From Candidatus Poribacteria bacterium (GTDB taxonomy: Bacteria; Poribacteria; WGA-4E; JAJDTR01): 64,000 nucleotides of DNA. The notes beneath the pieces were generated by a model. The model had not been told where the DNA came from. It saw nothing but the letters and a program-made list of their open reading frames with translations, and did not search any database. The stretch lies in NCBI GenBank assembly GCA_028820655.1, contig JAPPIK010000031.1:1-64000 (forward strand), given 5' to 3'. Positions 1 through 64,000 of this stretch are shown here, one piece after another (positions within the stretch are counted from its first letter, which is position 1; each line of letters begins with the position of its first letter). The position numbers and the translations under genes are program-made.

Positions 1-45
1 TTCATTACTTAAATCTTGTCATTTACTGTCTAAAGGATGGGGGTA
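1..45. repeat. Right end of a MITE-A-like element
   Basis: The motif CTAAAGGATGGGGGTA here also ends the MITE-A copy at 33.6-33.76 kb. The rest of this copy lies outside the window. Confidence 0.45.
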
Positions 46-61
46 AGTTATAGGAACGTGC

Positions 62-577
62 ATGATTGGAGGCGGATTAGTCGCGTGGATTGTTGTTGGC
101 GGCATCGTTTCGCTGTTCTTCTCAACGAAAGTAGTGCTCAAAAATGACTTCATAGCCGAGCATTCGCATAATAGCAGGTTGTGTTGGACATGCGCGCGCG
201 ATATTATTGAAGAGCTGCCTTACACACCTGAAAAGGAGAACAGGCCGAACGATAAATTGTCTCAAGAGCGGGATTTCGACAAAGAGATTCAGTGGTTGTT
301 TAATCCACGCGTACGTGTTAAGCACCAACCAGACTGGGCAGCGGAGGCACACGCATTCGTCATCTACGTTGGTTTGCTCTGCGGTGTCGCTTGGGCTATT
401 GAGAATGACAGGGCGCGCTGGCGGTTTTTCTGGTGGACATGCGGAGGAGTTTCTGTCGGTTGGATTAGCCACTTGGTTACGGGAAACGCGAGTGTCTGTT
501 GGGCGTTAATTGTGCTTGGTCTGTTCGTTGGGGTTGTCTCAGCGCTTGCAAGTGTCGGGGCTTATAGGAAAAATTAG
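62..577 (+). CDS. Hypothetical multi-pass membrane protein
   Basis: Predicted 171 aa. A hydrophobic N-terminus (about residues 3-25) is followed by a soluble stretch of about 70 residues with a CWTC pair near residue 42, then three more hydrophobic segments (about 97-113, 120-140 and 145-165). I do not recognise the family. ATG at 62 has an AGGA about 7 bases upstream. It ends 13 bases before another small membrane gene, so the two may be co-transcribed. The CxxC could bind metal or form a disulphide, but that is a guess. Confidence 0.6.
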   Translation: MIGGGLVAWIVVGGIVSLFFSTKVVLKNDFIAEHSHNSRLCWTCARDIIEELPYTPEKENRPNDKLSQERDFDKEIQWLFNPRVRVKHQPDWAAEAHAFVIYVGLLCGVAWAIENDRARWRFFWWTCGGVSVGWISHLVTGNASVCWALIVLGLFVGVVSALASVGAYRKN

Positions 578-590
578 AGAAAGGATTAAC

Positions 591-818
591 ATGAACACAA
601 GACAGAAGTTTGAGTACACAATCATAGACAATGATCTGAAAACTCGTCAAGGATTCTTGGCAGTGCTACTACCAATGCTTTTGTTGCTTATTGTCGTCAG
701 CGGCATTTTCGTGTATGTTCCCGTATCTATGATGCTGTTAGACGCGCCGGTGCCGCTATGGGCGTTTTTCCTCGCCATCGTTCTACTGCTTGACAATCGC
801 AGAAGTCGACACTATTGA
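591..818 (+). CDS. Small hypothetical two-helix membrane protein
   Basis: Predicted 75 aa from ATG 591, which has a purine-rich AAAGGA upstream. A longer reading frame runs back to 510, but that part overlaps the preceding gene and lacks a ribosome site. Two hydrophobic stretches (about residues 22-43 and 46-67) leave a short charged tail. The N-terminal 20 residues are polar. No family recognised; it probably belongs with the membrane gene just upstream. Confidence 0.55.
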   Translation: MNTRQKFEYTIIDNDLKTRQGFLAVLLPMLLLLIVVSGIFVYVPVSMMLLDAPVPLWAFFLAIVLLLDNRRSRHY

Positions 819-843
819 ACTGTTTGAGAAACAGCGGTATAAT
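815..843 (+). promoter_or_regulatory. Sigma70-type promoter for the phosphoesterase gene
   Basis: TTGAAC at 815-820 and TATAAT at 838-843 are separated by exactly 17 bases, about 68 bases upstream of the ATG at 911. The -35 box overlaps the stop codon of the preceding gene. Confidence 0.6.
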
Positions 844-910
844 CGAAGTGGCAGAAGTTAGATTCACGGGCCAATTGTTACTCCAAATCAAAACACAAAT
901 CTGAGCAACT

Positions 911-1870
911 ATGACAAACTCACCTAGTTCCACCGAACTATCCTTCTGCGTCGTTGCGGATTGGCAAATCCCCGACGACAACTTGACACGCCTAGCGGAG
1001 CGTCTCGTCGCCGAAAAACCGGAATTCGTCGTGATACCCGGCGATCTCGTCATGGCGAAAGGCGCGGATCCGGCGCCGTGGGACGCCTTTTTCGAACGCA
1101 TCCGCCCGCTGTCCGATGCGGGGATTCCGCTCCGTCCGATTCCGGGCAACCACGACTTCGACGGCGGTCTCGACGCCGCCCGCAAACAGTGGCTTGAACG
1201 ATTGGAGCGGTACATCCCGAACTATTTCTACTCGTTCGACGCCGCTCCTGCACACTTCACCGGCTTGTGTGTCACCCCGCTCTCCTACAGCGTGCTGCAC
1301 GAGGAGTTTGACCTGCCCGAAGGCAGAATGACCCAACTCGAATGGTTTAGCAGGGACCTTGAGCGCTCCCGGGATGCGCCTTGGCGGTTCGTTTTTCACC
1401 ACGAACCCGGCACCGCATTCTGCCGCTTGGATGCGCCGAACGACGGGCCCGGTTTACCAGAAATCTCGGAACTCGTGGAACCCCTCGCATGGCGCGAGGG
1501 GGTCGATCTCGTCTTTCGAGGTCATCAACACTTCTACGAGCGCACCTACCCGCTGAATCCCGTCAGTCGGGTGCGCGACGACTCCCGAGGCACCGCATTC
1601 ATCACGCTGGGCGGCGGCTGTAACGCCTACCGCCCGGTAGATCCGAACGATGCCGCGCCAGTCTGGTTCGATGCGGTAGTGGCGGTTCACCAGATGCACT
1701 ATCTTAAGATAAAACTGACGGCGGACAGGCTGAACGCCGAAGCGAAGAATTTGGCGGGGGATGTCTATGACCGTTTCACCATCCGTAAGCGTTCGGACGG
1801 CTCGCGGGTTTGGGAAGGTTTGCCGCCTACGCCAGTCTTCCTCGTGAACAACCAGCCACAGTCCTACTAG
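911..1870 (+). CDS. Calcineurin-like metallophosphoesterase
   Basis: Predicted 319 aa, no signal peptide, so probably cytoplasmic. The dinuclear-metal motifs of the family appear in order: D17 in ADWQ, GD at 44-45, GNHD at 79-82, a His pair in FHHEPG (about 158) and GHQH at 204-207 followed by FYERTYPL. The GHQHFYER block resembles purple-acid-phosphatase-like members. The substrate, a phosphomonoester or diester, cannot be told from sequence. Its own promoter lies at 815-843. Confidence 0.85.
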   Translation: MTNSPSSTELSFCVVADWQIPDDNLTRLAERLVAEKPEFVVIPGDLVMAKGADPAPWDAFFERIRPLSDAGIPLRPIPGNHDFDGGLDAARKQWLERLERYIPNYFYSFDAAPAHFTGLCVTPLSYSVLHEEFDLPEGRMTQLEWFSRDLERSRDAPWRFVFHHEPGTAFCRLDAPNDGPGLPEISELVEPLAWREGVDLVFRGHQHFYERTYPLNPVSRVRDDSRGTAFITLGGGCNAYRPVDPNDAAPVWFDAVVAVHQMHYLKIKLTADRLNAEAKNLAGDVYDRFTIRKRSDGSRVWEGLPPTPVFLVNNQPQSY

Positions 1871-1933
1871 GTGAGTTTTTGGTGCCTCATTCGGGACTTA
1901 TGCGGATTTCATCGATACATGGAAGAGGTAATA

Positions 1934-1988
1934 CGTAATGCGTAATACGTAAAAATCTTGATTACTCATTACGTGTTACGCATTACGG
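1934..1988. repeat. Imperfect 19-bp inverted repeat
   Basis: CGTAATGCGTAATACGTAA at 1934-1952 pairs with TTACGTGTTACGCATTACG at 1970-1988 with one mismatch and a 17-base loop. No T-run follows, so a mobile palindromic repeat is likelier than a terminator. Confidence 0.6.
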
Positions 1989-2047
1989 CGCTCACTATCT
2001 TTGGTAGGCACCATTGATTTCTTTCGACCGTCCACCGCTAGGAGATA

Positions 2048-3238
2048 ATGTCACGTATGAGCATAAAAGGCAAAGCGGCAATCGTCGGCTACGGCGAAAC
2101 CGAGTTCCTCAAGCGCAATCCCGGCGACCGGTCAAACTACACCGAATACTGCCGGGCGGCGAAACTCGCAATTGAGGATGCCGGGCTGACGAAGGACGAC
2201 ATCGACGGCTTAATCTCAATCTATCCGCTCGACGAGGAACCCACCTGGACCGAGGACTTGCAGGAATACCTTCAACTCCACCCGCGGTTTCTCGACAACG
2301 TCTATCGCGGCGGCGCATCCGGGAATGCGGCAATCCTCTACGGGGCGGCGGCGTTGGCGGGCGGTCTCTGCAACAATATCCTGATTGTCGCCGGCAGCGT
2401 CATGGATCCGAAGCGTATCTACGAATTCGGGCTGGAGACCGGCACCGCGTTTGAACGGGATTTCGACAGCATCTACGGACCCATGTTCAACAACTCCGCA
2501 TACGCCATGATTAAACGGCGGTACATGCACGAATTCAACGCGACCGACGACCAGTTCGCGCATGTGGTTATCAACGCCCGCTATCACGCCTCCAAGTTTC
2601 CGAACGCCCTGCTGAAAAAGCAGGTCACAGTGGATGACGTGCTAGATTCGCGGCTCATCTGCGATCCGCTCCACCTGTTCGAGATCGTCATGCCCTGCGT
2701 CGGCGGCTGCGCGCTGGTCATGACGACAGCGGAACGCGCCAAAGACACCAAGAATTCGCCGGTCTATCTGCTGGGCGGCGGACAGCAATTTGACAGAGGA
2801 CTGTGGAATCCCGCCTACGGCTACGAGCGCTCCCTCACCACCTCCCCCGTCAAACTCGCGGCGAAGTACGCCTTCGAGATGTCGGGGTTGGGCATAACGG
2901 ACATGGACTTCGTCGAGCTATACGATTGCTATACCATTACCGTCGTGATTTCGCTTGAGGACATCGGCTGGTGCGAGAAGGGAGAGGGCGCGGCGTATGT
3001 GGAAGAGACGGATTTGACCTACAAGGGAGATATGCCGCTGAACACCGACGGCGGTCAACTCGGCAGAGGACAGCCGAACCCCGGCATCCACTTGATGCAC
3101 TCCATCGAAGCCGCGCGACAACTGATGGGCAGAGCCGGTGACCTTCAAGTCGAGGGGGCGACCTTCGGTTTGTCCAACGGCAACGGCGGCTCCATGGCGG
3201 ACCAGTGCACCCTGATTTTTGGAAATGAAATCCCGTAG
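2048..3238 (+). CDS. Thiolase-fold protein, SCPx/Ltp2-like (possible aldolase)
   Basis: Predicted 396 aa. N-terminal KAAIVGYGETEF and C-terminal GGQLGRGQPN plus GLSNGNGG blocks mark the thiolase fold of the lipid-transfer-protein group. The position of the thiolase nucleophilic Cys reads GGASGNAA, so classical thiolysis is unlikely. An ELYDCYT segment (Y292, Y295) lies where Ltp2 retro-aldolases carry functional tyrosines; the match is by motif only. ATG 2057 is an alternative start with better spacing from AGGAG at 2041. The DUF35 gene follows at once, the usual partner of this family. Exact acyl-CoA substrate unknown. Confidence 0.8.
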   Translation: MSRMSIKGKAAIVGYGETEFLKRNPGDRSNYTEYCRAAKLAIEDAGLTKDDIDGLISIYPLDEEPTWTEDLQEYLQLHPRFLDNVYRGGASGNAAILYGAAALAGGLCNNILIVAGSVMDPKRIYEFGLETGTAFERDFDSIYGPMFNNSAYAMIKRRYMHEFNATDDQFAHVVINARYHASKFPNALLKKQVTVDDVLDSRLICDPLHLFEIVMPCVGGCALVMTTAERAKDTKNSPVYLLGGGQQFDRGLWNPAYGYERSLTTSPVKLAAKYAFEMSGLGITDMDFVELYDCYTITVVISLEDIGWCEKGEGAAYVEETDLTYKGDMPLNTDGGQLGRGQPNPGIHLMHSIEAARQLMGRAGDLQVEGATFGLSNGNGGSMADQCTLIFGNEIP

Positions 3239-3256
3239 GCGTTAGGAGATAGGGTG

Positions 3257-3676
3257 ATGTCCACCGAAATCGAATATACCAAGCCGTTACCCACAATCGA
3301 GCCTGAGACGGAAGAATACTGGAAAGCGGCGAAGCGCCACGAACTCTTCCTGCAACGGTGCAACGCCTGCGGAGAGGTTATCCACTTCCCGCGTGTGATG
3401 TGCTACCGGTGTTTATCCGAGGATCTCGGCTGGTTCAAGTCAACCGGGATCGGAAGCGTCTACTCCTTCACGATTATCCACCAAGTCGCGCATCTGGGCT
3501 TCGAGTCGGAGGTGCCCTACGTCTACGCCATTATCGATCTGGACGACGGCGCCCGCATGATCTCCAACGTCGTCAACATCGACCCGTCGGCGGTCGAAGT
3601 TGGAATGCGCGTGCAAGTCACCTTCGACGACGTTACCCCCGAAATCAGCATCCCGAAATTTGAACCGATTAGCTAA
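3257..3676 (+). CDS. DUF35 rubredoxin-like zinc ribbon / OB-fold protein
   Basis: Predicted 139 aa. CNAC and CYRC pairs (about residues 36-53) form the zinc ribbon, followed by an OB fold with VPYVYAIIDLDDGARM. Proteins of this type bind acyl-CoA and partner with thiolase-like enzymes encoded next door, as in steroid side-chain degradation (ChsH2/Ltp2) and BbsAB systems. ATG 3257 lies 8 bases after AGGAG and is preferred to GTG 3254. Its last codons overlap the left end of a putative inverted-repeat element starting at 3669. Confidence 0.85.
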   Translation: MSTEIEYTKPLPTIEPETEEYWKAAKRHELFLQRCNACGEVIHFPRVMCYRCLSEDLGWFKSTGIGSVYSFTIIHQVAHLGFESEVPYVYAIIDLDDGARMISNVVNIDPSAVEVGMRVQVTFDDVTPEISIPKFEPIS

Positions 3677-3721
3677 TTTGTGACTGTTTAGTCCATCAAT
3701 CTATATCGCCGATGTCGGTTT

Positions 3722-3743
3722 GTAGTAGTGCAATTCATTGCAC
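3722..3743 (+). repeat. REP-like hairpin, GTAG + GTGCAAT stem
   Basis: GTAG at 3722-3725 is followed by GTGCAAT-TC-ATTGCAC (3728-3743), a perfect 7-bp stem. A related hairpin occurs on the other strand near 33221. Confidence 0.55.
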
Positions 3744-3774
3744 GTTCGCCATAACTAGTATCGGGGCAGGGGGG

Positions 3775-3809
3775 GATCTCTATCGCCTTCGCTATCCGCT
3801 CAGTTGATC
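3775..3809 (+). repeat. 35-bp GATC element
   Basis: GATC to GATC spans exactly 35 bp; the core TCTATCGCCTTCGCTATCC matches the dispersed family described in the findings. Confidence 0.8.
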
Positions 3810-3960
3810 CCTTCCCACAGAGGGCTGCTCCTCCTACCGATGATCGGGCTCAAATAAATGCCAAACCAATTTTTTCTCTTTTTTGGACAGAACTAAACAG
3901 TTACGCTAATTTCATGCTGTGAACGCCTTTCGCTGCGCTACTCCGCCCTAGGTTTGACCA

Positions 3961-5112
3961 ATGCCCGCACTAACACACAACGGCTGCCTAGACCGGCAAA
4001 ACCGCTTCCGTACAGGACTCGCCGAACGGAACATAGACGCCGCCGTGCTGATGGGTTGCCGTGATGTCTACTATTTCACGGGAAAACTCCTCCCGGACAC
4101 GTTCCCGGTTTTCATGTTGCTGGAAACCGACGGGGGATGCTGGGTGGTTTCCCACACGGACGACGGCTCCTCATGCGTCGATGACTGGATCCCTTACGAA
4201 TGGCATCAGTTGGATACGCTGAATTTTGATTTGATGAACCAACTGGGGGAAGTCGTCAAGCGGAAACTCCAAGATACGGCGCCTGTCCGTCGACTTGGCG
4301 TACAGTACGAATCAGTCTCTGGTCTGCTCCAGCAAACGATAGAAAGTGCGCTTCAGCCGAGCGAATCTGTACCCCTCGACGAGACCCTCTCGGAAGTGCA
4401 GCGCTACAAGCACCCCGATGAGTTGGAGATGTTGCGGTGGAGCGTCGAAGTCAATCTTGCCTCCTACGACGCCGCCCAAGCAATCCTGAGGGCGGGCGTG
4501 AACGAGTTGGAGGTCTTGGCTGAAAGCCAACGCGGCGCCATGCTCAAAGCGGGGGAACGGGTGTTTCACGATGGAGATTACCAGTGCGGCGAACGTCACG
4601 GTCCCGCCCGCGACCGACAGATCGAGCAGGGTGAACTCTATATCCTTGACGGTCACACATGCTGCCGAGGGTACTGGTCGGACTTGGCGCGCACCTTCAT
4701 TGTCGATAGCGAACCGACCGACCTCCAACACTCCATCTTTGACCACATCGCAGCCGTGCAGGCTTCGGTGCCGTCGCTGCTCATGCCCGGTGCGCGGGGC
4801 ACGGAAATATGGCGCGCCCTCGATGAGCAGATTCGGGAGCACCCGGCGCTGGCAGACACCGGTTTGGTGCACCACGCCGGACACGGCATCGGAATCCGTA
4901 TGCACGAACCTCCCGATCTCAACCGCGACCGCGAAGGCATCTTGCGCGTCGGCGATGTCGTCTGCGTCGAACCCGGCGGATACACGCCGGAGGCTCGACT
5001 CGGCGCACGCATCGAGAACACCTACCTCATCACGGAATCCGGCGCAGAAAATCTATCCCAATATCCTGTGAACATTGTTCCTACTGGACTCCCGTCCGGC
5101 AACGATAATTAA
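3961..5112 (+). CDS. M24-family metallopeptidase (Xaa-Pro peptidase/creatinase-like)
   Basis: Predicted 383 aa. An N-terminal creatinase-type domain (about 1-150) precedes a pita-bread catalytic domain. The five expected metal ligands are visible: D230 (LYILDGH), D241 (WSDLART), H308 (HHAGHGIG), E337 (CVEPGG) and E352 (ARIENTY). The family cleaves Xaa-Pro bonds or hydrolyses creatine-like amides; the substrate is not readable here. It sits 9 bases before the acyl-CoA synthetase gene, so the two are probably co-transcribed. No signal peptide. Confidence 0.85.
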   Translation: MPALTHNGCLDRQNRFRTGLAERNIDAAVLMGCRDVYYFTGKLLPDTFPVFMLLETDGGCWVVSHTDDGSSCVDDWIPYEWHQLDTLNFDLMNQLGEVVKRKLQDTAPVRRLGVQYESVSGLLQQTIESALQPSESVPLDETLSEVQRYKHPDELEMLRWSVEVNLASYDAAQAILRAGVNELEVLAESQRGAMLKAGERVFHDGDYQCGERHGPARDRQIEQGELYILDGHTCCRGYWSDLARTFIVDSEPTDLQHSIFDHIAAVQASVPSLLMPGARGTEIWRALDEQIREHPALADTGLVHHAGHGIGIRMHEPPDLNRDREGILRVGDVVCVEPGGYTPEARLGARIENTYLITESGAENLSQYPVNIVPTGLPSGNDN

Positions 5113-5121
5113 AAGACTTGC

Positions 5122-7218
5122 ATGTCAAACCCCCTGAACGACATTCTCAATCCCAAATCCGTCGCGCTCATCGGCGCCTCACGCAACCCTACCAGTTTCA
5201 GCTATACCTACCTCTCCATCATGAAAAACTACGGCTATCGGGGCAACATTCACCCGATAAACCCCAGAGCGGACGCCATCCTCGATCTCAAATGCTACCC
5301 CAGCATCCTTGATGTTCCCGATGACATAGACTTGGCTATTGTGGTGACCGCCCGTCAGATTGTCGGGGCATCGGTTGAGGAGTGCGTCGAGAAGGGTGTC
5401 AAAGGCATCATGCTCCTCACAGGCGGATTTGCGGAACTGGACGAGGCTGGCAAAGCCGCCCAAGACGAATTTGTTCGTCAGGCGCAGGAGAAGGGGATTC
5501 GCGTCATCGGCCCCAACACGCTGGGCTTCTTTAGCGCTCCCGCAAAATTTGACGGGCTGCTGTCGGGTTATATCCGGGAAGGGAGCATCGGATTGGTCGG
5601 TCAGAGCGGGAATCTCACGCGGTCGGTCGCCTTCCCCGGAATCAAGCGCGGCTTGGGATTCCGCTACATCATCGGCTTGGGGAATCAGGCGGACGTTCAA
5701 TTCCACGAGGTTATCCGATACCTGCGCGAAGATGAAAATGTCAACGCCATCGGACTCCACATCGAAGGGGTAAACGATGGAAGAAAGTTCCTTGATGAAG
5801 TGGCGGAGACGACCAAGTTCAAACCGGTCGTCGTGATGAAGACCGGCAGCACACAAGAAGGTGCCCGTGTCATCTCAAGCCACACCGCCTCTCTTGCCGG
5901 ACAAGACGAGGTTTACGAGGCCGCCTTCAAACAGTGCGGCGCGTTGCGGGTCGAGAGCGCGGTAGAGTTCAGTTCTCTGCTGCTGGCGCTGAGTCACGGC
6001 AAACTGCCGAAAGGGAACCGCGTCGGTATCCTGTCCGAGGGCGGCGGCGATTGCGCACTGACCGCCGATGCGTGTACGCTGAAAGGACTGGATTTGCCGA
6101 CCTTCTCCTCCAAACTCCAAGGGCGGCTAAAAGGGATTGTACCTGAAATCGGACAGGTGACCAATCCGGTCGATATGGCGATGTGGGAGAAGATTCCCGA
6201 AGTGGCGGAGATTATGCTTGAAGGGGATGAGATTGACGGATTGATTGTCGTCGGCGGGTTCGCCGGCTGGGATTTCCTGAACCCGAATGTCGCGCCGGAA
6301 GTGGAAGCCTCGGCGGAGAAGATGGCGGTTCTCATCGCAAAGACCGAAAAACCCCTCCTCATCTATACCTACTACTCCTACGCGGACTCCAAATCGTTTG
6401 AGACGCTTCGAGAAAATCGTGTGCCGCTATTCATGGATCACCACGACGCCGTGAACACGATGGCGGGGCTGGTTCGGTACGCCCGGTACAGGGCAACGAA
6501 GGCTGAACGACGCTTTTCCGGTTCGATTGCAACGCAACCCACCGCCGGAAGAACCCGCACAGAAGCGCTCCTCGAACATCAAGCAAACCGGTTGTTGGAA
6601 ACTTCCGGATTGCCCTTCCCGGCGTACCGCTTTGCCACAACACGGCAGGAGGCAATCGACGCCGCGGATGAAATCGGTTATCCGGTCGCGCTGAAAATCA
6701 TCTCCCAAGACGTGCTGCACAAGTCGGACGTCGGAGGCGTCAAGTTGGGGTTAAGCACGTCCGAAGCGGTGACTGAAGCCTTTGACGAGGTCATCGCCAA
6801 CGCTCGCGCGTTCAAGCGGCACGCTCGAATCGCGGGCGCGCTGCTGAACAAAATGGAGGAAAGCGGCGGCGTTGAAGTTATTATCGGCGGTTTGAACGAT
6901 CCGACGTTCGGACCAACCCTGATGTTCGGGCTCGGCGGCGTCCATGTCGAGGTGATGCGAGATGTCTCTTTCAGGGTCTGCCCCATCACCCCCGACGACG
7001 CCGATCAGATGATTCGGGAGCTTGATGGATTTCCGTTGCTCACAGGTGTTCGAGGCGGCAAACCGGTGCACCTCGAAGCTCTCCGCACCGCGCTGCTAAA
7101 CGTCTCGGCGTTCCTCATGGAAAATCCCCGCATCGCCCAACTCGACTTGAATCCCGTCAAGGTGCATGAGCACGGTCTATCCGTGCTGGATGCCCGCGTA
7201 ATCGAATACAGGGACTAA
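5122..7218 (+). CDS. ADP-forming acyl-CoA synthetase, fused alpha-beta subunits
   Basis: Predicted 698 aa, the usual length for the fused form. Order: CoA-binding Rossmann domain (SVALIGASRNP at about 12), succinyl-CoA-ligase-like domains with VGQSGN and the phosphorylatable His in SSHTASLAG (H254), then an ATP-grasp domain (ALKIISQDVLHKSDVGG at about 518, GLGGVHVEVMRD at about 612). The reaction would be acyl-CoA + ADP + Pi to acid + ATP + CoA, or the reverse. Its place behind the thiolase-like/DUF35 pair suggests it activates or releases the acid of that pathway. The acid itself is not predictable. Confidence 0.88.
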   Translation: MSNPLNDILNPKSVALIGASRNPTSFSYTYLSIMKNYGYRGNIHPINPRADAILDLKCYPSILDVPDDIDLAIVVTARQIVGASVEECVEKGVKGIMLLTGGFAELDEAGKAAQDEFVRQAQEKGIRVIGPNTLGFFSAPAKFDGLLSGYIREGSIGLVGQSGNLTRSVAFPGIKRGLGFRYIIGLGNQADVQFHEVIRYLREDENVNAIGLHIEGVNDGRKFLDEVAETTKFKPVVVMKTGSTQEGARVISSHTASLAGQDEVYEAAFKQCGALRVESAVEFSSLLLALSHGKLPKGNRVGILSEGGGDCALTADACTLKGLDLPTFSSKLQGRLKGIVPEIGQVTNPVDMAMWEKIPEVAEIMLEGDEIDGLIVVGGFAGWDFLNPNVAPEVEASAEKMAVLIAKTEKPLLIYTYYSYADSKSFETLRENRVPLFMDHHDAVNTMAGLVRYARYRATKAERRFSGSIATQPTAGRTRTEALLEHQANRLLETSGLPFPAYRFATTRQEAIDAADEIGYPVALKIISQDVLHKSDVGGVKLGLSTSEAVTEAFDEVIANARAFKRHARIAGALLNKMEESGGVEVIIGGLNDPTFGPTLMFGLGGVHVEVMRDVSFRVCPITPDDADQMIRELDGFPLLTGVRGGKPVHLEALRTALLNVSAFLMENPRIAQLDLNPVKVHEHGLSVLDARVIEYRD

Positions 7219-7232
7219 CAACGAGGTTGTAA

Positions 7233-7420
7233 TACCATTTCTCTAAAATGACGGTGCATAACTGGTAAATGGCGTGAATTGGAGTCGAGACTCGGATATC
7301 GCTCCTGCGGATTGTCTGAATTGTGATTTTTGTGATTGAATGATGGACTATGATTAAGAGTGAGCATAAAGAGAGTGTATATTAAGACATCATATGCACT
7401 ATTATTCAAGCGAAATGCTA
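7233..7420. repeat. MITE-B copy 1 with TAA target duplication
   Basis: Begins TACCATTTC, ends GAAATGCTA, flanked by TAA at 7230-7232 and 7421-7423. The interior differs from copies 2 and 3 and carries no GATC element. Confidence 0.65.
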
Positions 7421-7428
7421 TAAGGTGC

Positions 7429-7513
7429 GATCAACCAAGTGAATAACGAGGGATCAAAGGAGCGAACAGCGACCGCGATAAAACTCCCATAGAGCTCTGC
7501 GTGCGATAGAGAT
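7429..7513 (-). repeat. Degenerate double GATC element
   Basis: GATC at 7429 and 7452 bound AAGTGAATAACGAGG and GGAGCGAACAGCGACCGCG units; the longer variant ending CTCCCATAGAG is present. Confidence 0.55.
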
Positions 7514-7694
7514 TGCCCTTCAATTAAGATTGATTCACCTCTCAAAAACTGTTAAAATAACATGAAACGTTGGACGCTTTCGCGTTTTATTGAATCGAAG
7601 GTATTATTTCATGTGTTAATTGCAATCTACTACGTACCTTTCGCCCCGCTGGGGCTTTGGAACACGGGGTTTTGACGCTTCTATACATCTTCAA

Positions 7695-7729
7695 GATCTC
7701 TATCGTACTCGCTATTCACTCGCTTGATC
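7695..7729 (+). repeat. 35-bp GATC element
   Basis: GATC to GATC, exactly 35 bp, between CATCTTCAA and CCCGCTGGGGC. The same surroundings recur at 11777, 38653 and 40755. Confidence 0.85.
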
Positions 7730-7751
7730 CCCGCTGGGGCTTTTAGAGGCT

Positions 7752-7772
7752 GGTGCGCAGTGCGCACCTTAC
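7752..7772 (-). repeat. REP-like hairpin GGTGCGC/GCGCACC
   Basis: Perfect palindrome 7752-7768; on the minus strand it is preceded by GTAA, a variant of the GTAG seen at other copies (38742, 51255). Confidence 0.55.
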
Positions 7773-7848
7773 AGATGCACTTTTCAAACAGGTTCTAAGT
7801 TCAACTACTGACACAGCAAAAATCCCTTAATCTTAGGAGGAATCACGC

Positions 7849-9093
7849 ATGAACAGGGACTATCAATTGACACTACTCATCACTATGTTTGGAGTTGCCG
7901 TTCTCCTCGCAGGCTGCGGAGGGGCTACGGCGGAATGGCCGCAATATCAGGGTCTCACCCGCGACAACGTGTCCCACGAAACCGGTTGGCTGAAGACCTG
8001 GCCCGAGGACGGTCCGGAGGTGTTATGGCGGATCCCGATGGGGGAAGGCTACTCCGGTATCTCGATTGTGGACGGGCGCATCTACACCATGCTTTCGGAA
8101 GGAGATGACGAGTTCGCTGTCTGTCTGGATGCATCGAACGGGACGGAGATTTGGCGTTCTCGAACCGATGAGAAATTTCATTCCGGCGAAGGCAGCGGCC
8201 CCCGCTCCACGCCTGCGGTTGACGACGATCGGGTCTATGTGTTCAGCGCCAAGGGCAAGCTCTACGGCTTGGACATCGGCAGCGGCGAGAAGGTGTGGGG
8301 ACACGATTTCGTGGCCGAGTTTGAGAGCGGTATGCCCGGCTTCGGATTTGCGGCGTCGCCCATCATCGAAGGTGACTCGCTCCTCATCGAAGCGGGCGGC
8401 AAGAACGGGAAATCCATCGTCGCATTCGACAAGGCGACCGGGGAAATACTCTGGACCTCCCACACGGACAGAGCCGGTTACTCCTCGCCCATCGTCATCG
8501 ACGCCAACGGCGTCCGGCAAGCTATCTTTATGACGGGAAGTTCGCTCGTCTCCGTTTCACCGACCGACGGCACCGTTTACTGGTCGCACGTCCCGTGGCC
8601 CACCGGAAACGACATCAACGCCGCGGTGCCAATCCATTTGCCCGGCGACCGGATTTTCGTCTCCGCCGCCTACGACAAGGGCTCGGTGCTCGTACAAATG
8701 AAATCCGACGGCGATAAGATGAGCGTCGAAGAGGTGTGGCGCAGTCACGATGTGATGGAAAATTGGATGAGTTCTTCCGTGCTTCTCGGCGAGTATCTGT
8801 ACGGGTTCGACGAAAGCATCTTGAAGTGCATCGAGGCGGGTACCGGCGAGCAGAAGTGGGCGCACCGCGGATTTGGCAGAGGCACGCTGCTCCTATCCGA
8901 CGGTCACCTGATTATTCTCGGAGAGGGCGGTAATCTGGGGATTGCCGAGGCAAACCCGTCGGAATACAAAGGAGTCGCCGAAACGCAGGTTTTGGAAGGG
9001 CGCTGCTTCACCCCGCCAACCCTCCTCGACGGCAAACTCTACCTGCGAAACCAGAAAGAGTTGGTCTGCATTGACCTGTCGGCGAAGAGTTAG
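7849..9093 (+). CDS. PQQ-type beta-propeller lipoprotein
   Basis: Predicted 414 aa with a lipobox LLAGC (Cys23), so likely a membrane-anchored exported protein. Repeated blades carry the GxIYTM...DASNGTEIWR and GKLYGLDIGSGEKVW pattern of the PQQ_2/BamB-like propeller; blades recur about every 45 residues to the end. I see no quinoprotein dehydrogenase ligands, so it is probably a binding or scaffold propeller rather than an enzyme. A strong AGGAGG site lies just upstream of ATG 7849. Confidence 0.85.
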   Translation: MNRDYQLTLLITMFGVAVLLAGCGGATAEWPQYQGLTRDNVSHETGWLKTWPEDGPEVLWRIPMGEGYSGISIVDGRIYTMLSEGDDEFAVCLDASNGTEIWRSRTDEKFHSGEGSGPRSTPAVDDDRVYVFSAKGKLYGLDIGSGEKVWGHDFVAEFESGMPGFGFAASPIIEGDSLLIEAGGKNGKSIVAFDKATGEILWTSHTDRAGYSSPIVIDANGVRQAIFMTGSSLVSVSPTDGTVYWSHVPWPTGNDINAAVPIHLPGDRIFVSAAYDKGSVLVQMKSDGDKMSVEEVWRSHDVMENWMSSSVLLGEYLYGFDESILKCIEAGTGEQKWAHRGFGRGTLLLSDGHLIILGEGGNLGIAEANPSEYKGVAETQVLEGRCFTPPTLLDGKLYLRNQKELVCIDLSAKS

Positions 9094-9213
9094 TGCAAGC
9101 GGACGATCAACGGACCGAACAAAAGAGCGGTAGTTAATCCCATAGAAGAATTCTGCTCACTTGATATTCGCTTGAAGTGTTACCCTTGCACGATTTCTTA
9201 ACATGCAGCAGAA

Positions 9214-9399
9214 TCAAAAGGGATTGGGAATCCGTAAATCACGGCAAATCGCTCTAACCGTCCCTCTTGGTATTTCGGAGTGTCTTGGTACTGCACTAAT
9301 GACATTAAACTCTGGATTTTTCCAGATAGAGTGTTTACTCTCTCTTTCTAGAACACAACCATGTTTTCTGAGATGCTGTTCAAGCTCCCGTCGTTTCAT
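9214..9399 (-). CDS. hicA: HicA-family mRNA interferase toxin
   Basis: Predicted 61 aa, normal for HicA. The dsRBD-like fold signature is complete: KRRELEQHLRKHGC, catalytic His in SKHSIW (H23), then AVPRHSEIPRGTVRAICRDL. HicA toxins cleave mRNA and are held in check by HicB. Here the antitoxin gene is upstream and the ATG overlaps its stop by 4 bases (9396-9399), which points to translational coupling. Antitoxin-first order is the less common arrangement for hic loci. Confidence 0.88.
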   Translation of the reverse strand: MKRRELEQHLRKHGCVLERESKHSIWKNPEFNVISAVPRHSEIPRGTVRAICRDLRIPNPF

Positions 9400-9641
9400 A
9401 GCCGAATAGTAACCGGCATGAAATGAGGCTCAGGAGTACGGACAAATCCAACTTGATCGTATCCCTTCTTATCATATTCTAAAATCTCAGGTAGCGTAAC
9501 TCTCAAGGTGTCAAGTAGCTCTTCTCTGGTTCTCTCTTGACAATTCACGCCGCGAATCCCCTGAACCCAACCAACCCACCAACCATCCTCTTGTGCAATA
9601 TAGGCGGTATAGCACTTTTTATAGCCATTTTGAGAACTCAT
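9396..9641 (-). CDS. hicB: HicB-family antitoxin
   Basis: Predicted 81 aa. The N-terminal partial RNase-H-like fold reads YTAYIAQEDGWWVGWVQGIRGVNCQERTREELLDTLRV-like with the usual GWxxGWV core. The short length leaves little room for the C-terminal helix-turn-helix or ribbon-helix-helix domain of longer HicB proteins. A perfect 13-bp palindrome overlapping the -10 box (9672-9702) is a likely operator, so autoregulation by some part of the complex is expected despite this. Confidence 0.85.
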   Translation of the reverse strand: MSSQNGYKKCYTAYIAQEDGWWVGWVQGIRGVNCQERTREELLDTLRVTLPEILEYDKKGYDQVGFVRTPEPHFMPVTIRL

Positions 9642-9670
9642 CGCAACAGTAGACTCTCTTTCGATTGGGA

Positions 9671-9702
9671 ATTATACTATGCACTAATTGTGCATAGTAT
9701 AA
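9671..9702 (-). promoter_or_regulatory. Operator palindrome overlapping the hicBA promoter
   Basis: TTATACTATGCAC (9672-9684) and GTGCATAGTATAA (9690-9702) are perfect complements with a 5-base loop. On the minus strand TATAAT (9676-9671) lies in the outer arm, 30 bases from the hicB ATG. No convincing -35 box. Confidence 0.65.
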
Positions 9703-9783
9703 CAGTATTTTAGGATAAATCGCAATGAGAATAAAAATGACGAAAGAATCGAATGGTCGTTCTGAATCCCAACTCTCAGCATC

Positions 9784-11034
9784 CTAGATTGCCTCCGGCC
9801 GTACCGGCCCCGACCGATCCTGCGGACAAAGCGGTCGGCAACCATCCGAAGTGACAACGAACGTTTGCTCAATGTGCGGCGAGGCAACACCCGGCATAAA
9901 CGTCATCGCTTCCAGATTGATGACCATGTTCTCCTCAAGCGGGAGATCCGATGCCGCGTCAACACAATCGTCGTTGATGCGCAACCCGTTGTCGGCGACG
10001 ATGATCGGGTAGTCGCGCACCTCCAGCCCCATTCCGTGCCCGTGCGGAAACGTCGCCGTAATTCCGCGAGCGTTGAGCGTGTCCCACATAACGGCTCTCA
10101 CTTCAGACGATTTCGCGCCGGGACGAACCACGTCCACCGCTTGATCGACGCACTCGCGCAAAGCGGCATGTTTGTCGCGTAAAACCGCCGATGGCTCTCC
10201 GATTGCCAACGTCGTGCCGGTGTCCGAGAAATAGTGCCGGTAGATGCAACCCCAGTCCACGTACAGCATGTCGTGGTCTCCCAACACATAATCCCGCTCC
10301 AAAGCGAAACCCAGACCGTTCACGCCGAACATGAAGTGATCGAGATCCGCGCCGTCCTCCGCAATCCGCTCCCGGTAGTGCTGGATAACATGTGCCATCG
10401 TCTTCCCGGCTCGCGCCAACGCAAGGCTCTCCATCCCCGCCTCTTCGCTGATTTCAGCGGCGCGCGTGAGTCGGGACAACTCCTCCTCCGTCTTGACCAT
10501 TCGGACCAAGCGAATCAGATCCGAGCAATCCAGGATTGCCGCTTTCGGCAAGGCTTCGGTGATCTCCGCCTTTGCGGATGGCGCCAGCCCTTCCATTTCC
10601 ATCCCGATTCGCGCCTCGGTCAAACCCCGCGCCTTCAGGATGCTCAGGAGCGCATCCGTCGGTTTGGCGTTGCGGCGCGGCGACTGAAGCAGATCTAGAA
10701 TTCGCCGGTCTTCTTCGGGCAATGTCTCGGGCGTCAACGAAGTATCTATCACCGGACTTCCCGCGATATGCAGATCGCGCACCCACAAGTCCGCCGCGTT
10801 TGTCGCGAAATCCGGTCCCACGACGAGCGCAGGCTCACCCTCAAGCGGGAAAACCGAAAATTTCTGAGGTATCTCGCTAGACGCCCCGGGCGCCATCATA
10901 TACTCTCTGAATAGCGGGTCGATCCAGCAGTAGTAACCCGAAAAGTAGGTGACATTCACGGGCGAGGTGGCGACCAAAACGTCCACTCCGCAGCGCTCCA
11001 TATACACCATCGCACGAGTTTTGTTGAAGAGCAT
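9784..11034 (-). CDS. M24-family metallopeptidase (Xaa-Pro peptidase-like)
   Basis: Predicted 416 aa; the second M24 protein in the window and clearly divergent from the first. N-terminal creatinase-like domain (CGVDVLVATSPVNVTYFSGY), then catalytic-domain ligands in YVDWGCIYRHYFSDTGTT (two Asp), FPHGHGMGLEVRDYP (His), NLEAMTF (Glu) and HIEQTFVV (Glu). Members act on proline dipeptides, dimethylsulfoniopropionate or creatine-like amides; I cannot choose between these. A minus-strand promoter lies about 80 bases upstream. No signal peptide. Confidence 0.85.
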   Translation of the reverse strand: MLFNKTRAMVYMERCGVDVLVATSPVNVTYFSGYYCWIDPLFREYMMAPGASSEIPQKFSVFPLEGEPALVVGPDFATNAADLWVRDLHIAGSPVIDTSLTPETLPEEDRRILDLLQSPRRNAKPTDALLSILKARGLTEARIGMEMEGLAPSAKAEITEALPKAAILDCSDLIRLVRMVKTEEELSRLTRAAEISEEAGMESLALARAGKTMAHVIQHYRERIAEDGADLDHFMFGVNGLGFALERDYVLGDHDMLYVDWGCIYRHYFSDTGTTLAIGEPSAVLRDKHAALRECVDQAVDVVRPGAKSSEVRAVMWDTLNARGITATFPHGHGMGLEVRDYPIIVADNGLRINDDCVDAASDLPLEENMVINLEAMTFMPGVASPHIEQTFVVTSDGCRPLCPQDRSGPVRPEAI

Positions 11035-11111
11035 TATTTTACTCCGTTCAGATCTGGAATTTTTGAGTTGCGGGCGTTTAAGGATCGCGCCCCGGTGTTC
11101 GTATGGAAGGG

Positions 11112-11140
11112 ATTATCTCATAATTGCGCCAATCTTTCAA
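11112..11140 (-). promoter_or_regulatory. Sigma70-type promoter for the M24 gene
   Basis: On the minus strand TTGAAA (11140-11135) and GATAAT (11117-11112) are 17 bases apart, about 78 bases before the ATG at 11034. Confidence 0.5.
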
Positions 11141-11691
11141 TGGGCAACGGAACGACATCTAATTGTAAATCCTCTAGAATCCGGTGCAGTTGTTCTGACT
11201 CTGCCGCGCTGGGACAACACATCTGATTTTAGAGATGTAGAAGAATTGAAGGGTGGAAGGTAGATTGGGGAGTTAGTGATTATAGATGGAGGTGGTGTAG
11301 GTCGGGTTAAGTGGATGAATTCGTGTTGCTGCCAAGCACAATGAGACGGGCTGTTCCGAAATAGAATGCGACTCAATCATACGAGGCAAATAAACACTTT
11401 CAATGGTTTTAATCCTACACTCCGCACCTATTTTCAAAGTTTACGGGATTTATTGAAATCCTGTAAACCCGCGTGGTTACTAAATTTTTCAATTCTTGGA
11501 AATCCAATTGAGGATTATTTACGCGCCAAGCCCCAGAGGGGCGATAGGTGTATAGCAGCATCAGACCTCCCCCCATCAAAGCCCCAGCGGGGCGACAGGT
11601 CAATTACGTCTGGGGCATATCAACCGAATTAAAAACGGATGCTGAGTTGTTGCCTGTTAATATTTTCGATTGAAACGTGGTCCAGGTGTGG

Positions 11692-11726
11692 GATCTCTAT
11701 CGCACTCGTTATCCACTCGTTTGATC
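11692..11726 (+). repeat. 35-bp GATC element
   Basis: GATC to GATC, exactly 35 bp, followed by CCCTCTGGGGC. Confidence 0.85.
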
Positions 11727-11776
11727 CCCTCTGGGGCTTGAGTGTGTGGTCAATTTACGTTTCTATACACCTTCAG

Positions 11777-11811
11777 GATCTCTATCGCCTTCGCTATTCA
11801 CTCAGTTGATC
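11777..11811 (+). repeat. 35-bp GATC element
   Basis: GATC to GATC, exactly 35 bp, preceded by CACCTTCAG and followed by CCCGCTGGGGC. Confidence 0.85.
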
Positions 11812-11950
11812 CCCGCTGGGGCTAAAAACTTGTAGAATATTATTTGTGATTCAAATACAAGGTGTGCTAGTGTCATGATTACCAGAGAAGGAAATCATAA
11901 ATATTCCTAAATTGCTTACATGAGGTGCGGAGCGTAGGGTTTTAATTTGT

Positions 11951-11989
11951 GTAATCCGCTTAATCCGTTTAATCCGTGATTCAGACAAT
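11951..11989 (+). repeat. AATCCG nonamer array
   Basis: Three AATCCG(N)3 units end in TGATTCAGACAAT. Related arrays lie at 44891-44930 and 48638-48677. Confidence 0.6.
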
Positions 11990-12049
11990 TTCCTCTCACA
12001 TCAATTCCATAATTTAAACGCGTTTGCCCTACTCTGGCCCGTCTTTTTC

Positions 12050-12078
12050 TTGACTGCCTATGAGGGAAGATATATAAT
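12050..12078 (+). promoter_or_regulatory. Sigma70-type promoter for the 12.1-18.6 kb operon
   Basis: TTGACT at 12050-12055 and TATAAT at 12073-12078, spacer 17, 48 bases before the ATG at 12126. Confidence 0.7.
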
Positions 12079-12125
12079 GCGCGGCACTGTATGGTCGACG
12101 CTTATCCCAACAAAAGAATTCCTTC

Positions 12126-12911
12126 ATGTTCCGCTACAGTTACATCATAATCGACTTCTCCGAAATCGAGGGCCTTCAAGCCACCTTTGCCCTGTTGAAG
12201 AGCTGCGGCTATGCCGGGGTAGAGCTGAATCTGACGCCCGATGTGCTCAACCGATTGGATGAAATTGAAACCACCGTAGCCGCCAATAGCTTGGTTGTCC
12301 CCGCGCTGTTGACCGGCGCGGCTTACGAAGACGGATTGTGCTTGAGTTCGCCGGATCCGGGGATTCGAGAACTCACGGTGGAACGCCTGAAGAGCTATCT
12401 GGATGTTGCCAGTCGGTTCGACGCGATTCTCGTTGTGGGTCTCCTGCAGGGGTTGCGCAGCGACGAAGCGGATCCCGTAGTGGCAAATCAGCGCATTGCC
12501 GCGTGTCTTCGCGAAGTCGGTCATGCCGCTTTGGAAGTGGGCGTGGAGTTCGTCATCGAACCCGTGAATCATCTTCAAGTCGGGTTCAATAATTCGCTCG
12601 CCGAAGTCCAACAGTTGATTGCCGAGATTGACGTGCCCGTATTCAAGCCGATGTTGGACACGATCCACATGAATATCGAGGAAACCTCGCTGACCGAGCC
12701 GGTCTACCGCTGCGGGGAGTCGCTACGGCATGTGCACCTGTGCGAGAGTAACGCGGGCTTGTTCGGGGCTGGGCGCATCGACTTCAAATCCGTATTGGAC
12801 GCATTGAATTCGGTCGGGTACGAGGGATTCGCGTCGGTCAAGGTCTACCGCAACGCCAACCTCGAAGAGGCCATTCGGTCAAGCATTGAGTTTCTAAGGA
12901 CGGGTTCCTGA
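12126..12911 (+). CDS. Sugar phosphate isomerase/epimerase-like TIM barrel
   Basis: Predicted 261 aa, AP-endonuclease-2-type xylose-isomerase-like barrel. Metal-ligand positions of the family can be followed: Glu in FVIEPVNH, Asp and His in KPMLDTIHMN, His in HVHLCESN. The last ligand, normally Glu near the C-terminus (G-F/Y-x-S-x-E), reads ASVKV here, with Lys239. That could change metal binding or function. It is first gene of a promoter-led run and is followed by a hydrolase-like gene, consistent with sugar processing. Confidence 0.8.
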   Translation: MFRYSYIIIDFSEIEGLQATFALLKSCGYAGVELNLTPDVLNRLDEIETTVAANSLVVPALLTGAAYEDGLCLSSPDPGIRELTVERLKSYLDVASRFDAILVVGLLQGLRSDEADPVVANQRIAACLREVGHAALEVGVEFVIEPVNHLQVGFNNSLAEVQQLIAEIDVPVFKPMLDTIHMNIEETSLTEPVYRCGESLRHVHLCESNAGLFGAGRIDFKSVLDALNSVGYEGFASVKVYRNANLEEAIRSSIEFLRTGS

Positions 12912-12945
12912 ATTATGCGCGCGGTAAACCGTGGAGGCAATTGGT

Positions 12946-14973
12946 ATGGCACAGACGCCGCGGGAAGCAACCGTTTGGATGACCTATGTGAACATCGTCA
13001 ACGGTCTGGACGAGGACTTCCGTGATATGAAGGCGCACGGCATCCAAGGCGTCGAGATTAACACCTATCCCGCAATTTGGGTGGGCGATGAAATCGAACC
13101 CGCCCAGGCGTTGGAATGCGCACGAAGACACGATCTGCGGTTGGCGTTCACGGTTGAGAACATCACGCTGCGAGCGGATCGCATCGCCGCCCACGGTATC
13201 ACGCCGACACCGTCCGTTATGATTGGCGGCGCCTACGAGGGAGAAGCGATTGACTGGCATCGTTTTTCCTTCACGCCCCAACGGCACGAGATCGTGATTG
13301 AAAGGCCTGTCTTTGGCACGGATTGGACGTTGGGGAACGGCAGCTATTTCGCGGAATTGCTGCCCCCGCACCGTGCCGAGGTCATCGTCAAGGAAAAGGA
13401 TTACGACGGGGCGCAGCACCTGCTAATTCTGCCCGCCACAATCGAACCCCGCAACGAGCACACCTATCTCATGGAGTTCGACCTTACCGGCGCGCACGGC
13501 GATCTTGACAATGTCATGCTGGCGGCCTATTGGCGCATGCGCGGTCCCATCTACGAGCAGCCTCAACCCGCGAATTACTTCGGCAACACGGCGAGTCCCC
13601 ACGCCGTCAGTACCGCCGATGGATTTCGCGCCCAAATTAAGCACGAAATCGCGCGGTGGACCGAAGCCAACGGCGGCACGTTTCCTAGCGATGTCGTCAT
13701 GGGCATTCGGCTGGGGGATGAAGACTTCCTGCAAACCGTGCCCAACGGTCCCGCGAATCCGGCTCAGTCGATGCCGCTCTGGGACTATTCCGACGATGCC
13801 ATCACCAAATTTGGGCGAGTGAATTCGGACGACGCTTATCCTCGCCACTGGGGGTATCGCGAGGCGTTCGGCGAGCGCGCCTATGCCGACTGGATGTGGT
13901 CTCTTCACTTCGCCTGTGCCCGCCTGCTGCGCGCCGCAAAGGAAACGTTGCGCGAAGAGGGACTGGGGGATGTAAAAACCTATCGAAATTTGACACGATG
14001 CAACAGTTTCTATGTGGGGAACGATCACGGCGGTATGTCGCTCGATATGGCGGCGCTTGAAATAGACATTGTGTCTGCCGACCCGTACCCCGCATCCGAT
14101 CGCGGGTTTAACGACGCCAGCATACCCGGAGATATGGGATACGTCGCCGGTCTGGCGCGCCGGCACGGAAAAGAGTTGATGCCGTGGATGCAGGGACACG
14201 AAGGACGGCACCCGTCTCCGGCTCATCTCAATCGAATCTATGAACAACACACCGCGCAAGAGCCGACACGGATGATGTACTTGGGCTACGGCAGTACCGA
14301 GAGACCACCGGTGGGCACGGATGCCACCTTCCCGAACGGAAATGTAGACTCTTGGGAGCTATCCCGCGGACTCAACATGCAATTTCAGAGGCGCACCCCG
14401 CGGCGCATAGAGGCTCGCGTTGCCGCACTCCGCGACTATCACGTGTGGAGCCTAAACGCGTTCGGCCAAGACGACTGCCTCGACCGGTTCTTTACGGGAA
14501 TCCTCGACGGCATTTCCGTACGCTACGGAACGCATTACGACCCCATAGAGACCCCATCGCTTGACGTACTGAACTGGAAAGAGCTCTCTCCGTACACCGT
14601 CGTGATTGCCGCGCTTCCTCCGAAGGTGATTTGCTGGCGCCGGTTTGCGGAATTGGATGCAACATGCATACTGATCGTATCCGATTGCGACACGCTCGCT
14701 GCAGGAGACGCCACTACCGGTGTCCGCTCCTCAAGCGAGGTCGAGGTTGGGGGCGAAGTCGCACTGTTGGATGGCACGTCTCTGCAAAGCCTGTATACCC
14801 GCTGTGTGGAGGTCGATCCAACCGCCCAAACGCTCGGAAGGCATGGGGAGAAGACGTGCGTATGGCGGGTGGGCAATATCATTTACCTCGGCGCCCGAAC
14901 CGCCCAGCACGAGATTCCGAGGCTCTTGGACTGGCTCGGATCGCGCGATTGCTCCGACATAATGGGCAGTTAA
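12946..14973 (+). CDS. Large TIM-barrel protein, putative glycoside hydrolase
   Basis: Predicted 675 aa from ATG 12946, 8 bases after GGAGG; an upstream GTG at 12931 lacks this spacing. The N-terminal 80 residues (NGLDEDFRDMKAHGIQGVEINTYP) look like the first strands of a barrel, about 85-200 resemble a beta-sandwich insertion, and the centre has IVSADPYPASDRG and MPWMQGHEGRHP. The C-terminal ~120 residues resemble the glutamine-amidotransferase-like domain that follows GH42-type barrels. No catalytic pair can be assigned with confidence. No signal peptide, so it would act inside the cell. Confidence 0.55.
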   Translation: MAQTPREATVWMTYVNIVNGLDEDFRDMKAHGIQGVEINTYPAIWVGDEIEPAQALECARRHDLRLAFTVENITLRADRIAAHGITPTPSVMIGGAYEGEAIDWHRFSFTPQRHEIVIERPVFGTDWTLGNGSYFAELLPPHRAEVIVKEKDYDGAQHLLILPATIEPRNEHTYLMEFDLTGAHGDLDNVMLAAYWRMRGPIYEQPQPANYFGNTASPHAVSTADGFRAQIKHEIARWTEANGGTFPSDVVMGIRLGDEDFLQTVPNGPANPAQSMPLWDYSDDAITKFGRVNSDDAYPRHWGYREAFGERAYADWMWSLHFACARLLRAAKETLREEGLGDVKTYRNLTRCNSFYVGNDHGGMSLDMAALEIDIVSADPYPASDRGFNDASIPGDMGYVAGLARRHGKELMPWMQGHEGRHPSPAHLNRIYEQHTAQEPTRMMYLGYGSTERPPVGTDATFPNGNVDSWELSRGLNMQFQRRTPRRIEARVAALRDYHVWSLNAFGQDDCLDRFFTGILDGISVRYGTHYDPIETPSLDVLNWKELSPYTVVIAALPPKVICWRRFAELDATCILIVSDCDTLAAGDATTGVRSSSEVEVGGEVALLDGTSLQSLYTRCVEVDPTAQTLGRHGEKTCVWRVGNIIYLGARTAQHEIPRLLDWLGSRDCSDIMGS

Positions 14974-15090
14974 GATAACCTAACGATGTAGTACGACTCG
15001 GACTGAAGTGTTTGAATCAAACATTCAATCCCGTTCCGCGTCCATCGAGAAACGCCTATTTCAAACCGAGATGACCATGGAGAACTAACC

Positions 15091-15915
15091 ATGACAGAGG
15101 AACAAATCAGGCATTTTGGCACGCTAGGGTTCTTTCTGTGGAAAGGACTGCTGTCTCCCGATGAAATGCAGGGGCTATCCGTCGCTTTTGATGCGGCAAT
15201 GACAAAAGCGCGCGGCGGAGAAGAAGATCCGGCACTTCGCCAAGACGAAGGAGGCAATTCCGCCAGAAGGGAACAGATCATCCCCTTCTTCGACTATGAT
15301 CCGGACGCCTTTTATCCCTTGCTCGACGATGAGCGATTTGTCAACGTCTTGGATACCCTTCTTGGGGATGATTTCATCCTTACCGTGAGCGAAGGTGTCA
15401 TCCACGCCGGCGGCACCCGGTGGCATCACGACGCTTACGGTCCCGAAGGATTTTTCAGCATGAAGGTCGCCATCTATCTGGATCCGCTCGGTCCCGACGA
15501 CGGTTGCCTTAGCGTCATTCCGGGCAGCCATTTCATGGAATACCGTAACGCGCTTAATGAAACCAAGGGCACCATTGGCGTTAAACCCGAGGAGATTCCG
15601 GGGCATTACCGGATCTGCACCGAACCCGGGGATGTCATCTTCATGAATCACAAGACTCACCACGCCGCGTTGAGCGATAATCCCGGACGCCGCGTCATCT
15701 ACTTCAATGCCGTCCAGAACACGACCGCCGAAAAGAACCGGGAACACTTCGATTGGTTGATGAACTTTCTCAGCGGAGAGACGAGTCATTGGGGCAGATT
15801 TTACAGCGAGAGTCTCTTGCGCACCGCTACGCCGCGCCGGCAAAAGATGATGGATCGAGCCATCGAGTTGGGATTCGGAAACACCGGACCCATCACCCAT
15901 CTGCAGAATATGTAG
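15091..15915 (+). CDS. Phytanoyl-CoA dioxygenase (PhyH) family protein
   Basis: Predicted 274 aa. The Fe(II)/2-oxoglutarate site is intact: HxD as W111-H112-H113-D114, distal His in KTHHAAL (H190/H191) and an Arg pair in NPGRRVIYFN for 2-oxoglutarate. The double-stranded beta-helix core has VAIYLDPLGPDDGCLSVIPGSH. A close paralogue lies at 50378-51184 on the other strand. The substrate is unknown; bacterial members hydroxylate diverse small molecules. It is preceded by the hydrolase-like gene and followed after 14 bases by the membrane gene. Confidence 0.88.
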   Translation: MTEEQIRHFGTLGFFLWKGLLSPDEMQGLSVAFDAAMTKARGGEEDPALRQDEGGNSARREQIIPFFDYDPDAFYPLLDDERFVNVLDTLLGDDFILTVSEGVIHAGGTRWHHDAYGPEGFFSMKVAIYLDPLGPDDGCLSVIPGSHFMEYRNALNETKGTIGVKPEEIPGHYRICTEPGDVIFMNHKTHHAALSDNPGRRVIYFNAVQNTTAEKNREHFDWLMNFLSGETSHWGRFYSESLLRTATPRRQKMMDRAIELGFGNTGPITHLQNM

Positions 15916-15929
15916 CCTAGGGATACCAG

Positions 15930-18584
15930 ATGCTGTTGCGGTTAATCCAAATGGGCATCGGGAATCTGTTTGTCTTGGGAGTCACCATCCACCTGTTTCG
16001 ACTCCTTCGTACAACCGTTCCTCATCTGAATATTCCAATCTTCGGTTTCCTATGGATATTTAGCGCTACGCTGTTCACCTTTTTACTCGGCATATTCGGG
16101 TTTCTCGCGCCGGCGCCGATGGCTCTCGCAAGCCTCATTGGATTGCTATTGATGGGGCTGCACTTCCTCCGGAATCGGTCGCGCTACGTAGTTACCTTTT
16201 CATCTCTCCGCACGCGGTTCAAGCGCCCAAGATTTACACTTGTGGCCGGTTTCCTCGCCGCTGCGGCGCTAATCCAATTGCTCCGTATCGCGTTCCATGT
16301 CTGGTACACCCCGCCCTATGTCCACGACACGCTGACCTACCACCTGCCAAACGTCGCCGAGTGGGTGCAAAAGGGACGCATTCATGCTATCTCCACCCCT
16401 GTGCTTCGGAGTTATTGGCCCGCGACCTTCGAGGTCTTCGAATCGTGGTTCGTCGTTTTCCTGCACAACGATCTCCTGATTCAACTCGGCTGCGTCTCCT
16501 GCTATCTGCTCGCCGTGACATCGGTATACGCCATCTGCCGGGGTCTTGACTTTGGGAAGCACCTTTCGGCGGGTGTCGCGCTGCTCTATGCGTACACCCC
16601 CTCGGTGGCGATCCATGCGACCTCTTGCAAAAACGACATGGCTGTGGCGGCGGTGTACCTGTTTGCCATGGCGCTCCTCGTCGACTTGTTGCGAGTTGGC
16701 AACTCCTCAAGTTTTCCCCTATCTCGACGACTCCTGCTCATTGCCATGGCGTTCTGTGTCGGGGTTGGCACCAAGGCGTATGCCGTCTTTATCGCGCCGG
16801 GTTTGATCCTTCTCGGCATCGCCGCACTGGTGAAACACCGGTTGTTAAAGGGTGCGATTCTCAGCCTGCATCCCAAGAACATCCCATCAACCGGTCGTTT
16901 TACCCTTTACACAGGTCTCCTTCTCGGCAGTGGAGTTCTGACGTTCTACTGGTACGTGCGCAACTACGTAATCTTCGACAACCCGTTCTATCCCGCGGAC
17001 TTTAAGCTTTTCGGACACCTCGTTTTCGGATCGGGCGCCGCGCCCGATCCCGGTACCTCCGCCCAATCTTCATTCAGTATTCACTCCATGTGGCAAAACG
17101 CCCGAAACCTCGTAACGTACAAGATACTGGATCAGTTCCGTATCTATACCGACTTGAACCGAATCACCGGCTGGGGCTGGTTCAATTTCGCCTGCGGGAT
17201 TTCCGCGGTAATCTACGGTCTGCTTTTCGACAAGCGGGTACGATTCATCATTCTCTGTTTTGTCACATCCCTATTGTCTCTGTTGGGCTGGGTGTTCGTC
17301 GATGACTGGCACGGTCGATTCCTCCATTTCTTCCCACCCGTGTTCGCCATCGCTTTCGGAGCACTGCTAATTCGTTTGCGAATCAGATGGGCTACGGCGC
17401 CTCTGGCAGCGCTCGCCATCGTGTGTAGTTTGTTCAATTACCTAGCCGTGCTCAACGTCGGCGTGTTTTCCAAAGACGATTTGGGGCGTCTCATGGCGCT
17501 TCCCCCGTTACAGCGCTCGTTGGTCAACGCGGATATCAACTACCCGTGGGTTACGGGCAGCGCATATGGGGAAGTGCTAAAACATGTCCCCGAGGGCGAA
17601 ATCATCGGATACAGCTTGAGAAAGAACGATGTCATCTACCCGCTTTACGGCAGTGACCTGTCACGTCGATTGCATTATATCGCCGATTTCCCCGCTGGCC
17701 TCGTTGATTCTATGAACTCGCGCGGCATTCGCTACCTATATTTTCCGCGGGCGGTGGAACGATTCATCGGGGGGTGGATGCCCCCTTACGGCGCTCATCA
17801 GATTGGTGTTCGCGGCGGACAAATGGCAACTTGGATAAACCTGAACTCGCGAAACCACGAATACAACGCGGGGGAAGTTCAACCCGGCAAATGGACGCAT
17901 CTTGCCTTCACCTTTAGTGGCGAACAGGCAATCTCCTACGTGAATGGCGAAATCGTCGCCGCTCTCGACTATCGTGGAGAGGTTAAGTTTAATCGAACGC
18001 CTCACTTCGTGATTGGAGAACGGTCAAATTTTACTCCGGGCGAACCCTTTCGAGGGAGGATTGACGAAGTATCGTTGTTTCGTCGGGTATTGGCGCAGCG
18101 GGAGATTCGGGAGATAATGAACAGAGGAATCTCACTGACCGAAAGTCCCTCTAATCAATCCGCAACCACCCCGGATGGCTTGGTAGCCTACTACCGATTC
18201 AACGGAAACACCAAAGACCTATCGGGAAACGGCCACGATGGGAAACTTATCGGCTACGCGAAACTTGCCTCGGATAACGGTGCTCCGGTCCCCGGTGCAA
18301 AGGGGTGTGTTCGCTTACCGGGGGTTATAGGAAACGGTGTCGATTGCGGGGAATCGCCGGAGTTGCGAATCGCATCCAACCTAACGCTGATGGCATGGGT
18401 CCATCCGGACAGTGTCGATGGCACCCACTTCGTGGCGGGAACACCCTACAGCGGCGGCGAATGGTGGAAACACTCTCGGATCGCAAAAGTAATTCGAGAT
18501 AACACATTTACCCAAATAACGAGGCATCTCTATGCGCTTAAATCTTCCGAGACTGATCGTCGGACTGGGGATTCTGGCGATTAA
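15930..18584 (+). CDS. GT39-like membrane protein fused to LamG segments
   Basis: Predicted 884 aa. Residues 1 to about 530 form a multi-pass membrane protein with YVHDTLTYHLPNVAEWVQKG and SYWPATFEVFESW, the pattern of GT39/ArnT-type dolichyl- or lipid-sugar transferases. From about 620 it changes to LamG-like sequence (GVRGGQMATWI, GKWTHLAFTFSG, FRGRIDEVSLFRRVL), starting mid-domain. A second LamG start (GLVAYYRFNGN) at about 750 stops after MAWVHPD and runs into unrelated sequence. It looks like a chimera of three pieces. Confident about the parts, unsure the whole protein is functional. Confidence 0.65.
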   Translation: MLLRLIQMGIGNLFVLGVTIHLFRLLRTTVPHLNIPIFGFLWIFSATLFTFLLGIFGFLAPAPMALASLIGLLLMGLHFLRNRSRYVVTFSSLRTRFKRPRFTLVAGFLAAAALIQLLRIAFHVWYTPPYVHDTLTYHLPNVAEWVQKGRIHAISTPVLRSYWPATFEVFESWFVVFLHNDLLIQLGCVSCYLLAVTSVYAICRGLDFGKHLSAGVALLYAYTPSVAIHATSCKNDMAVAAVYLFAMALLVDLLRVGNSSSFPLSRRLLLIAMAFCVGVGTKAYAVFIAPGLILLGIAALVKHRLLKGAILSLHPKNIPSTGRFTLYTGLLLGSGVLTFYWYVRNYVIFDNPFYPADFKLFGHLVFGSGAAPDPGTSAQSSFSIHSMWQNARNLVTYKILDQFRIYTDLNRITGWGWFNFACGISAVIYGLLFDKRVRFIILCFVTSLLSLLGWVFVDDWHGRFLHFFPPVFAIAFGALLIRLRIRWATAPLAALAIVCSLFNYLAVLNVGVFSKDDLGRLMALPPLQRSLVNADINYPWVTGSAYGEVLKHVPEGEIIGYSLRKNDVIYPLYGSDLSRRLHYIADFPAGLVDSMNSRGIRYLYFPRAVERFIGGWMPPYGAHQIGVRGGQMATWINLNSRNHEYNAGEVQPGKWTHLAFTFSGEQAISYVNGEIVAALDYRGEVKFNRTPHFVIGERSNFTPGEPFRGRIDEVSLFRRVLAQREIREIMNRGISLTESPSNQSATTPDGLVAYYRFNGNTKDLSGNGHDGKLIGYAKLASDNGAPVPGAKGCVRLPGVIGNGVDCGESPELRIASNLTLMAWVHPDSVDGTHFVAGTPYSGGEWWKHSRIAKVIRDNTFTQITRHLYALKSSETDRRTGDSGD

Positions 18585-18663
18585 CCTGTATTTGCTCAAA
18601 GTCTACATCTCCACGCAGGCGAAACTCACATTCGAATTCTTCCTGACCTTGGTCAATTTCTGA
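18532..18663 (+). CDS. Small membrane ORF overlapping the GT39-LamG gene
   Basis: 43 codons from ATG 18532, with GAGG about 8 bases upstream, to TGA at 18661. One hydrophobic helix (PRLIVGLGILAINLYLLKVYI-like region, residues 6-26) follows a basic start. It overlaps the last 53 bases of the longer gene in another frame. No family recognised; possibly the real coding unit here, with the longer frame's last residues being read-through. Confidence 0.35.
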   Translation: MRLNLPRLIVGLGILAINLYLLKVYISTQAKLTFEFFLTLVNF

Positions 18664-18991
18664 CTAATCCGAAGGTTCGATTGCATAGTAGGTCCATAGT
18701 ACCCAACAATCGCTGATTCTAACTCTGTAGGAGCGACCTCCCGGTCGCGACAATCATTTGACCGATTGGCGTTGCTGCATCGTGTCTACCTTTAACACCT
18801 CTTTCCCAGCACCTGGATGGTGGGCAGAAGATTAGCTATCGCGCTCCCTATTCATTCGCGCCCTTTCACTCCATCTCTTCGCGTCTTCCAGCATACACAT
18901 ATTTCACTTGGATCAACCTTGAAGAAGTGATAAAATGGATTGGATTACGCAAATCATAACAAACCCCTGAATCAAACATTCGAAGACACTC
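18664..18991. other. Intergenic region with REP and promoter
   Basis: Holds a REP-like hairpin (18727-18748), a degenerate GATC element (about 18830-18862) and a probable promoter: TTGGAT (18908-18913), spacer 17, TAAAAT (18931-18936), for the PhyH gene at 18992. Confidence 0.5.
18727..18748 (+). repeat. REP-like hairpin, GTAG + GCGACC stem
   Basis: GTAG (18727) then GAGCGACC-TCCC-GGTCGC; same family as 21008, 22006, 44586, 45528 and 48842. Confidence 0.65.
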
Positions 18992-20185
18992 ATGAATATA
19001 GATCGAGAACAATTTTTCCGCGACGGATTTCTTATTATACGAAACTGCATCCCGCCCGAACAGCTAGACCAGTTCCGTGATAGCTTTGAAGTCTTGGTTG
19101 AACGTCAGAAAGCCATCTGGGCTAGTGACCGATCGCCGGATGATCCGCCGGGCGGTGCGTGGGAGATCAGCGGGCAACCTCGACTCTCGGGTTATGAAAG
19201 ACTGATCGATGCGGCAACGGCCGACACTGTCGAGATTTGCCTTCATGAGAACACCATGGGTGTGTGTAAACAACTGATGCGCGCCGCCGAGGCGGGGGCG
19301 CAAAACAAGATGTTTATGTGCAGTCCCGTGAGCGATCATGGGCCCGCGAGCTGGCATCGAGACATTCACCCGGTAGACCAAGCGCCACTGCGCGGGCTTC
19401 AGATGGACCTTCTGGAAAACGCGCCCGGTTATCTCCAGTGGAACATTCCGCTCTACGATGATAGTGTGTTGTGGGTGGTGCCCGGCAGTCATCGCAGAGG
19501 CAACACCGAAGCCGAGAACAGCCAACTCAGTGAGGATTCTCGGGTGCCTCTGCCAAACAGCATTCCGGTAGAGATGAACGCGGGCGACGGGGTCGTTTAT
19601 ACCAACACCATCTTTCATTGGGGCAGCAACTACAGCACCAAACTGCGAAGGACAATTCACTTGGGTTACCGCGCTTTCGGCGGCCCAATCTTCCCCTACG
19701 TTTGCCACTTTCACCGCAATCTAGACTTTACCCGGCACCTCTCTCCGGGCGCCCGCGCAGTATTTGAACGACAGGCTCAATTATACCTCGAAGAATGCGA
19801 CGTGATGGAATCCACCTTCCGTGCAATCATCGACAAGAACGCGGAGGCCTTCCGCGAAGGTCTTGCAATTCTGCATCCCGGCGAATCGAGGCGGATTGTC
19901 TGCCTGATACTTGTGTCCAAAGTGGCGTACAAAATGCGGTTTGCCTCGCACCCCGCTCGAGCGGCTTTCGGCAGCGACATCTCGCAAGATAGAGACCTCA
20001 AGCCGCGTTTTTCGCCGGCTGAGATTGAAACGCTCTGGAAGAGATTTTCAGTGCTGGATGAAGCGATTCAATCGCACCAGGAGGAATTTATCTCGGGCTT
20101 TCAATCCGGACCGATGCACTACTCTTTCGAAGAGATGCCGACGAAATTCGATGTGGAAGACTTCATCGCAAGCTGGAACACATGA
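18992..20185 (+). CDS. Phytanoyl-CoA dioxygenase family protein, long form
   Basis: Predicted 397 aa. The iron site is present: SWHRDIHP gives H122 and D124, the distal His is H209 in TIFHWGSN, and TKLRRTIHLGYR supplies the 2-oxoglutarate Arg. The first 50 residues are typical (REQFFRDGFLIIRNCIPPEQL). About 110 residues beyond the core are helical and of unknown role. It opens a three-gene PhyH cluster; the next gene begins 55 bases downstream. Confidence 0.85.
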   Translation: MNIDREQFFRDGFLIIRNCIPPEQLDQFRDSFEVLVERQKAIWASDRSPDDPPGGAWEISGQPRLSGYERLIDAATADTVEICLHENTMGVCKQLMRAAEAGAQNKMFMCSPVSDHGPASWHRDIHPVDQAPLRGLQMDLLENAPGYLQWNIPLYDDSVLWVVPGSHRRGNTEAENSQLSEDSRVPLPNSIPVEMNAGDGVVYTNTIFHWGSNYSTKLRRTIHLGYRAFGGPIFPYVCHFHRNLDFTRHLSPGARAVFERQAQLYLEECDVMESTFRAIIDKNAEAFREGLAILHPGESRRIVCLILVSKVAYKMRFASHPARAAFGSDISQDRDLKPRFSPAEIETLWKRFSVLDEAIQSHQEEFISGFQSGPMHYSFEEMPTKFDVEDFIASWNT

Positions 20186-20240
20186 TTGGGAGTCGATTGA
20201 TGTCTGTGCGGAAGAGCTTGTAGGCTTGTAGGAGACGGTC

Positions 20241-20948
20241 ATGGATCTTGAGGATGCCACACTTCGGTTGGATGAAGAGGGATACTACATACTGGAAGAC
20301 GCGCTCGATCCCCGCGAAGCGGAACGATTGGATTTGGCGGCACGTGCTCTGATGGAACCCAAAGCCGACACGAATCAGAGATACTTGAGCATGGAGGACT
20401 CCCTCAATACCATTCCCGGTCTTGCGCCGCTCTGCACCCACCCGGCAATCCTCGAGTTGGCTGAAGCAGTATTGGGGGAAAAGTTCATTCTGGCAAACAC
20501 CGTTGCCATGAAATGGTGCAGACCCGGTGCCGCCGCTGGCGGATTGCATGCGGATTGGCCGCTCAACGCGGGAATACCCCAACCTTGGCCCGTACTGCCA
20601 ACGGGATTTCAAGCATTCTGGATGCTCACCGACTATACGGCAGATAACGGCGCCACCACCATTGTCCCATTCAGCCACCATAGCAGGCGTCCTCCGACAC
20701 AACCGGAATATCCGCAGGAGATGCCGCTCATCGGGAAGAAGGGGGACGTAGCTGTGTTTGTCAACGGCACGTGGCATCGCAGCGGCGCCAACACGACGAC
20801 AGACCGCCATCGAATGGCAGCCAACATGCTCTATATCCCCGATTTCCTGAATCGACCGAGGACCGGTTGGCCGCTCGTGAAGCGCGAGGTGTATGACCAG
20901 TTTTCGCCCCGCCTTCAGGAGTTGCTTGAGCGGTCTGTCGAATGGTGA
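20241..20948 (+). CDS. Phytanoyl-CoA dioxygenase family protein (HxD site)
   Basis: Predicted 235 aa. H103-A104-D105 forms the HxD motif, H179 (TWHRSGAN) is the distal iron ligand and R191 (TDRHRMAAN) the likely 2-oxoglutarate anchor. This is an intact oxygenase-type site. Start ATG 20241 is preceded by GGAGACGGTC. It is a tandem duplicate of the next gene, sharing RLDEQGY/DEEGYYILE, DPREAERLD, PSVSMEGSLN-like and KREVYDQFSPRLQELL blocks, which makes the active-site difference between them informative. Confidence 0.88.
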   Translation: MDLEDATLRLDEEGYYILEDALDPREAERLDLAARALMEPKADTNQRYLSMEDSLNTIPGLAPLCTHPAILELAEAVLGEKFILANTVAMKWCRPGAAAGGLHADWPLNAGIPQPWPVLPTGFQAFWMLTDYTADNGATTIVPFSHHSRRPPTQPEYPQEMPLIGKKGDVAVFVNGTWHRSGANTTTDRHRMAANMLYIPDFLNRPRTGWPLVKREVYDQFSPRLQELLERSVEW

Positions 20949-21007
20949 TTCTTGAGATTGGGCAGGTTCAAATCGGTATGAATACTAGGATTCTTCCCAA
21001 AGCAGTG

Positions 21008-21029
21008 GTAGGAGCGATTTCCAAATCGC
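21008..21029 (+). repeat. REP-like hairpin, GTAG + GCGATTT stem
   Basis: GTAG (21008) then GCGATTT-CC-AAATCGC, perfect 7-bp stem (21014-21029). Confidence 0.65.
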
Positions 21030-21114
21030 GACTTTATCGGAATTCGGAATTCCCTCCTACAGCGGCAATAGGAATAATCTCCGACTCTCAAGCTCTCGAC
21101 GCTGTGTAGATTCT

Positions 21115-21831
21115 ATGGACCTAAACGAAGTTAAACTGCGGCTAGACGAACAAGGTTACGCCATTCTGGAAGGCCTTCTCGACCCACGCGAAGCCGAGCG
21201 TCTTGATGCCATAGCGCGTCCCATCATGGAGGTACCGCGGGACAATATATGGGGCGCGAACGGCTATGTCAGCATGGAAGGGTCGTTAAACCACATCCCC
21301 GATCTGGCTCCGCTATGCGTCCACCCCACGATTCTGAAACTCCTCGACATGGTTCTTGGCGAGAGCTACTTTTTGGCGAACAATGTCGCCATGAAATGGT
21401 GCAAACCGGGCACGCACGTCGGAGGTTTGCATTCTGCAGGAGGTTCAAAGCCCGCCCAAACCTTTACCGGTTACCCCACGGATCTTCAGGTCTTCTGGAT
21501 GCTCACAGACTTCACGTATGAAAATGGCGCCACCATGGTCGTGCCGTTTAGCCACCATACTCGCCGCTCCCCGACTCGCGCGTCGTACCCGCAGGAGATT
21601 CCCGTCATTGGCAAAAAGGGCTCCGTGTGCGTCTTCTACGACAGCCTCTGGCATCGCAGCGGCGCGAATACGACCACCGACCAGCATCGCATGTCGGCAA
21701 ATGTATTCTATCTACCTTGGTTCATCCACCGATCAGACGATCAGTGGCCGCGCGTGAAGAGAGAACTCTACGATCAATTTTCGCCGCGCTTGCAAGAGTT
21801 GCTCGTACGCTCCGTTGAAGACCCAAAATGA
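21115..21831 (+). CDS. PhyH-family protein with HxA iron site, candidate halogenase
   Basis: Predicted 238 aa, tandem paralogue of the gene at 20241. The HxD motif is altered: H106-S107-A108, while the distal His (H180 in LWHRSGAN) and the Arg (R192 in TDQHRMSAN) remain. In Fe(II)/2-oxoglutarate halogenases such as SyrB2 (HTA) and WelO5 or BesD (HxG), loss of this Asp opens a site for chloride or bromide. The fold and the retained ligands make halogenation a reasonable inference. A degenerate oxygenase or a non-enzymatic binder remains possible. The rest of the protein is well preserved, which argues against decay. Confidence 0.75.
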   Translation: MDLNEVKLRLDEQGYAILEGLLDPREAERLDAIARPIMEVPRDNIWGANGYVSMEGSLNHIPDLAPLCVHPTILKLLDMVLGESYFLANNVAMKWCKPGTHVGGLHSAGGSKPAQTFTGYPTDLQVFWMLTDFTYENGATMVVPFSHHTRRSPTRASYPQEIPVIGKKGSVCVFYDSLWHRSGANTTTDQHRMSANVFYLPWFIHRSDDQWPRVKRELYDQFSPRLQELLVRSVEDPK

Positions 21832-21931
21832 GTGTAACTCGATTGGTCGTCTATATGTCCATTATTACTTTAAAAGCTATGCTTTAATGGACTTCTCGCC
21901 AAGCGTGTATGCGATCGTTTCAAGGTAGTAG

Positions 21932-21966
21932 GATCAAATGAGCGAATAGCGAATCCGATAGAGATT
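21932..21966 (-). repeat. 35-bp GATC element (GATC...GATT)
   Basis: Exactly 35 bp, reverse orientation: ATGAGCGAATAGCGAATCC core; preceded by GGTAGTAG. Confidence 0.75.
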
Positions 21967-22005
21967 CCCGTGTGCCGTAAACCTTCTTTCACCACCCGAC
22001 TGTCG

Positions 22006-22027
22006 GTAGTAGCGATCTCTGAATCGC
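22006..22027 (+). repeat. REP-like hairpin, GTAG + GCGAT stem
   Basis: GTAG (22006) then GCGAT-CTCTGA-ATCGC. Confidence 0.5.
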
Positions 22028-22064
22028 GACCTCCTCACTTATACCATACACTTACCTAGAGAAC

Positions 22065-22205
22065 CATTTAATGGTTCAATCGCAAAGCAATTAATGCTAA
22101 CGAGACTGGCACGAGAAACCTGTTCTACCACGCCGGTAGGTGCAGTTTCTAACCGCACCGACACCCAAGGCTGAATCACATTTACCTAGAAAGTTCACTA
22201 TTTAT
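22065..22205 (+). repeat. MITE-A copy with central REP hairpin
   Basis: Aligns along its length with the reverse complement of 33617-33756: ACGAGACTG, TTCTACCACGCCGGTAGGTG and ACCGCACCGA blocks are shared. The central palindrome GGTGCAGTT-TCT-AACCGCACC follows GTAG (22136). Confidence 0.6.
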
Positions 22206-22273
22206 CGCATGTCTCAGGCTAATTTCATTCGTTAGGCATTTCCCAGGCTGTGGCGTTACCACAAGGAGACAAA

Positions 22274-24571
22274 ATGACGGCTACCCGAGAGATTCTGGAC
22301 CGGAACGACCTGGTCTATAAAGCCCTTCCACCCCGATGGGTGTTCGGACTACCTATCGGCAACGGTCAGATCGGCGGTATGATTTGGGTTGAAGATGAAA
22401 CCAAAGTTGTCGTCACGCTCGACAGTGTGTGGGCGTGGGACCTCCGCCAAACACCCAAGCAAACCACCTACGCTCATTTTCGGGAGCTCATGGCGGCGGA
22501 AAAGTACGACGAAATCGCGCCATATCTTAACACCGGGGAGCCCTTGCCGAGAAAGACGTACGTGGGCAGACTCGTCATTGATTTGGGGCGGAAAATCTTG
22601 GGGGAGGGGCGGTTGCGCTTGGGCGATGCCGAGGTCGTACTCGATCTTCACACAGATGATGGCGGCGTCATCCATCTGAAGTTCGTCGCCTATGCCAATC
22701 TTCCGGCCATCGCAGTCGATCACCCTCAAACCGGCATCAAAGAGATTCGGCTCGAACGGCTTTCGGGTGAGCGAGTCGGTTTGCAGGATGCGCCCGAATA
22801 TACTGAAGGCACCTCGGCGTCAGTTGAGTGGATTCGCCAAGACATCCCCGCCAGTCCCTCCATTGTGCTTGGACTACGCCGTGGAAAGACTCAGTCCTTC
22901 GCGACAGTCCAGGCTACACGAAACGGATGCGACCCGCTCGAAGAAGCCGTAAGCGTACTTGAGAAGGCATCGGCAACCCCTGTCGCCCACCTTGAAGACC
23001 ATCGTGAGTGGTGGCAAGGGTTCTGGGAGAAATCGAGCGTGCAGGTGCCGGACGAAAAGATTGAATCGCTCTGGTACATGGGGTTATACATGCTCGCAGG
23101 CGCAAGCCGCAAGGGTGGATGCGCAGCTAGCCTGCACGGTGTCTGGTCACCGGACAGTTGCATCCCGCCCGCGCACGGGTTCTACATTTGGGACTTCTAC
23201 TCGCAGCACTGGGGGCTTTATACGGCAAACCGCCTGGAACTTGGTGAAGCCTTCTGCGACCACTTTCTCTCGATTCTCCCTCGTCTGAAGGAACAGACCC
23301 GACAGTTCTACGAGTGGGATGGCGTATTTGTCCCCGGCATCATGGCTGTTGACGGATCATGGATTCTTCTCGGGCACAACGAGTTGCTCCTCTGGCCCGG
23401 CACCACCGCGTGGGTTGCGCAAGCCTTCTGGTGGCAATATCTCTATAGCAATGACACCGATTTCCTTAGGAAGAAGGGATATCCCTTCATGCGCGAGTGC
23501 ATGCTATTTTTTGAGCGATTGCTCGAAAAGGGGGAGGACGGAAAATTCCATCTGAATGTCGCCTACGCCCCGGAGTTTAAGAGTTGGACACGGGACGACA
23601 CGCTCAGCCTGTCGCTCATCCGGTATCTTTTTGATGGCGCGTTGAAAGCTGTCGAGGTTCTTCAGATTGACGAGCCCCATCTGGCGACTTGGAAGGAGAT
23701 ACTTGAAAACCTCCAAGAATATCACGTTGATGACTCGGGGCTGTGTTTTGCGGAAGGATTGCCGTACTCGGAGTCTCACCGCCACATGTCGCACCTCGCG
23801 CCGGTCTATCCTTGCGACGATGTGAACATTGACGGATCGTCAGAAGAGCGCCAACTTATCGATCGGACGATAAACAACGTGATTCTAAAGGGGTACGGTA
23901 CTTTCGTCGGCTGGGCATTCGTCTGGCTCTCTGCGATCGCCGCCAGAGCCGGCCGTGGCAGAATGGCGTGGTGGACGCTCAAGCAGTGTGCCGATGCGTT
24001 CGTCTCCGGCAACACGTACAACCTGAATTTGGATTGGGAGCGCAACGGTATCTCCATCCAGCCCGACACGCTCTGCGTCGATGGCAATATGGGAGCAGTC
24101 GATTCCCTCAACCAGATGCTGCTTCAGAGTTGGGGCGGACGTATTCGCGTATTCCCGGCGTGTCCCAATCATTGGCGCGATATCCGATTCGATAACTTGC
24201 GAAGCGAAGGGGGCGTAGAGGTCTCCGCCGTGCATGAGGATGGGCGTACATTGGGCGTTCGCTTGCAATCCGATTCGGAGACGAACGTCCGGTTGGTCAA
24301 CCCGTTCGGCGATTCGGGCGGTTACCTCGGCGGTCGGCAAATTCAGCCGACATCCGAAGGCGATTTGGAAGTCAATCTCGCTGTCGGGGAGGCAATCTGG
24401 TTTACAGCCGCTCCTGATATTCATCTCGCGGACTTGGAGAATTTCGCCGTGGAACGCCCCGAAGCCCTGCGGAATCCGTACGGACTCAAATTTGTTGATC
24501 CGGATTGGCTGAACGACAGCCCGGACATCGCGAAAGTACACCCGCATTTCCGTGGAACCTTCATAGAATAA
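22274..24571 (+). CDS. GH95-like glycoside hydrolase, tandem copy 1
   Basis: Predicted 765 aa from ATG 22274, after AAGGAG; an upstream in-frame GTG (22250) is not preferred. N-terminal LPPRWVFGLPIGNGQIGGM matches the GH95 (alpha-L-fucosidase-type) opening. Family landmarks: SHRHMSHLAPVYP (about 505), GWAFVWLSAIAAR, VDGNMGAVDSLNQMLLQSW (about 620) and GGRIRVFPACPNHW. No signal peptide, so a cytoplasmic or unusual export role. GH95 enzymes release fucose or galactose from oligosaccharides by inversion; true specificity is unproven. Closest to copy 3. Confidence 0.8.
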   Translation: MTATREILDRNDLVYKALPPRWVFGLPIGNGQIGGMIWVEDETKVVVTLDSVWAWDLRQTPKQTTYAHFRELMAAEKYDEIAPYLNTGEPLPRKTYVGRLVIDLGRKILGEGRLRLGDAEVVLDLHTDDGGVIHLKFVAYANLPAIAVDHPQTGIKEIRLERLSGERVGLQDAPEYTEGTSASVEWIRQDIPASPSIVLGLRRGKTQSFATVQATRNGCDPLEEAVSVLEKASATPVAHLEDHREWWQGFWEKSSVQVPDEKIESLWYMGLYMLAGASRKGGCAASLHGVWSPDSCIPPAHGFYIWDFYSQHWGLYTANRLELGEAFCDHFLSILPRLKEQTRQFYEWDGVFVPGIMAVDGSWILLGHNELLLWPGTTAWVAQAFWWQYLYSNDTDFLRKKGYPFMRECMLFFERLLEKGEDGKFHLNVAYAPEFKSWTRDDTLSLSLIRYLFDGALKAVEVLQIDEPHLATWKEILENLQEYHVDDSGLCFAEGLPYSESHRHMSHLAPVYPCDDVNIDGSSEERQLIDRTINNVILKGYGTFVGWAFVWLSAIAARAGRGRMAWWTLKQCADAFVSGNTYNLNLDWERNGISIQPDTLCVDGNMGAVDSLNQMLLQSWGGRIRVFPACPNHWRDIRFDNLRSEGGVEVSAVHEDGRTLGVRLQSDSETNVRLVNPFGDSGGYLGGRQIQPTSEGDLEVNLAVGEAIWFTAAPDIHLADLENFAVERPEALRNPYGLKFVDPDWLNDSPDIAKVHPHFRGTFIE

Positions 24572-24666
24572 GCGGACCGAAACCAACTGTTTTCTTGGAA
24601 ATGTATGCACGTAGAATCCGAACCGGGATCATTGACCAGTCTCAACCGCCCCCAAATATTTAGGGT

Positions 24667-27069
24667 ATGAGATTCCTCCAAGATGTGCTTGATAGAAACG
24701 ACCTCATTTACAACGTGCTGCCGCCCCGGTGGGTTTTTGGTCTGCCGATCGGCAATGGGCAGATTGGCGGCATGATCTGGGTCGAGGATGAATCGAAGGT
24801 GATTATTACGCTCGATCACGTTTGGGCGTGGGATCTCCGGCAGCATCCCCGCGAAGATCCGGACAAACTCCAATTCGAAAACTTGGTCGCCTACAGGGGA
24901 CATTTGCTTCGAAAAGATCGACTGCCCGACATCAAAGCGGGCAAAATTCCAATCGAGGCAGGCTTTTTGACGGACATACTGTGCTCGGTGGATTGGAGCC
25001 TCTCTCTCCCCACGAAGACGCATGTCGGGCGCCTTGTCATAGAGTTTGATGAGAAAATCTCGGGGACGGCGCGCCTTCGTCTCCACGATGCCCAAGCTGT
25101 ACTCGAATTCCACACTGAATCTGAAGACAGCGTTCGCTTGGAGATTCGTGCCGATGCCAATTTGCCTGCGATTGCCATATCTCATAATCGACTAGAGGCC
25201 GTCGCGGACATACGGATTGAAAGGGTATCGTCCGACGATTTGGTGCCGCATCATGAACCCGGCGAACCCATCCCAGAGTGGTACAGACTCCCGGACTATG
25301 AACAAGGAAATCTAGGGGAATTCCGGTGGATTCGACAGAACATCCCAAATAGCCCGTCACTGGCGATAGCATTGCTAACGGAAGATACACAGACCTGTGT
25401 AGCCGTGCACGCGGCTCGCGACGGATCCGATCCGGTTGATAGTGCAATAAAAGTGCTTGAGCAGGTGGTGTCATCTCACGAACACTGCCTGCGGGAACAT
25501 CGTAACTGGTGGCGGCAGTTTTGGGAACGCTCCAGCGTTCAACTGCCGGAGGCTAAAATCGAATCCCTCTGGTACATGGGGCTTTACCTTTTGGCAGCCT
25601 CCAGCCGTGAAGGTGGAGCCTCGGTGAGTTTGCACGGGCTATGGCAGCCGGACAGCCAAATGCCGCCATCACTCGGACTCTACATTTGGGACTTCTATCC
25701 GCAATACTGGGGCATTTACGGCGCAAACCACTTGGAATTGGGGACAGCATACTACGATCACTGGCTCTCAATCTTGCCGCGTCTCAAGGAGGAAACAGAA
25801 AGATTCTTCGGATGGAAGGGGGTCTTTGTTCCCGGGCAGATGGGGATTGACGGCTCTTGGCTGTTGGCTCCCTGGCCGCACGTCCTATTCTGGCCCGGGA
25901 CGAGCGCTTGGGTGGCGCAGTCTTTCTGGTGGCACTACCTTTACAGCGCCGATGAGGATTTCCTCAAAGAAAAAGCCTACCCCTTCTTGCGGGAATGTAT
26001 GCTGTTCTACGAAGGGTTCTTGGAAAAGGGGGACGATGGGGTGTATCATGTTTATCCCACGCAATCTCCGGAAACCGGCGGCTGGGGGCGGGACGATACA
26101 CTGACGCTTTCATTGCTCCGCTGCCTCATCAAGGGGCTGTTAGAGGCAGTGGACATTCTTGGGAGGGACGAACCGAATCGAGAGGTCTGGTCAGGGATTC
26201 TTGAGAACCTTCCGGAATACCATCGGGATGAGACGGGTTTTCACCTGAAAGAGGACACCCCATACACCCAGTGCCACCGTCACCTATCCCATCTCGCGCC
26301 TATCTATCCAGGAGGTGATATCAATATCGACGGTTCAACGGATGACCGTCAGCTCATTGAGACATCTTTGGATACACTTGTATCAAAAGGATATGGTATC
26401 TGGGTTGGTTGGTCGTTTGCATGGGCGTCGGTTACGGCAGCTAGGGTGGGACGCAAAAAGATGGCGTGTTGGACGCTTAAGCAGTTGGCAGATGTCTACG
26501 TTTCGTGCAACACATTCAATCTGAATCTCGACTGGGAACGGAACGGGATTGCATCGGACACGGACGCTTATTGTCAGGATGGCAATATGGCGGCGGTGGC
26601 GGCTGTCAACGAGATGCTGCTGCAAAGTTGGGGCGGACGCATCCGCGTGTTCCCGGCATGTCCCAACCACTGGCGGGAAGTGCGGTTCGATCGGCTCCGT
26701 GCTGAAGGCGGCGTAGAAGTATCCGCCGTGCGTTCGGAGGGTCGCACCTTGGGGGTGCGGTTGCGATCCGCGTCGGAGACGAGCGTTCGACTTGTCAATC
26801 CATTCGGTGAGTCCGGTGGTAACCTTGGTGGGCTGGGTATTCAGCCAATGGCAAACGGCGAATTGGAAGTCAATCTCGCCGCCGGAGATGCGGTCTGGCT
26901 GACCGCCACTCCCGAAATTCAGCCCGCGGACTTGGAGAATCTTGCTGTCGAACGCCCCGATGTCCTACACAATCCGTACGGTCTCAAGTTTGTTGACGAA
27001 GATTGGTTAATCGAAAGTCCCGAGATCCCAAAAGTACATCCGCACTTTCGCAGTTCATTCATAGAGTAG
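24667..27069 (+). CDS. GH95-like glycoside hydrolase, tandem copy 2
   Basis: Predicted 800 aa. Same order of landmarks as copy 1 (PPRWVFGLPIGNGQIGGM, CHRHLSHLAPIYP, CQDGNMAAVAAVNEMLLQSW, GGRIRVFPACPNHW). It has an insertion at about residues 75-110 (GHLLRKDRLPDIKAGK region) absent from copies 1 and 3, and at the DGN motif reads QDGNMA. It therefore groups with copy 4 by length. ATG 24667 has only a weak AGGG upstream, suggesting coupling to copy 1, which ends 95 bases earlier. Confidence 0.8.
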   Translation: MRFLQDVLDRNDLIYNVLPPRWVFGLPIGNGQIGGMIWVEDESKVIITLDHVWAWDLRQHPREDPDKLQFENLVAYRGHLLRKDRLPDIKAGKIPIEAGFLTDILCSVDWSLSLPTKTHVGRLVIEFDEKISGTARLRLHDAQAVLEFHTESEDSVRLEIRADANLPAIAISHNRLEAVADIRIERVSSDDLVPHHEPGEPIPEWYRLPDYEQGNLGEFRWIRQNIPNSPSLAIALLTEDTQTCVAVHAARDGSDPVDSAIKVLEQVVSSHEHCLREHRNWWRQFWERSSVQLPEAKIESLWYMGLYLLAASSREGGASVSLHGLWQPDSQMPPSLGLYIWDFYPQYWGIYGANHLELGTAYYDHWLSILPRLKEETERFFGWKGVFVPGQMGIDGSWLLAPWPHVLFWPGTSAWVAQSFWWHYLYSADEDFLKEKAYPFLRECMLFYEGFLEKGDDGVYHVYPTQSPETGGWGRDDTLTLSLLRCLIKGLLEAVDILGRDEPNREVWSGILENLPEYHRDETGFHLKEDTPYTQCHRHLSHLAPIYPGGDINIDGSTDDRQLIETSLDTLVSKGYGIWVGWSFAWASVTAARVGRKKMACWTLKQLADVYVSCNTFNLNLDWERNGIASDTDAYCQDGNMAAVAAVNEMLLQSWGGRIRVFPACPNHWREVRFDRLRAEGGVEVSAVRSEGRTLGVRLRSASETSVRLVNPFGESGGNLGGLGIQPMANGELEVNLAAGDAVWLTATPEIQPADLENLAVERPDVLHNPYGLKFVDEDWLIESPEIPKVHPHFRSSFIE

Positions 27070-27149
27070 GGCGAAGCAGTTTTTTATTCTTGGTTTTCTT
27101 ATCGGGTTGTCCCAAACTCCGGGCCGGAGGACATTACACTTATTAGGGA

Positions 27150-27392
27150 ATGACAGCGTACAAATTCACAGAGTATTTTGAGCGGCAAGTCTTGCAGAAA
27201 CGCACTTATTTGAAAAAGGAGTGGTGCGTTTATGTTGTTGAGAATGCTGTTCATGTTGAACCACAGGAACACAACAGATTCCGATTTTGGGCAGCAATCC
27301 CTGAGATCGGAGGCCGTAATTTGAGGGTTATTACGCTTGAAGATAAAATCACGATTCATAACGCTTTTCCAGATCGAGGGTTCAAACCATGA
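27150..27392 (+). CDS. DUF4258-like small protein, putative toxin
   Basis: Predicted 80 aa. A basic N-terminal helix (EYFERQVLQKRTYLKKEW) leads to a beta-rich C-terminus (RFRFWAAIPEIGGRNLRVITLEDKITIHNAFPDRGF) like the RelE-ish DUF4258 or mRNA-interferase-related small proteins that neighbour DUF2283. The next gene starts inside its stop (ATGA overlap at 27389). Toxin activity is inferred from the pairing only. Confidence 0.6.
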   Translation: MTAYKFTEYFERQVLQKRTYLKKEWCVYVVENAVHVEPQEHNRFRFWAAIPEIGGRNLRVITLEDKITIHNAFPDRGFKP

Positions 27393-27613
27393 GGCTCAAC
27401 TACTATCCGGAGACAGACTCGTTATATATCAACTTGTCCGAGCAGCCTAGCGTAGAAAGTCAAGAAATCTCCGAAGGCATTCTCCTTGATTACGACGTCG
27501 AGGGTAGACTTGTTGGGATTGACGTTGATAATGCAAGCCACAAAATTGACATGGAGAAACTGATTCTGAGTCAACTCCCTTGTCGAATTGAAAGTATCGT
27601 TGAAAAAAATTGA
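27389..27613 (+). CDS. DUF2283 family protein, putative antitoxin
   Basis: Predicted 74 aa, full-length DUF2283: MRLNYYPETDSLYINLSE, EISEGILLDYDVEGRLVGIDV and DNASHKIDMEKL-type blocks. The family commonly sits with a DUF4258-like partner and is thought to be the antitoxin half. It overlaps the upstream gene by 4 bases, so translation is coupled. The pair interrupts the array of GH95-like genes, between copies 2 and 3. Confidence 0.8.
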   Translation: MRLNYYPETDSLYINLSEQPSVESQEISEGILLDYDVEGRLVGIDVDNASHKIDMEKLILSQLPCRIESIVEKN

Positions 27614-27743
27614 TTTTTCTTAATTTTTTTATGAAGGCGCTGGACTCGTCGTTTTCGACGCAGGCGCCTATTGCCACGCGATGAGTTCCAATACAACCTG
27701 GAGATGACCTCTCGTTTAGGTGTTACCAAAAGGAGGCGACACG

Positions 27744-30035
27744 ATGTCTACCCGAGATATTCTGGAACGAAACGATTTGGTTTATAAAGTCCTACCGCCC
27801 CGCTGGGTATTTGGACTGCCTATAGGTAATGGTCAGATTGGCGGTATGATTTGGGTGGAAGACGAGACCAAGGTTGTTGTCACGCTTGACAGCGTATGGG
27901 CGTGGGACCATCGTCATAGTCCAGCGGGCGTTACCTATGCCCGGTTTCGGGAACTCAAGGCGGTTGGTAGAGAGAATGAGGTACGCCAAAATCCCGGCGG
28001 CGATGTTCTTCCGAGGAAAACTTATGTAGGTCGCCTAGTGATTGATATTGGGAAAGAAATCTCGGGGGAAGCCCGTCTGCGTCTGAGAGATGCGGTGGTT
28101 GAGCTCGAAGTTCGCACCGGCGATGCCGACGCAATCCATCTTAAATTCGTTTCCTATGCAAATCTTCCTGTCATCGTCGTTGACCACCCGCAAGCCGGAA
28201 TCAAAGAGATTCGTCTGGAACGTCTTTCGACGGAACGCGTCGGCTTGAATGATGCGCCGGAATACGTACAGGGAAGAACGGGGCCGGTTGAGTGGATGCG
28301 CCAAGATATTCCCGATAGCCCCTCGATTGCGCTTGGATTGCTGTCGGAGGATAAACAGTCCTTCACAACCGTACAGGTTTCACGGAATGGAGTTGATCCC
28401 GTTGAAGAAGCCGTAAACGTGCTTCAGAGGGCATCGGAAACGCCCGGCGAAATCCTCGAAGATCATTGCAACTGGTGGCGGCGTTTTTGGGCGAAATCCA
28501 GTGTTCAGGTGCCGGACGAAAAGATCGAGTCGCTCTGGTATGTGGGGTTGTATATGCTCGCTTCCGCGAGTCGCGAGAACGGATGCGCAGCCAGTCTGCA
28601 CGGACTCTGGTCACCCGATGGGTGCATTCCACCCGCGCACGGTTTCTATATTTGGGATTTCTACTCACAGCATTGGGGGCTATACACCGCAAACCATCTG
28701 GAGTTGGGCGAGGTGTTTTGCGACCATTTTCTATCAATTCTTCCGCGTCTCAGAGAACAGACTCGGCAGTTCTACGAATGGGATGGCATTTTCGTCCCCG
28801 GAGTCATGATTGTCGATGGATCATGGATCTTCAGAGGGGGCAACGAAGTGCTGCTCTGGCCGGGAGCTACCGCGTGGGTTGCGCAAGCCTTTTGGTGGCA
28901 ATATCTTTTTAGTGATGATATTCAATTTCTTAGAGAGAAGGCATTCCCATTTATGCGCGAGTGTATGCTGTTCTACGAACGTTTGCTCGAAAAGGGGGAA
29001 GACGGAAAGTATCATCTCTACGTGAGTTTTTCTCCCGAGTTTGGGAATTGGATCTCGGACGATACGCTTAGCTTAACTTTGGTCCGTTATCTCATTAACG
29101 CGGCGGTGAAGGCGGTTGAGATTCTCCAGATTGATGAGTCTCATCTTCCTATCTGGCGGGAGATGCTGGAAAATCTCCAAGAATATCATGTTGACGAGTC
29201 GGGGTTGTGTTTGGGAGAGGGATTGTCATATGCGGAGTCTCACCGCCACATGTCGCACCTGGGACCGATTTATCCCTGCGATGATCTGAATATTGACGGC
29301 TCGACTGAAGATCGCCAACTTATCGAACGGTCGATAGAAAACGTCATTCTGAAGGGGTACGGCACCTTTGTCGGTTGGGCGTTTGTCTGGCTTTCGGCAA
29401 TCGCCGCCCGAGTCGGTCGCGGCAGAATGGCGTGGTGGACGCTCAAACAGTTTGCGGATGCTTTCGTTTCCGGCAACACGTACAACCTGAATCTGGATTG
29501 GGAGCGGAACGGCATCTCCACCAAGCGCGACACACTCTGCGTTGATGGCAACATGGGAGCGGTCGATTCCCTCAATCAGATGCTGCTGCAGAGTTGGGGC
29601 GGACGAATTCGCGTGTTTCCGGCATGTCCCAACCATTGGCGTGAGATTCGGTTTGATAACCTACGCTGTGAGGGAGGCATAGAGGTTTCCGCGGTGCGCG
29701 AGTCTGGACGCACGCTGGGAGTTCGACTGCAATCCGCGTCAGAGAGGAGCGTCCGACTCGTCAATCCATTCAGCGATTCAGGCGGTTACCTTGACGGGCG
29801 TCAGATTCAACCAGCGTCCAACGGCGATTTGGAATTCAATCTCTCCGCTGGGAAGGGCATCTGGTTAACCGCCACCCCCGATATTCTGCCTGACGACTTG
29901 GAGGATTTCACGGTCGCACACCCCGAAGCCCTGCGTAATCCGTACGGTCTCAAATTTGTCGACGACGACTGGTTAACCGAAGACCCCGACATCCCGAACG
30001 TACACCCGCACTTCCTGAATTCCTTCGTAAAGTAG
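27744..30035 (+). CDS. GH95-like glycoside hydrolase, tandem copy 3
   Basis: Predicted 763 aa from ATG 27744 after AGGAGG; the longer frame from GTG 27720 is not preferred. Very similar to copy 1 end to end, including SHRHMSHLGPIYPCDDLNIDG, GWAFVWLSAIAARVGRGRM and LCVDGNMGAVDSLNQMLLQ. Even the leader region (TTACCAAAAGGAGGCGACA) resembles that of copy 1, so the duplication probably carried the ribosome site. No signal peptide. Confidence 0.8.
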   Translation: MSTRDILERNDLVYKVLPPRWVFGLPIGNGQIGGMIWVEDETKVVVTLDSVWAWDHRHSPAGVTYARFRELKAVGRENEVRQNPGGDVLPRKTYVGRLVIDIGKEISGEARLRLRDAVVELEVRTGDADAIHLKFVSYANLPVIVVDHPQAGIKEIRLERLSTERVGLNDAPEYVQGRTGPVEWMRQDIPDSPSIALGLLSEDKQSFTTVQVSRNGVDPVEEAVNVLQRASETPGEILEDHCNWWRRFWAKSSVQVPDEKIESLWYVGLYMLASASRENGCAASLHGLWSPDGCIPPAHGFYIWDFYSQHWGLYTANHLELGEVFCDHFLSILPRLREQTRQFYEWDGIFVPGVMIVDGSWIFRGGNEVLLWPGATAWVAQAFWWQYLFSDDIQFLREKAFPFMRECMLFYERLLEKGEDGKYHLYVSFSPEFGNWISDDTLSLTLVRYLINAAVKAVEILQIDESHLPIWREMLENLQEYHVDESGLCLGEGLSYAESHRHMSHLGPIYPCDDLNIDGSTEDRQLIERSIENVILKGYGTFVGWAFVWLSAIAARVGRGRMAWWTLKQFADAFVSGNTYNLNLDWERNGISTKRDTLCVDGNMGAVDSLNQMLLQSWGGRIRVFPACPNHWREIRFDNLRCEGGIEVSAVRESGRTLGVRLQSASERSVRLVNPFSDSGGYLDGRQIQPASNGDLEFNLSAGKGIWLTATPDILPDDLEDFTVAHPEALRNPYGLKFVDDDWLTEDPDIPNVHPHFLNSFVK

Positions 30036-30151
30036 GGGTGTAGAGATTATTGATTTTCGATGGTCTAATCTCGCTATTCCTACGGTTGAGGACCAATACG
30101 GATTTGTAGCCCCGTGCTATGCGGGAACCCTACAGGAACAATGGAAGATTG

Positions 30152-32539
30152 ATGGATTTCGTTGAAGAGGTTCTACGGCGAAACAATCTGGTCTACGATG
30201 TGCTTCCCCCGCGATGGGTCTTCGGATTGCCTATCGGAAACGGGGAGGTAGGAGGAATGGTTTGGGTGAGGGATGGCACACAACTCATCGTCACGCTCGA
30301 TCATGTCTGGGCATGGGACAACCGCAGCCACCCCCTTAAAGATCCGGATCGATTCAATTACCAATCGTTTCGCGCCGCTATCGAAGCGAACGACAGATCC
30401 TTCCTAAACATTATTCCCTTTCATCATCATTGGCATCTGCCTGCGAAGACTCACGTCGGACGCGTGGTCATCGACTTTGGCGAACGGATATCAGGAACTG
30501 CGAGACTCGATTTATTCAACGCTGAAGTCCGCATCAGCCTACAAACGGAGCCGGGAGATACTTATTCGATAAGCACACTCGCCCTTGCCGGTCGACCCGT
30601 CATTGCCATCAATCACGGTCCTTTAACGAACATTAAGGGTATTCGAATCGAGCGAATATCAAGCGCCAAGTTAAGACCCGACGCACCGGAGTGGGCGGAA
30701 CTCCCCGAACATGTCTCGGGAGAAAAAGGGCGGGTTGAATGGATTCGGCAGGATGTCCCGAAGAGTTCATCCATAGCATTGGCGCTGCTGCCCGGTGAGA
30801 CGTGTTCCCATGTGACTGTGCAAGTCGGACCAACGCAGTCGGATGTGCTTGACGATGCAGTAGCCGTCCTAAGAGAGGTATCAGCAGATAGCGAAAAGTA
30901 TCGTGACCGACACCGCTGTTGGTGGCGCAATTTTTGGAATCGCTCGGCGGTTCAGTTGCCGGAGGCTCAGTTTGAATCTCTATGGTACATGGGTTTGTAT
31001 CTACTTTCCGCTTCCAACCGGAGTGGCGGCACGCCCGTCAGCCTACACGGACTCTGGCAGCCGGACGGCCGCGAGCCGCCTCAGCAGGGCTTTTTCATCT
31101 TCGATTTCTATCCGCAATATTGGGGGATTCACACCGCCAACCATCACGAACTGGGTGCGGTGTACACCGACTATTTCTTGACACGTATGCCTCGGCTTAA
31201 GGAGCAATCCAAGGCGTTCTTTGGTTGGGACGGGTTGTGTATCCCCGGTTTTATCGGAGGCGATGGCACGTGGCTCGTAACCGACTCGAGGGTCTTCCTT
31301 TGGCCCGGAACCACCGCTTGGGTGGCGCAGCACTTTTGGTGGCATTATCTTTATAGCGGAGATGAAGAGTATCTGCGCGAAAAAGCCTATCCCTTCCTGT
31401 GCGATTGCATGATCTTCTACGAAGGCTTGTTGGAGAAAGGCGAGGACGGACAATACCATCTGCCCTTGACCAACTCTCCCGAATGGGGCAACCCGCTCGA
31501 TCCGGAAATATGGGGCACTGATGACACCATGGGCTTGTCCTGTATCCGGTTTGTCGTCAACGCATTGCTGGAAGCGGTTGATATTCTGGAAACGGACGAG
31601 CCGCGCATTGATTTGTGGAAGGACATCGCCGATCATCTCGCGCCGTATCCGGTGGATAACCAGGAGATCTTTAGGGAGGGTGTTCCCGGCAGCGAGAGGC
31701 GTACAAACGGACTTGCACTCATGGGAGAGTTCTCGTACACACACTCGCATCGGCATCTGTCCCATCTGGCGCCCGTTTTTCCGTGTGGCGATTTGAATCT
31801 TGACGGTACCCGCGAAGAGATTTCGCTCATCCGGCAATCCATGGAAAACCTCGTTGCCAAAGGGTACTGGGAGTGGGCGGGTTGGTCTTTTGTGTGGGCG
31901 TCTTGCATCGCTTCGCGCGCTGGTTGGAGGGAAATGGCGCACTGGACGTTAACGCAGTTTGCCGAAAAATTCGCATCGTGTAACACTTTCAACGTGAACG
32001 CCGACTGGAAGATTAGCGGCATATCGACACACCGCAACGCAATCTCCTACTGCCAAGACGGCAACATGGGGGCGGTGGCTGCGGTGAATGAGATGTTGCT
32101 GCAGAGCTGGGGTGGACGAATTCGGGTTTTTCCCGCTTGCCCGAGTCACTGGAGGACGGTGAGATTCGACAAGCTTCTTGCCGAGGGAGGCGTCGAAGTT
32201 TCCGCCGTGCGCTTGGAGGGGCGCACGTTAGGTGTCGGGTTGGCGTCAAAGAGAACCACGCGGGCTCGACTGTGCAACCCTTTCGATAGTGCCGGCGGCT
32301 TCGTCGGAGATCAATTGCTCGCTCCAAACGCGAGCGGCGACTTGAACCTCGATTTGAACGCCGGCGAGGAGGTATGGATTACCGCCGCACAAGGGGCAGA
32401 CCCTAAAACCTTGGCGGAAGTCTGCGTGCAGCGGCCCGAAAGCGACCGTAACCCCTACGGTCTGAAACATGTGTCGACGGAGTTGTTCTCCGACTGTTTT
32501 AACGGCTTGGAAGAAAGCTACTCCCAACAGAATTCCTAG
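30152..32539 (+). CDS. GH95-like glycoside hydrolase, tandem copy 4
   Basis: Predicted 795 aa from ATG 30152, which aligns with the start of copy 2; an in-frame ATG at 30119 would add 11 residues. Most divergent of the four but landmarks are kept (PPRWVFGLPIGNGEVGGM, SHRHLSHLAPVFP, YCQDGNMGAVAAVNEMLLQ). A loop near 495-515 (PGSERRTNGLALMGEFS) is unique to this copy. Its end lies close to an IS3 scrap at 32.7 kb. Confidence 0.8.
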   Translation: MDFVEEVLRRNNLVYDVLPPRWVFGLPIGNGEVGGMVWVRDGTQLIVTLDHVWAWDNRSHPLKDPDRFNYQSFRAAIEANDRSFLNIIPFHHHWHLPAKTHVGRVVIDFGERISGTARLDLFNAEVRISLQTEPGDTYSISTLALAGRPVIAINHGPLTNIKGIRIERISSAKLRPDAPEWAELPEHVSGEKGRVEWIRQDVPKSSSIALALLPGETCSHVTVQVGPTQSDVLDDAVAVLREVSADSEKYRDRHRCWWRNFWNRSAVQLPEAQFESLWYMGLYLLSASNRSGGTPVSLHGLWQPDGREPPQQGFFIFDFYPQYWGIHTANHHELGAVYTDYFLTRMPRLKEQSKAFFGWDGLCIPGFIGGDGTWLVTDSRVFLWPGTTAWVAQHFWWHYLYSGDEEYLREKAYPFLCDCMIFYEGLLEKGEDGQYHLPLTNSPEWGNPLDPEIWGTDDTMGLSCIRFVVNALLEAVDILETDEPRIDLWKDIADHLAPYPVDNQEIFREGVPGSERRTNGLALMGEFSYTHSHRHLSHLAPVFPCGDLNLDGTREEISLIRQSMENLVAKGYWEWAGWSFVWASCIASRAGWREMAHWTLTQFAEKFASCNTFNVNADWKISGISTHRNAISYCQDGNMGAVAAVNEMLLQSWGGRIRVFPACPSHWRTVRFDKLLAEGGVEVSAVRLEGRTLGVGLASKRTTRARLCNPFDSAGGFVGDQLLAPNASGDLNLDLNAGEEVWITAAQGADPKTLAEVCVQRPESDRNPYGLKHVSTELFSDCFNGLEESYSQQNS

Positions 32540-32689
32540 CGCTGCGGGCGTCCCTGTGTTTTTGCGTTGCGATGTACGTCGGAGGGGCAAATTGAAGTAG
32601 GGCGAGTGAAACCGAGTTTATGGTGGAAAACTCAATTTCTGTTACGGTCAGGTTCATGGAAGTCATCGTGCATACCGCTTGGTTCGGAT

Positions 32690-32923
32690 CGCCAAATCCG
32701 AGCCTTCATTGAACGACTTTGGCGCAGTGTTAAGTATGACGAGGTTTACCTCAACGACTATGACTCGATGAACACGGCTCGGAGGCGCTTGAGAAATTAT
32801 TTCAACTTTTACAACCGAGAGCGGTCACATCAATCGCTCGATTACCGTGCACCAGCAAGCGAGCGGATAGCGAGTGCGGTAGGGATCCGTACGAGGAGTA
32901 TTTTCACTAACATCAGGCGTTGA
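32690..32923 (+). pseudogene. IS3-family transposase (OrfB) C-terminal fragment
   Basis: FIERLWRSVKYDEVYLNDY and YFNFYNRERSHQSLDYRAP are the end of an IS3 DDE integrase core, including the last acidic region. The N-terminal three quarters are missing; upstream codons to 32567 are unrelated. After the normal end (DYR-P) the frame runs on into a GATC-type repeat, adding ASERIASAVGIRTRS. Confidence 0.85.
32855..32887 (-). repeat. GATC element at the IS3 fragment end
   Basis: AAGCGAGCGGATAGCGAGTG ... GATC; reverse orientation, left GATC missing. Confidence 0.6.
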
Positions 32924-32955
32924 AAATTGACTAGTTATAGTCGGACTTTATTACT

Positions 32956-33172
32956 TAACGCAAGTTGCTACCTATAACAGAGTTTCTGTGCCCCCGTCGA
33001 TCAAGGGTGGCAACTTGGGTTATATTGTAACCCTGCTCGGCTTGGATAGACATATCCAAGCCGTATCCACATGTGTGTAGTGGATTTGTCAATCCACTAC
33101 GAGCAGATTCAGTTGCTATTACGTACTTTGCCCCGGTTTCCGACGCATTCTATAGGAGGATCGGGCTAGAAG
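32956..33172 (+). repeat. Composite hairpin repeat, copy 1
   Basis: Contains CGGCTTGGATA-GACA-TATCCAAGCCG (33038-33063), GTAG + TGGATT-TGTC-AATCCA (33077-33096) and the start of a minus-strand REP GGTCGGGCTTCTAGCCCGA. A third, diverged copy is at 38177-38319. Confidence 0.8.
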
Positions 33173-33182
33173 CCCGACCTAC
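33161..33182 (-). repeat. REP-like hairpin TCGGGCT/AGCCCGA
   Basis: Perfect 7-bp stem with AGA loop; on the minus strand GTAG (33182-33179) precedes it. This is the uninterrupted form of the site that carries a GATC element at 33498. Confidence 0.65.
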
Positions 33183-33220
33183 GGGAATGGGTAGCAACTT
33201 GCGTTACTACGAGCCTGACG

Positions 33221-33238
33221 CACAATGAATTGTGCTAC
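33221..33238 (-). repeat. REP-like hairpin CACAAT/ATTGTG
   Basis: CACAAT-GA-ATTGTG, with GTAG on the minus strand at 33238-33235. A weaker copy follows at about 33255-33272. Confidence 0.5.
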
Positions 33239-33272
33239 TACGAACCTGCTGATGCATAATGAACTGTGCTAC

Positions 33273-33490
33273 TAACGCAAGTTGCTACCTATAACAGAGT
33301 TTCTGTGCCCCCGTCGATCAAGGGTGGCAACTTGGGTTATATTGTAACCCTGCTCGGCTTGGATAGACATATCCAAGCCGTATCCACATGTGTGTAGTGG
33401 ATTTGTCAATCCACTACGAGCAGATTCAGTCGCTTTTACGTATTTTGCCCCGGTTTCCGACGCATTCTATAGGAGGATTCGGGCTAGAAG
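33273..33490 (+). repeat. Composite hairpin repeat, copy 2
   Basis: Direct duplicate of 32956-33172 with only a handful of base changes. Its terminal TCGGGCTAGAAGC is broken by the GATC element that follows. Confidence 0.8.
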
Positions 33491-33497
33491 CTTAGAG

Positions 33498-33566
33498 GAT
33501 CTCTATGGGATTTCTATCGCACTCACTATCCGTTCGCTTGATCCGTGGCTATTCGTTCAGTTGATC
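33498..33566 (+). repeat. Compound GATC element inside a REP hairpin
   Basis: GATC at 33498, 33540 and 33563. The right flank CTACGGGAATGGG is the same as that after the intact REP at 33161. Confidence 0.75.
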
Positions 33567-33616
33567 CTACGGGAATGGGTGGCAACTCGCGTTACTTAAA
33601 TTTCCTCATTTTCTGT

Positions 33617-33756
33617 CTAAATGGTTCTCTCGGCAAGTAAATATGATTAAGTGTTGGGTATCGGTGCGGTTAGAAACCGCACCTACCGGCGTGGTAGAAC
33701 GGTTTCTTATGACAGTCTCGTAATCATTAAATACTTAGCGAGTAAACCACTAAAGG
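33617..33756 (-). repeat. MITE-A copy with central REP hairpin
   Basis: Imperfect terminal repeats CTAAATGGTTCTCTCGGCAA and (complement) CTTTAGTGGTTTACTCGCTA. Centre holds GGTGCGGTT-AGA-AACCGCACC (33663-33683) with GTAG on the minus strand. Confidence 0.65.
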
Positions 33757-33941
33757 ATGGGGGTAGCTTTAGTCAATATTAAATGCAGCCCTCGAATTCT
33801 GACGCGGCCGCTCCGCCGCCCGCTCGATCTCCCTCCGATGTTGGGCCAAGAAGCCACGAATTGACACAGGGAGCGGCGTGGTCGAAAGCAAACCATTCTT
33901 CACGATTCCTTAACATGAACCAACATCGAAAGGAGATCCTC

Positions 33942-35546
33942 TTGAAAACGATACGGTTTATGCTCATCAGTCTAGTCCTCGCTATTGGACTGGGGTCCGT
34001 CAGTCGCCCCACCCTCGCGCAAAAAGAAGCCAAGCTAATCGGTGTCGAGGACGGACTATTCAATGAACATTTGTGCGCCGATATTATCGGGAACTCCGTG
34101 ATCGTCGGGGCACATAGCAAGAACATCGCGAAAATCTATGTAGGCGATGGCAAAAAGTGGAACCAGCAAGCGGAACTTACTACCGGTCCGGAAGCTAACG
34201 CCTTTGGATGGGCGGTCTCCCTCACCGGCCGCCATGATCGTGCTAGCGCGAACACTGCCATCGTCGGGGCGCCAAGCGACAATCATGCTGGAGCTAAGAA
34301 AAATGCCGGCTCAGCTTTTATCTTCGTCCGCAGTGGGGACTCCTGGAAACAGCAAGCGAAGCTTGTCGCTCCAGATCCGGAAGTCGAGGACGCTTTCGGA
34401 TCTGCCGTATCCATCGACCGGAACACGGCCATCGTTGGCGTACCGATGGACGATGAAGCCGGCAGAGACGCGGGGTCGGCCTATATCTTCGTTCGCGATG
34501 GCAACGCTTGGAAACAGCAGGCGGAGCTCGCCCCCCAAGATTTGGTGGGATTCGACGCTTTCGGAGGCGCCGTCTCCGTTCATGGGAACACCGCTATCGT
34601 CGGGGCAAGTGGGCACTCACATAGTGGCTTACGATTCCCCGGTGCCGCCTACGTCTTTGTGCGCGAAGGGACAACGTGGGTAGAACAAGCAAAACTCACG
34701 GCCGACGACGCAGGATCCAGCGACAGTTTCGGAAAATCTGTTGCCCTGTTTAACGACACCATCATCGTTGGGGCGCCAATAGCTGATATTGAGGGCAAGA
34801 AAGATGCCGGCGCTGCCTATGTCTTCGCGCGCGAGGGTGACACCTGGAAACAGCAGGTGAAGCTAATCCGCAAAGCCGAGAGGAAAGGCGATCAGTTCGG
34901 ATTCGGTGTCGCCGTCGCCGGGAACATCGCCATCGTTGGGGCCAATGGAGTGGAAGACGCCGGAGTGGGCTCGGGCGCCGCCTATGGCTTTGCACGTGTT
35001 GACGGCGTCTGGGAGGAGGAGAAGAAAGTCCAGCCCGAGGACGAGGGGCCAAGAATCAAGTTCGGCGCTTGGGTGGCTATAAGCAGCGGCATGGTCGCAG
35101 TCTCGGCTCATAACGCCCCCAATGAGGACGCCTGGTTAAACAGGGGTAACGGCGCGGCGGCGTATGTCTATAATAGCGTAGAAGATTTCGGCACACCGCC
35201 CTTTTTGGCCGTCGAGCCGTTTGGATTGAGAGTGACGACGTTGGGTCGGGTCAAGCGCACGGCACTGCTTCAAAACTTCCCCAATCCGTTTAACCCTGAA
35301 ACGTGGCTGCCGTACCGGTTAGCGGCCGATGCGCCCGTGACCCTTGGCATCTACAACGTCCGGGGACAACCGGTGCGGGAGTTGAATCTCGGGGTGCAAA
35401 AAGCGGGTGGCTATCTGACCCGAGAAACCGCCGCCTATTGGGACGGCAGGGACCACGTCGGAGAAACGGTTTCCAGCGGCATCTATTTCTACACCCTTCA
35501 CGCCGGCGCGTTCCAGGCGACGCGGCGAATGCTCATATTGAAATAG
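33942..35546 (+). CDS. Exported FG-GAP repeat protein with C-terminal sorting tail
   Basis: Predicted 534 aa from TTG 33942, 6-7 bases after AAGGAG; an in-frame ATG at 33915 and a long upstream frame are less likely because the TTG start places a signal peptide first (KTIRFMLISLVLAIGLG...TLA-Q). Seven or so FG-GAP/integrin-alpha-like repeats follow, each with DAFGxAVSVxGNTAIVGAP and GSAYIFVRDG. The last ~90 residues are the FlgD-Ig-like tail (QNFPNPFNPETWLPYRL, SSGIYFYTLHAG, MLILK). Probably a surface or secreted binding protein. Confidence 0.85.
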   Translation: MKTIRFMLISLVLAIGLGSVSRPTLAQKEAKLIGVEDGLFNEHLCADIIGNSVIVGAHSKNIAKIYVGDGKKWNQQAELTTGPEANAFGWAVSLTGRHDRASANTAIVGAPSDNHAGAKKNAGSAFIFVRSGDSWKQQAKLVAPDPEVEDAFGSAVSIDRNTAIVGVPMDDEAGRDAGSAYIFVRDGNAWKQQAELAPQDLVGFDAFGGAVSVHGNTAIVGASGHSHSGLRFPGAAYVFVREGTTWVEQAKLTADDAGSSDSFGKSVALFNDTIIVGAPIADIEGKKDAGAAYVFAREGDTWKQQVKLIRKAERKGDQFGFGVAVAGNIAIVGANGVEDAGVGSGAAYGFARVDGVWEEEKKVQPEDEGPRIKFGAWVAISSGMVAVSAHNAPNEDAWLNRGNGAAAYVYNSVEDFGTPPFLAVEPFGLRVTTLGRVKRTALLQNFPNPFNPETWLPYRLAADAPVTLGIYNVRGQPVRELNLGVQKAGGYLTRETAAYWDGRDHVGETVSSGIYFYTLHAGAFQATRRMLILK

Positions 35547-36086
35547 GAAGGAGCAGAGGGGAATGGTGTGCGGCCGTACTACCCCCTCTCAGTCTCCCCT
35601 TCGGGGGCGGACAGTTTGAGATGTACAACCTGAACGGTTACGGTAAGTGTTTAGTGGCTAGTGATTAGTGGTCAGTAAAAACCCTGAAGCCACGAGACGG
35701 GCAATGAATGGGATCTCTATCGCACTCGCTATTCACTCGCTTGAGGGGATCTCTATCGCCTTCGCTATCCGCTCAGTTGATCCTACTACGAGCCGGGAAA
35801 ATGAGCATCCACACCGGGCACGCCAAAAAAAGCAGAAAAGAGCGTCTAAATTCACAGCACTCGACCCCAGAAATCAATGGACTAAACAGTTTCGATAAAA
35901 GCTATTGTATAATGAAAACCATGTGGTGCGCATGGGCTCAGCAAGGGCAACGTGCTGTTGATGCCTTGAGAACAAGCGTGTCTCGATGAATTCTCTTCCG
36001 GATCCCAGCCTTACGAAGTCTCGGGATCTCGGAAGTCTAGAAACAATACCCTATCTGTCGTCAGCCGCATCAGGAATATAAGCATA
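35547..36086. other. Intergenic repeat region
   Basis: No gene. Contains a CCCC-TTC-GGGG hairpin at about 35596-35606, the tandem GATC element (35712-35782), and GGACTAAACAGT (35879-35890) like the MITE-D terminus. Confidence 0.55.
35712..35782 (+). repeat. Tandem pair of GATC elements
   Basis: GATC at 35712, 35748 and 35779; the second unit is exactly 35 bp. Followed by CTACTACGAGCC, a REP-type flank. Confidence 0.8.
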
Positions 36087-37874
36087 TTGAACGGTGCAAA
36101 AAAAACTGAATTCATTCCCGCCAGAGCCATTCTCATCGGGCTCATCCTTCTCCCGATAAATGCCTATTGGATAACCATTGTCAGCGAACTTTGGGCCACG
36201 ATGATAGGCATGAACGCAACATCATTGTTCTTCAACGCAGTCTTCAATCTCTTCTTCCTGATACTTATCAATCTCCCCCTCCGCAAATTCCTGCCTAACT
36301 TCGCTTTTTCGCGAACCGAACTCCTCACCATCTATGTGATGCTCGTGATGCTATCAACTGTCTGCGGGTACACGATGATGAGCTTCGTTATCGGCGGCCT
36401 GACACATCCGTTTTGGTTTGCCACGCCGGAAAATGAATATGCTGCACTCTTCCATAGATATATTCCCTCGTGGTTTACTGTTTCCGATAAGCGGGTGTTA
36501 AGAGGTTTCTTTGAAGGAGGCGAAACCTTCCACACCGCAGCGTATCTCAACACCTGGCTGATTCCCGTGCTTGTATGGACGGGGATTATATTCGCCATTT
36601 TTTTCACATTCATGTGTGTAAACATCATCATACGCAAGCAATGGACGGAACAGGACAAATTGAGTTATCCGATTATTCAAGTCCCGATCGAGCTGACCGC
36701 GCCACGCACGATGTTTCGCCCCCTTCTGTGGATTGGCTTTTCCGTATCTGCGCTGATTGAGATTATCAACGGTCTTCATCATCTTTTTCCCGTTATTCCC
36801 GGCATCCCGCTGCATTATGTCCATACCTTTACGGAAAGACCATGGACGCTGGGATGGATGAGATTCTCTTTTAACCCATTTGTAACCGGGTTGACATTCT
36901 TCGCGCCCTTGGACTTAGCGTTTTCTGTCTGGTTCTTCCACCTTTTCTTCAAAGCGCAACAGGTTATCGTGCATGTAGAGTTAGGATCAATGCCCTCGTG
37001 GGTTCCTGTCCGTGCCCACGGCATCTATGGGATGCAACAGGGACTTGGGGCATGGACGACGCTGGGTATTTTATCTCTATGGATGACCAGGCGGCATCTT
37101 CGCCAGGTATGGAGGATACTCGTTGGGCAACCCTCGACCCTCGACGATTCAACCGAACCGCTGCGCTACAGATTTGCCGTCCTTGGGCTGGTTCTTGCGA
37201 TGACTTTTCTGGTTCTTCTGCTCCAGCAAGCGGGATTATCCTTATCAGTGATGCTGTTTTATTTTGCGATTTACTTGCTGATGTCTATTGCCATCACGCG
37301 TGCCCGCGCTGTGCTCGGTCCGCCCTACCATCAAATTGTCTTCACTTCCCCGCAAGGATTTATGGTGGACGTGATGGGGACACGTGCGCTTGGCCCGAGC
37401 AATCTGACTATCCTATCCTTTCTATACGCTTTCAACAGAGAAAACACTTCTCATCCGATGCCGAACCAGCTAGAAGCCTTCAAGATCGCCGAGCGGACAG
37501 GCATAAACAATACCCGTATCCTGTTGGGTATGGTGCTCGCCTTGCTATTCAGTATACTGGTGTCGTTTTGGGCGTATTTCCATGTAATGTATAAACACGG
37601 TGTGGCCACAAAAGCACAAGGCCCACTAATGTATATGGGGTTTGAGTTCTTCAGACTGTTAACGTCATGGTTACAGTACCCTAAGGAGTCAAACTACACC
37701 GCTACGTTTTTCATCGGATTGGGCGGGGTATTTACGGTGTTTCTGATGGGAATGCAAAGACGATTTATCTGGTGGCCCTTTCACCCTGCCGGCTATGCGC
37801 TGGGTGCGTCATGGGGTATGTGGCATGTGTGGACATCAATCCTGCTCGGTTGGGCTATAAAGGGATTATCCTGA
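36087..37874 (+). CDS. DUF6785-like multi-pass membrane protein, frame interrupted
   Basis: Predicted 595 aa from TTG 36087 (AGGA 11 bases upstream). About a dozen hydrophobic helices; conserved with the intact paralogue at 41035-42984: LIGLILLPINAYWI, ELLTIYVMLV, FWFATPENEYAALF, WTEQDKLSYPIIQVP, SHPMPNQLEAFKIAER. The frame ends at TGA 37872 just after GWAIKG, but the last helix and tail continue at once in the -1 frame to 38017. Function unknown; the membrane architecture suggests transport. Family name is from memory of the sequence pattern. Confidence 0.7.
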   Translation: MNGAKKTEFIPARAILIGLILLPINAYWITIVSELWATMIGMNATSLFFNAVFNLFFLILINLPLRKFLPNFAFSRTELLTIYVMLVMLSTVCGYTMMSFVIGGLTHPFWFATPENEYAALFHRYIPSWFTVSDKRVLRGFFEGGETFHTAAYLNTWLIPVLVWTGIIFAIFFTFMCVNIIIRKQWTEQDKLSYPIIQVPIELTAPRTMFRPLLWIGFSVSALIEIINGLHHLFPVIPGIPLHYVHTFTERPWTLGWMRFSFNPFVTGLTFFAPLDLAFSVWFFHLFFKAQQVIVHVELGSMPSWVPVRAHGIYGMQQGLGAWTTLGILSLWMTRRHLRQVWRILVGQPSTLDDSTEPLRYRFAVLGLVLAMTFLVLLLQQAGLSLSVMLFYFAIYLLMSIAITRARAVLGPPYHQIVFTSPQGFMVDVMGTRALGPSNLTILSFLYAFNRENTSHPMPNQLEAFKIAERTGINNTRILLGMVLALLFSILVSFWAYFHVMYKHGVATKAQGPLMYMGFEFFRLLTSWLQYPKESNYTATFFIGLGGVFTVFLMGMQRRFIWWPFHPAGYALGASWGMWHVWTSILLGWAIKGLS

Positions 37875-38017
37875 GATACGGCGGATTAAGAGCGTATCGA
37901 AACGCCGTTCCATTTTTCATTGGGTTAATCTTGGGTGAACAGATTATCATCTGCATGTGGTCAATACTCGGCGCTGTGCTTGGGATACGGACTCTGACGG
38001 GTACAATACTCCATTGA
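37859..38017 (+). other. -1 frame continuation of the DUF6785-like gene at A_AAG_GGA
   Basis: Zero-frame codons AAG-GGA (37860-37865) preceded by A form the X_XXY_YYZ pattern. Slipping back one base yields GIILRYGGLRAYRNAVPFF and a stop at 38015-38017. The paralogue reads WVILKYGGLKAYRDAFPFF in one frame, so the continuation is genuine gene sequence. Confidence 0.75.
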
Positions 38018-38176
38018 ATTGAGAGATTGCGATCGAGATTATGGATTTGATTGTATCTTGAATCCTAAATCGTGCATCGGATGTAGGATTCAGGTGATTC
38101 AGGATTCAAGCTTGACTCAAATTGCCACCTATTGTTAATAGTTGAACTTGAATTTTTCCGAGTGTTGTATTGCGGG

Positions 38177-38319
38177 CCTGCTCGGCTTGGATAGACATAT
38201 CCAAGCCGTATCCGCACGTGTGCAGTGGATTTGTCAATCCACAGCGAGCAGATTCAGTCGATTTAGCTTATATTACCCCGGTTTGCGACGTATCCTACAA
38301 GAGGGTCGGGCTAGAAGCC
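38177..38319 (+). repeat. Composite hairpin repeat, copy 3 (diverged)
   Basis: Matches 33031-33172 with scattered changes: CGGCTTGGATA hairpin (38183-38208), TGGATTTGTCAATCCA and GTCGGGCTAGAAGCC. Confidence 0.7.
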
Positions 38320-38324
38320 TGGTG

Positions 38325-38435
38325 GATCTCTATCGCCTTGGGATCTACTATGGAATTTGCTATCGCGGTCGCTCTTCGCTCACTTGATCGTTCGTTATCC
38401 ACTCACTAAATCACTCGCTATTCGATCGTTTGATC
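38325..38435 (+). repeat. Compound GATC element after a broken REP
   Basis: Five GATC sites bound degenerate CTATCGC and TCGCTATTCG units directly after GGGCTAGAAGCC, the same point broken at 33490. Confidence 0.6.
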
Positions 38436-38567
38436 CCTTCAAGGGCTTAAGGGTTGGTGAGAGAATCTATTGACATGGCACTCCTCTGGAGTGCATAAAC
38501 GAGCACCTCCCGTTTCTATTAACATGCCGCCCCTCTGGGGCGGGGAATCGCGACTTGGAGATCGAGG

Positions 38568-38602
38568 GATTTCTATCGCACTCGCTGTTCGCTCGTTTGA
38601 TC
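38568..38602 (+). repeat. 35-bp GATC element (GATT...GATC)
   Basis: Exactly 35 bp, abutting GATCGAGG and the 3' half of a GCGATCTCCAAGTCGCG-type REP on the minus strand whose 5' half is missing. Confidence 0.8.
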
Positions 38603-38652
38603 CCCTCTGGGGCTCAGGTGCGCGGGAATCTGGCGTATCTACACACCTTCAA

Positions 38653-38720
38653 GATCTCTATGGGAGTTCTATCCGTTCCCTATCCGGTCACTTGAACACT
38701 CACGATCCATTCGCTTGATC
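38653..38720 (+). repeat. Compound GATC element
   Basis: GATC at 38653, 38704 and 38717 between CACCTTCAA and CCCTCTGGGGC. Confidence 0.7.
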
Positions 38721-38741
38721 CCCTCTGGGGCTTTTAAGGCT

Positions 38742-38762
38742 GGTGCGCAGTGCGCACCCTAC
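38742..38762 (-). repeat. REP-like hairpin GGTGCGC/GCGCACC with GTAG
   Basis: Palindrome 38742-38758; GTAG on the minus strand at 38762-38759. Uninterrupted form of the site disrupted at 40823. Confidence 0.65.
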
Positions 38763-38874
38763 ACATGTACTATTCAAACAGGATTTCCTTGCTGTCAATC
38801 ATACTGCGGGATACGGTCACCTGAGAAATTAAACTCTTAGGTGCTCAACAATGCGGAAGATAAGTACATACTTA

Positions 38875-39043
38875 TACCATTTCTGTATATTAGCAGTGCA
38901 TTAATAGCGTCAAACAAGCCTGTCCAAAGCGGGGCAAGGGGATTTCTATCGCACTCGCTGTTCGCTCGTTTGATTCCCGCCTACGGAGTAAGTGAACGAT
39001 ACAGTTAAGACATCATATGCACTGTCATTCAAGCGAAGTGATA
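38875..39043. repeat. MITE-B copy 2 with TTA target duplication
   Basis: TACCATTTC ... GAAGTGATA flanked by TTA on both sides. The unoccupied version of the site (ACTTATCACTGCATAG) exists at about 43964-43979 beside a paralogous gene end. Confidence 0.75.
38941..38975 (+). repeat. 35-bp GATC element (GATT...GATT)
   Basis: Exactly 35 bp, inside MITE-B copy 2; the homologous position in copy 3 carries the same element. Confidence 0.8.
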
Positions 39044-39061
39044 TTATCACTGCATAGCTCG

Positions 39062-39865
39062 CTATCTTGAGAGCTTTATTCCGCCCCAGGTGAGAGCCAG
39101 CTTGCCAGCAGTGTTGACAGCCAGTCCTTCGGCGTTAAAATTCCGTTCGACCTCATCTGCGCTTAGCGTTTTATCGTAGATGCTGACTTCGTCGATGAGA
39201 CCGAAGATAAAACCCTCATCACCCTCATCTCCGTTCATAATAGAACCCATCGTCCCGGTACCCCCCAACACGGTATTCAGTTTCCTTGGCCGATTTCCCC
39301 ATTTAAGACCGGGAGGGTCTTTCTTATCGAATTTACCATTTAAGTACATTCTCAAAAGCTCGCCATCATATGTAATGGTGATGTGACTCCATACCCCTCT
39401 TTTCATGGTGCCATCTGATTCCATATCAGCGTGCCCACCCACGAAAAAGCCCGTTCCCCCATTGCAAACCATCATACCAGAAATTTTAATGTCATCAAGC
39501 GAACCCCACTGAAAAACGGAGCCGCACGCTTTGGGGACTGAATCAAGTTTAACCCATGCGGACAGAGTCCTGGGATCGTTTCGAGCCGGCAGATTTGAGT
39601 CATCGAATTCAACATGGCCAGGAATGGGATCCAGCGCTTCGCCAAATTTGCCTCGATCAACTATCTCTGCAGGTCCAACAAAGGTTCCATGACTCTCTCC
39701 CCAAACGTCAATAAGAGTATCGCCATCTATATGCGCATTATCAAAGGTCCAATAGCTGATCAGACCATCTGTAACGACTCCACATTCTGCAATATCTGTT
39801 AACCAAGGCATTGTTACCAGAACAGTTGTGATAAGAACTGCGGTCAAAGTCAATTTTGCTCTCAT
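39062..39865 (-). CDS. Exported LamG-domain protein with AGKLALTWG tail
   Basis: Predicted 267 aa from ATG 39865, where a signal peptide begins (MRAKLTLTAVLITTVLVTM). A single concanavalin-A-like LamG domain spans about 35-240 (GLISYWTFDN, RTLSAWVKLDS, WSHITITYDGELLRMYLNG, IDEVSIYDKTLSADEV). It ends VNTAGKLALTWGGIKLSR, a tail shared with three other LamG genes here. A broken paralogue lies at 43984. Likely binds glycans or proteins outside the cell. Confidence 0.85.
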   Translation of the reverse strand: MRAKLTLTAVLITTVLVTMPWLTDIAECGVVTDGLISYWTFDNAHIDGDTLIDVWGESHGTFVGPAEIVDRGKFGEALDPIPGHVEFDDSNLPARNDPRTLSAWVKLDSVPKACGSVFQWGSLDDIKISGMMVCNGGTGFFVGGHADMESDGTMKRGVWSHITITYDGELLRMYLNGKFDKKDPPGLKWGNRPRKLNTVLGGTGTMGSIMNGDEGDEGFIFGLIDEVSIYDKTLSADEVERNFNAEGLAVNTAGKLALTWGGIKLSR

Positions 39866-39882
39866 TGTACTTTCTCGCCTTT

Positions 39883-40128
39883 TTATTCGTAAGCGTCCAG
39901 GTTGTGTATGGGTTGATTCGGTGAGTTGTTTAAGCTGAAGGGTTCGAAAGTAGGGACGGGGCATCTTTCGCTTTCAATGTGCGCGTTACAGGCCGCTATG
40001 AGATATTGAAGTACGTTGCGACTCTGTTGCTTGAGCGCGGCCACCGTCGTCATCATCCGCTCCACAAAGCGGCTTCCGTTTTCATCTATTTTCTCCAAGA
40101 AAGCGGGTGAAAATTTATTGGATGCCAT
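39883..40128 (-). pseudogene. IS66-family transposase C-terminal fragment
   Basis: GSRFVERMMTTVAALKQQSR and NVLQYLIAACNAH resemble the end of IS66 TnpC (SRFVERMLTVV..LRQQ.RNVLDYL). The stop lies 18 bases upstream of the LamG start codon. Everything N-terminal is missing and a MITE-C end abuts the other side (40136). Confidence 0.65.
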
Positions 40129-40135
40129 TTTTTCT

Positions 40136-40301
40136 TTAGAACCTGTTTGAAAAGCCGGCAGCCAAGCCATCTTTCGTCATTTGAAGACATTTTTTTCATG
40201 TTTTTGTAATTGCTCGCTATATACCTTTGGGATCTCTATCGCACTCGCTATCCACTCGCTTGATTGCACCCTACAAATTGTGTTTTTCAAATAGGCTCTT
40301 A
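40136..40301. repeat. MITE-C copy 1
   Basis: TTAGAACCTGTTTGAAAA (40136-40153) faces TTTTCAAATAGGCTCTTA (40284-40301); contains a GATC element. Confidence 0.55.
40231..40265 (+). repeat. 35-bp GATC element (GATC...GATT)
   Basis: Exactly 35 bp, followed by GCACCCTACAAAT, the remaining right half of a GGTGCGC-type REP. Confidence 0.8.
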
Positions 40302-40754
40302 GGTCTGTCTCTGAATCCGAGAGAGGAAACTGTCCAGAGTGTGGGAAGGAACAAAAGGATGTTTTCCCTGGGAGTTTGATTATTTCATCCTATCAAATAT
40401 TGGATGCCAGTATAAGATGTAATTTTTCGGCAGGAATTTCAAACGCAAAATGGACGAAAATGGCAAAAGAAAGGCGGTTTAGATGCCCATCATCTCCGGG
40501 CTTGTGCCAAAGTCCGAAATATCACATGTTCCTTTCTTTGGGATATACTTTGAACAACGGCAATCCATACGAACCTTCTCCGAACTGGGGAACGCTTCTA
40601 GGCGGCATTAAGAACCTGTTTGAATAATGGGTGCCAATGCCCCTTTTTGTCATTTGAGAAGGAATGTTTCATGTTTCTGCTGTGGCTTGTTGTACACCTG
40701 TCGCCCCGCTGGGGCTTGGGTACACGGGGTTTTGGCGTTTCTACACACCTTCAA

Positions 40755-40789
40755 GATCTCTATCGCACTCACTATCCGTTCGCTTGATC
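40755..40789 (+). repeat. 35-bp GATC element
   Basis: Exactly 35 bp between CACCTTCAA and CCCTCCGGGGC. Confidence 0.85.
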
Positions 40790-40822
40790 CCCTCCGGGGC
40801 TTTTAAATGCCGGTGCGCGGGG

Positions 40823-40857
40823 GATCTCTATCGCACTCGCTATCCACTCGCTTGATT
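40823..40857 (+). repeat. 35-bp GATC element splitting a REP hairpin
   Basis: GATC...GATT, exactly 35 bp, between GGTGCGCGGG and GCACCCTACAAATGTAC: the two halves of the palindrome that is intact at 38742. Confidence 0.85.
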
Positions 40858-41034
40858 GCACCCTACAAATGTACTTTTCAAACAGGTTCTAATGGCGGAG
40901 GCAACAGGGTCTCCGTCGTGTCTGCGGCCAACTCAACATCAAGGAAAAGGGCTGGCACAATCATTATATCCAATGGCGTGTCTATGACCTAGACAACGGC
41001 CCCCTGAATGTGAATCATTCGACCCGAGCCAGTA

Positions 41035-42984
41035 TCAGCCGAAAAACGGGTAGAGTAGTGTTCCCGACATTATTCCCAGCAGATTCCAGATGCAGCCTAT
41101 TGCGTATTCGCCCAGGATGAGGCCAAGGAAAAAAGGGAATGCATCGCGATACGCTTTGAGACCTCCGTATTTGAGGATTACCCATTTGATAATCCAACCC
41201 ACCAGAAACGAGAACCAGATAAGATTAATGAGCCATCCGCTTGTGGATAGGGCATAGCCAACCGGATGTAACGGCCACCACAAAAACCGGGTACGGAGAA
41301 ACATCATTATCAAGGAAAAAGAGAGGCCAATCCCAATAAAGCCCAGTTCAGGATAGCTCGTGTTGCCAGGATAGCGAAGCCACCGCTCCAGCCGGTTAAA
41401 GGATTCCCATGGAATGCCCACGTATCCCGTAAAACCCGAAGCGACGCCCTCTTCATAGGCAGCATGGAGCCATATCCATAAAGAAGATACAACGCCAACT
41501 GCAACAGCTATCATAATGGCGGCGGCAAGCCTTCTGGCATTCATGCCCACCCGTTCCGCCATCTTGAAACCTTCTAATTGATGAGGCATTGGATGACTTG
41601 CCATTGCCCGGTCAGTGAAAAATAGATAAGTAAGCATCATCAGATTTTTCCCGCCCAGACTCCGTGATCCCAAAGCCGAAACAAGGATTTTATCTGGCCC
41701 CACCAAATATAACGAGTGGTTTGGCGGCCCAAGTTCCGCGCGCATCCGCGTGACGGTCGTCGCAAAACCGATCAACAGAACAAAAAACGGGAACGCTATC
41801 CAGAAAGACATTCCACCGGCCATACAAAACAGGATCAGAAAAGAGAGTCCCAGAGTAAGTCCTATCAAGGCTGTTCGAGGACTAATAGGCTCTTCCGAGA
41901 AATCGCGTCCTTCTGAAGTCTTTGCACCCCCTCGAAATGATTGTATGAATATGTTCTTCAGATGCTTCCTGGTCAGCCACAATGCAATGAGAAGGAGCCC
42001 AAGCCATCCGCCGGTCGTTTGTTGATAGATATAGGGGAAACCAGGCAACCGTTCCAATCCAAACATACTTGCCATGATGCGTTGCGACTTGGCGAACAGA
42101 TAGAAAAACCAAACAGAGAAACACAAATCCAGCGGGATAAAAAACACGAATCCCACAATCCATAGATAAACCGCAACCGGTGTCCATCCCATGGCGCTCC
42201 ACGGTTTTTCAGTGAATAAGCTGCTGATGTCCGTTCGAAATCGCAGGTTTGGAACGACTGGGAAATGGAAATGCAGCGCATGGATCATAGTAATTACTGC
42301 CATTAAACCGAACCCCAACAGGAACAACCTATTTGAAAAGAGCGCATTTCCAGTGCCGTTTCGCGTCATCGCCAAAGGGAGTTGGATGATTGGATATGAC
42401 AGCTTCTCACTCTCTGTCCACTGTTTTCTGACAAGCACGGTGACGCACAGAAAGGTAAATATCAGAACCACCGTAAAGATTGACCAGAGCGCCAGAGGTT
42501 GTAACCAGGCGTTGATAATTTCAGAACGATAGATGCTGGAATCGCCTTCATAGAAACCGCGCAGCGCTGTTTTATCTATAACCGCGAGCCGATCAGGCAC
42601 GTAGCGCGAAAATAATCTAGACCATTCGTTCTCGGGAGTGGCGTACCAGGAAGCGTGTCCTAGCGAAAGGATGAAGTTCAGAAGGAACTCGTTTCCCGTC
42701 ATGCTGGAGCCCAAGCATAACATCACGAAGATAGTAAGCAACTCCCCCTGTTTCAACGCCGCTTTAGGAGCTAATCGCTTGCATAATGCGTTGAATCCCA
42801 CTAATATCAACAGCGTGAAGACCACATTAAAGAAAAGGGAAACTCCTGAGGTCAAAGAGCTCCCAGCCGAGGCCGAGATCCCTTCGCCATGTGCTACCCA
42901 ATAACAGTTAAGCGGGACTAAGACAAGCCCTATTACCAGAGCACGGAAAGTGACGCCCGATGAGCCGCCTTCAGGTTTTCCCAT
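41035..42984 (-). CDS. DUF6785-like multi-pass membrane protein, intact
   Basis: Predicted 649 aa, the uninterrupted paralogue of the gene at 36087. About 13-14 hydrophobic helices. Conserved blocks: RALVIGLVLVPLNCYW at the start, QGELLTIFVMLCLG, SWYATPENEWSRLF, YEGDSSIYRSEI, WTESEKLSYPIIQLP, ASHPMPHQLEGFKMAERVG and the C-terminal KYGGLKAYRDAFPFFLGLILGE-type block (split here). Transport of an unknown solute is a guess from topology. It serves as the reference showing that the other copy is frame-broken. Confidence 0.75.
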   Translation of the reverse strand: MGKPEGGSSGVTFRALVIGLVLVPLNCYWVAHGEGISASAGSSLTSGVSLFFNVVFTLLILVGFNALCKRLAPKAALKQGELLTIFVMLCLGSSMTGNEFLLNFILSLGHASWYATPENEWSRLFSRYVPDRLAVIDKTALRGFYEGDSSIYRSEIINAWLQPLALWSIFTVVLIFTFLCVTVLVRKQWTESEKLSYPIIQLPLAMTRNGTGNALFSNRLFLLGFGLMAVITMIHALHFHFPVVPNLRFRTDISSLFTEKPWSAMGWTPVAVYLWIVGFVFFIPLDLCFSVWFFYLFAKSQRIMASMFGLERLPGFPYIYQQTTGGWLGLLLIALWLTRKHLKNIFIQSFRGGAKTSEGRDFSEEPISPRTALIGLTLGLSFLILFCMAGGMSFWIAFPFFVLLIGFATTVTRMRAELGPPNHSLYLVGPDKILVSALGSRSLGGKNLMMLTYLFFTDRAMASHPMPHQLEGFKMAERVGMNARRLAAAIMIAVAVGVVSSLWIWLHAAYEEGVASGFTGYVGIPWESFNRLERWLRYPGNTSYPELGFIGIGLSFSLIMMFLRTRFLWWPLHPVGYALSTSGWLINLIWFSFLVGWIIKWVILKYGGLKAYRDAFPFFLGLILGEYAIGCIWNLLGIMSGTLLYPFFG

Positions 42985-43237
42985 GTTAGAACACCCCTGA
43001 TCTCTGCTTTTACTGAGTGGTTATATTGTAACTGTGTACCTATTTCAGATCGCCGTTCCGGCTCATCCAGTCGCAAACACCCGGAAACGCTCTATGGGGA
43101 CACGGGTCCCATCTGCACACACCCACCACTGTAATTCGCACGCCGTAGTCTGGGAGTATACAGCTCATCAGGTGCTGATGCAGTTCCCTCCACCGGTCCA
43201 GACAGAAATACGCTTGCGGGAATTTCTGCATCGATAA

Positions 43238-43428
43238 TACCATTTCTATATATTAGCAGTGCATTAATAGCGTCAATCAAGTCTGTCCAAAGCGGGGCAA
43301 GGGGATTTCTATCGCTCTCGCTGTTCGCTCGTTTGATTCCCGCCCACGGGGGTTAGGTGTAAAGGGAAACAGTAGTCATAATAGTATATGGAAAGCACTA
43401 TATGCACTGTTTTTCAAGCGAAATGGTA
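43238..43428. repeat. MITE-B copy 3 with TAA target duplication
   Basis: TACCATTTC...GAAATGGTA, flanked by TAA (43235-43237 and 43429-43431). CAGTGCAT lies about 20 bases inside both ends. Contains a GATC element. Confidence 0.75.
43304..43338 (+). repeat. 35-bp GATC element (GATT...GATT)
   Basis: Exactly 35 bp, same place within MITE-B as in copy 2. Confidence 0.8.
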
Positions 43429-43983
43429 TAACGCGACCCTCGGGGGAACTACTGGAGCGATTGGTGGGGCAATTTGCAGGAGCATACCGCCTGCAGTTGT
43501 TGCATTGGAGATGGGGGTTGGATGAGGTGGCATTAGACATCTTTCCAAATTAATGTCAGTCGTGTCGGGCTTTCTTCGCAGCGTTGAGTGACCAAAGGAG
43601 CAAATGGGCAGTCAAGAGATTGAGGAGATGTACCTGCGTGCCTGTTTACCCGTTTGTCCCTTCACTATTCTGCTTAGAGCCTCTGTATCTCCGTGACTTA
43701 ATTAGGAAAGATGTCTACTACATTATATAACGACTTGTGCCAGTTATTCTAAAACCTCATCATTAATGGCTCAAGCTGGGGCTCAGATCAATGTTCCTTC
43801 CTCAGCTTGAACCTAGAGCAAACCGGCAATAGTAATGGAACAGTTCGTCAGAAAAGGGGCGTTGGGTTTGCAAATCCGACTGACTGTCTCAAGATTTAAG
43901 CCAAGCTGCTCTGAGACTTAGTCTTCATGGGAATTCAAAAAAACAACCAGCACAACTCGTTATACTTATCACTGCATAGCCTG

Positions 43984-44330
43984 CTATCTTGAGAGCTTGA
44001 TTCCGCCCCAGGTGAGCGCTACCTTGCCGGCAGATTCGACAGCCGTTGCTTGGGCATCGGTATCATAATTCTGTTTGACTTCATCTGTGCTTAGAGTTCT
44101 ATCGTAGGTGCTGACTTCGTCGATGACACCAAAGCTAAAAGACTTTTCATCCTCATTTCCGATCCAAAGAGCACCTATCTTCCCAATCCCCACCACGGTA
44201 TTCAGTGTCTTTGGCTCATTTCCCCATTTAAGACCGGGAGGGCTTCCTTGTCCGATTCACCATTTATGTATATTCTCAAGAACTCGCCATGATAAGCAAT
44301 GGTGATGTGATTCCACACACCTGTTTCCAC
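43984..44330 (-). pseudogene. Broken LamG-domain gene
   Basis: The last 70 codons (IGNEDEKSFSFGVIDEVSTY ... AGKVALTWGGIKLSR) are a paralogue of 39062-39865. Just upstream the match continues in a different frame (WNHITIAYHGEFLRIYINGE), so there is a frameshift near 44240, and the N-terminal half and signal peptide are gone. Confidence 0.8.
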
Positions 44331-44453
44331 AGCTCTGCTGCCAGGTCAACAAAGATCGTCACTTTTCCTGCAAATTCTCCCCATTAAGATCTGTTTGAAA
44401 AGTATAATTTATAGGATGTGCACTGCACTCCAGCCGCTTAAAGCCCAAGAGGG

Positions 44454-44518
44454 GATCAAGCATACGGATAGGATCAAACGAGTGAATAACGAGTGCGATA
44501 GAAATCTCATAGTTGATC
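44454..44518 (-). repeat. Compound GATC element
   Basis: GATC at 44454, 44472 and 44515; core AAACGAGTGAATAACGAGTG, reverse orientation, longer variant ending GAAATCTCATAG. Confidence 0.75.
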
Positions 44519-44585
44519 CCACGCGATAATAGATCTTGCGCAAAAGGCAATCCCAAGATTGGGATCTTCTCCCCGCCAACCGTCT

Positions 44586-44608
44586 GTAGGAGCGATCTCC
44601 AGGTCGCG
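44586..44608 (+). repeat. REP-like hairpin, GTAG + GCGATCT stem
   Basis: GTAGGAGCGATCTCCAGGTC then GCG; an uninterrupted example of the site occupied at 48395. Confidence 0.7.
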
Positions 44609-45121
44609 ACTCCCCGCTCCAGCGGAGTGCCATGTGAATCACGCGGCGCGATGTCCAATCCCGATAGAGCTTGCTGTTCCACGATTACTTCATCGTACTC
44701 AAACAGTCAACCCCTTTAAGAGATCAATGGAATGGATAATGAGATTAATCGATCAGAGAAGAAGCACGACCCAAATCATCAACGCCGACACACTTCCGAT
44801 AAACCGGTCGCCGCACTGCAGCGGAGTGCCATGTTTTTGGTTAACCCCTGCGACAAATCGCCATCAATTCCTCAATTTCCTCCCCCTCCGCGAAATCCGT
44901 ATAATCCGTTTAATCCGTGATTCAGACAATCCCCTCACCCAACCACCCCCTGCCATGTCGTATCCGCTTCCATTCTTCCTATCTTCCCGTTTTCTATCCT
45001 TCCAAACATCCATCACCCAATTGATGGGCGTCGGTCCCTGATGGAAATCAAGCGAATGAAGATGGAGCGCGATACTGCATCCAGATAGAAATCTTAATTC
45101 CCGCCTTCAGAGAGTTGCATC

Positions 45122-47911
45122 TTACTTCCGGATCAACATCTTTCGCACGGCGGAATAGTCGCCTGCGGACAAGTGATAGAAATACACGCCGCTTGCCACA
45201 CCTTCGCCGAACTCGTTGCGGCCGTCCCAGTACGCCGCCGTCCCACGATCGGCATAATACCCCGCCAACCGATGCCCCAGATTCAGCCGACGAACCATGC
45301 GACCACTGCTGTCATATATGGCCAACGTGACCTCCGCATCCTGCGCCAACTGATAGGGAATCCACGTTTCCGGATTGAACGGGTTCGGGTAGTTGGGCAG
45401 TAACGCGGTCTCTTTAGGTGCCAGCGTTGCCAGAAGTTGCTCCAAGAAAAAGACACCTTTGAGCGCCGTTGCATCGGTCAGGTCGAGTTCACTCGCTTGA
45501 GCCAACCACCGCGCCACGTCTGTTCTAGTAGTCGCGATCTGCAGGTCGCGATACCAAGCCGAAGGCGCGGCTGCCGCGTTCCCAAGCGCACCCGCTACCA
45601 ACACCAAATCCAAGATGTTCACGAAACCGTCGCCATTGACATCTGCATTTAAATCTTGTCCTGCCTCCCCGAGAACCGACGCCACCAACACAAGATCCAG
45701 AATGTTCACGATGCCATCCCCATTAACATCCCCTTTCAGCGGCGCCGGCGGCATCTCGGTTCCGGTGGAGACCTGGATATCCGCGGTAAGCGCTGCGCCA
45801 CCGTAATTCGCTATTGCCTCAGCGCCGACGGTGAATGTGAGCGTGCTGTCAGAGTCAATATTTCCGTCGAATGTGAGTTCAACCGTGACTACCGTGTCGC
45901 TCTCGCGGTCGATGTCAAACGTACCCACGCTGACACCCGAAATGCCAGATACGGTCACTCCATCTCTAATCGTGAAAATGGAGCGCTCGAATATCCTCCC
46001 GGCAAGTGTGAGGGTGACGACGCTTCCATCTAACGTCTCCGGTGTCAGAGGAGCCTGTGTCGAGGCAGCGACCGATTCCGTCACTGCGGAGACGGGAAGC
46101 TGCGCCGAGAATGGAGGCCCGTCATACTCCGCTATCGCGCCTGCTTCCACAGACACAGTCAGGATCCCATCCGTGTCGATGTTTCCATCGAATGTGAGTT
46201 CGACCGTGACTACCGTGTCGCTCTCGCGGTCAATTGCAAATGTATCAATGGTGACACCTGAGATCCCGGACACAGTGACAGCATTTCCGATAGTGAATCT
46301 GGAGCGCTCGAAAGTTCGGCCGTCGAGCGTGAGCGTGACGATACTTCCACCCAACGTATCCTCTGTTAACGCCGATACGGTGGAGATAGTCAACGTCGGG
46401 GCTTCATCTCCAGGTTGTTCCGGTTGTTCGGGGGTCTCTGGCTGCGCCGTCACGTCGTCTCCAATTTCACTGATTTCCCAAGAGCCGCCTGAGACTTGGT
46501 TTGCAACGAAGTGGTAATCTTTATCATTGATGGTGGCAGAAACACTGATTGACTCACCAAGGGCTACTTGGTTAAACACTTCGGAGAGCGGCGGGGGCAG
46601 GCCCGGGATGTTCCAGCTCGCGTTACCGTTATCAAGCACAGAGAACACGGCGTCGGTGCCGGGGTACGTGCAACTCTCGCCGGGCGCGAGCAGATCGCCA
46701 ACTTGACAGGTTCCCTCTTCACCGATGACATCTATATCTATGGATATATTTGGATTCGCGTTCAAGAGTGCACTAAGCGGAGATGTGTCCGCAATCGGAT
46801 TTCCCTCGAGACGCAACTCTTCGAGATTCACCAAGCTGGCAAGCGGACTGACTTCGACGATCTGATTGTCGGAGAGGTGCAGTTTCTCAAGGTTTACCAA
46901 TGCCTCAAGCGGAGTAATGTCTTGAATTTGATTCCGAGAAATATTTAACTCTTTCAGCCGGTGTGCCAAGTCAGCGAGAGGGGTGAGGTTGCTAATTTTA
47001 TTCCACGAAAGGTTTAATGTTTCCAGTTGGTTGAGATGTGCCAACGGAGCAAGGTCGGCAATCTGGTTGACCCCAACGTCAAGGTATGTCAGCTGCGTTA
47101 ATTCTGTCAGGGGTGTGATATTGACTATTTGATTGGCGCCGAGAACCAAAAACGTCAACTGCGTAAGACCGGCGAGAGGGCCGATGTCGCTAATCTCATT
47201 ACGCCCCAAATCTAGCTCCCTTAGTTGCGACAATTCTGCGACGGGTCTAATGTCTCTAATCTCATTGCCTCCTAAATCGAGTCTGGTTAGTTGTGTCAGT
47301 CCCGCGACGGGGGTGATGTCAACGACTTTACTCGCAACATGCAACTCTCTCAGTTGCGTCAATTGGGCGAGAGGGTTAATATCGACGATGTAATTGCCGA
47401 TGATTGAGTTGCCTCCAAGATCCAGACTCGTTAATTTCGTTAGTCCGGAGAGGGGAGTGACATCAACCACGTGATTGCCCCAGAGATCGATCGTAGTCAA
47501 CTCCGTGAGATGTGCAAGCAGAGCGATGTCGGCGACATCTTGATTTCTTAGGTATAACCTAGTGAGTTGAGCCGCATGTTCCAACCCTGTCAGATCGGTT
47601 ATGACCGGTAATCCTAAATCGTCCCCTCCTCCCTTGCCCGCCGCCAGAATCCTCAGTTCTGCTAACTCCACTTTAGGAATCTGTAGGACTTCGGCTTCCG
47701 GCATTGCTTTTAGCGCACTGAGGTTAGGCGCCTGTAAATTCTGAATAGCTATGTCTATGCGTACCATTATAGCGAGAGTGCGGTCAGCGAATTGGACTAT
47801 GGCATCGGTCTCAGCTTGACTGTGGCCGGTACATGGAAACATACATAGCGAAAAAAATACGGTCATCAGAATAATTGCGGGAACTGTTCGATGCAAAGCG
47901 TGTGTTCTCAT
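45122..47911 (-). CDS. Exported LRR-dockerin protein with C-terminal sorting tail
   Basis: Predicted 929 aa from ATG 47911 (AAGGAG upstream; the longer frame to 48097 runs into a paralogous tail). Signal peptide MRTHALHRTVPAIILMTVFF. Residues about 50-400 hold ~14 SDS22/internalin-like leucine-rich repeats (LTGLTQLTFLVLGANQI type). Then two near-identical ~90-residue beta domains (VTVSGISGV, DRESDTVVTVELTFDGNID), a dockerin-like pair (GDVNGDGIVNILDLVLVASV and ADVNGDGFVNILDL), and the PNPFNPETWIPYQL tail ending KMLIRK. A REP hairpin is translated between dockerin and tail. Likely surface-attached binding protein. Confidence 0.88.
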   Translation of the reverse strand: MRTHALHRTVPAIILMTVFFSLCMFPCTGHSQAETDAIVQFADRTLAIMVRIDIAIQNLQAPNLSALKAMPEAEVLQIPKVELAELRILAAGKGGGDDLGLPVITDLTGLEHAAQLTRLYLRNQDVADIALLAHLTELTTIDLWGNHVVDVTPLSGLTKLTSLDLGGNSIIGNYIVDINPLAQLTQLRELHVASKVVDITPVAGLTQLTRLDLGGNEIRDIRPVAELSQLRELDLGRNEISDIGPLAGLTQLTFLVLGANQIVNITPLTELTQLTYLDVGVNQIADLAPLAHLNQLETLNLSWNKISNLTPLADLAHRLKELNISRNQIQDITPLEALVNLEKLHLSDNQIVEVSPLASLVNLEELRLEGNPIADTSPLSALLNANPNISIDIDVIGEEGTCQVGDLLAPGESCTYPGTDAVFSVLDNGNASWNIPGLPPPLSEVFNQVALGESISVSATINDKDYHFVANQVSGGSWEISEIGDDVTAQPETPEQPEQPGDEAPTLTISTVSALTEDTLGGSIVTLTLDGRTFERSRFTIGNAVTVSGISGVTIDTFAIDRESDTVVTVELTFDGNIDTDGILTVSVEAGAIAEYDGPPFSAQLPVSAVTESVAASTQAPLTPETLDGSVVTLTLAGRIFERSIFTIRDGVTVSGISGVSVGTFDIDRESDTVVTVELTFDGNIDSDSTLTFTVGAEAIANYGGAALTADIQVSTGTEMPPAPLKGDVNGDGIVNILDLVLVASVLGEAGQDLNADVNGDGFVNILDLVLVAGALGNAAAAPSAWYRDLQIATTRTDVARWLAQASELDLTDATALKGVFFLEQLLATLAPKETALLPNYPNPFNPETWIPYQLAQDAEVTLAIYDSSGRMVRRLNLGHRLAGYYADRGTAAYWDGRNEFGEGVASGVYFYHLSAGDYSAVRKMLIRK
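45528..45551 (+). repeat. REP-like hairpin inside the LRR-dockerin gene
   Basis: GTAG (45528) followed by TCGCGATCT-GC-AGGTCGCGA. On the coding strand it is read as part of AWYRDLQIATTR without breaking the frame. Confidence 0.75.
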
Positions 47912-47988
47912 GGAAATCTCCTTTTCATTTGGTTTTCGATAGCAACACAAAATCAAATTGTTGGTAAGTTTCAAGAATGGCAGCAGCG

Positions 47989-48390
47989 CTATTTCAGAAT
48001 AAACATTCGCCGCGCTGCGGAATAGTCGTCCGCAGACAGGTGATAGAAATAGACGCCGCTTGCCACGCCTTCTCCAAACTCGTTGCGGCCATCCCAATAC
48101 GCCGCCTTTTCTTTTTCGGCATAATATCCCGCCAACTGATGTCCTAATTCCAGCCGACGAACCATTATGCCACTGCTATCATATATGGCCAACGTAACAT
48201 CTGCGTCCTCTGACAACTGATAGGGTATCCACGTTTCCGGGTTGAACGGATTCGGGTAGTTGGGCAAGAGTGTCGTCTGTTTCGGTGTCAGCGCCGCCAG
48301 TAGTTGCTTCAAGTAACGGACACCCTCCCGCGACACTGGATCGGTCAGATCGAGTGTTTGCGCTTGAGCCAACCATCGCAACACGTCCGC
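47989..48390 (-). pseudogene. Orphan C-terminal sorting tail of a lost exported protein
   Basis: RADVLRWLAQAQTLDLTDPV to MFILK matches the last ~130 residues of the neighbouring gene at 45122. Upstream, where the dockerin should be, there is a REP hairpin split by a GATC element; the frame stays open through it to 48516 (NSIAFAIHSLYPS) but has no signal peptide or domain. A remnant of a once complete gene. Confidence 0.8.
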
Positions 48391-48394
48391 TCTT

Positions 48395-48500
48395 GTAGGA
48401 GTGATCAGCCGAGTGGATAGCGAGGGATAAAGTGAGTGAATAGCGAACGCGATAGAGTTCCCATGAAAATCCCTCTCCAGATCGCGATTCCCCGCCCCGG
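48395..48500 (+). repeat. REP hairpin interrupted by a GATC element
   Basis: TGTAGGAGTGATC (48394-48406) and CTCCAGATCGCGATTCC (48474-48490) are the two halves; between them lie AGCCGAGTGGAT, AGCGAGGGATA, AAGTGAGTGAAT and AGCGAACGCGAT units. Confidence 0.8.
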
Positions 48501-48516
48501 AGAAGCGGCATGTCAA

Positions 48517-48889
48517 TAGAATGGAGAAGCCTCAATTCTTGCTCCGGACGAGGGCCATGTGTTTAGTAAATCAGTACGACAAACCGCCATGAAATTCTCG
48601 GTTCGCGCCCTCACCGCCGCCCATTCTTCCCAATCTGTGGAATCCGCGAAACACATGAAATCCGTGATTCAGACAACCCGTCCTCCCATCCCCTTACCCG
48701 TCTCCTCGTTTTCCCACCCTCTCCCATTCCACTCTTCCATTCTTCCTCCTTTCCAATCTTCACCTCTTATCCACCTCCTCCCCGCTCCCGCGGAGTGCCA
48801 TGTCAATAGAACTGCAACGCACACAATCTTCTCTTCTCCATGCAGGAGCGATCTCCAGTTCGCGACTCCCCGCTCCAGCGGCGCCAAAG
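48517..48889. other. Intergenic repeats and polypyrimidine tract
   Basis: An AATCCG array remnant (48638-48677) is followed by about 105 bases that are almost all C and T (48677-48785), then GCTCCCGCGGAGTGCCATG and a REP-like hairpin (48842-48866, GCAG instead of GTAG). Confidence 0.55.
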
Positions 48890-49180
48890 GCGTATGGTAA
48901 CATGGATTCACCTCCCTCGGAAGCCCCTCAAAAATCCTCGCCGACTTCATAATCAGATTCAAAATCCGTATAATTGCCGCCGGATCAAAGTTTCGCGGGA
49001 ATGGAGCGCCCGTTCGGGTGATCAGGATGTGATTAATCACTTTCTGTCCACGCACCGGCACCCCCAATAGTTTCCCTGCATCCGAGCACCGCAGAATCTT
49101 CGTCGTGAATTGCCACAACACTGAGGAAATTTTCTCGGCGGCGCTTTGCGCCCCTAATAGCGTGTCGTCCTGATTGCTAG
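48890..49180 (-). pseudogene. Unrecognised gene remnant
   Basis: A coding-like stretch reads SAAEKISSVLWQFTTKILRC, DAGKLLGVPVRGQKVINHIL and RTGAPFPRNFDPAAIIRILN. It fades at both ends: downstream it runs into REP-derived codons (APLERGVANWRSLL), upstream it collides with the beta-barrel gene in another frame. No family assigned; probably a truncated gene. Confidence 0.35.
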
Positions 49181-49254
49181 AGGAGACAAGGTTAGTTATG
49201 GCGTATGCGGTTTGTGCTTTCGTATTTTCGCCTATGACGAACACAGAAGATGGT

Positions 49255-49899
49255 TTAATACAGGAAGTAGTTGATCTTGAATCCAAGGGAATAGACTGTC
49301 GTTTTCCCCTCAATAGAGTTATGGGGATAGACAGAACCGGCAAAAAGCTGTCCTAAGAAATCTTCCCAACCGCCAATATCGTCATGGTCAATGCGATGCG
49401 TACCATAACTGAAATCTCCCTTGACAGTCCAGTTTCTTTTGAACTCATATCCAACGCCGACACTCACACCGTCGCCGGTAGCATCGGAGTTGGGAAACTC
49501 AACTGGCAACCGATTTGTTTTATTTGTTGACAACCCATTGTAAACTACATCAAAAAACAGGGAAGGTGCTGTCTTTTTTTGAAAGACTGTGATCCCGGGG
49601 CCGAATGTACCAAGTTTACTTATTTGTGATGACAGCGAAACGAGGAATTGTTCGCTAAGTCCCCAGCCGATTTTCAAATTGCCTGCTGGGGATACCGCAG
49701 TGGCGATTGTATCATGATGATCTATCACTACGCGTGACAGACTATTTTCGTGTCTACGAAGTGTCCACTCCTCATCGGAAACAACCGGCGCGGCACCCAC
49801 ACCAAGTTCAATGAAGGGACCCCGACGACCGCTACAGCCAATTATCATTTGTGTTGAGAGCAACATCGCCATCAACACGCAGATGTTAGTCTTCATCAT
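49255..49899 (-). CDS. Outer-membrane beta-barrel-like lipoprotein
   Basis: Predicted 214 aa. Lipobox MIIGC puts the lipidated Cys at 22. The mature part is built of alternating hydrophobic strands (FIELGVGAAPVV, GNLKIGWGLSEQFLVSLSSQ, SVGVGYEFKRNWTVKGDFSY, YSLGFKINYFLY) with the typical aromatic C-terminus of an 8-stranded barrel. Function not predictable; acyloxyacyl-hydrolase-like or OmpW-like barrels are possible relatives. A GGGGGAAG site precedes ATG 49899. Confidence 0.7.
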   Translation of the reverse strand: MMKTNICVLMAMLLSTQMIIGCSGRRGPFIELGVGAAPVVSDEEWTLRRHENSLSRVVIDHHDTIATAVSPAGNLKIGWGLSEQFLVSLSSQISKLGTFGPGITVFQKKTAPSLFFDVVYNGLSTNKTNRLPVEFPNSDATGDGVSVGVGYEFKRNWTVKGDFSYGTHRIDHDDIGGWEDFLGQLFAGSVYPHNSIEGKTTVYSLGFKINYFLY

Positions 49900-50377
49900 A
49901 AACTCTTCCCCCTGAATTAAGCCCGATTATGTGGCACTTGTAATCCGATTTTGAGGGTGAGGCGTGATGCAATGTCCCAACCGCGCATAAAACATTAATT
50001 TACAACCAGCATCTTTCGCGCCGCGGAATCGTCGCAAGCGCAAAGGTGATAGAAACAGACGGCACTCACCATCTGTGTGCCTGGTATTACTTCTTGAGAT
50101 CTTACATTGCTGGGCCGCTCTGCCCAAAAGCCAAGTTTTATGAGAATACAAAAGGGTTATTCGTAAGCGAGTTCACGAACGACAGGACCGTGTATTATCG
50201 TAGTGGGAGGGCGCATGAGATATCCTATCCGAGGCGGGATTTCCGAATCCAACGGCTTAACCACCGCGTTTCATGCGCCGCCAGATATAGATGGCGGAAT
50301 CCGTTTCAAGGTCAAACCGAAAAACTCTGCCGATGTTAACGGCGAAGGAATCGTGACGCGTCGCACAGCCGACTCAT
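49900..50377. other. Intergenic region with decayed gene ends
   Basis: Apart from the decayed sorting tail (49995-50066, minus) a plus-strand scrap around 50280-50355 contains NSADVNGEGIV, resembling a dockerin repeat. Nothing else is recognisable. Confidence 0.45.
49995..50066 (-). pseudogene. Decayed C-terminal sorting tail
   Basis: SAVCFYHLCACDDSAARKML then VVN and stop, clearly derived from SGVYFYHLSAGDYSAARKML. No upstream gene body survives. Confidence 0.7.
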
Positions 50378-51184
50378 CTACTGCAAATCCTGCAAATGGC
50401 TGACGTCTCCCGTGTTTCCGAATCCTAGATCAATCGCTCCCTGCAGCATCCTTCGGCGCCGCGGTCCCGCCGTAGAGATTAGGCGCTCGCTGTAAAATCG
50501 TCCCCATCCTCGGGTCTCGCCGGCAAGGAAGCCAACCAGCCAATCAAGATGTTCTTGACTCTTTTCGGCGCTTGTATTTTGTACACAGTTGATGTGGATG
50601 GCGCGCCGCCCCGGCGTATCACTCAGCGACGAGTGAAATGTCTTGTGATTCATGAAGAGGATATCGCCCGGCTCGTTGACTAGCGGATACCGCCCCGGGA
50701 TGTCCTCGGGTTTGACGCCTATATCGTTCATGTGCCGCGCCAAGGATTCCTGATACTCTTTGAAGTGGCTCCCCGGAATCACGTTAAGGCACCCGTCTTC
50801 GGGACCGAGCGGGTCCAAATACATCGCCGCTCTCATACTGAAGAACCCCTCCGGACCGCAGGCATCATGATGCCACGCGCTGCCTCCGGTGTGCAGAATT
50901 CCCTCGCTGACTGTCAGGATGAAGTCCTCACCCATCAAGGTTGAAAAAACATCCAGAATTCGCTCGTTATCCAACAAGGGATAGAACGTATCGGGATCGT
51001 AGTCGAAGAAGGGGACAACCTGTTGCCTCGGCTCCCCGCTTACCGGTGCCGGAGCGCCCCCTCGCGCCCGTTCCATCGCGCTGTCGAAAGCCGAGGAAAG
51101 TTTGTCAACCTCTGCCGGTGAAAAGAACCCCTTATACTGGACAAAACCCAACGTTTCAAAGTGACGAATCTCTTCCCGTGTCAT
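50378..51184 (-). CDS. Phytanoyl-CoA dioxygenase (PhyH) family protein
   Basis: Predicted 268 aa, close paralogue of 15091-15915 (shared MTREEIRHFETLGF-type start, FDYDPDTFYPLLDNER, CGPEGFFSMRAAMYLDPLGP, GFGNTGDVSHLQ end). Iron site WHHDACG gives HxD; the distal His lies in HKTFHSSLSDTPGRRAIHIN, with the Arg pair for 2-oxoglutarate. A normal oxygenase site. It stands alone, with no operon partner, 200 bases from the Gfo/Idh gene. Confidence 0.88.
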   Translation of the reverse strand: MTREEIRHFETLGFVQYKGFFSPAEVDKLSSAFDSAMERARGGAPAPVSGEPRQQVVPFFDYDPDTFYPLLDNERILDVFSTLMGEDFILTVSEGILHTGGSAWHHDACGPEGFFSMRAAMYLDPLGPEDGCLNVIPGSHFKEYQESLARHMNDIGVKPEDIPGRYPLVNEPGDILFMNHKTFHSSLSDTPGRRAIHINCVQNTSAEKSQEHLDWLVGFLAGETRGWGRFYSERLISTAGPRRRRMLQGAIDLGFGNTGDVSHLQDLQ

Positions 51185-51254
51185 AAATTTTCACTTCCTT
51201 GTACAAGTTGATTTAGCTCGACTTCGGACAAAATATAACATTGAACCGCCATTC

Positions 51255-51275
51255 GTAGGGTGCGCACTGCGCACC
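51255..51275 (+). repeat. REP-like hairpin GTAG + GGTGCGC/GCGCACC
   Basis: GTAG (51255-51258) then GGTGCGC-ACT-GCGCACC; another copy with one change at 53995-54013. Confidence 0.7.
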
Positions 51276-51384
51276 AGCCTTTGTAAGCGCTGGCGGCCCG
51301 AAAGGTGTATGATAACGCCTAGCCACCCCCACACCAAGACCCTTGACCCAAAATGACAGTGGCACTTACTGTTCAAATGGGTAC

Positions 51385-52536
51385 TTAACGTCGCCGACTG
51401 TATCGGCTATCCCACCTCCTCCCTTCCAACGACCACGGCGACGATTGATGAAGTTGTGAAAATAAATCCTTTTTATTTGGAGTTGCCTTTAATGGCAGCT
51501 TCACGGTTGCTCCACGAATCACGGAAAGATATGCGGCGTTGACGATTTCAACAACTGCTCTGCCTTCCACGCCGCTAGGTTGAGGTTCCTTATCGTCAAT
51601 AATACATTCGCAGAAGTGTTCCAGGGCGCGCAGATACTGCCAATCTTCCCGGATTCTCTGGCTGGGATGCCACGGGGCATCAAGCGTGAGATCCGTCGCC
51701 GTGCGACTGTTCTCGTATAGCGTCATCAACGCCGGTTCCAACGTCGAGGTGCTGTGAGACAACCATCGCATGACGAGTGTGCCGCGCGTGCCGAAGATTT
51801 CGTAGCTCTCCTCGCCGGTTGCGTGCGTGAGTCCGGTGACGTGCAGTGTGCTCATCGCGCCGTTTTTGTGTCTCAGCACTACGCAACCCACATCTTCCGT
51901 CGGATGATGTTCCGGCGCGGCAATCATCGCGTGTGCGGTCACCTCGGACACGTCGCCCAACCACCAGCGGCACACGTCAAACGGGTGCGAACCGTCCTCC
52001 TGAATCATGCCCCCGCCGGATTCGGCGGTCATCCGAAATTCCTCGCCGCTAGGACCCCTGACTTTGACATTGTCCCATCGCGCCCTTACTTCAAAAATTT
52101 CCCCTAGCCGCCCCTCCTCTATCAATTCCTTCACTCGCTGAAACGACCAGTTGAACCTTTTCATGAACACGGTCATCAGCTTCACGCCGCCAGCATAGCA
52201 AGCGCTAAGCATTTCGTCCGCTCCCTCTAACGTAGGCGCCATAGGTTTCTCGCAAAAGATGTGCTTTCCCGCCCTTGCTGCCGCAATAACCGGTGCCAGA
52301 TGATGCTGCGGCGGCGTGAGCACCATCACCGCGTCCACATTCTCATCACTTATGATTCCCTCCAAATCCGTGTAAACACGCTTGACACCGTGGCGTTCCT
52401 GTAGGACTTTCGCTCGCTCTGCGTTTAGGTCCATGACCGCGGCGAGTTCGCCCTTCTCCATGTATTCAAACGCCGGACCGTACAGGATATCGGACGCCAA
52501 CCCGCAACCGATAACACCTAGCTTGACTTTTCCCAT
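51385..52536 (-). CDS. Gfo/Idh/MocA-family oxidoreductase
   Basis: Predicted 383 aa from ATG 52536; a GTG at 52581 directly after the upstream stop would add 15 residues. Rossmann NAD(P) motif LGVIGCGLASD at the N-terminus, VLTPPQHH, and the family's EKPMAPT catalytic Lys motif near residue 95. The C-terminal alpha/beta domain has GGGMIQEDGSHPFDVCRWW with the usual His. It oxidises or reduces a sugar or inositol-like ring; substrate unknown. Transcribed with the SDR gene upstream from the promoter at 53598-53626. Confidence 0.88.
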   Translation of the reverse strand: MGKVKLGVIGCGLASDILYGPAFEYMEKGELAAVMDLNAERAKVLQERHGVKRVYTDLEGIISDENVDAVMVLTPPQHHLAPVIAAARAGKHIFCEKPMAPTLEGADEMLSACYAGGVKLMTVFMKRFNWSFQRVKELIEEGRLGEIFEVRARWDNVKVRGPSGEEFRMTAESGGGMIQEDGSHPFDVCRWWLGDVSEVTAHAMIAAPEHHPTEDVGCVVLRHKNGAMSTLHVTGLTHATGEESYEIFGTRGTLVMRWLSHSTSTLEPALMTLYENSRTATDLTLDAPWHPSQRIREDWQYLRALEHFCECIIDDKEPQPSGVEGRAVVEIVNAAYLSVIRGATVKLPLKATPNKKDLFSQLHQSSPWSLEGRRWDSRYSRRR

Positions 52537-52581
52537 TCGGTTAACATTAATCTCCCAATCTTGATTGTTCGGCGGCTTCAC

Positions 52582-53526
52582 TTAGCCCGGAACGCAATTG
52601 TCTACGTATGCCTTTAGCCCCTGCTCCAATGTATATTCGGGTCGGTATCCAAATTCCTCGTAAGCCGCGGAACAGTCCATTCTCAAAGCTTCGGCGGTCT
52701 TCATCGTCGAAGGCATAGGCACATCGCCGAATTTGATATCCGCCGCCGGCAGCAGCGTTTTCAACACCGCCGCCATATCTCCCAGGGTGTACGGTTCCTC
52801 CCCGCAGACGTTAAACACCCGTCTCTCCGTTTTTGGAGCGCTCAACGCGAGTGTCATTGCCCTGACGTTGTCGTCGGCATAGACCCAATGGAAGCTGGTT
52901 GACTCATGAAAGGGTATGACAACCGGATCTCCTACGGCGACCCTTTCCACGATATCAAGAACTACCGCCGACGCGTACTCCCGCTCCAGTTCACCTGCCA
53001 TCAGACGCCCTTTAACCCCGTAGTTCATCCCGAAACGCAAGCCGATGGTGTCGAGGCCGAATTCGTTATGGAAGTGATTCCCCATCACTTCATTGAGCCG
53101 CTTGAGGTGGCCATAGAGCGTCGTGGGACTGCACGGCGCATCCTCCTTAGGACCGAGTGGGTTCACCGCGTCGGTGGTTGCATATACAACGCGTTCGACG
53201 CCCATAATCCGAGCGGCTTCAAAGATGTTGTTCGTGCCCTCACCGTTAATCTCAATCGCCAACGTCGGATTCTTGCGAATCGCGGCTTCGGGCAGGTAGG
53301 CGGCGAGGTGCATGATGTGGCTGATTTCGTGGGTCTCAATCGTCTCAAACAGTTTCACAGTGTCGCGGATGTCTCCACGGACCACTCTTATCTTATCTTT
53401 GATCTCCGCAACTCTCTCGGGCGTCGGGTTCAAATCGTATGCGACCACGTCGTGACCTTTGGCAACCAAGCCCTTGGCCAAATTTGAGCCGATGAAACCT
53501 GTACCCCCGGTAATCATGACCTTCAT
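52582..53526 (-). CDS. NAD-dependent epimerase/dehydratase (extended SDR)
   Basis: Predicted 314 aa from ATG 53526 (AAGGTG upstream; the longer frame to 53592 includes non-conserved sequence). Motifs: TGGTGFIGSNLAKG, the acidic D54-region RGDIRD, YATTDAVNPLG, catalytic YGHLK (YxxxK) and RFGMNYG. Such enzymes epimerise or dehydrate nucleotide sugars, or oxidise uronates. It probably acts with the Gfo/Idh/MocA enzyme on the same sugar. Confidence 0.88.
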   Translation of the reverse strand: MKVMITGGTGFIGSNLAKGLVAKGHDVVAYDLNPTPERVAEIKDKIRVVRGDIRDTVKLFETIETHEISHIMHLAAYLPEAAIRKNPTLAIEINGEGTNNIFEAARIMGVERVVYATTDAVNPLGPKEDAPCSPTTLYGHLKRLNEVMGNHFHNEFGLDTIGLRFGMNYGVKGRLMAGELEREYASAVVLDIVERVAVGDPVVIPFHESTSFHWVYADDNVRAMTLALSAPKTERRVFNVCGEEPYTLGDMAAVLKTLLPAADIKFGDVPMPSTMKTAEALRMDCSAAYEEFGYRPEYTLEQGLKAYVDNCVPG

Positions 53527-53597
53527 TACTTGGCACCTTCTTCGTTCTTCGGACGATCCTACCCTCTCTGCTCCACGTCTCAACTTACACAAGCACG

Positions 53598-53626
53598 ATT
53601 TTATGACAATTGCGAATGCCTGTCAA
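53598..53626 (-). promoter_or_regulatory. Sigma70-type promoter for the SDR-Gfo/Idh operon
   Basis: On the minus strand TTGACA (53626-53621), 17-base spacer, TAAAAT (53603-53598), 72 bases before the ATG at 53526. Confidence 0.7.
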
Positions 53627-53746
53627 GCAGTCATGTTGGAAGACAGGGCAATCACCCCGGATTCTTGATTACTCTCAGTAACACTCGACATTGCGCTCCG
53701 CTGGAGCGGTGATTGGACGCATCATGATTCTATTGACATTGCACAG

Positions 53747-53782
53747 GATTTACTATCGCGCTCCCTATTCAGTCGCTTGATC
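53747..53782 (+). repeat. GATC element splitting a GCACTCC palindrome
   Basis: GATT...GATC, 36 bp, between GCACAG and CTCTGGAGTGC; the intact palindrome GGCACTCCTCTGGAGTGC is at 38475. Confidence 0.7.
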
Positions 53783-54075
53783 CTCTGGAGTGCGAGACGT
53801 GGCAAAATATCTAACATGGAACGCTTTTTCAAAGCTAACCAGGGTGTGAAAACCGGTGTTACCTGCCGAAAGAATTATACCGACAGGGATAATGGCGCAC
53901 TCTCAATTGTCAAATAGAATCTATCTCCGAATCAACAGTCTCCTGTTTTCAATCTTCTCTTGCTGCGTGGATCTTTCCGCAGTTGTTCTCTTGAGTAGTG
54001 CGTACTGCGCACCAGCCTTCTGTCATTCAACTTTACAATTCCGGATTTTACGTAACCATTCAACTATCACGTATT

Positions 54076-54104
54076 TTGACAGTCGACGCGGAAACTGATA
54101 TAAT
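54076..54104 (+). promoter_or_regulatory. Consensus sigma70 promoter for the GH127-like gene
   Basis: TTGACA (54076-54081), spacer 17, TATAAT (54099-54104): a perfect match to consensus. Transcription would start about 25 bases before ATG 54137. Confidence 0.75.
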
Positions 54105-54136
54105 CTATAATTGTCTACACTAAATGATTGGCAGCC

Positions 54137-55888
54137 ATGGCAAAAGAACATCTGCACGAATTCGAACATAACAACCGAAAACCCGATTCCTCGATCTCTC
54201 GTCGGCGTTTCCTAATGATGGCGGGGACTAGCGCCGTGGCTCTCGCTGTGCCGCCAACAGGTTATGGGGAAAGCAAGGGAACACCCATTATGCCCACTGA
54301 ACCCGATACTCGCATCCCGGACACGTTCGATTTGGTCGAACGCGCCGATTTCGTGATTAACGCCATCACCCGATGCACAAATACGGAAGCGGAGCACGCC
54401 GTTTATTTCTATACAAACCTATATCGCAATCCGCCAACGATGATCCGCCAAATTCCGCTGTACGGAAAGTTTATTGAGGGACTCGCACTGGCACGGCTGA
54501 TGACCGGCAGCACCTACAATCAACATGTGGACCGCATCTGGCAGGATGCTCTGTTGCGGAAATTAAAGGAAGAAAAACCCGTACTTCTCGGTCCCGAGGG
54601 CGGCAGACAGACGGCATGGTTGGGAATTCAGTATACAGTCTCCAGGGATCCCATGTGGAAGGAGTTGGGCAATAGCGCCATACGGCGTGCGCTTGACGCC
54701 GCGGTTCACAGGTACAACTACTGCTACTTTCCGTACGATGCATCCACTATCCCGACCGGGTGGGCGGCAACCCTTCAGGGATGGACACTTCAGGGCGTAA
54801 CACAGTTTTTTAACGCCACGGGCTCTGATATTGCCTTGGAACTCGCGGGAAAACTCGCGCGCTACCTGAAAGACCACGCCGAAGTGTTTGACTCTGAAGG
54901 CAGGTTTCTCGCGCGCCACGGTGATTCGATTCCGCGAAGCCCGGAATCTCGGCTCGGTCCGGCGCTCCATTTTCATCACAACGGCAATGCCATGGACGCC
55001 TTGGCGGAGTATGCCTTGGCTACGGGCGACGCCGAATTTACCGAGTTCGTAAATAAATGCTATCATTACGCTCGCTCGCTCAAGGATTCGTCTCCACTCG
55101 TCGGATTCTTTCCGGAATACATTGAAGACTGGCCCGACGAGCGTGGGGTTGTCGACTGCGAGGGCTGTTGTGTCGTCGACATGTTGCTGACCTCGCTGTG
55201 GTTGACCAAGGCGGGTGCGGGTGACTATTGGGATGACATCGATCGTTACTTACGAAACCAGTTCGCTGAGATGCAGATGACCTCCGGAGACTGGATAACG
55301 TGCATGGCAGAGAAACGGCCGCCTCAACCCATCGGGGAGGACGAAGTCGCGGTTGGCGATCCGGACCGATGTGTTGGAAGTTTTGCCGGGTGGTCATCCG
55401 CCAATGACTTTTGGATCGGGGCGGGAAACGGAATTATGCACTGCTGCACCGGCAACGGCGCGCGTGCATTGTATTACCTCTGGGAAAACATGATAGATTT
55501 CAAAGAGGGCGAACTTCATCTGCACCTGCTCCTCAACCGCGAGTCAGCTTGGGCTGAGATCACGAGCCATATTCCGCATCATGGGCGTGTTGACATAACA
55601 TTAAAACAGGAGTGCGCCCGCATCGCCGTTCGAGTTCCCGAATGGATCGAGACGCGGGATTCTCGGATTTCCTGCACACTCAACGGCGCACCGCACAGCT
55701 TGGGCTGGGCGGGCCGATATGCTGTGGTGGAGGGGGCATCTCCGGGCAATACTATCCGATTAGACTTTCCTATCCCGGAGAGAACGGTCGAGGAAACAAT
55801 CGGCGAGGTCGATTATACGCTTAGGCTGAAAGGCAATAACGTGGTGTCTATCTCGCCGCCGGGCAAAAATTATCCCTTCTATCAGTAA
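54137..55888 (+). CDS. Tat-exported GH127-like (DUF1680-type) glycoside hydrolase
   Basis: Predicted 583 aa. A Tat signal (SRRRFLMMAGTSAVALAVPP) indicates folded export. The body is an alpha/alpha-barrel with HCCTGNGARALYYLWE near residue 435, like the Cys-containing catalytic segment of GH127/GH146 beta-L-arabinofuranosidases, and a C-terminal beta domain (HHGRVDITLKQE, ARIAVRVPEW). An arabinofuranosidase or related activity is plausible. ATG 54137 is preferred to TTG 54128 by codon type; neither has a clear ribosome site. Confidence 0.7.
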   Translation: MAKEHLHEFEHNNRKPDSSISRRRFLMMAGTSAVALAVPPTGYGESKGTPIMPTEPDTRIPDTFDLVERADFVINAITRCTNTEAEHAVYFYTNLYRNPPTMIRQIPLYGKFIEGLALARLMTGSTYNQHVDRIWQDALLRKLKEEKPVLLGPEGGRQTAWLGIQYTVSRDPMWKELGNSAIRRALDAAVHRYNYCYFPYDASTIPTGWAATLQGWTLQGVTQFFNATGSDIALELAGKLARYLKDHAEVFDSEGRFLARHGDSIPRSPESRLGPALHFHHNGNAMDALAEYALATGDAEFTEFVNKCYHYARSLKDSSPLVGFFPEYIEDWPDERGVVDCEGCCVVDMLLTSLWLTKAGAGDYWDDIDRYLRNQFAEMQMTSGDWITCMAEKRPPQPIGEDEVAVGDPDRCVGSFAGWSSANDFWIGAGNGIMHCCTGNGARALYYLWENMIDFKEGELHLHLLLNRESAWAEITSHIPHHGRVDITLKQECARIAVRVPEWIETRDSRISCTLNGAPHSLGWAGRYAVVEGASPGNTIRLDFPIPERTVEETIGEVDYTLRLKGNNVVSISPPGKNYPFYQ

Positions 55889-55995
55889 AGATGCGAATGA
55901 CAGGCAACAATTCTATTGTGAAAAGACCCATACCAACCATTAACTCTTTACACCAAAGTAGGTAAGCGGGGCATCCTGCCCCGCTTTGGATAATC

Positions 55996-57438
55996 TTGAC
56001 TCAACCTATCACTTCACTGAAAATACACGGAATTGAAATTAGCCGAAAGCCTTTCATCCAACTCGGTCTGCTCAAGATCTTGTGTTGTATCTCAACGGTT
56101 GGATTCTCCATGACAACTGTCGCAAACCCGGATAACAGAGTTGATATGATCCAAATTGTGGATTCCAATCGCACCGACAAAGGACGCACTGTCTCTGGGA
56201 AACCAATCAAGGTTTTGGTGTCCAGCGAGTTGGCTGACAATCGCATCGGAGGAGACTACGGGAGCGATCATCCTCGGTCCGAGGCGGGAATCTACGGACT
56301 GGGGCTAAAGTGGCTGCGGATCGGATTTTGGGACAGTTCTCTTAATTGGCAGGAGGTTGAGTCCCGTCCGGGAGAATACAGCGTTCCATCAGAACGGGAT
56401 GCCTTTGTTCGCGATATGTTGGAAAACGGCGTCACTGTTGTGCTTTGCCTGAGTGTCGGATCAGGCAAAAACCGGCCCGATAGAACAAAGTTCAAATCGG
56501 ATGGCGACATCAACCGCTACGCCGATTACGTGCGTTTTATGGTTCGCCATTTTAAACCGTTCATCAGATACTATGAAATCTGGAACGAGCCGGGTACCAA
56601 CACACCTTGGGGCAATATCCTCGTCGAAAATTTTGCCCGCCTGGTCAAGCGTGTCGTTCCTGTTATTCGCGAGGAGTATCCCGAAGCCAAAATAGTAGTA
56701 GGAGCCACCGGAGGTCACTGGGTATACGGATTTCCCGGATACGGTGACTTCTCACGTTACACCTTCGAGCATGATTACCTGAAAACCCTCCTCAAATCCG
56801 GTATTGCGCCGTTGATAGATGTCATTTCGTGGCACCCGTTTTACGGCCACACTCCCGACGACCCGTACTATCGGAACTATCCGCAAATGGTCGGAGAACT
56901 CAAAGCATTGGCTGCCGCGGAGGGCTTTAACGGAGAATACTTGGCGGAGGAGATGTTATGGAGAACCGAACGGGCGGAAGAACCTCAGCAACCCGTATCG
57001 GCGACTGTCTCGGCGAAATACCTTGCCAGAGCCATCCTGACGAATCTCGGGTTGGATGTTACTGCCAGCGTTTCCGGCATGTTTCCCGGCGAGTGTCGGC
57101 AATTCGTTAGGCGGCTTTGCACAGTGATGGCTGGCGCGGCGCCTCTCAGCCTTCCTATAGAAATCGAAAGTGACGCCGCCAATATCATGCATTACGGGTT
57201 CTCCCTACCCAATGGCGATGGACTCCTCGCGCTCTGGACCAACGGCGCAGCCATTGACGAAGATCCCGGCGTGAAAACTGACCTGCTGCTTCGGGGGATT
57301 TCGGTCAATAGCGTGGTGGGTGTGGACATTCGAAACGGGATGGAACATGAGATTCTGACAGGTACGCACAACGGGAATCTATTAATTCGAAATCTTCTCG
57401 TTAAAGATTACCCCATTATCCTTCGGCTGCTTCAATAA
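55996..57438 (+). CDS. GH39-like clan GH-A glycoside hydrolase
   Basis: Predicted 480 aa from TTG 55996 with a signal-like segment (IQLGLLKILCCISTVGFSM). The TIM barrel carries the acid/base motif WNEP (W196-P199, Glu198) and a probable nucleophile in YLAEEMLW (Glu318 or Glu319); the substrate-strand motif WLRIGFWDSSLNW precedes them. A C-terminal beta domain follows from about 390. Families GH39 and GH5-like share this layout. Substrate unknown, probably an exported glycosidase that follows the GH127-like enzyme by 107 bases. Confidence 0.75.
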   Translation: MTQPITSLKIHGIEISRKPFIQLGLLKILCCISTVGFSMTTVANPDNRVDMIQIVDSNRTDKGRTVSGKPIKVLVSSELADNRIGGDYGSDHPRSEAGIYGLGLKWLRIGFWDSSLNWQEVESRPGEYSVPSERDAFVRDMLENGVTVVLCLSVGSGKNRPDRTKFKSDGDINRYADYVRFMVRHFKPFIRYYEIWNEPGTNTPWGNILVENFARLVKRVVPVIREEYPEAKIVVGATGGHWVYGFPGYGDFSRYTFEHDYLKTLLKSGIAPLIDVISWHPFYGHTPDDPYYRNYPQMVGELKALAAAEGFNGEYLAEEMLWRTERAEEPQQPVSATVSAKYLARAILTNLGLDVTASVSGMFPGECRQFVRRLCTVMAGAAPLSLPIEIESDAANIMHYGFSLPNGDGLLALWTNGAAIDEDPGVKTDLLLRGISVNSVVGVDIRNGMEHEILTGTHNGNLLIRNLLVKDYPIILRLLQ

Positions 57439-57462
57439 TGTCAATCTCTTGGGAGCACAGCC

Positions 57463-57491
57463 AAACCGAGTTATTCTCGAGTGCTCGGTTT
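57463..57491 (+). terminator. Possible hairpin terminator
   Basis: AAACCGAG and CTCGGTTT pair over 8 bases with a 13-base loop, just after the GH39-like gene. There is no T-run, so this could equally be a repeat; the same AAACCGAG core occurs at 59444. Confidence 0.35.
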
Positions 57492-57568
57492 CACTGCCCA
57501 CATTCCATGGACAGTGATCGTAAACCGCTTAACGAGTAGACCGAATTCTACGGTCGACCAACAACACG

Positions 57569-58369
57569 ATGATTGAACTTCGATCAAATCAACTGCAGCT
57601 CGCCGTTCCGCTCTATCAGAATTATCCCTATTTGCACGGTTACGTCGCGTCTGCGCTAAGTGGGGAGATGGGCGCGGTTTCCGTTGATGACATAGAGTGC
57701 CCATCCGTCGGTCGTATTACCCTCGGTTGGGCGAATATCTTGGCTGGGGACGCGGCGACTCCCGCGGCGGAGACGCTGCTTGGAGAGATACTCCCGAATA
57801 CCATACTGATCCCCGAAAATGCCAGATGGGTAGATGCGTTCTACGGCAGATGGGGGCATCGCTTGGAAAAATGGAGAAGGATAACCTGCAGGGGCGGTTC
57901 TTGGAGAATCGAAACGTTGAGAGATTTCGAACGCCGGCTCCCTTCCGGATACACGATTAAACAGGTATCATGCCCGGAGGAGGTCAAAGGGTTGATCCAA
58001 ATGGGGGACGGTCTGATCGATTTCCCAAACTACCCAACACCGGAGGATTTCCTTGATCGAGGCGTCGGTTTTTTCGTAGAACGCAACGGGGAGATTGTCT
58101 CGGGTTGTACATCGTATGCGGTTGGCGGCGGAAAATCCGACATCAGTGTTAGGACGCGACAGGAACACCAACGGAGAGGATTGGCGCAGGCGGTTGCCGC
58201 CCGCATGATTTTGTACTGTTTGCAAGATGACATCGAGCCATGTTGGGATGCGCCGAGCGAAGCGGGCGGGAATCTGGGCAAAAAACTTGGGTATACCTAC
58301 GCAAGACCTTACACGGCATTTCGAGTTCTCAAAGTAAGGGAACACTGGAACAGCACCTCCTGGATGTAG
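57569..58369 (+). CDS. GNAT-family acetyltransferase
   Basis: Predicted 266 aa, two halves: an N-terminal domain of about 130 residues and a C-terminal GNAT domain with the acetyl-CoA loop RTRQEHQRRGLAQAVAARMI (about residue 200) and a final LGKKLGYTYARPYTAF strand. The layout resembles the GNAT_acetyltr_2 group, in which some members give self-resistance to aminopolyol antibiotics. Acceptor unknown. Confidence 0.75.
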   Translation: MIELRSNQLQLAVPLYQNYPYLHGYVASALSGEMGAVSVDDIECPSVGRITLGWANILAGDAATPAAETLLGEILPNTILIPENARWVDAFYGRWGHRLEKWRRITCRGGSWRIETLRDFERRLPSGYTIKQVSCPEEVKGLIQMGDGLIDFPNYPTPEDFLDRGVGFFVERNGEIVSGCTSYAVGGGKSDISVRTRQEHQRRGLAQAVAARMILYCLQDDIEPCWDAPSEAGGNLGKKLGYTYARPYTAFRVLKVREHWNSTSWM

Positions 58370-58398
58370 ACGAATTCACGAGAATGGAGGAGTAGCGG

Positions 58399-59433
58399 AT
58401 GAAACGGGATCGCCGGATCGCGGATTTTATTCTATTGATCGCTATCGTTTCGTGGCTTGGGTCATTGCCTCCAGTCGTTCAAGCGCAAATCCCCAAGGGC
58501 GCAAAGATTGTCTTCGACTCCAGTAGGGACGATAAGGCTCCGAACTCGGAAAAGGCACACTTCGAAATCTACGTCATGGAGGCCAATGGTGACAATCCGC
58601 AAAATCTGACAAATCACCACGCGAACGACCGCAACCCATCTTGGTCACTTGATGGGAGACGTATCGCTTTTAGCACGAACCGAGACGGCAATTTTGAGGT
58701 TTATGTGATGAATGCGAACGGCACAAGTCCGCGAAACTTAACAAACCACAAAGCGAGCGACGGTTCGCCGGCATGGTCGCCTGACGGAAGAAAAATCGCC
58801 TTCCAGTCCGATCGAGGCGGACGATTTGACATCTACGTGATGGATCAGGATGGCGAGAACTTACGAAACCTGACCAATCTCTCCGCGACTGAAGACCGTG
58901 CGCCGTCGTGGTCGCGCGATGGCAAGCGGATTGTGTTTGAGTCTCAGAGAGATAAGGATTGGGAAATCTATGCTATGGACGCCGACGGCAGGAACCCGCA
59001 ACGGCTCACGGATAGACGCGACCACGATCGAGAGCCGTCATGGTCGCCCGATGGGGGGACAATCGCATTTTCCCGCCGGGAAAAGGGCACGTGGAATATC
59101 TACCTTATGGATGCTAATGGCGGGAACCCCAAGAATCTGACCAAGAACCGCACGGAAAGGGTGGAGTTTCGCGAGCCGTCATGGTCGCCTACCGGACAAA
59201 GCATTGCGTTCAAGTCGGATGTAGAGAGACCGGGCGGTGTGGTGGTGGCGTGGACCGAAATCTTTCTGGCAAACGCCGATGGTGCGGGCAATCCGAAAAA
59301 CCTGACGCAGAAGCACCAGGCTGAAGGCAGAGACGGAGCCCCCGACTGGTTTAATCCCGGTTTTACCTTTGCCGTGTCACCTGATGGAAAGGAGAAAACG
59401 CTCTGGGGGCGCCTCAAAACGTTGGTTCATTGA
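58399..59433 (+). CDS. Exported TolB/PD40 beta-propeller protein
   Basis: Predicted 344 aa with a signal peptide (FILLIAIVSWLGSLPPVVQA-Q). Six propeller blades follow, each with PSWSPDGRKIAFxSxRDG and IYVMDADGxNxxxLT, the PD40/TolB pattern. Similar to the partial gene at 63549. Likely a periplasmic or surface scaffold; the real TolB partners (Pal, TolA) are not in view. It starts 29 bases after the GNAT stop (AGGAGTAGCGG upstream). Confidence 0.85.
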   Translation: MKRDRRIADFILLIAIVSWLGSLPPVVQAQIPKGAKIVFDSSRDDKAPNSEKAHFEIYVMEANGDNPQNLTNHHANDRNPSWSLDGRRIAFSTNRDGNFEVYVMNANGTSPRNLTNHKASDGSPAWSPDGRKIAFQSDRGGRFDIYVMDQDGENLRNLTNLSATEDRAPSWSRDGKRIVFESQRDKDWEIYAMDADGRNPQRLTDRRDHDREPSWSPDGGTIAFSRREKGTWNIYLMDANGGNPKNLTKNRTERVEFREPSWSPTGQSIAFKSDVERPGGVVVAWTEIFLANADGAGNPKNLTQKHQAEGRDGAPDWFNPGFTFAVSPDGKEKTLWGRLKTLVH

Positions 59434-59443
59434 GGTAACAATA

Positions 59444-59479
59444 AAGAAACCGAGATTCTTTGAAGAAACTCGGTTTCTT
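59444..59479. terminator. Bidirectional hairpin between convergent genes
   Basis: AAGAAACCGAG (59444-59454) and CTCGGTTTCTT (59469-59479) pair perfectly with a 14-base loop. It lies between the stop of the plus-strand propeller gene and the 3' end of the minus-strand LamG gene. The same GAAACTCGGTTTCTT half-site recurs at about 62166. Confidence 0.5.
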
Positions 59480-59506
59480 CACCCGATTATGCGATGGCAT
59501 CTACAA

Positions 59507-60328
59507 CTATCGGCTTCTAATCTTGCCCCATGTCGTCGCCAGTTTGCCTGCAGGTTCAACAGCAACCGCGCCCGACCCCATAAGCCCGTTGTTCATGATG
59601 CTTTCAATGTCAGCTTGGCTAAGCGCTTCGTTGAAAACGGCGGCTTCGTCGATGGAGGCTTTGCTCGCAAACCTATTACCCGCCGGATGCGCCCACCCAC
59701 CAATCAGCAGCGGATTGGCGGTCGCCGAAATCTCTCCGTCTGCGGGCGCTTCGTTGAGGAACACGCCAACTTCGTTATCCAGCGCGCCGTTTGTGTAGAT
59801 TCTTCTCGTCGTCCCGTCAAAAGAGAAAGCGCCGTGATACCACGTGAATCCCGCGACAAGCGTTGTTGCACGCTGTAGATCCATGCGGGTGCCGTCAAAG
59901 GAAATCTCGTTCCAGAAACCGTTGCTGCGGCCCGAGTAGTTGAACCCCCACTCGCCGCCGCCGACACCCTTCATCAGAACCGGTTGCGTCGAATCCGGGA
60001 ATTCGGTGTGGAACCAGAACATTAGCGTAAAATTCTTCAAGCCGCTAATACTCTCGCCTGCCCCGCAATTCAGATAATCCTCGTCCACGTTATCCTCGCC
60101 GCTAATGTTTATCGCGGAACCAAACTTCCCGTCGACGATGGTCACCCCATCGCCGATTATCTCGCAATCGTTCCCGTTACCGGAAAGATCACTGACCATG
60201 CCGTCGGCTATGCCGTCCTCAAACAGCCACGCCGCGGCCAACGATTCATCAAGACGCCCATGACTCGTAGCAACCAACCCGAGGGAAATAAACAAGAAAG
60301 CCGTGAATGTCAACAGTTTGGTACGCAT
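59507..60328 (-). CDS. Exported LamG-domain protein with AGKLATTWG tail
   Basis: Predicted 273 aa from ATG 60328, AGGAGG about 11 bases upstream; the extra upstream frame to 60409 is not conserved. Signal peptide MRTKLLTFTAFLFISLGLVA. One LamG domain (SLAAAWLFEDG, DLSGNGNDCEIIGDG, FTLMFWFHTE, FTWYHGAFSFDGTTRRIYTN, ASIDEAAVFNEALSQADI). It ends VEPAGKLATTWGKIRSR. Probably a secreted or surface glycan-binding protein. Confidence 0.85.
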   Translation of the reverse strand: MRTKLLTFTAFLFISLGLVATSHGRLDESLAAAWLFEDGIADGMVSDLSGNGNDCEIIGDGVTIVDGKFGSAINISGEDNVDEDYLNCGAGESISGLKNFTLMFWFHTEFPDSTQPVLMKGVGGGEWGFNYSGRSNGFWNEISFDGTRMDLQRATTLVAGFTWYHGAFSFDGTTRRIYTNGALDNEVGVFLNEAPADGEISATANPLLIGGWAHPAGNRFASKASIDEAAVFNEALSQADIESIMNNGLMGSGAVAVEPAGKLATTWGKIRSR

Positions 60329-60441
60329 TGTTTTCTGTTCCTCCTGTTCGCCTGTTTTGTTAAGTGTCTTAAGGACTACCTGTAACGGGGAAACTGTGTG
60401 CTTCTCCACAGGGATCCGATGTGTGCGGAAATCGCTGATTG

Positions 60442-60470
60442 AATGGTATCACAGCCGGAAGTAGGCGTCA
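60442..60470 (-). promoter_or_regulatory. Possible promoter for the LamG gene
   Basis: On the minus strand TTGACG (60470-60465), spacer 17, TACCAT (60447-60442), about 114 bases before ATG 60328. Confidence 0.4.
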
Positions 60471-60640
60471 ATCGCAAATCAATTGTTTCGGGGTGCGGCT
60501 TTAATGGAGATTCCGAAATCCGAGTTATTTAGGCGGCAATGCAGATTCCTACAGACACAACAGCCCATTGCCTCAGAGTTATTCAAGGAACCATTTATAT
60601 TCGGGATCGGTTATTGGTTCAAAATCGGAGTAGGTCTCCG

Positions 60641-61630
60641 TTAACTCATAAATATCGGATCCTTCCGTTGCAGTGCTTGACGGATTCTGGTTCGATCCGA
60701 TTTCATGACGATCCGCCCTTCCCGCGGTGTCACTGGGACTCCATCGGCAAATGTTCTGCCGCGGCGCTTGAGGATGAACCCATACAGCATTACGTATTGA
60801 GCCAAAGCCTCGGCCGCCTCGCGGCGCAAAGTTTCCATGTTACGGTCGGCGGAAGAAACAGGTTGCGATAGGATTTCGATAAGCGGGGAAATCGTGCGTC
60901 TATCGCCGGTTTCTTCCAAAGTTTGAACAATATAATGGGCGCCTCCATTTCCGCCCAATCTATAGATTCTCTCTTTCAACAGACGAATGAGGACGGGAAC
61001 AGCCTTGCCGCCAGCCGCACATAACCCGTGGAGCACTCCGCTGCCGCGGTTACCACAGAAGAGAATCCCCTGGTCTTAATGTTTCCAGTACCCAACTCTC
61101 GCGCGCAGCAATTCTGGAATCGCGGCTTCACCCGCAAGACCGCCCAGACGCTGCGCTGCCAGGTCTCGGACCGTCCATGCCGGATCGTAATGCATACGTT
61201 CGGCGAGTATCGGTATGGCTTCGGGATTTCTTAAATACCCTAGCAGGGCAATAGCGCGTCTGCGTGTTTCAACCGACGTGGCGTCAGTTGCATTGTTGGC
61301 AAGATGTGTTCTTGACAGATGAACGGTTTCGGAGGAAAGATATGCGTTGTCAACCTCGCGTAGGACCATACACGCCTTTGCAAACATGTCTTCCTTGTAT
61401 GGCTTGGCATGCATGGCTTCGTTGCGTAAGTTGATAGCAACGTCCCTGACCTCCACAGTCAGAGGTGGTTCCCGATTAAAGCCAAAGAGTCCGGTTGTGG
61501 TGTTGGTAATCACATCTACTTGTTTCACTTTATCCATAGGCTGTAGAGCAAAAACCATAGGCGTTGCAAAACAGCTAAGGAAGAAGAAACATAGGTCAAA
61601 GTAGAGGGATTCTATTCGTGTCTTTCTCAT
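60641..61630 (-). pseudogene. HEAT-repeat protein gene with in-frame stop
   Basis: ATG 61630 opens a signal-like segment (SLYFDLCFFFLSCFATPMVF) and then HEAT/PBS-lyase-like repeats (TRRRAIALLGYLRNPEAIPI, WTVRDLAAQRLGGLAGEAAI). TAA at 61078-61076 follows GYWKH, but the same frame continues at once with GNRGSGVLHGLCAAGGKAVP and further HEAT repeats (RRTISPLIEILSQPV) to 60641. One base change would restore about 329 residues. A nonsense mutation, sequencing error or recoding would all fit. Confidence 0.7.
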
Positions 61631-62395
61631 GGGAGTATTTATTCGATCATCATGTTCTATTTTTGCCACCGGAGGTTTTCCCGCTTTTCGCACGTTATGC
61701 CGATCCCCGGCGATACCGACCTTCCACGCCCGGGGGAACCCGTCTGCACGATTCAGGGCAGAATGGGCGATATCTCTGACCATTACTGTGCAGTTAACGA
61801 ACGTGTTAGTCAGCCTCGAAAATTAACGGAATCTCTCCGATTTCAGTTGAAATGTGATGATCCGATATACCGGAATCTTGATATGTTGGGGCGCTTGGGG
61901 ATTTGACACCTGCTTGGAATCCGAGCCTCTGGCAGACGCCGGTTCAGAATCGCTTCCTCATGATCCATTTTACGTGCAAATTGTTTGCCGTAAATTCCGG
62001 AATACCATCAATATTCCGAATAGAGATATGTCGCAAGAATTGGTGAAGTAATACGGTGCGGAAGGACTCCTACCAGAAACAGAGTTTTTCATTTGCTCCG
62101 GGATACTGTGATGTGGAAACAAATTTAGAACCTATCTAAATTAATTTTGTTGGTAGGAAGAGAGAGAAACTCGGTTTCTTATGTGGTACAAACGAACAAA
62201 GCAATGCTGAGGTGGCACAAGCATTTGAAACTATTAGGCGAAAATGTAGAGTTGTAACTGCATCGGAGAGGAGGGTGAAAGAATCAGTAGCAGCAGACTC
62301 GGGGAAGGCAAACGGAATGGGAGAATTGAAAAAACGGGTTGTTGGTGCCGGTCGGCAACCGTATCGTTACCGACCAGCGCCAACGTACCGCGCGA
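61631..62395. other. Intergenic region, nothing recognised
   Basis: No gene or named element except a GAAACTCGGTTTCTT half-site at about 62166. Open frames here are short and have no family features. Confidence 0.5.
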
Positions 62396-63235
62396 TTAAT
62401 GTTTAACGTCTGCCCAGGTTGTGGCTAATTTGCCCGCGGCTTCAACGGCAACGACGCCCGCTGCAACGCCGTGAGTCATGACGTTATTGATTTCGTCTTG
62501 AGTCAGCGCGGCGAGCCAAACCGCCGCATCATCCACGCTGCCTAGAGGTATCCATGCAAGAGGAATCCACGAGAGCCATTCGCCAACCGTTAGACAGCGA
62601 TCCGATTTGTTTATCGGTCCGACGGCTTCCGCTTGGAACGCTATCTCGCCATTGAGGTATATGGTCCCGTGGGCGCCATCATACGTAAAAGCCATGTGTG
62701 CCCACTCGTTAAACGGTATCTTCATCTCGGTATTTCCGGTTTGCCAATGCCCGTTTTCATTGATGTTTGGAAGTCCTTGGCTCACTGGATCTTTAAGCGC
62801 CAACTCGGCACCTAAGCTTCCGTCGGGAGTAATGTAAAGATTCCATTCATCGTTGGCATTGCCGAAGCAGACGGGGCATTGATTGCTGTCGGGCCTGCCG
62901 GGGGTGTTCACCCACGACATGACCGTGAGCGCTTCATCAGCCTGCAGACTGCCGTCCGGATCGCAATAGTGGAGCGAAGTCGTAGCGCCGTCGAAAACCG
63001 CGGCGCCGGTCCCAATCTTGGCATCGGTCGTGTGGCCCGGTTCCGCACTTCCATCCGCAGCCGCTTCTCCCTCCTGTCCGACCGGTGACGAATCCAGGGT
63101 GATGTCATTGGCGTCGTCAAACTCCAAGTGCAAAACCAAGCTTTCCACCAGATGCCCTGCGCCATAGCTTGATCCGACAAAGCTTACACCAACGAGTAAG
63201 ACGAAGATGCAGATTAATGATTCTCTGATTCTCAT
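62396..63235 (-). CDS. Exported LamG-domain protein with AGKLATTWA tail
   Basis: Predicted 279 aa from ATG 63235 (AGGAGA 9 bases upstream). Signal peptide ICIFVLLVGVSFVGSSYGA. LamG domain from about 28 to 250 (LVLHLEFDDANDI, LTVMSWVNTPG, WAHMAFTYDGAHGTIYLNG, VDDAAVWLAALTQDEI). The tail VEAAGKLATTWADVKH is the same as in the other LamG genes. A near-consensus promoter lies 128 bases upstream on the minus strand. Confidence 0.85.
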   Translation of the reverse strand: MRIRESLICIFVLLVGVSFVGSSYGAGHLVESLVLHLEFDDANDITLDSSPVGQEGEAAADGSAEPGHTTDAKIGTGAAVFDGATTSLHYCDPDGSLQADEALTVMSWVNTPGRPDSNQCPVCFGNANDEWNLYITPDGSLGAELALKDPVSQGLPNINENGHWQTGNTEMKIPFNEWAHMAFTYDGAHGTIYLNGEIAFQAEAVGPINKSDRCLTVGEWLSWIPLAWIPLGSVDDAAVWLAALTQDEINNVMTHGVAAGVVAVEAAGKLATTWADVKH

Positions 63236-63548
63236 TTTAGATATCTCCTATTCGATTTTTTGCTTTCAAGGGGATAATGCGAGAATCTACACCTGACGAT
63301 TCCATTTCCCCTCGGCTATTGAGTGAGAACATAATCTACGGAAACCTTAGGAAATCACGGTGACTATATCACATGGTACTCTAGCTGTCAACAGAATTGC
63401 AACCTGATTTTGATTGACAGTAAATTTTGGAAACGGTTAGAATGCACGCTATATTCAGTCGCGAAAACAATGCTTCCTGTATAGATGGAGTGCTGATGCC
63501 AGTAATCCGAACGGCGCTACCTAACGAGAGATTTGAGGAGGTGCAACC
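63236..63548. other. Divergent promoter region
   Basis: Minus strand: TTGACA (63391-63386), spacer 17, TATAGT (63368-63363). Plus strand: TTGACA (63414-63419), spacer 18, TAGAAT (63438-63443). They serve the LamG gene and the propeller gene respectively. Confidence 0.6.
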
Positions 63549-64000
63549 ATGAAAGCCGCATTTGTGGCGTCCATCTGTTTTCTCGTCGGACTATCGTTCA
63601 CTATGGATGCGATGGCTCAGAGAGACAAGGGGCTGATTGTCTGGTCTTCCAATAGACATACAAGAGACGCGGGACTCCCTCCGACTTCAAACCGCGATCT
63701 TTGGGTAATGGACGCCAACGATGGTGAGAATCGCGTGAGACTTACGGATCATGCCAAAAACGAAGAGGAACCGGCATGGTCGCCGGACGGCACCCAAATC
63801 ATCTTTACGAGCAACCGAGATGGAAGGAACGACATATTCATCATCGACGTGGAAAAAGACCGGCTGGGCAGAATACTATCGGAGACGCATAAGGGAGGCT
63901 GGAATGTAGCCGTCACAATGAATAATAACATGCGCAACCTGACGAACAATCCCGGCAAGACCGACGAGTCGCCAACATGGGCGGCGAACGGTCAGACAAT
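63549..64000 (+). CDS. Exported TolB/PD40 beta-propeller protein, 3' end beyond window
   Basis: The first 150 codons are in view. ATG 63549 follows GAGGAGGTG. A signal peptide (KAAFVASICFLVGLSFTMDAMA-Q) leads to two propeller blades (LWVMDANDGENRVRLTDH, EEPAWSPDGTQIIFTSNRDG) with a longer loop (RLGRILSETHKGGWNVAVTM) before the next blade. Related to the gene at 58399. The gene continues past base 64000. Confidence 0.8.
   Translation, partial: MKAAFVASICFLVGLSFTMDAMAQRDKGLIVWSSNRHTRDAGLPPTSNRDLWVMDANDGENRVRLTDHAKNEEEPAWSPDGTQIIFTSNRDGRNDIFIIDVEKDRLGRILSETHKGGWNVAVTMNNNMRNLTNNPGKTDESPTWAANGQT

Follow-up and report, generated by a model that had tools for sequence, protein, structure and literature searches.

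A conserved PhyH-family protein of Candidatus Poribacteria without the metal-binding aspartate, encoded beside an HxD paralog: a possible non-canonical Fe(II)/2-oxoglutarate oxygenase

The window analyzed here, a stretch of 64,000 nucleotides from a member of Candidatus Poribacteria of the sponge-associated type, carries on its forward strand an open reading frame at positions 21115 to 21831 that encodes a protein of 238 amino acids. Against the PhyH profile PF05721 this protein scores 62.5 bits (gathering cutoff of 22; E = 8.8e-17), which places it in the PhyH family, and it is called acidless here for its lack of the usual metal-binding aspartate. Preceding it on the same strand is a second PhyH gene (20241 to 20948; open reading frame and profile) for a paralog of 235 amino acids that is 63% identical to it. 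The paralog reads GGLHADWP, bearing out the sequence-only reading, which had reported a tandem partner with an intact HAD motif. A third PhyH protein of 397 amino acids, also identified by reading frame and profile, is encoded further upstream (18992 to 20185, forward strand). Downstream lies a GH95-like glycoside hydrolase gene (22250 to 24571, forward strand; PF22124, E = 1.6e-46), the first of four consecutive large GH95-like proteins between 22250 and 32539 (starts at 22250, 24667, 27720 and 30119), a tandem expansion for which the profile confirmed the family of the first two. A palindrome-like intergenic repeat, GCGATYTCYRAATCGC, occurs at 21014 to 21029 and again at 22012 to 22027, on either side of the acidless gene; two copies were found in 0 of 100 shuffles, and a similar repeat is present in the corresponding spacer of a genome of the same genus. 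A scan for promoters and terminators gave a result no better than shuffles.

Three genomes were compared: that of the window itself (G000), one from the same genus (G001) and one from another family (G015). The tandem of an HxD gene and an acidless gene is present in all three (loci L042 and L043 outside the window), with spacers of 166, 127 and 43 nucleotides. In G000 and G001, the pair is flanked by GH95-like genes, at least the first three of the row also occurring in G001 (L042), while in G015 the flanking genes encode a TonB receptor and a peptidase of family M3, and the first GH95-like gene is not adjacent. The pair is therefore conserved while its surroundings are not. The upstream protein of 397 amino acids, which has its counterpart in G001 only (L042, 5919 to 7109), probably falls outside this core pair. 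The GH95-like neighbors suggest a carbohydrate as the substrate of the acidless protein, a context that is absent in G015. No carrier-protein gene or natural-product cluster was found near the pair, whose neighbors are GH95-like, PhyH, TonB receptor and M3 peptidase genes. The only matches from a plasmid search were PhyH relatives with identities up to about 30%.

The typical PhyH metal-binding triad, HxD followed by a distal histidine, is replaced in the acidless protein by HSA...H. At the usual place of the HxD motif the codons read CAT for H106 (21430 to 21432), TCT for S107 and GCA for A108 (21436 to 21438), all on the forward strand. The predicted distal metal-binding histidine, H180 (CAT, 21652 to 21654, forward strand), is invariant in 75 aligned PhyH proteins, and R192 (CGC, 21688 to 21690, forward strand), whose role in binding 2-oxoglutarate we take from established knowledge of PhyH enzymes, is arginine in all 37 of the nearest relatives. 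The codons thus agree with the positions claimed earlier for H106-S107-A108, H180 and R192. Among those 37 relatives, all from Poribacteria genomes, HxD is found in 33 and the aspartate is absent in only four (HSA, HSA, HSA and HWG). These four acidless proteins, at 60 to 94% identity, all retain H106, H180 and R192. The change is not one clean substitution, as the aspartate-bearing stretch D-W-P-L has been remodeled as a whole.

Aspartate in orthologs would have marked the alanine as a strain-specific mutation, yet alanine is kept in both orthologs, that of G001 (94% amino acid identity, HSAGG) and that of G015 (68% identity, HSAWAA), and a further relative has glycine. This last protein, L040 of G015, is 60% identical with an HWG motif and is encoded apart from the tandem, where it lacks an adjacent HxD paralog of the group. 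Between G000 and G001, dN/dS of the acidless gene is 0.056 to 0.063, matching the 0.053 to 0.061 of its HxD partner in the same-genus pair, and comparison with the G015 ortholog gives an NG86 dN/dS of 0.094. We consider it very improbable that the motif is a relic or an artifact, whether an assembly error, a strain-specific mutation or a decaying duplicate. Such an origin might be read into the remodeled aspartate loop, the low model confidence at residues 113 to 116 of that loop and the abundance of duplicates in a genome with about 152 PhyH genes, but the same motif recurs in three genomes, dN/dS is about 0.06, the frame is intact and the predicted fold is confident. Orthologs and dN/dS together rule out an error or a pseudogene, and the loss of the acid is stable, reflecting neither error nor decay. 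A tree unites the four acidless proteins with support of 93/92 when the motif columns are included and of 31/74 when they are removed, so that a single origin of the loss in these four is plausible. The wider relatives are all from Poribacteria, as were all matches in a scan of the whole genome collection, which used short exact peptide patterns and may miss distant orthologs elsewhere.

A second feature sets the acidless proteins apart. Set against 12 close HxD relatives, the four stand apart cleanly by residue class in only three columns: 108 (A/A/A/G versus D), 123 (D/D/D/E versus G/A/I) and 79 (Met). A column separating by an acid was found for only 5 of the 1820 possible foursomes of rows, and in the wider set position 123 is nonpolar in 30/30 scoreable HxD relatives. 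Asp123 (21481 to 21483, forward strand) is thus an acid confined to the acidless proteins. A gapless count back from a conserved N-G, with the SptF numbering offset of 2 set by S114A in 7EYW, aligns position 123 with SptF Thr148 and Q125 with SptF Asn150. Both SptF residues belong to the active-site cavity and interact with the substrate (PMC8748661), so that an acid has entered the cavity in which the ligand acid was lost. In SptF, however, Thr148 touches the substrate through its main chain via a water molecule, and the facial triad is on the far side of the substrate (PMC8748661); Asp123 may therefore not reach the metal. Across the aligned relatives, the new cavity acid co-varies with the loss of D108, although this covariation could amount to one coincidence if the four acidless proteins stem from one event.

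The AlphaFold2 model of the acidless protein is confident (pLDDT of 93.2, pTM of 0.91). Its best 50 matches in the PDB are chains of DhiD, FtmOx1, PrhA, SptF, AusE, TlxIJ, AndA, EasH and OkaE, and sequence searches concur in placing the protein nearest to solved oxygenases. With the PhyH oxygenases DhiD, SptF, FtmOx1 and PrhA it shares the family, the predicted fold, both histidines and the arginine for 2-oxoglutarate. DhiD and SptF differ from it in having HxD, as their alignments show, where it reads HSA and carries the additional acid at position 123.

We tentatively favor, at a probability of roughly 0.4, a working non-canonical Fe(II)/2-oxoglutarate oxygenase in which the carboxylate has been re-engineered and possibly relocated. 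Starting from the motif, its conservation, the selective constraint, the predicted fold, the tandem and the co-varying acid, we infer iron binding, a role for Asp123, a chemistry and a setting for the substrate along the following lines. Fe(II) would be held by the two histidines, H106 and H180, and 2-oxoglutarate by S182 and R192. The aspartate ligand was replaced by alanine (glycine in one relative), and position 123, which belongs to the following core strand and to the lining of that cavity, acquired an acid. This acid could either supply the third metal ligand from a new place or anchor a polar substrate in a two-histidine site such as that of AspH. Activation of O2 would proceed as usual, yielding a product that is hydroxylated, demethylated or cyclized rather than chlorinated, and the enzyme might work alongside the HxD sister, the two taking, for instance, successive steps or related substrates. 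This interpretation draws on selection equal to that of the HxD partner, on the retention of both histidines and the arginine, on the oxygenase folds, on the covariation at position 123, and on the precedents of AspH and the HGG proteins described below. Human AspH, a hydroxylase that carries HxG naturally, has an Fe(II) site of two histidines without an acid (PMC8252765), as predicted for the acidless protein, although the human enzyme belongs to another family, has glycine in place of alanine and hydroxylates EGF-like protein domains. Replacement of the aspartate in FIH weighs on the other side, since the change to glycine keeps some activity and the change to alanine does not (PMC8252765).

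The sequence-only reading had instead proposed a halogenase. What stands of that proposal is the motif: like Fe(II)/2-oxoglutarate halogenases, the protein has HxA or HxG with both histidines, and this combination, with the arginine, is conserved in all four members. On such an account, which we regard as unlikely, a PhyH duplicate would have evolved independently into a small, free-standing 2-oxoglutarate halogenase outside the known halogenase families, with its hydroxylase sister kept in tandem; the corresponding mechanism, which seems to us similarly doubtful, would have A108 leave room on the iron for chloride or bromide and the substrate radical rebound with the halide. The arrangement resembles that of the plant halogenase DAH, encoded near the HxD oxygenase FLS at 64.3% identity with the acid lost in one copy (PMC12346261), close to the 63% seen here, although DAH carries HxG, comes from a lineage of plant oxygenases and makes a product that has been proven. 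Enzymes of TIGR01762 (SyrB2 and CytC3 type) share alanine for aspartate and both histidines with the acidless protein, but the latter scores only 14.9 bits against a cutoff of 226.3, which excludes it from that family without excluding the function, and it lacks their carrier-protein setting. No gene in G000, G001 or G015 exceeds the TIGR01762 cutoff, halogenases are absent among the 50 best PDB matches to the model, and no biosynthetic cluster surrounds the pair. The acid gained in the cavity, which the sequence-only reading does not mention, should moreover disfavor an anion there and agrees less well with a simple halide site. The free-standing nature of the protein, unlike carrier-bound SyrB2, had been remarked upon earlier but says little in either direction, since free-standing 2-oxoglutarate halogenases acting on nucleotides are known (PMC11186838). 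The D414A and D414G variants of P4H do not halogenate (PMC2767507), and G000 encodes many PhyH proteins that lack the acid. HxA/G is necessary but not sufficient for a halogenase, and halogenation by this protein is possible but not specifically supported.

We give the same low standing to a non-catalytic partner subunit, which would pair with the HxD paralog and help to form the pocket for the substrate of that paralog, in the way that TlxI acts on TlxJ. Structures close to the model include TlxI and TlxJ (7vbq), likewise two oxygenase-type paralogs encoded as a pair. TlxI cannot catalyze the reaction itself, but the heterodimer reaches a kcat/Km of 1.63 per min per µM, compared with 0.02 per min per µM when TlxJ acts on its own (PMC12141560), a precedent that lends the idea credibility (PMC12141560, PMC11880133). 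Conservation of the tandem in two families while its flanks vary would fit such a pairing, although it is evidence of gene adjacency only. TlxI has, however, lost the arginine that binds 2-oxoglutarate, while the acidless protein retains R192 together with both histidines and S182; it has also gained and kept an acid in the cavity, and its HxG relative L040 occurs without an adjacent HxD paralog of the group. The non-canonical oxygenase ranks above both the halogenase and the partner subunit, which are placed equally, and what probability lies beyond these three falls to relics and to other or mixed roles.

Acidless members are widespread in the PhyH expansion of Poribacteria, which accounts for over 1.9% of genes (PMC3909097) and is largely unexplained. 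In G000, a mechanical motif scan found no H-x-[DE] within 40 to 135 residues before the distal histidine in 18/156 PhyH open reading frames, an approximate figure that includes some fragments and from which chance H-x-[DE] matches could have masked other cases. The acidless set of G000 includes a group reading LHGHG, LHGWG, LHGYG and LHGST (L081, L086 and L088). Another lineage, represented among the 18 by G000 C4:309378-310094 (L016, L063 and L143; L144 to L167), has homologs at E < 1e-30 in 77/83 genomes of the phylum, and LHGGG is invariant in the 26/26 sequences read, query included. The closest solved structure to this lineage is 4xc9, which we take to be HygX and whose chain reads H102-G103-G104. 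HygX has been linked to the formation of the orthoester in hygromycin B (PMC8234114). Compared by chain sequence only, it resembles the protein studied here in being an acidless PhyH-type protein with H-G-G at the metal-binding histidine, but it is kin to this other Poribacteria clade. On these grounds, lack of the acid does not in itself make a PhyH protein a halogenase, and in this setting HxA/G predicts halogenation only weakly.

In searches for new halogenases, HxA/HxG is commonly read as a sign that an enzyme halogenates (PMC12871659, PMC11186838). Together, the group described here and the phylum-wide HGG clade show that in Poribacteria PhyH proteins often lack the acid and are maintained by selection in that form. 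The adjacent pair, about 63% identical and differing as HxD versus HxA, offers a clean natural comparison for the choice between hydroxylation and halogenation, and it bears equally on the ability of a metal-binding carboxylate to change its place in the fold.

Elsewhere in the window, two visibly similar PhyH proteins are encoded 35 kb apart on opposite strands (15091 to 15915, forward; 50378 to 51184, reverse), each reading W-H-H-D-A. Two large membrane proteins (36087 to 37874, forward; 41035 to 42984, reverse) are likewise alike by eye, and the former of the two matches DUF6785/DUF6784. The product of a further forward-strand gene (15930 to 18584) joins a laminin-G-type lectin domain (PF13385) to a hydrophobic N-terminal half that by eye resembles a glycosyltransferase.

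Follow-up and report, generated by a model that had tools for sequence, protein, structure and literature searches.

The GATC element and its copies in the window

The window analysed here is the whole 64,000-nt stretch at the start of contig JAPPIK010000031.1 (C39 in our numbering), taken from the 5.88-Mb assembly of a Candidatus Poribacteria bacterium (GCA_028820655.1, hereafter G000). Its intergenic DNA contains REP-type palindromes, several of which are interrupted by copies of one short repeat. This GATC element has the consensus GGATCTCTATCGCRCTCGCTATYCACTCGCTTGATY, with a unit of 36 nt and a conserved core of 30 nt. As listed in Table 1, an iterated profile search found about 21 good copies in the window. 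The profile search of an 864-kb sample, consisting of the window and 40 stretches of 20 kb picked blind to the element, gave 209 copies (E<1e-3) in 177 arrays, which extrapolates to about 1,400 copies per genome of G000. A genome-wide pattern search of G000 with the 30-nt core (up to 3 mismatches) returned 249 matches, and the reversed core returned 0. Named records with exact matches belong almost solely to Candidatus Poribacteria MAGs, and no Rfam family scored above its gathering score in the window.

The left end of the element is variable (RRGATC, AAGATTAG or AGGATTTA), while the 3' junction (TTGAT-Y) is precise. The two ends share only GGATC/GATC, and terminal inverted repeats of the MITE type were not found. 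An origin from GATC restriction fragments was rejected on the grounds that many copies start with GGATTTC, GGAGTTC or GGAACTC. The element can best be taken for a very small repeat that is non-coding and mobile; at about 36 nt, it ranks among the smallest mobile elements seen.

The first-pass annotation had noticed that copies split palindromes at 40823, 33498 and 53747, each with an intact version elsewhere in the window, and these sites do read as it described. At 33479-33570 an element array parts TCGGGCTAGAAGC from CCTACGGG, and at 53741-53793 GCAC is parted from CCTCTGGAGTGC, the intact version lying at about 38477-38493. The palindrome reported as split at 48395 is a TCCTAC-type REP holding a nested pair, which precedes ACTCCTAC and has its left stub just outside. 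The reading of 38568 needs amendment: the element there does abut a REP, but no 5' half is missing, as CCCCTCTGGGGC, the right-hand hairpin, is complete except for the CGC that an insertion usually replaces. It is the REP on the left, GCGACTTGGAGATCG, that has lost its CTCCTAC end, the 3' tag. It should be further pointed out that window positions 33100-33230 and 33400-33590 form a duplicated intergenic block (cgagcagattcag...gaggatcgggctag...), the second copy of which is broken by the nested array.

Table 1. Element copies, intact and interrupted REPs in the window, and REP pairs differing between the two species
Feature	Position	Strand	Basis
Element copy	3774..3809	+	profile
Nested element pair	7429..7487	-	profile, stub test
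Element replacing CGC in CACCTTC|CGC|CCC(T/G)CTGGGG	7695..7729	+	profile, empty site
Element replacing CGC before CCCCTCTGGGGC	11691..11726	+	profile, empty site
Element before CCCCGCTGGGGC	11776..11811	+	profile, empty site
Partial element after GGTGGGCAG	18836..18859	+	profile
Element between GGCACACGG and CTACTAC	21932..21967	-	profile, empty site
Element copy ending ...TTGCTGG	32856..32888	-	profile
Intact REP TCGGGCTAGAAGCCCGA-CCTAC	33161..33182		sequence
REP TCGGGCTAGAAGC...CTACGGG split by nested element array (~33492-33566)	33479..33570	+	sequence, profile
Two head-to-tail copies in REP GGGCAATGAAT...CTACTACG	35711..35782	+	profile, empty site
Array of nested and partial copies	38359..38435	+	profile
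Element between GCGACTTGGAGATCG (REP without CTCCTAC) and CCCTCTGGGGC hairpin	38567..38602	+	sequence, profile
Copy and partial copy abutting CCCCTCTGGGGC	38663..38720	+	profile
Intact REP GGTGCGC-AGT-GCGCACC-CTAC	38742..38762		sequence
Element in REP GCGGGGC...CCCGCCTAC	38940..38974	+	profile, empty site
Element followed by GCACCCTAC; left arm absent	40230..40264	+	sequence, profile
Element at 5' base of CCCCTCCGGGGC hairpin	40755..40789	+	profile, empty site
5' arm GGTGCGC of the REP interrupted by the next copy	40812..40818		sequence; paralogous empty site L025
Element copy that splits GGTGCGC/GCACC; its final base, 40857, is the Y that tracks the target	40822..40857	+	nhmmer E 4e-12
Remaining 3' arm GCACC and tag CTAC, GCACCCTAC; GTAG on opposite strand	40858..40866		sequence, paralogous empty site
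Element in REP GCGGGGCAAG|ATGC|CCCGCC; intact at matching sister-genome place (L135)	43303..43337	+	profile, orthology
Element copy	44472..44506	-	profile
Partial element copy	45047..45074	-	profile
Nested pair in TCCTAC-type REP: full copy and right stub	48403..48461	-	sequence, profile
GCACTCC-TCT-GGAGTGC hairpin, 5' arm split by element (~53745-53782)	53741..53793	+	sequence, profile, empty site
Intact/interrupted REP pairs	window 43303 vs L135; L100:18654 vs L021; L078:3779 vs L041		
Intact/interrupted REP pairs, continued	L102:19505 vs L128; L108:13835 vs L044; L025:7948 vs L116; L133:18609 vs L061		

Association with tagged REPs

GTAG, whose reverse complement is CTAC, is the tag of a large REP superfamily (PMC3733652). 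Deduplication left 148 element arrays in the 864-kb sample, and 45.3% of them had CTAC no more than 16 nt away on the 3' side. The control value was 4.9%, both for 8,796 non-coding positions within 1.5 kb of elements and for all 11,327 non-coding YGC sites; coding regions were masked crudely as open reading frames of at least 120 codons, in assemblies that are incomplete and have some masked stretches. Mirrored sites, with GTAG at most 16 nt before the element, made up 0% of the arrays versus 4.4% of the controls. Counted in 4-nt bins, CTAC occurred 47, 43, 4, 4 and 2 times to the right of the element and 0, 5, 1, 7 and 3 times to the left, so that 90 occurrences fell in the first 8 nt downstream and about 3 per 4 nt thereafter. 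The tag was completely strand-asymmetric (about 81 arrays versus 0, P about 1e-24). In the genome of the sister species, G001, 39% of the element arrays had CTAC within 16 nt downstream.

The proposal that the element preferentially breaks REP-type palindromes is hereby borne out, at about 9-fold over matched non-coding positions, and with about eight palindrome families entered the target is, as the first-pass annotation held, not one sequence. The opposite outcome, no enrichment once copies are counted, is refuted by the 864-kb sample. In a second test, 43 of the 108 reconstructed empty sites (see below) lay within a strict hairpin where 9.2 were expected, in a set that is biased towards repeats. 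Complementarity of the flanking arms (stem of at least 6) did not separate element sites from controls, because the insertion mostly deletes part of one arm. Coincidence might also be considered, as REPs fill the intergenic space and any intergenic repeat would often fall in one. The non-coding DNA of G000 is indeed REP-rich, but the low value at matched positions near the elements and the complete strand asymmetry refute this explanation.

Empty sites and the target core

Flank-to-flank searches in two genomes found an uninterrupted site for 147 of 398 arrays (108 after deduplication). These counts use strict limits; earlier loose limits had listed some filled sites. Permutation of the flanks is no null for them, because flank families are shared. 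Examples in REPs and hairpins are CAG|TGC|CCACCCTAC, CAG|TGC|GCACCCTAC, AGA|TGC|CCCGCCTAC and AAT|TGC|ACTACTAC, and further ones are GAT|CGC|TCCTAC, TGT|CGC|CCC(T/G)CTGGGG, GCA|CTC|CGCTGGAG and the element's own sequence, TAT|CGC|RCTC. The replaced triple at 85 resolved sites was TGC (29), CGC (19), CTC (7), TTC (5), CAC (3) or TAC (2) in the commonest cases. Hence the core of the target was YGC at 48/85 sites and Y-N-C at 65/85, versus 3.2% and 12.2% of non-coding triples.

The last base of the element tracked the first base of the target (33 C and 0 T at C targets, 21 T and 18 C at T targets, P=1e-7). The simplest reading of this tracking is that the element would enter before the Y, which is usually kept while the next two bases are lost. 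T targets with a C end mean either that this rule has exceptions or that the paralogous reference sometimes has another base there; the within-genome empty sites are paralogues, and a single-base difference need not have arisen with the insertion. Since C targets never give T at element position 36, a single base may be paired or retained when the ends are joined.

Most empty sites lose bases (2-5 per targeted site, most targets being palindromes), and target-site duplications were not found among them. At AGT|GG-type repeats the insertion occurred without apparent target loss, as in another dispersed repeat with AGTGGTCAGTGGCCAGT-like units, at L023:13400-13560, L028:3420-3520 and L042:11050-11160.

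Polarity, position and self-insertion

The orientation of the element relative to the REP was nearly invariable, the ratios of right to mirrored copies per family being 33:0, 26:0, 21:0, 13:1, 28:1 and 24:0. As a palindrome is near-identical on both strands, this fixed polarity requires that an asymmetric tag or flank is read. Position within the hairpin matters as well: GGTGSGC REPs offer several YGC triples, yet the apical one, near the apex on the 3' side, took 33 insertions, versus 4 elsewhere. The position differed by family (loop/3' arm, 3' arm, 5' arm or 5' base).

Besides several REP families and two related BIME-like hairpins, the element enters itself. Self-insertion at CTAT|CGC|RCTC yields nested copies, and as the surroundings there contain no obvious hairpin, hairpin structure alone is not the target. 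Left and right stubs flanked inner copies jointly (both in 32 cases, neither in 254, one in 30 and 29; OR 9.3, P=4e-12). On this co-occurrence, a cleaner test than a noisy parse of the arrays, we rejected the idea that arrays arise mainly by simple tandem duplication; some other arrays are plain head-to-tail repeats.

The earlier suggestion that the target is the structure or its processing rather than a sequence is accordingly only partly right. The hairpin counts through the position taken in GGTGSGC REPs, but not as the whole target, given the fixed polarity, the YGC core, the family-dependent position and the self-insertion.

Covarying hairpin in the element

Column composition over 207 copies showed near-invariant positions alternating with freely varying ones. 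Among 329 distinct copies, the top three column pairs by corrected mutual information were 18-26, 15-29 and 14-30, and the pair 19-25 likewise covaried. RNAalifold, run on 60 randomly drawn copies, returned exactly these four pairs, nested. When the structure was fixed beforehand, 90.8% of the cells paired; double-change cells numbered 57, versus 9.4 in shuffles, which ignore relatedness, and at most 12 with the partner slid. At 15-29 and 18-26, 8 of the 9 combinations of the commonest pair types occurred, and between near-identical copies partner positions changed together far more than non-partners. Therefore, the pair changes arose repeatedly. The folding energy of the single consensus was not below that of shuffles, and the structure thus rests on covariation.

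The two strands are not equivalent in this fold. All four pairs form in 76% of the copies on the GTAG strand versus 40% on the top strand, and the mismatches are A.C and T.C on the top strand, while the other strand has G.T and a tandem G.A. The working strand is therefore the one on the GTAG side, 5'-RATCAA-NN-GA-NN-GRATA-NN-GA-NN-GCGATAGAGATCC-3' (its 3' end is also written GCGATAG); that is, the strand of the element that folds is the one carrying GTAG in the REPs entered. The stem contains GA/GA in 293/329 copies, and these tandem G.A would be sheared pairs. The predicted hairpin, described here for the first time, consists of four nested pairs and the conserved tandem G.A, and is by the evidence of covariation kept by compensatory changes. 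As a whole, the element can with high confidence be described as a structured, oriented, REP-targeting mobile repeat.

Sister species and distribution

G000 and G001 are about 85% identical. At least seven REPs were intact in one species and interrupted at the matching place in the other (Table 1). The simplest reading of this polymorphism would be insertion into an existing REP; single cases may come from gene conversion by intact REPs, or from comparison with a paralogue. Orthology over 1.2-kb flanks often failed because intergenic regions turn over fast, and the sites counted have well-matched flanks on both sides. The in-depth comparison covers one sister genome, G001.

A covariance-model search found the element in abundance in G000, G001 and a further relative, G004, in lower numbers in G014 and as a single copy in G010, whereas 53 other relatives lacked it. 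A pattern search located it in 7 of 84 genomes of the phylum. The copies of G014 are confined to a few contigs and may represent transfer or contamination. Two loci deserve separate mention. Window positions 33867-38033 are 91-95% identical to L055 (JAJDUM010000013.1, Poribacteria MAG bzbins.78), above the sister-genome norm of about 85%, which means either recent transfer or bin contamination. L088 (JAAXGO010000317.1), a contig under a Rhodothermales label, contains the element and matches the Poribacteria loci at 82-89% identity; it is probably a misbinned Poribacteria contig.

Mechanism and candidate enzyme

The results are best explained, with a probability of about 0.6, by a mobile hairpin repeat that moves as a folded single strand, a Y1/HUH transposase being the leading candidate for the enzyme. 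The element would move either as RNA or as single-stranded DNA exposed in replication, and the insertion of the folded element with fixed polarity would fall to an enzyme that recognises the tagged strand of REPs. The candidate for this enzyme belongs to the RAYT / IS200 type of Y1/HUH transposases. Such enzymes act on single strands and use hairpins and short base-paired guides; these properties, together with the reading of only the GTAG strand of REPs, are why we favour it. TnpA_REP recognises GTAG plus the hairpin and cleaves the GTAG strand, and an inverted REP is neither bound nor cut (PMC8266576). Its cuts fall next to the hairpin, at C|T or C|A, the cleavage dinucleotides being chosen through the tag (PMC8266576).

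All element carriers have Y1_Tnp genes, seven of them in G000. In G004, a 6.5-kb region around a Y1_Tnp gene holds seven element copies, most of them at the REP-like hairpins next to the gene. At L141:4200-6900 (contig C9 of G004, 92-95 kb), a RAYT-like Y1_Tnp gene lies amid dense ACCTGTCGCCCCGCTGGGGC-type hairpins, several with the element, which suggests that these hairpins are RAYT-associated REPs without the GTAG tag. Y1_Tnp genes were found in 56 of 58 relatives, most of them without the element, so their presence does not single out the enzyme; as a marker it was rejected, being nearly universal in the order. Insertion of the IS200/IS605 type is not known to lose target bases. Two observations speak against a Y1/HUH enzyme: the partial loss of YGC does not match the C|T or C|A cleavage of TnpA_REP, and neither the self target nor GAAT|CGC|GGATT has a GTAG tag. 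That such an enzyme moves the element is therefore plausible at somewhat less than even odds. Still more tentative, with the balance clearly against it, is the full proposal, in which an HUH transposase that reads REPs moves the 36-nt hairpin in the form of single-stranded DNA, and the hairpin lands on the tagged REP strand and on itself, as a parasite of the REP/RAYT system.

In a spread through RNA, a nick in the target would prime a reverse transcriptase to copy a small structured RNA, which would leave one precise and one variable junction. The precise 3' (TTGAT-Y) junction with its varying left end and the covarying hairpin with G-U-like wobbles on one strand would agree with it, and Elhai et al. 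reportedly proposed RNA intermediates for the small dispersed repeats (SDRs) of cyanobacteria. A domain search, however, found no RVT_1 in G000 or the carrier G004 and one weak sub-threshold match in G001, which disfavours reverse transcription; this absence is not final because the genomes are 92-96% complete. We consider the RNA route unlikely.

In a model along the lines of the first-pass annotation, a palindrome would suffer a cut (for instance from a hairpin nuclease) or faulty repair, and the abundant repeat would be captured as filler at the break. The loss of 2-5 bases from targets that are mostly palindromes and the apical preference in GGTGSGC REPs (33 vs 4) fit this model; it would not predict the fixed orientation, the constancy of the right end, the YGC core or the self-insertion outside hairpins, and these make it improbable. 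It is equally hard to believe that the element entered REPs a few times, after which RAYTs spread the element-carrying REPs as units. Copies in the same family are slightly more alike (identity 0.778 vs 0.752, 0/500 permutations) and composite repeats such as CACCTTCAAGATC...GATCCCCTCTGGGG recur, but the effect is small, a single REP family holds many element variants with different left ends, and the sister genome has intact REPs whose outer flanks match.

Comparison with known systems

MITEs are commonly defined by terminal inverted repeats and a duplication of the target. The element resembles them as a non-autonomous mobile repeat without genes, but it has neither feature and is only about 36 nt long, and this class was rejected; MITEs measure 70-300 bp (PMC3733652). 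REPs are the preferred target of insertion sequences from several IS families, such as IS1397, ISKpn1, IS621, ISPsy8 and ISPpu9/10 (PMC1525189). These share the target with the element, but carry their own transposase gene, whereas the element is a 36-nt non-coding sequence that enters many REP families and itself.

REPs and REPINs with their RAYT (TnpA_REP) are likewise short non-coding hairpin repeats in hundreds of copies, read on one strand, and the element sits in GTAG-tagged REPs and, in G004, beside a Y1_Tnp gene. Unlike them, it forms no REP doublet and interrupts REPs. RATCAA lies 5' of its hairpin and no GTAG or CGTC tag was found there; because the tag is absent, the element is not a REP by definition.

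The closest kind, compared by description, is the very small mobile repeats (SDRs) of cyanobacteria. From the 2008 work of Elhai et al., to which PMC4390886 and PMC3116915 refer, SDRs are said to be tens of nucleotides long, to occur in many copies, within other repeats and within themselves, and to show compensatory changes. SDR5 inserts precisely between nucleotides 3 and 4 of HIP1 (PMC4390886). The element is alike in its length of tens of nucleotides, high copy number, nesting in itself, compensatory changes and precise short core. It differs in phylum and sequence, in its size of about 36 nt, in the tandem G.A of the stem, in targeting tagged REPs with fixed polarity and in replacing 2-3 target bases.

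How sequences too small for classical transposon ends can spread has been an open question since the cyanobacterial SDRs. The present family offers near-exact before/after sites and high copy numbers, about 1,400 in G000 and hundreds in its sister species, and as its structure names the working strand and its target is strand-specific, the question of the enzyme becomes directly testable. If the hairpin were indeed mobilised as single-stranded DNA by an HUH enzyme, it would possibly be the smallest single-strand transposon known. The element thus links very small mobile repeats to the REP/RAYT system and is a good test case for how they move.
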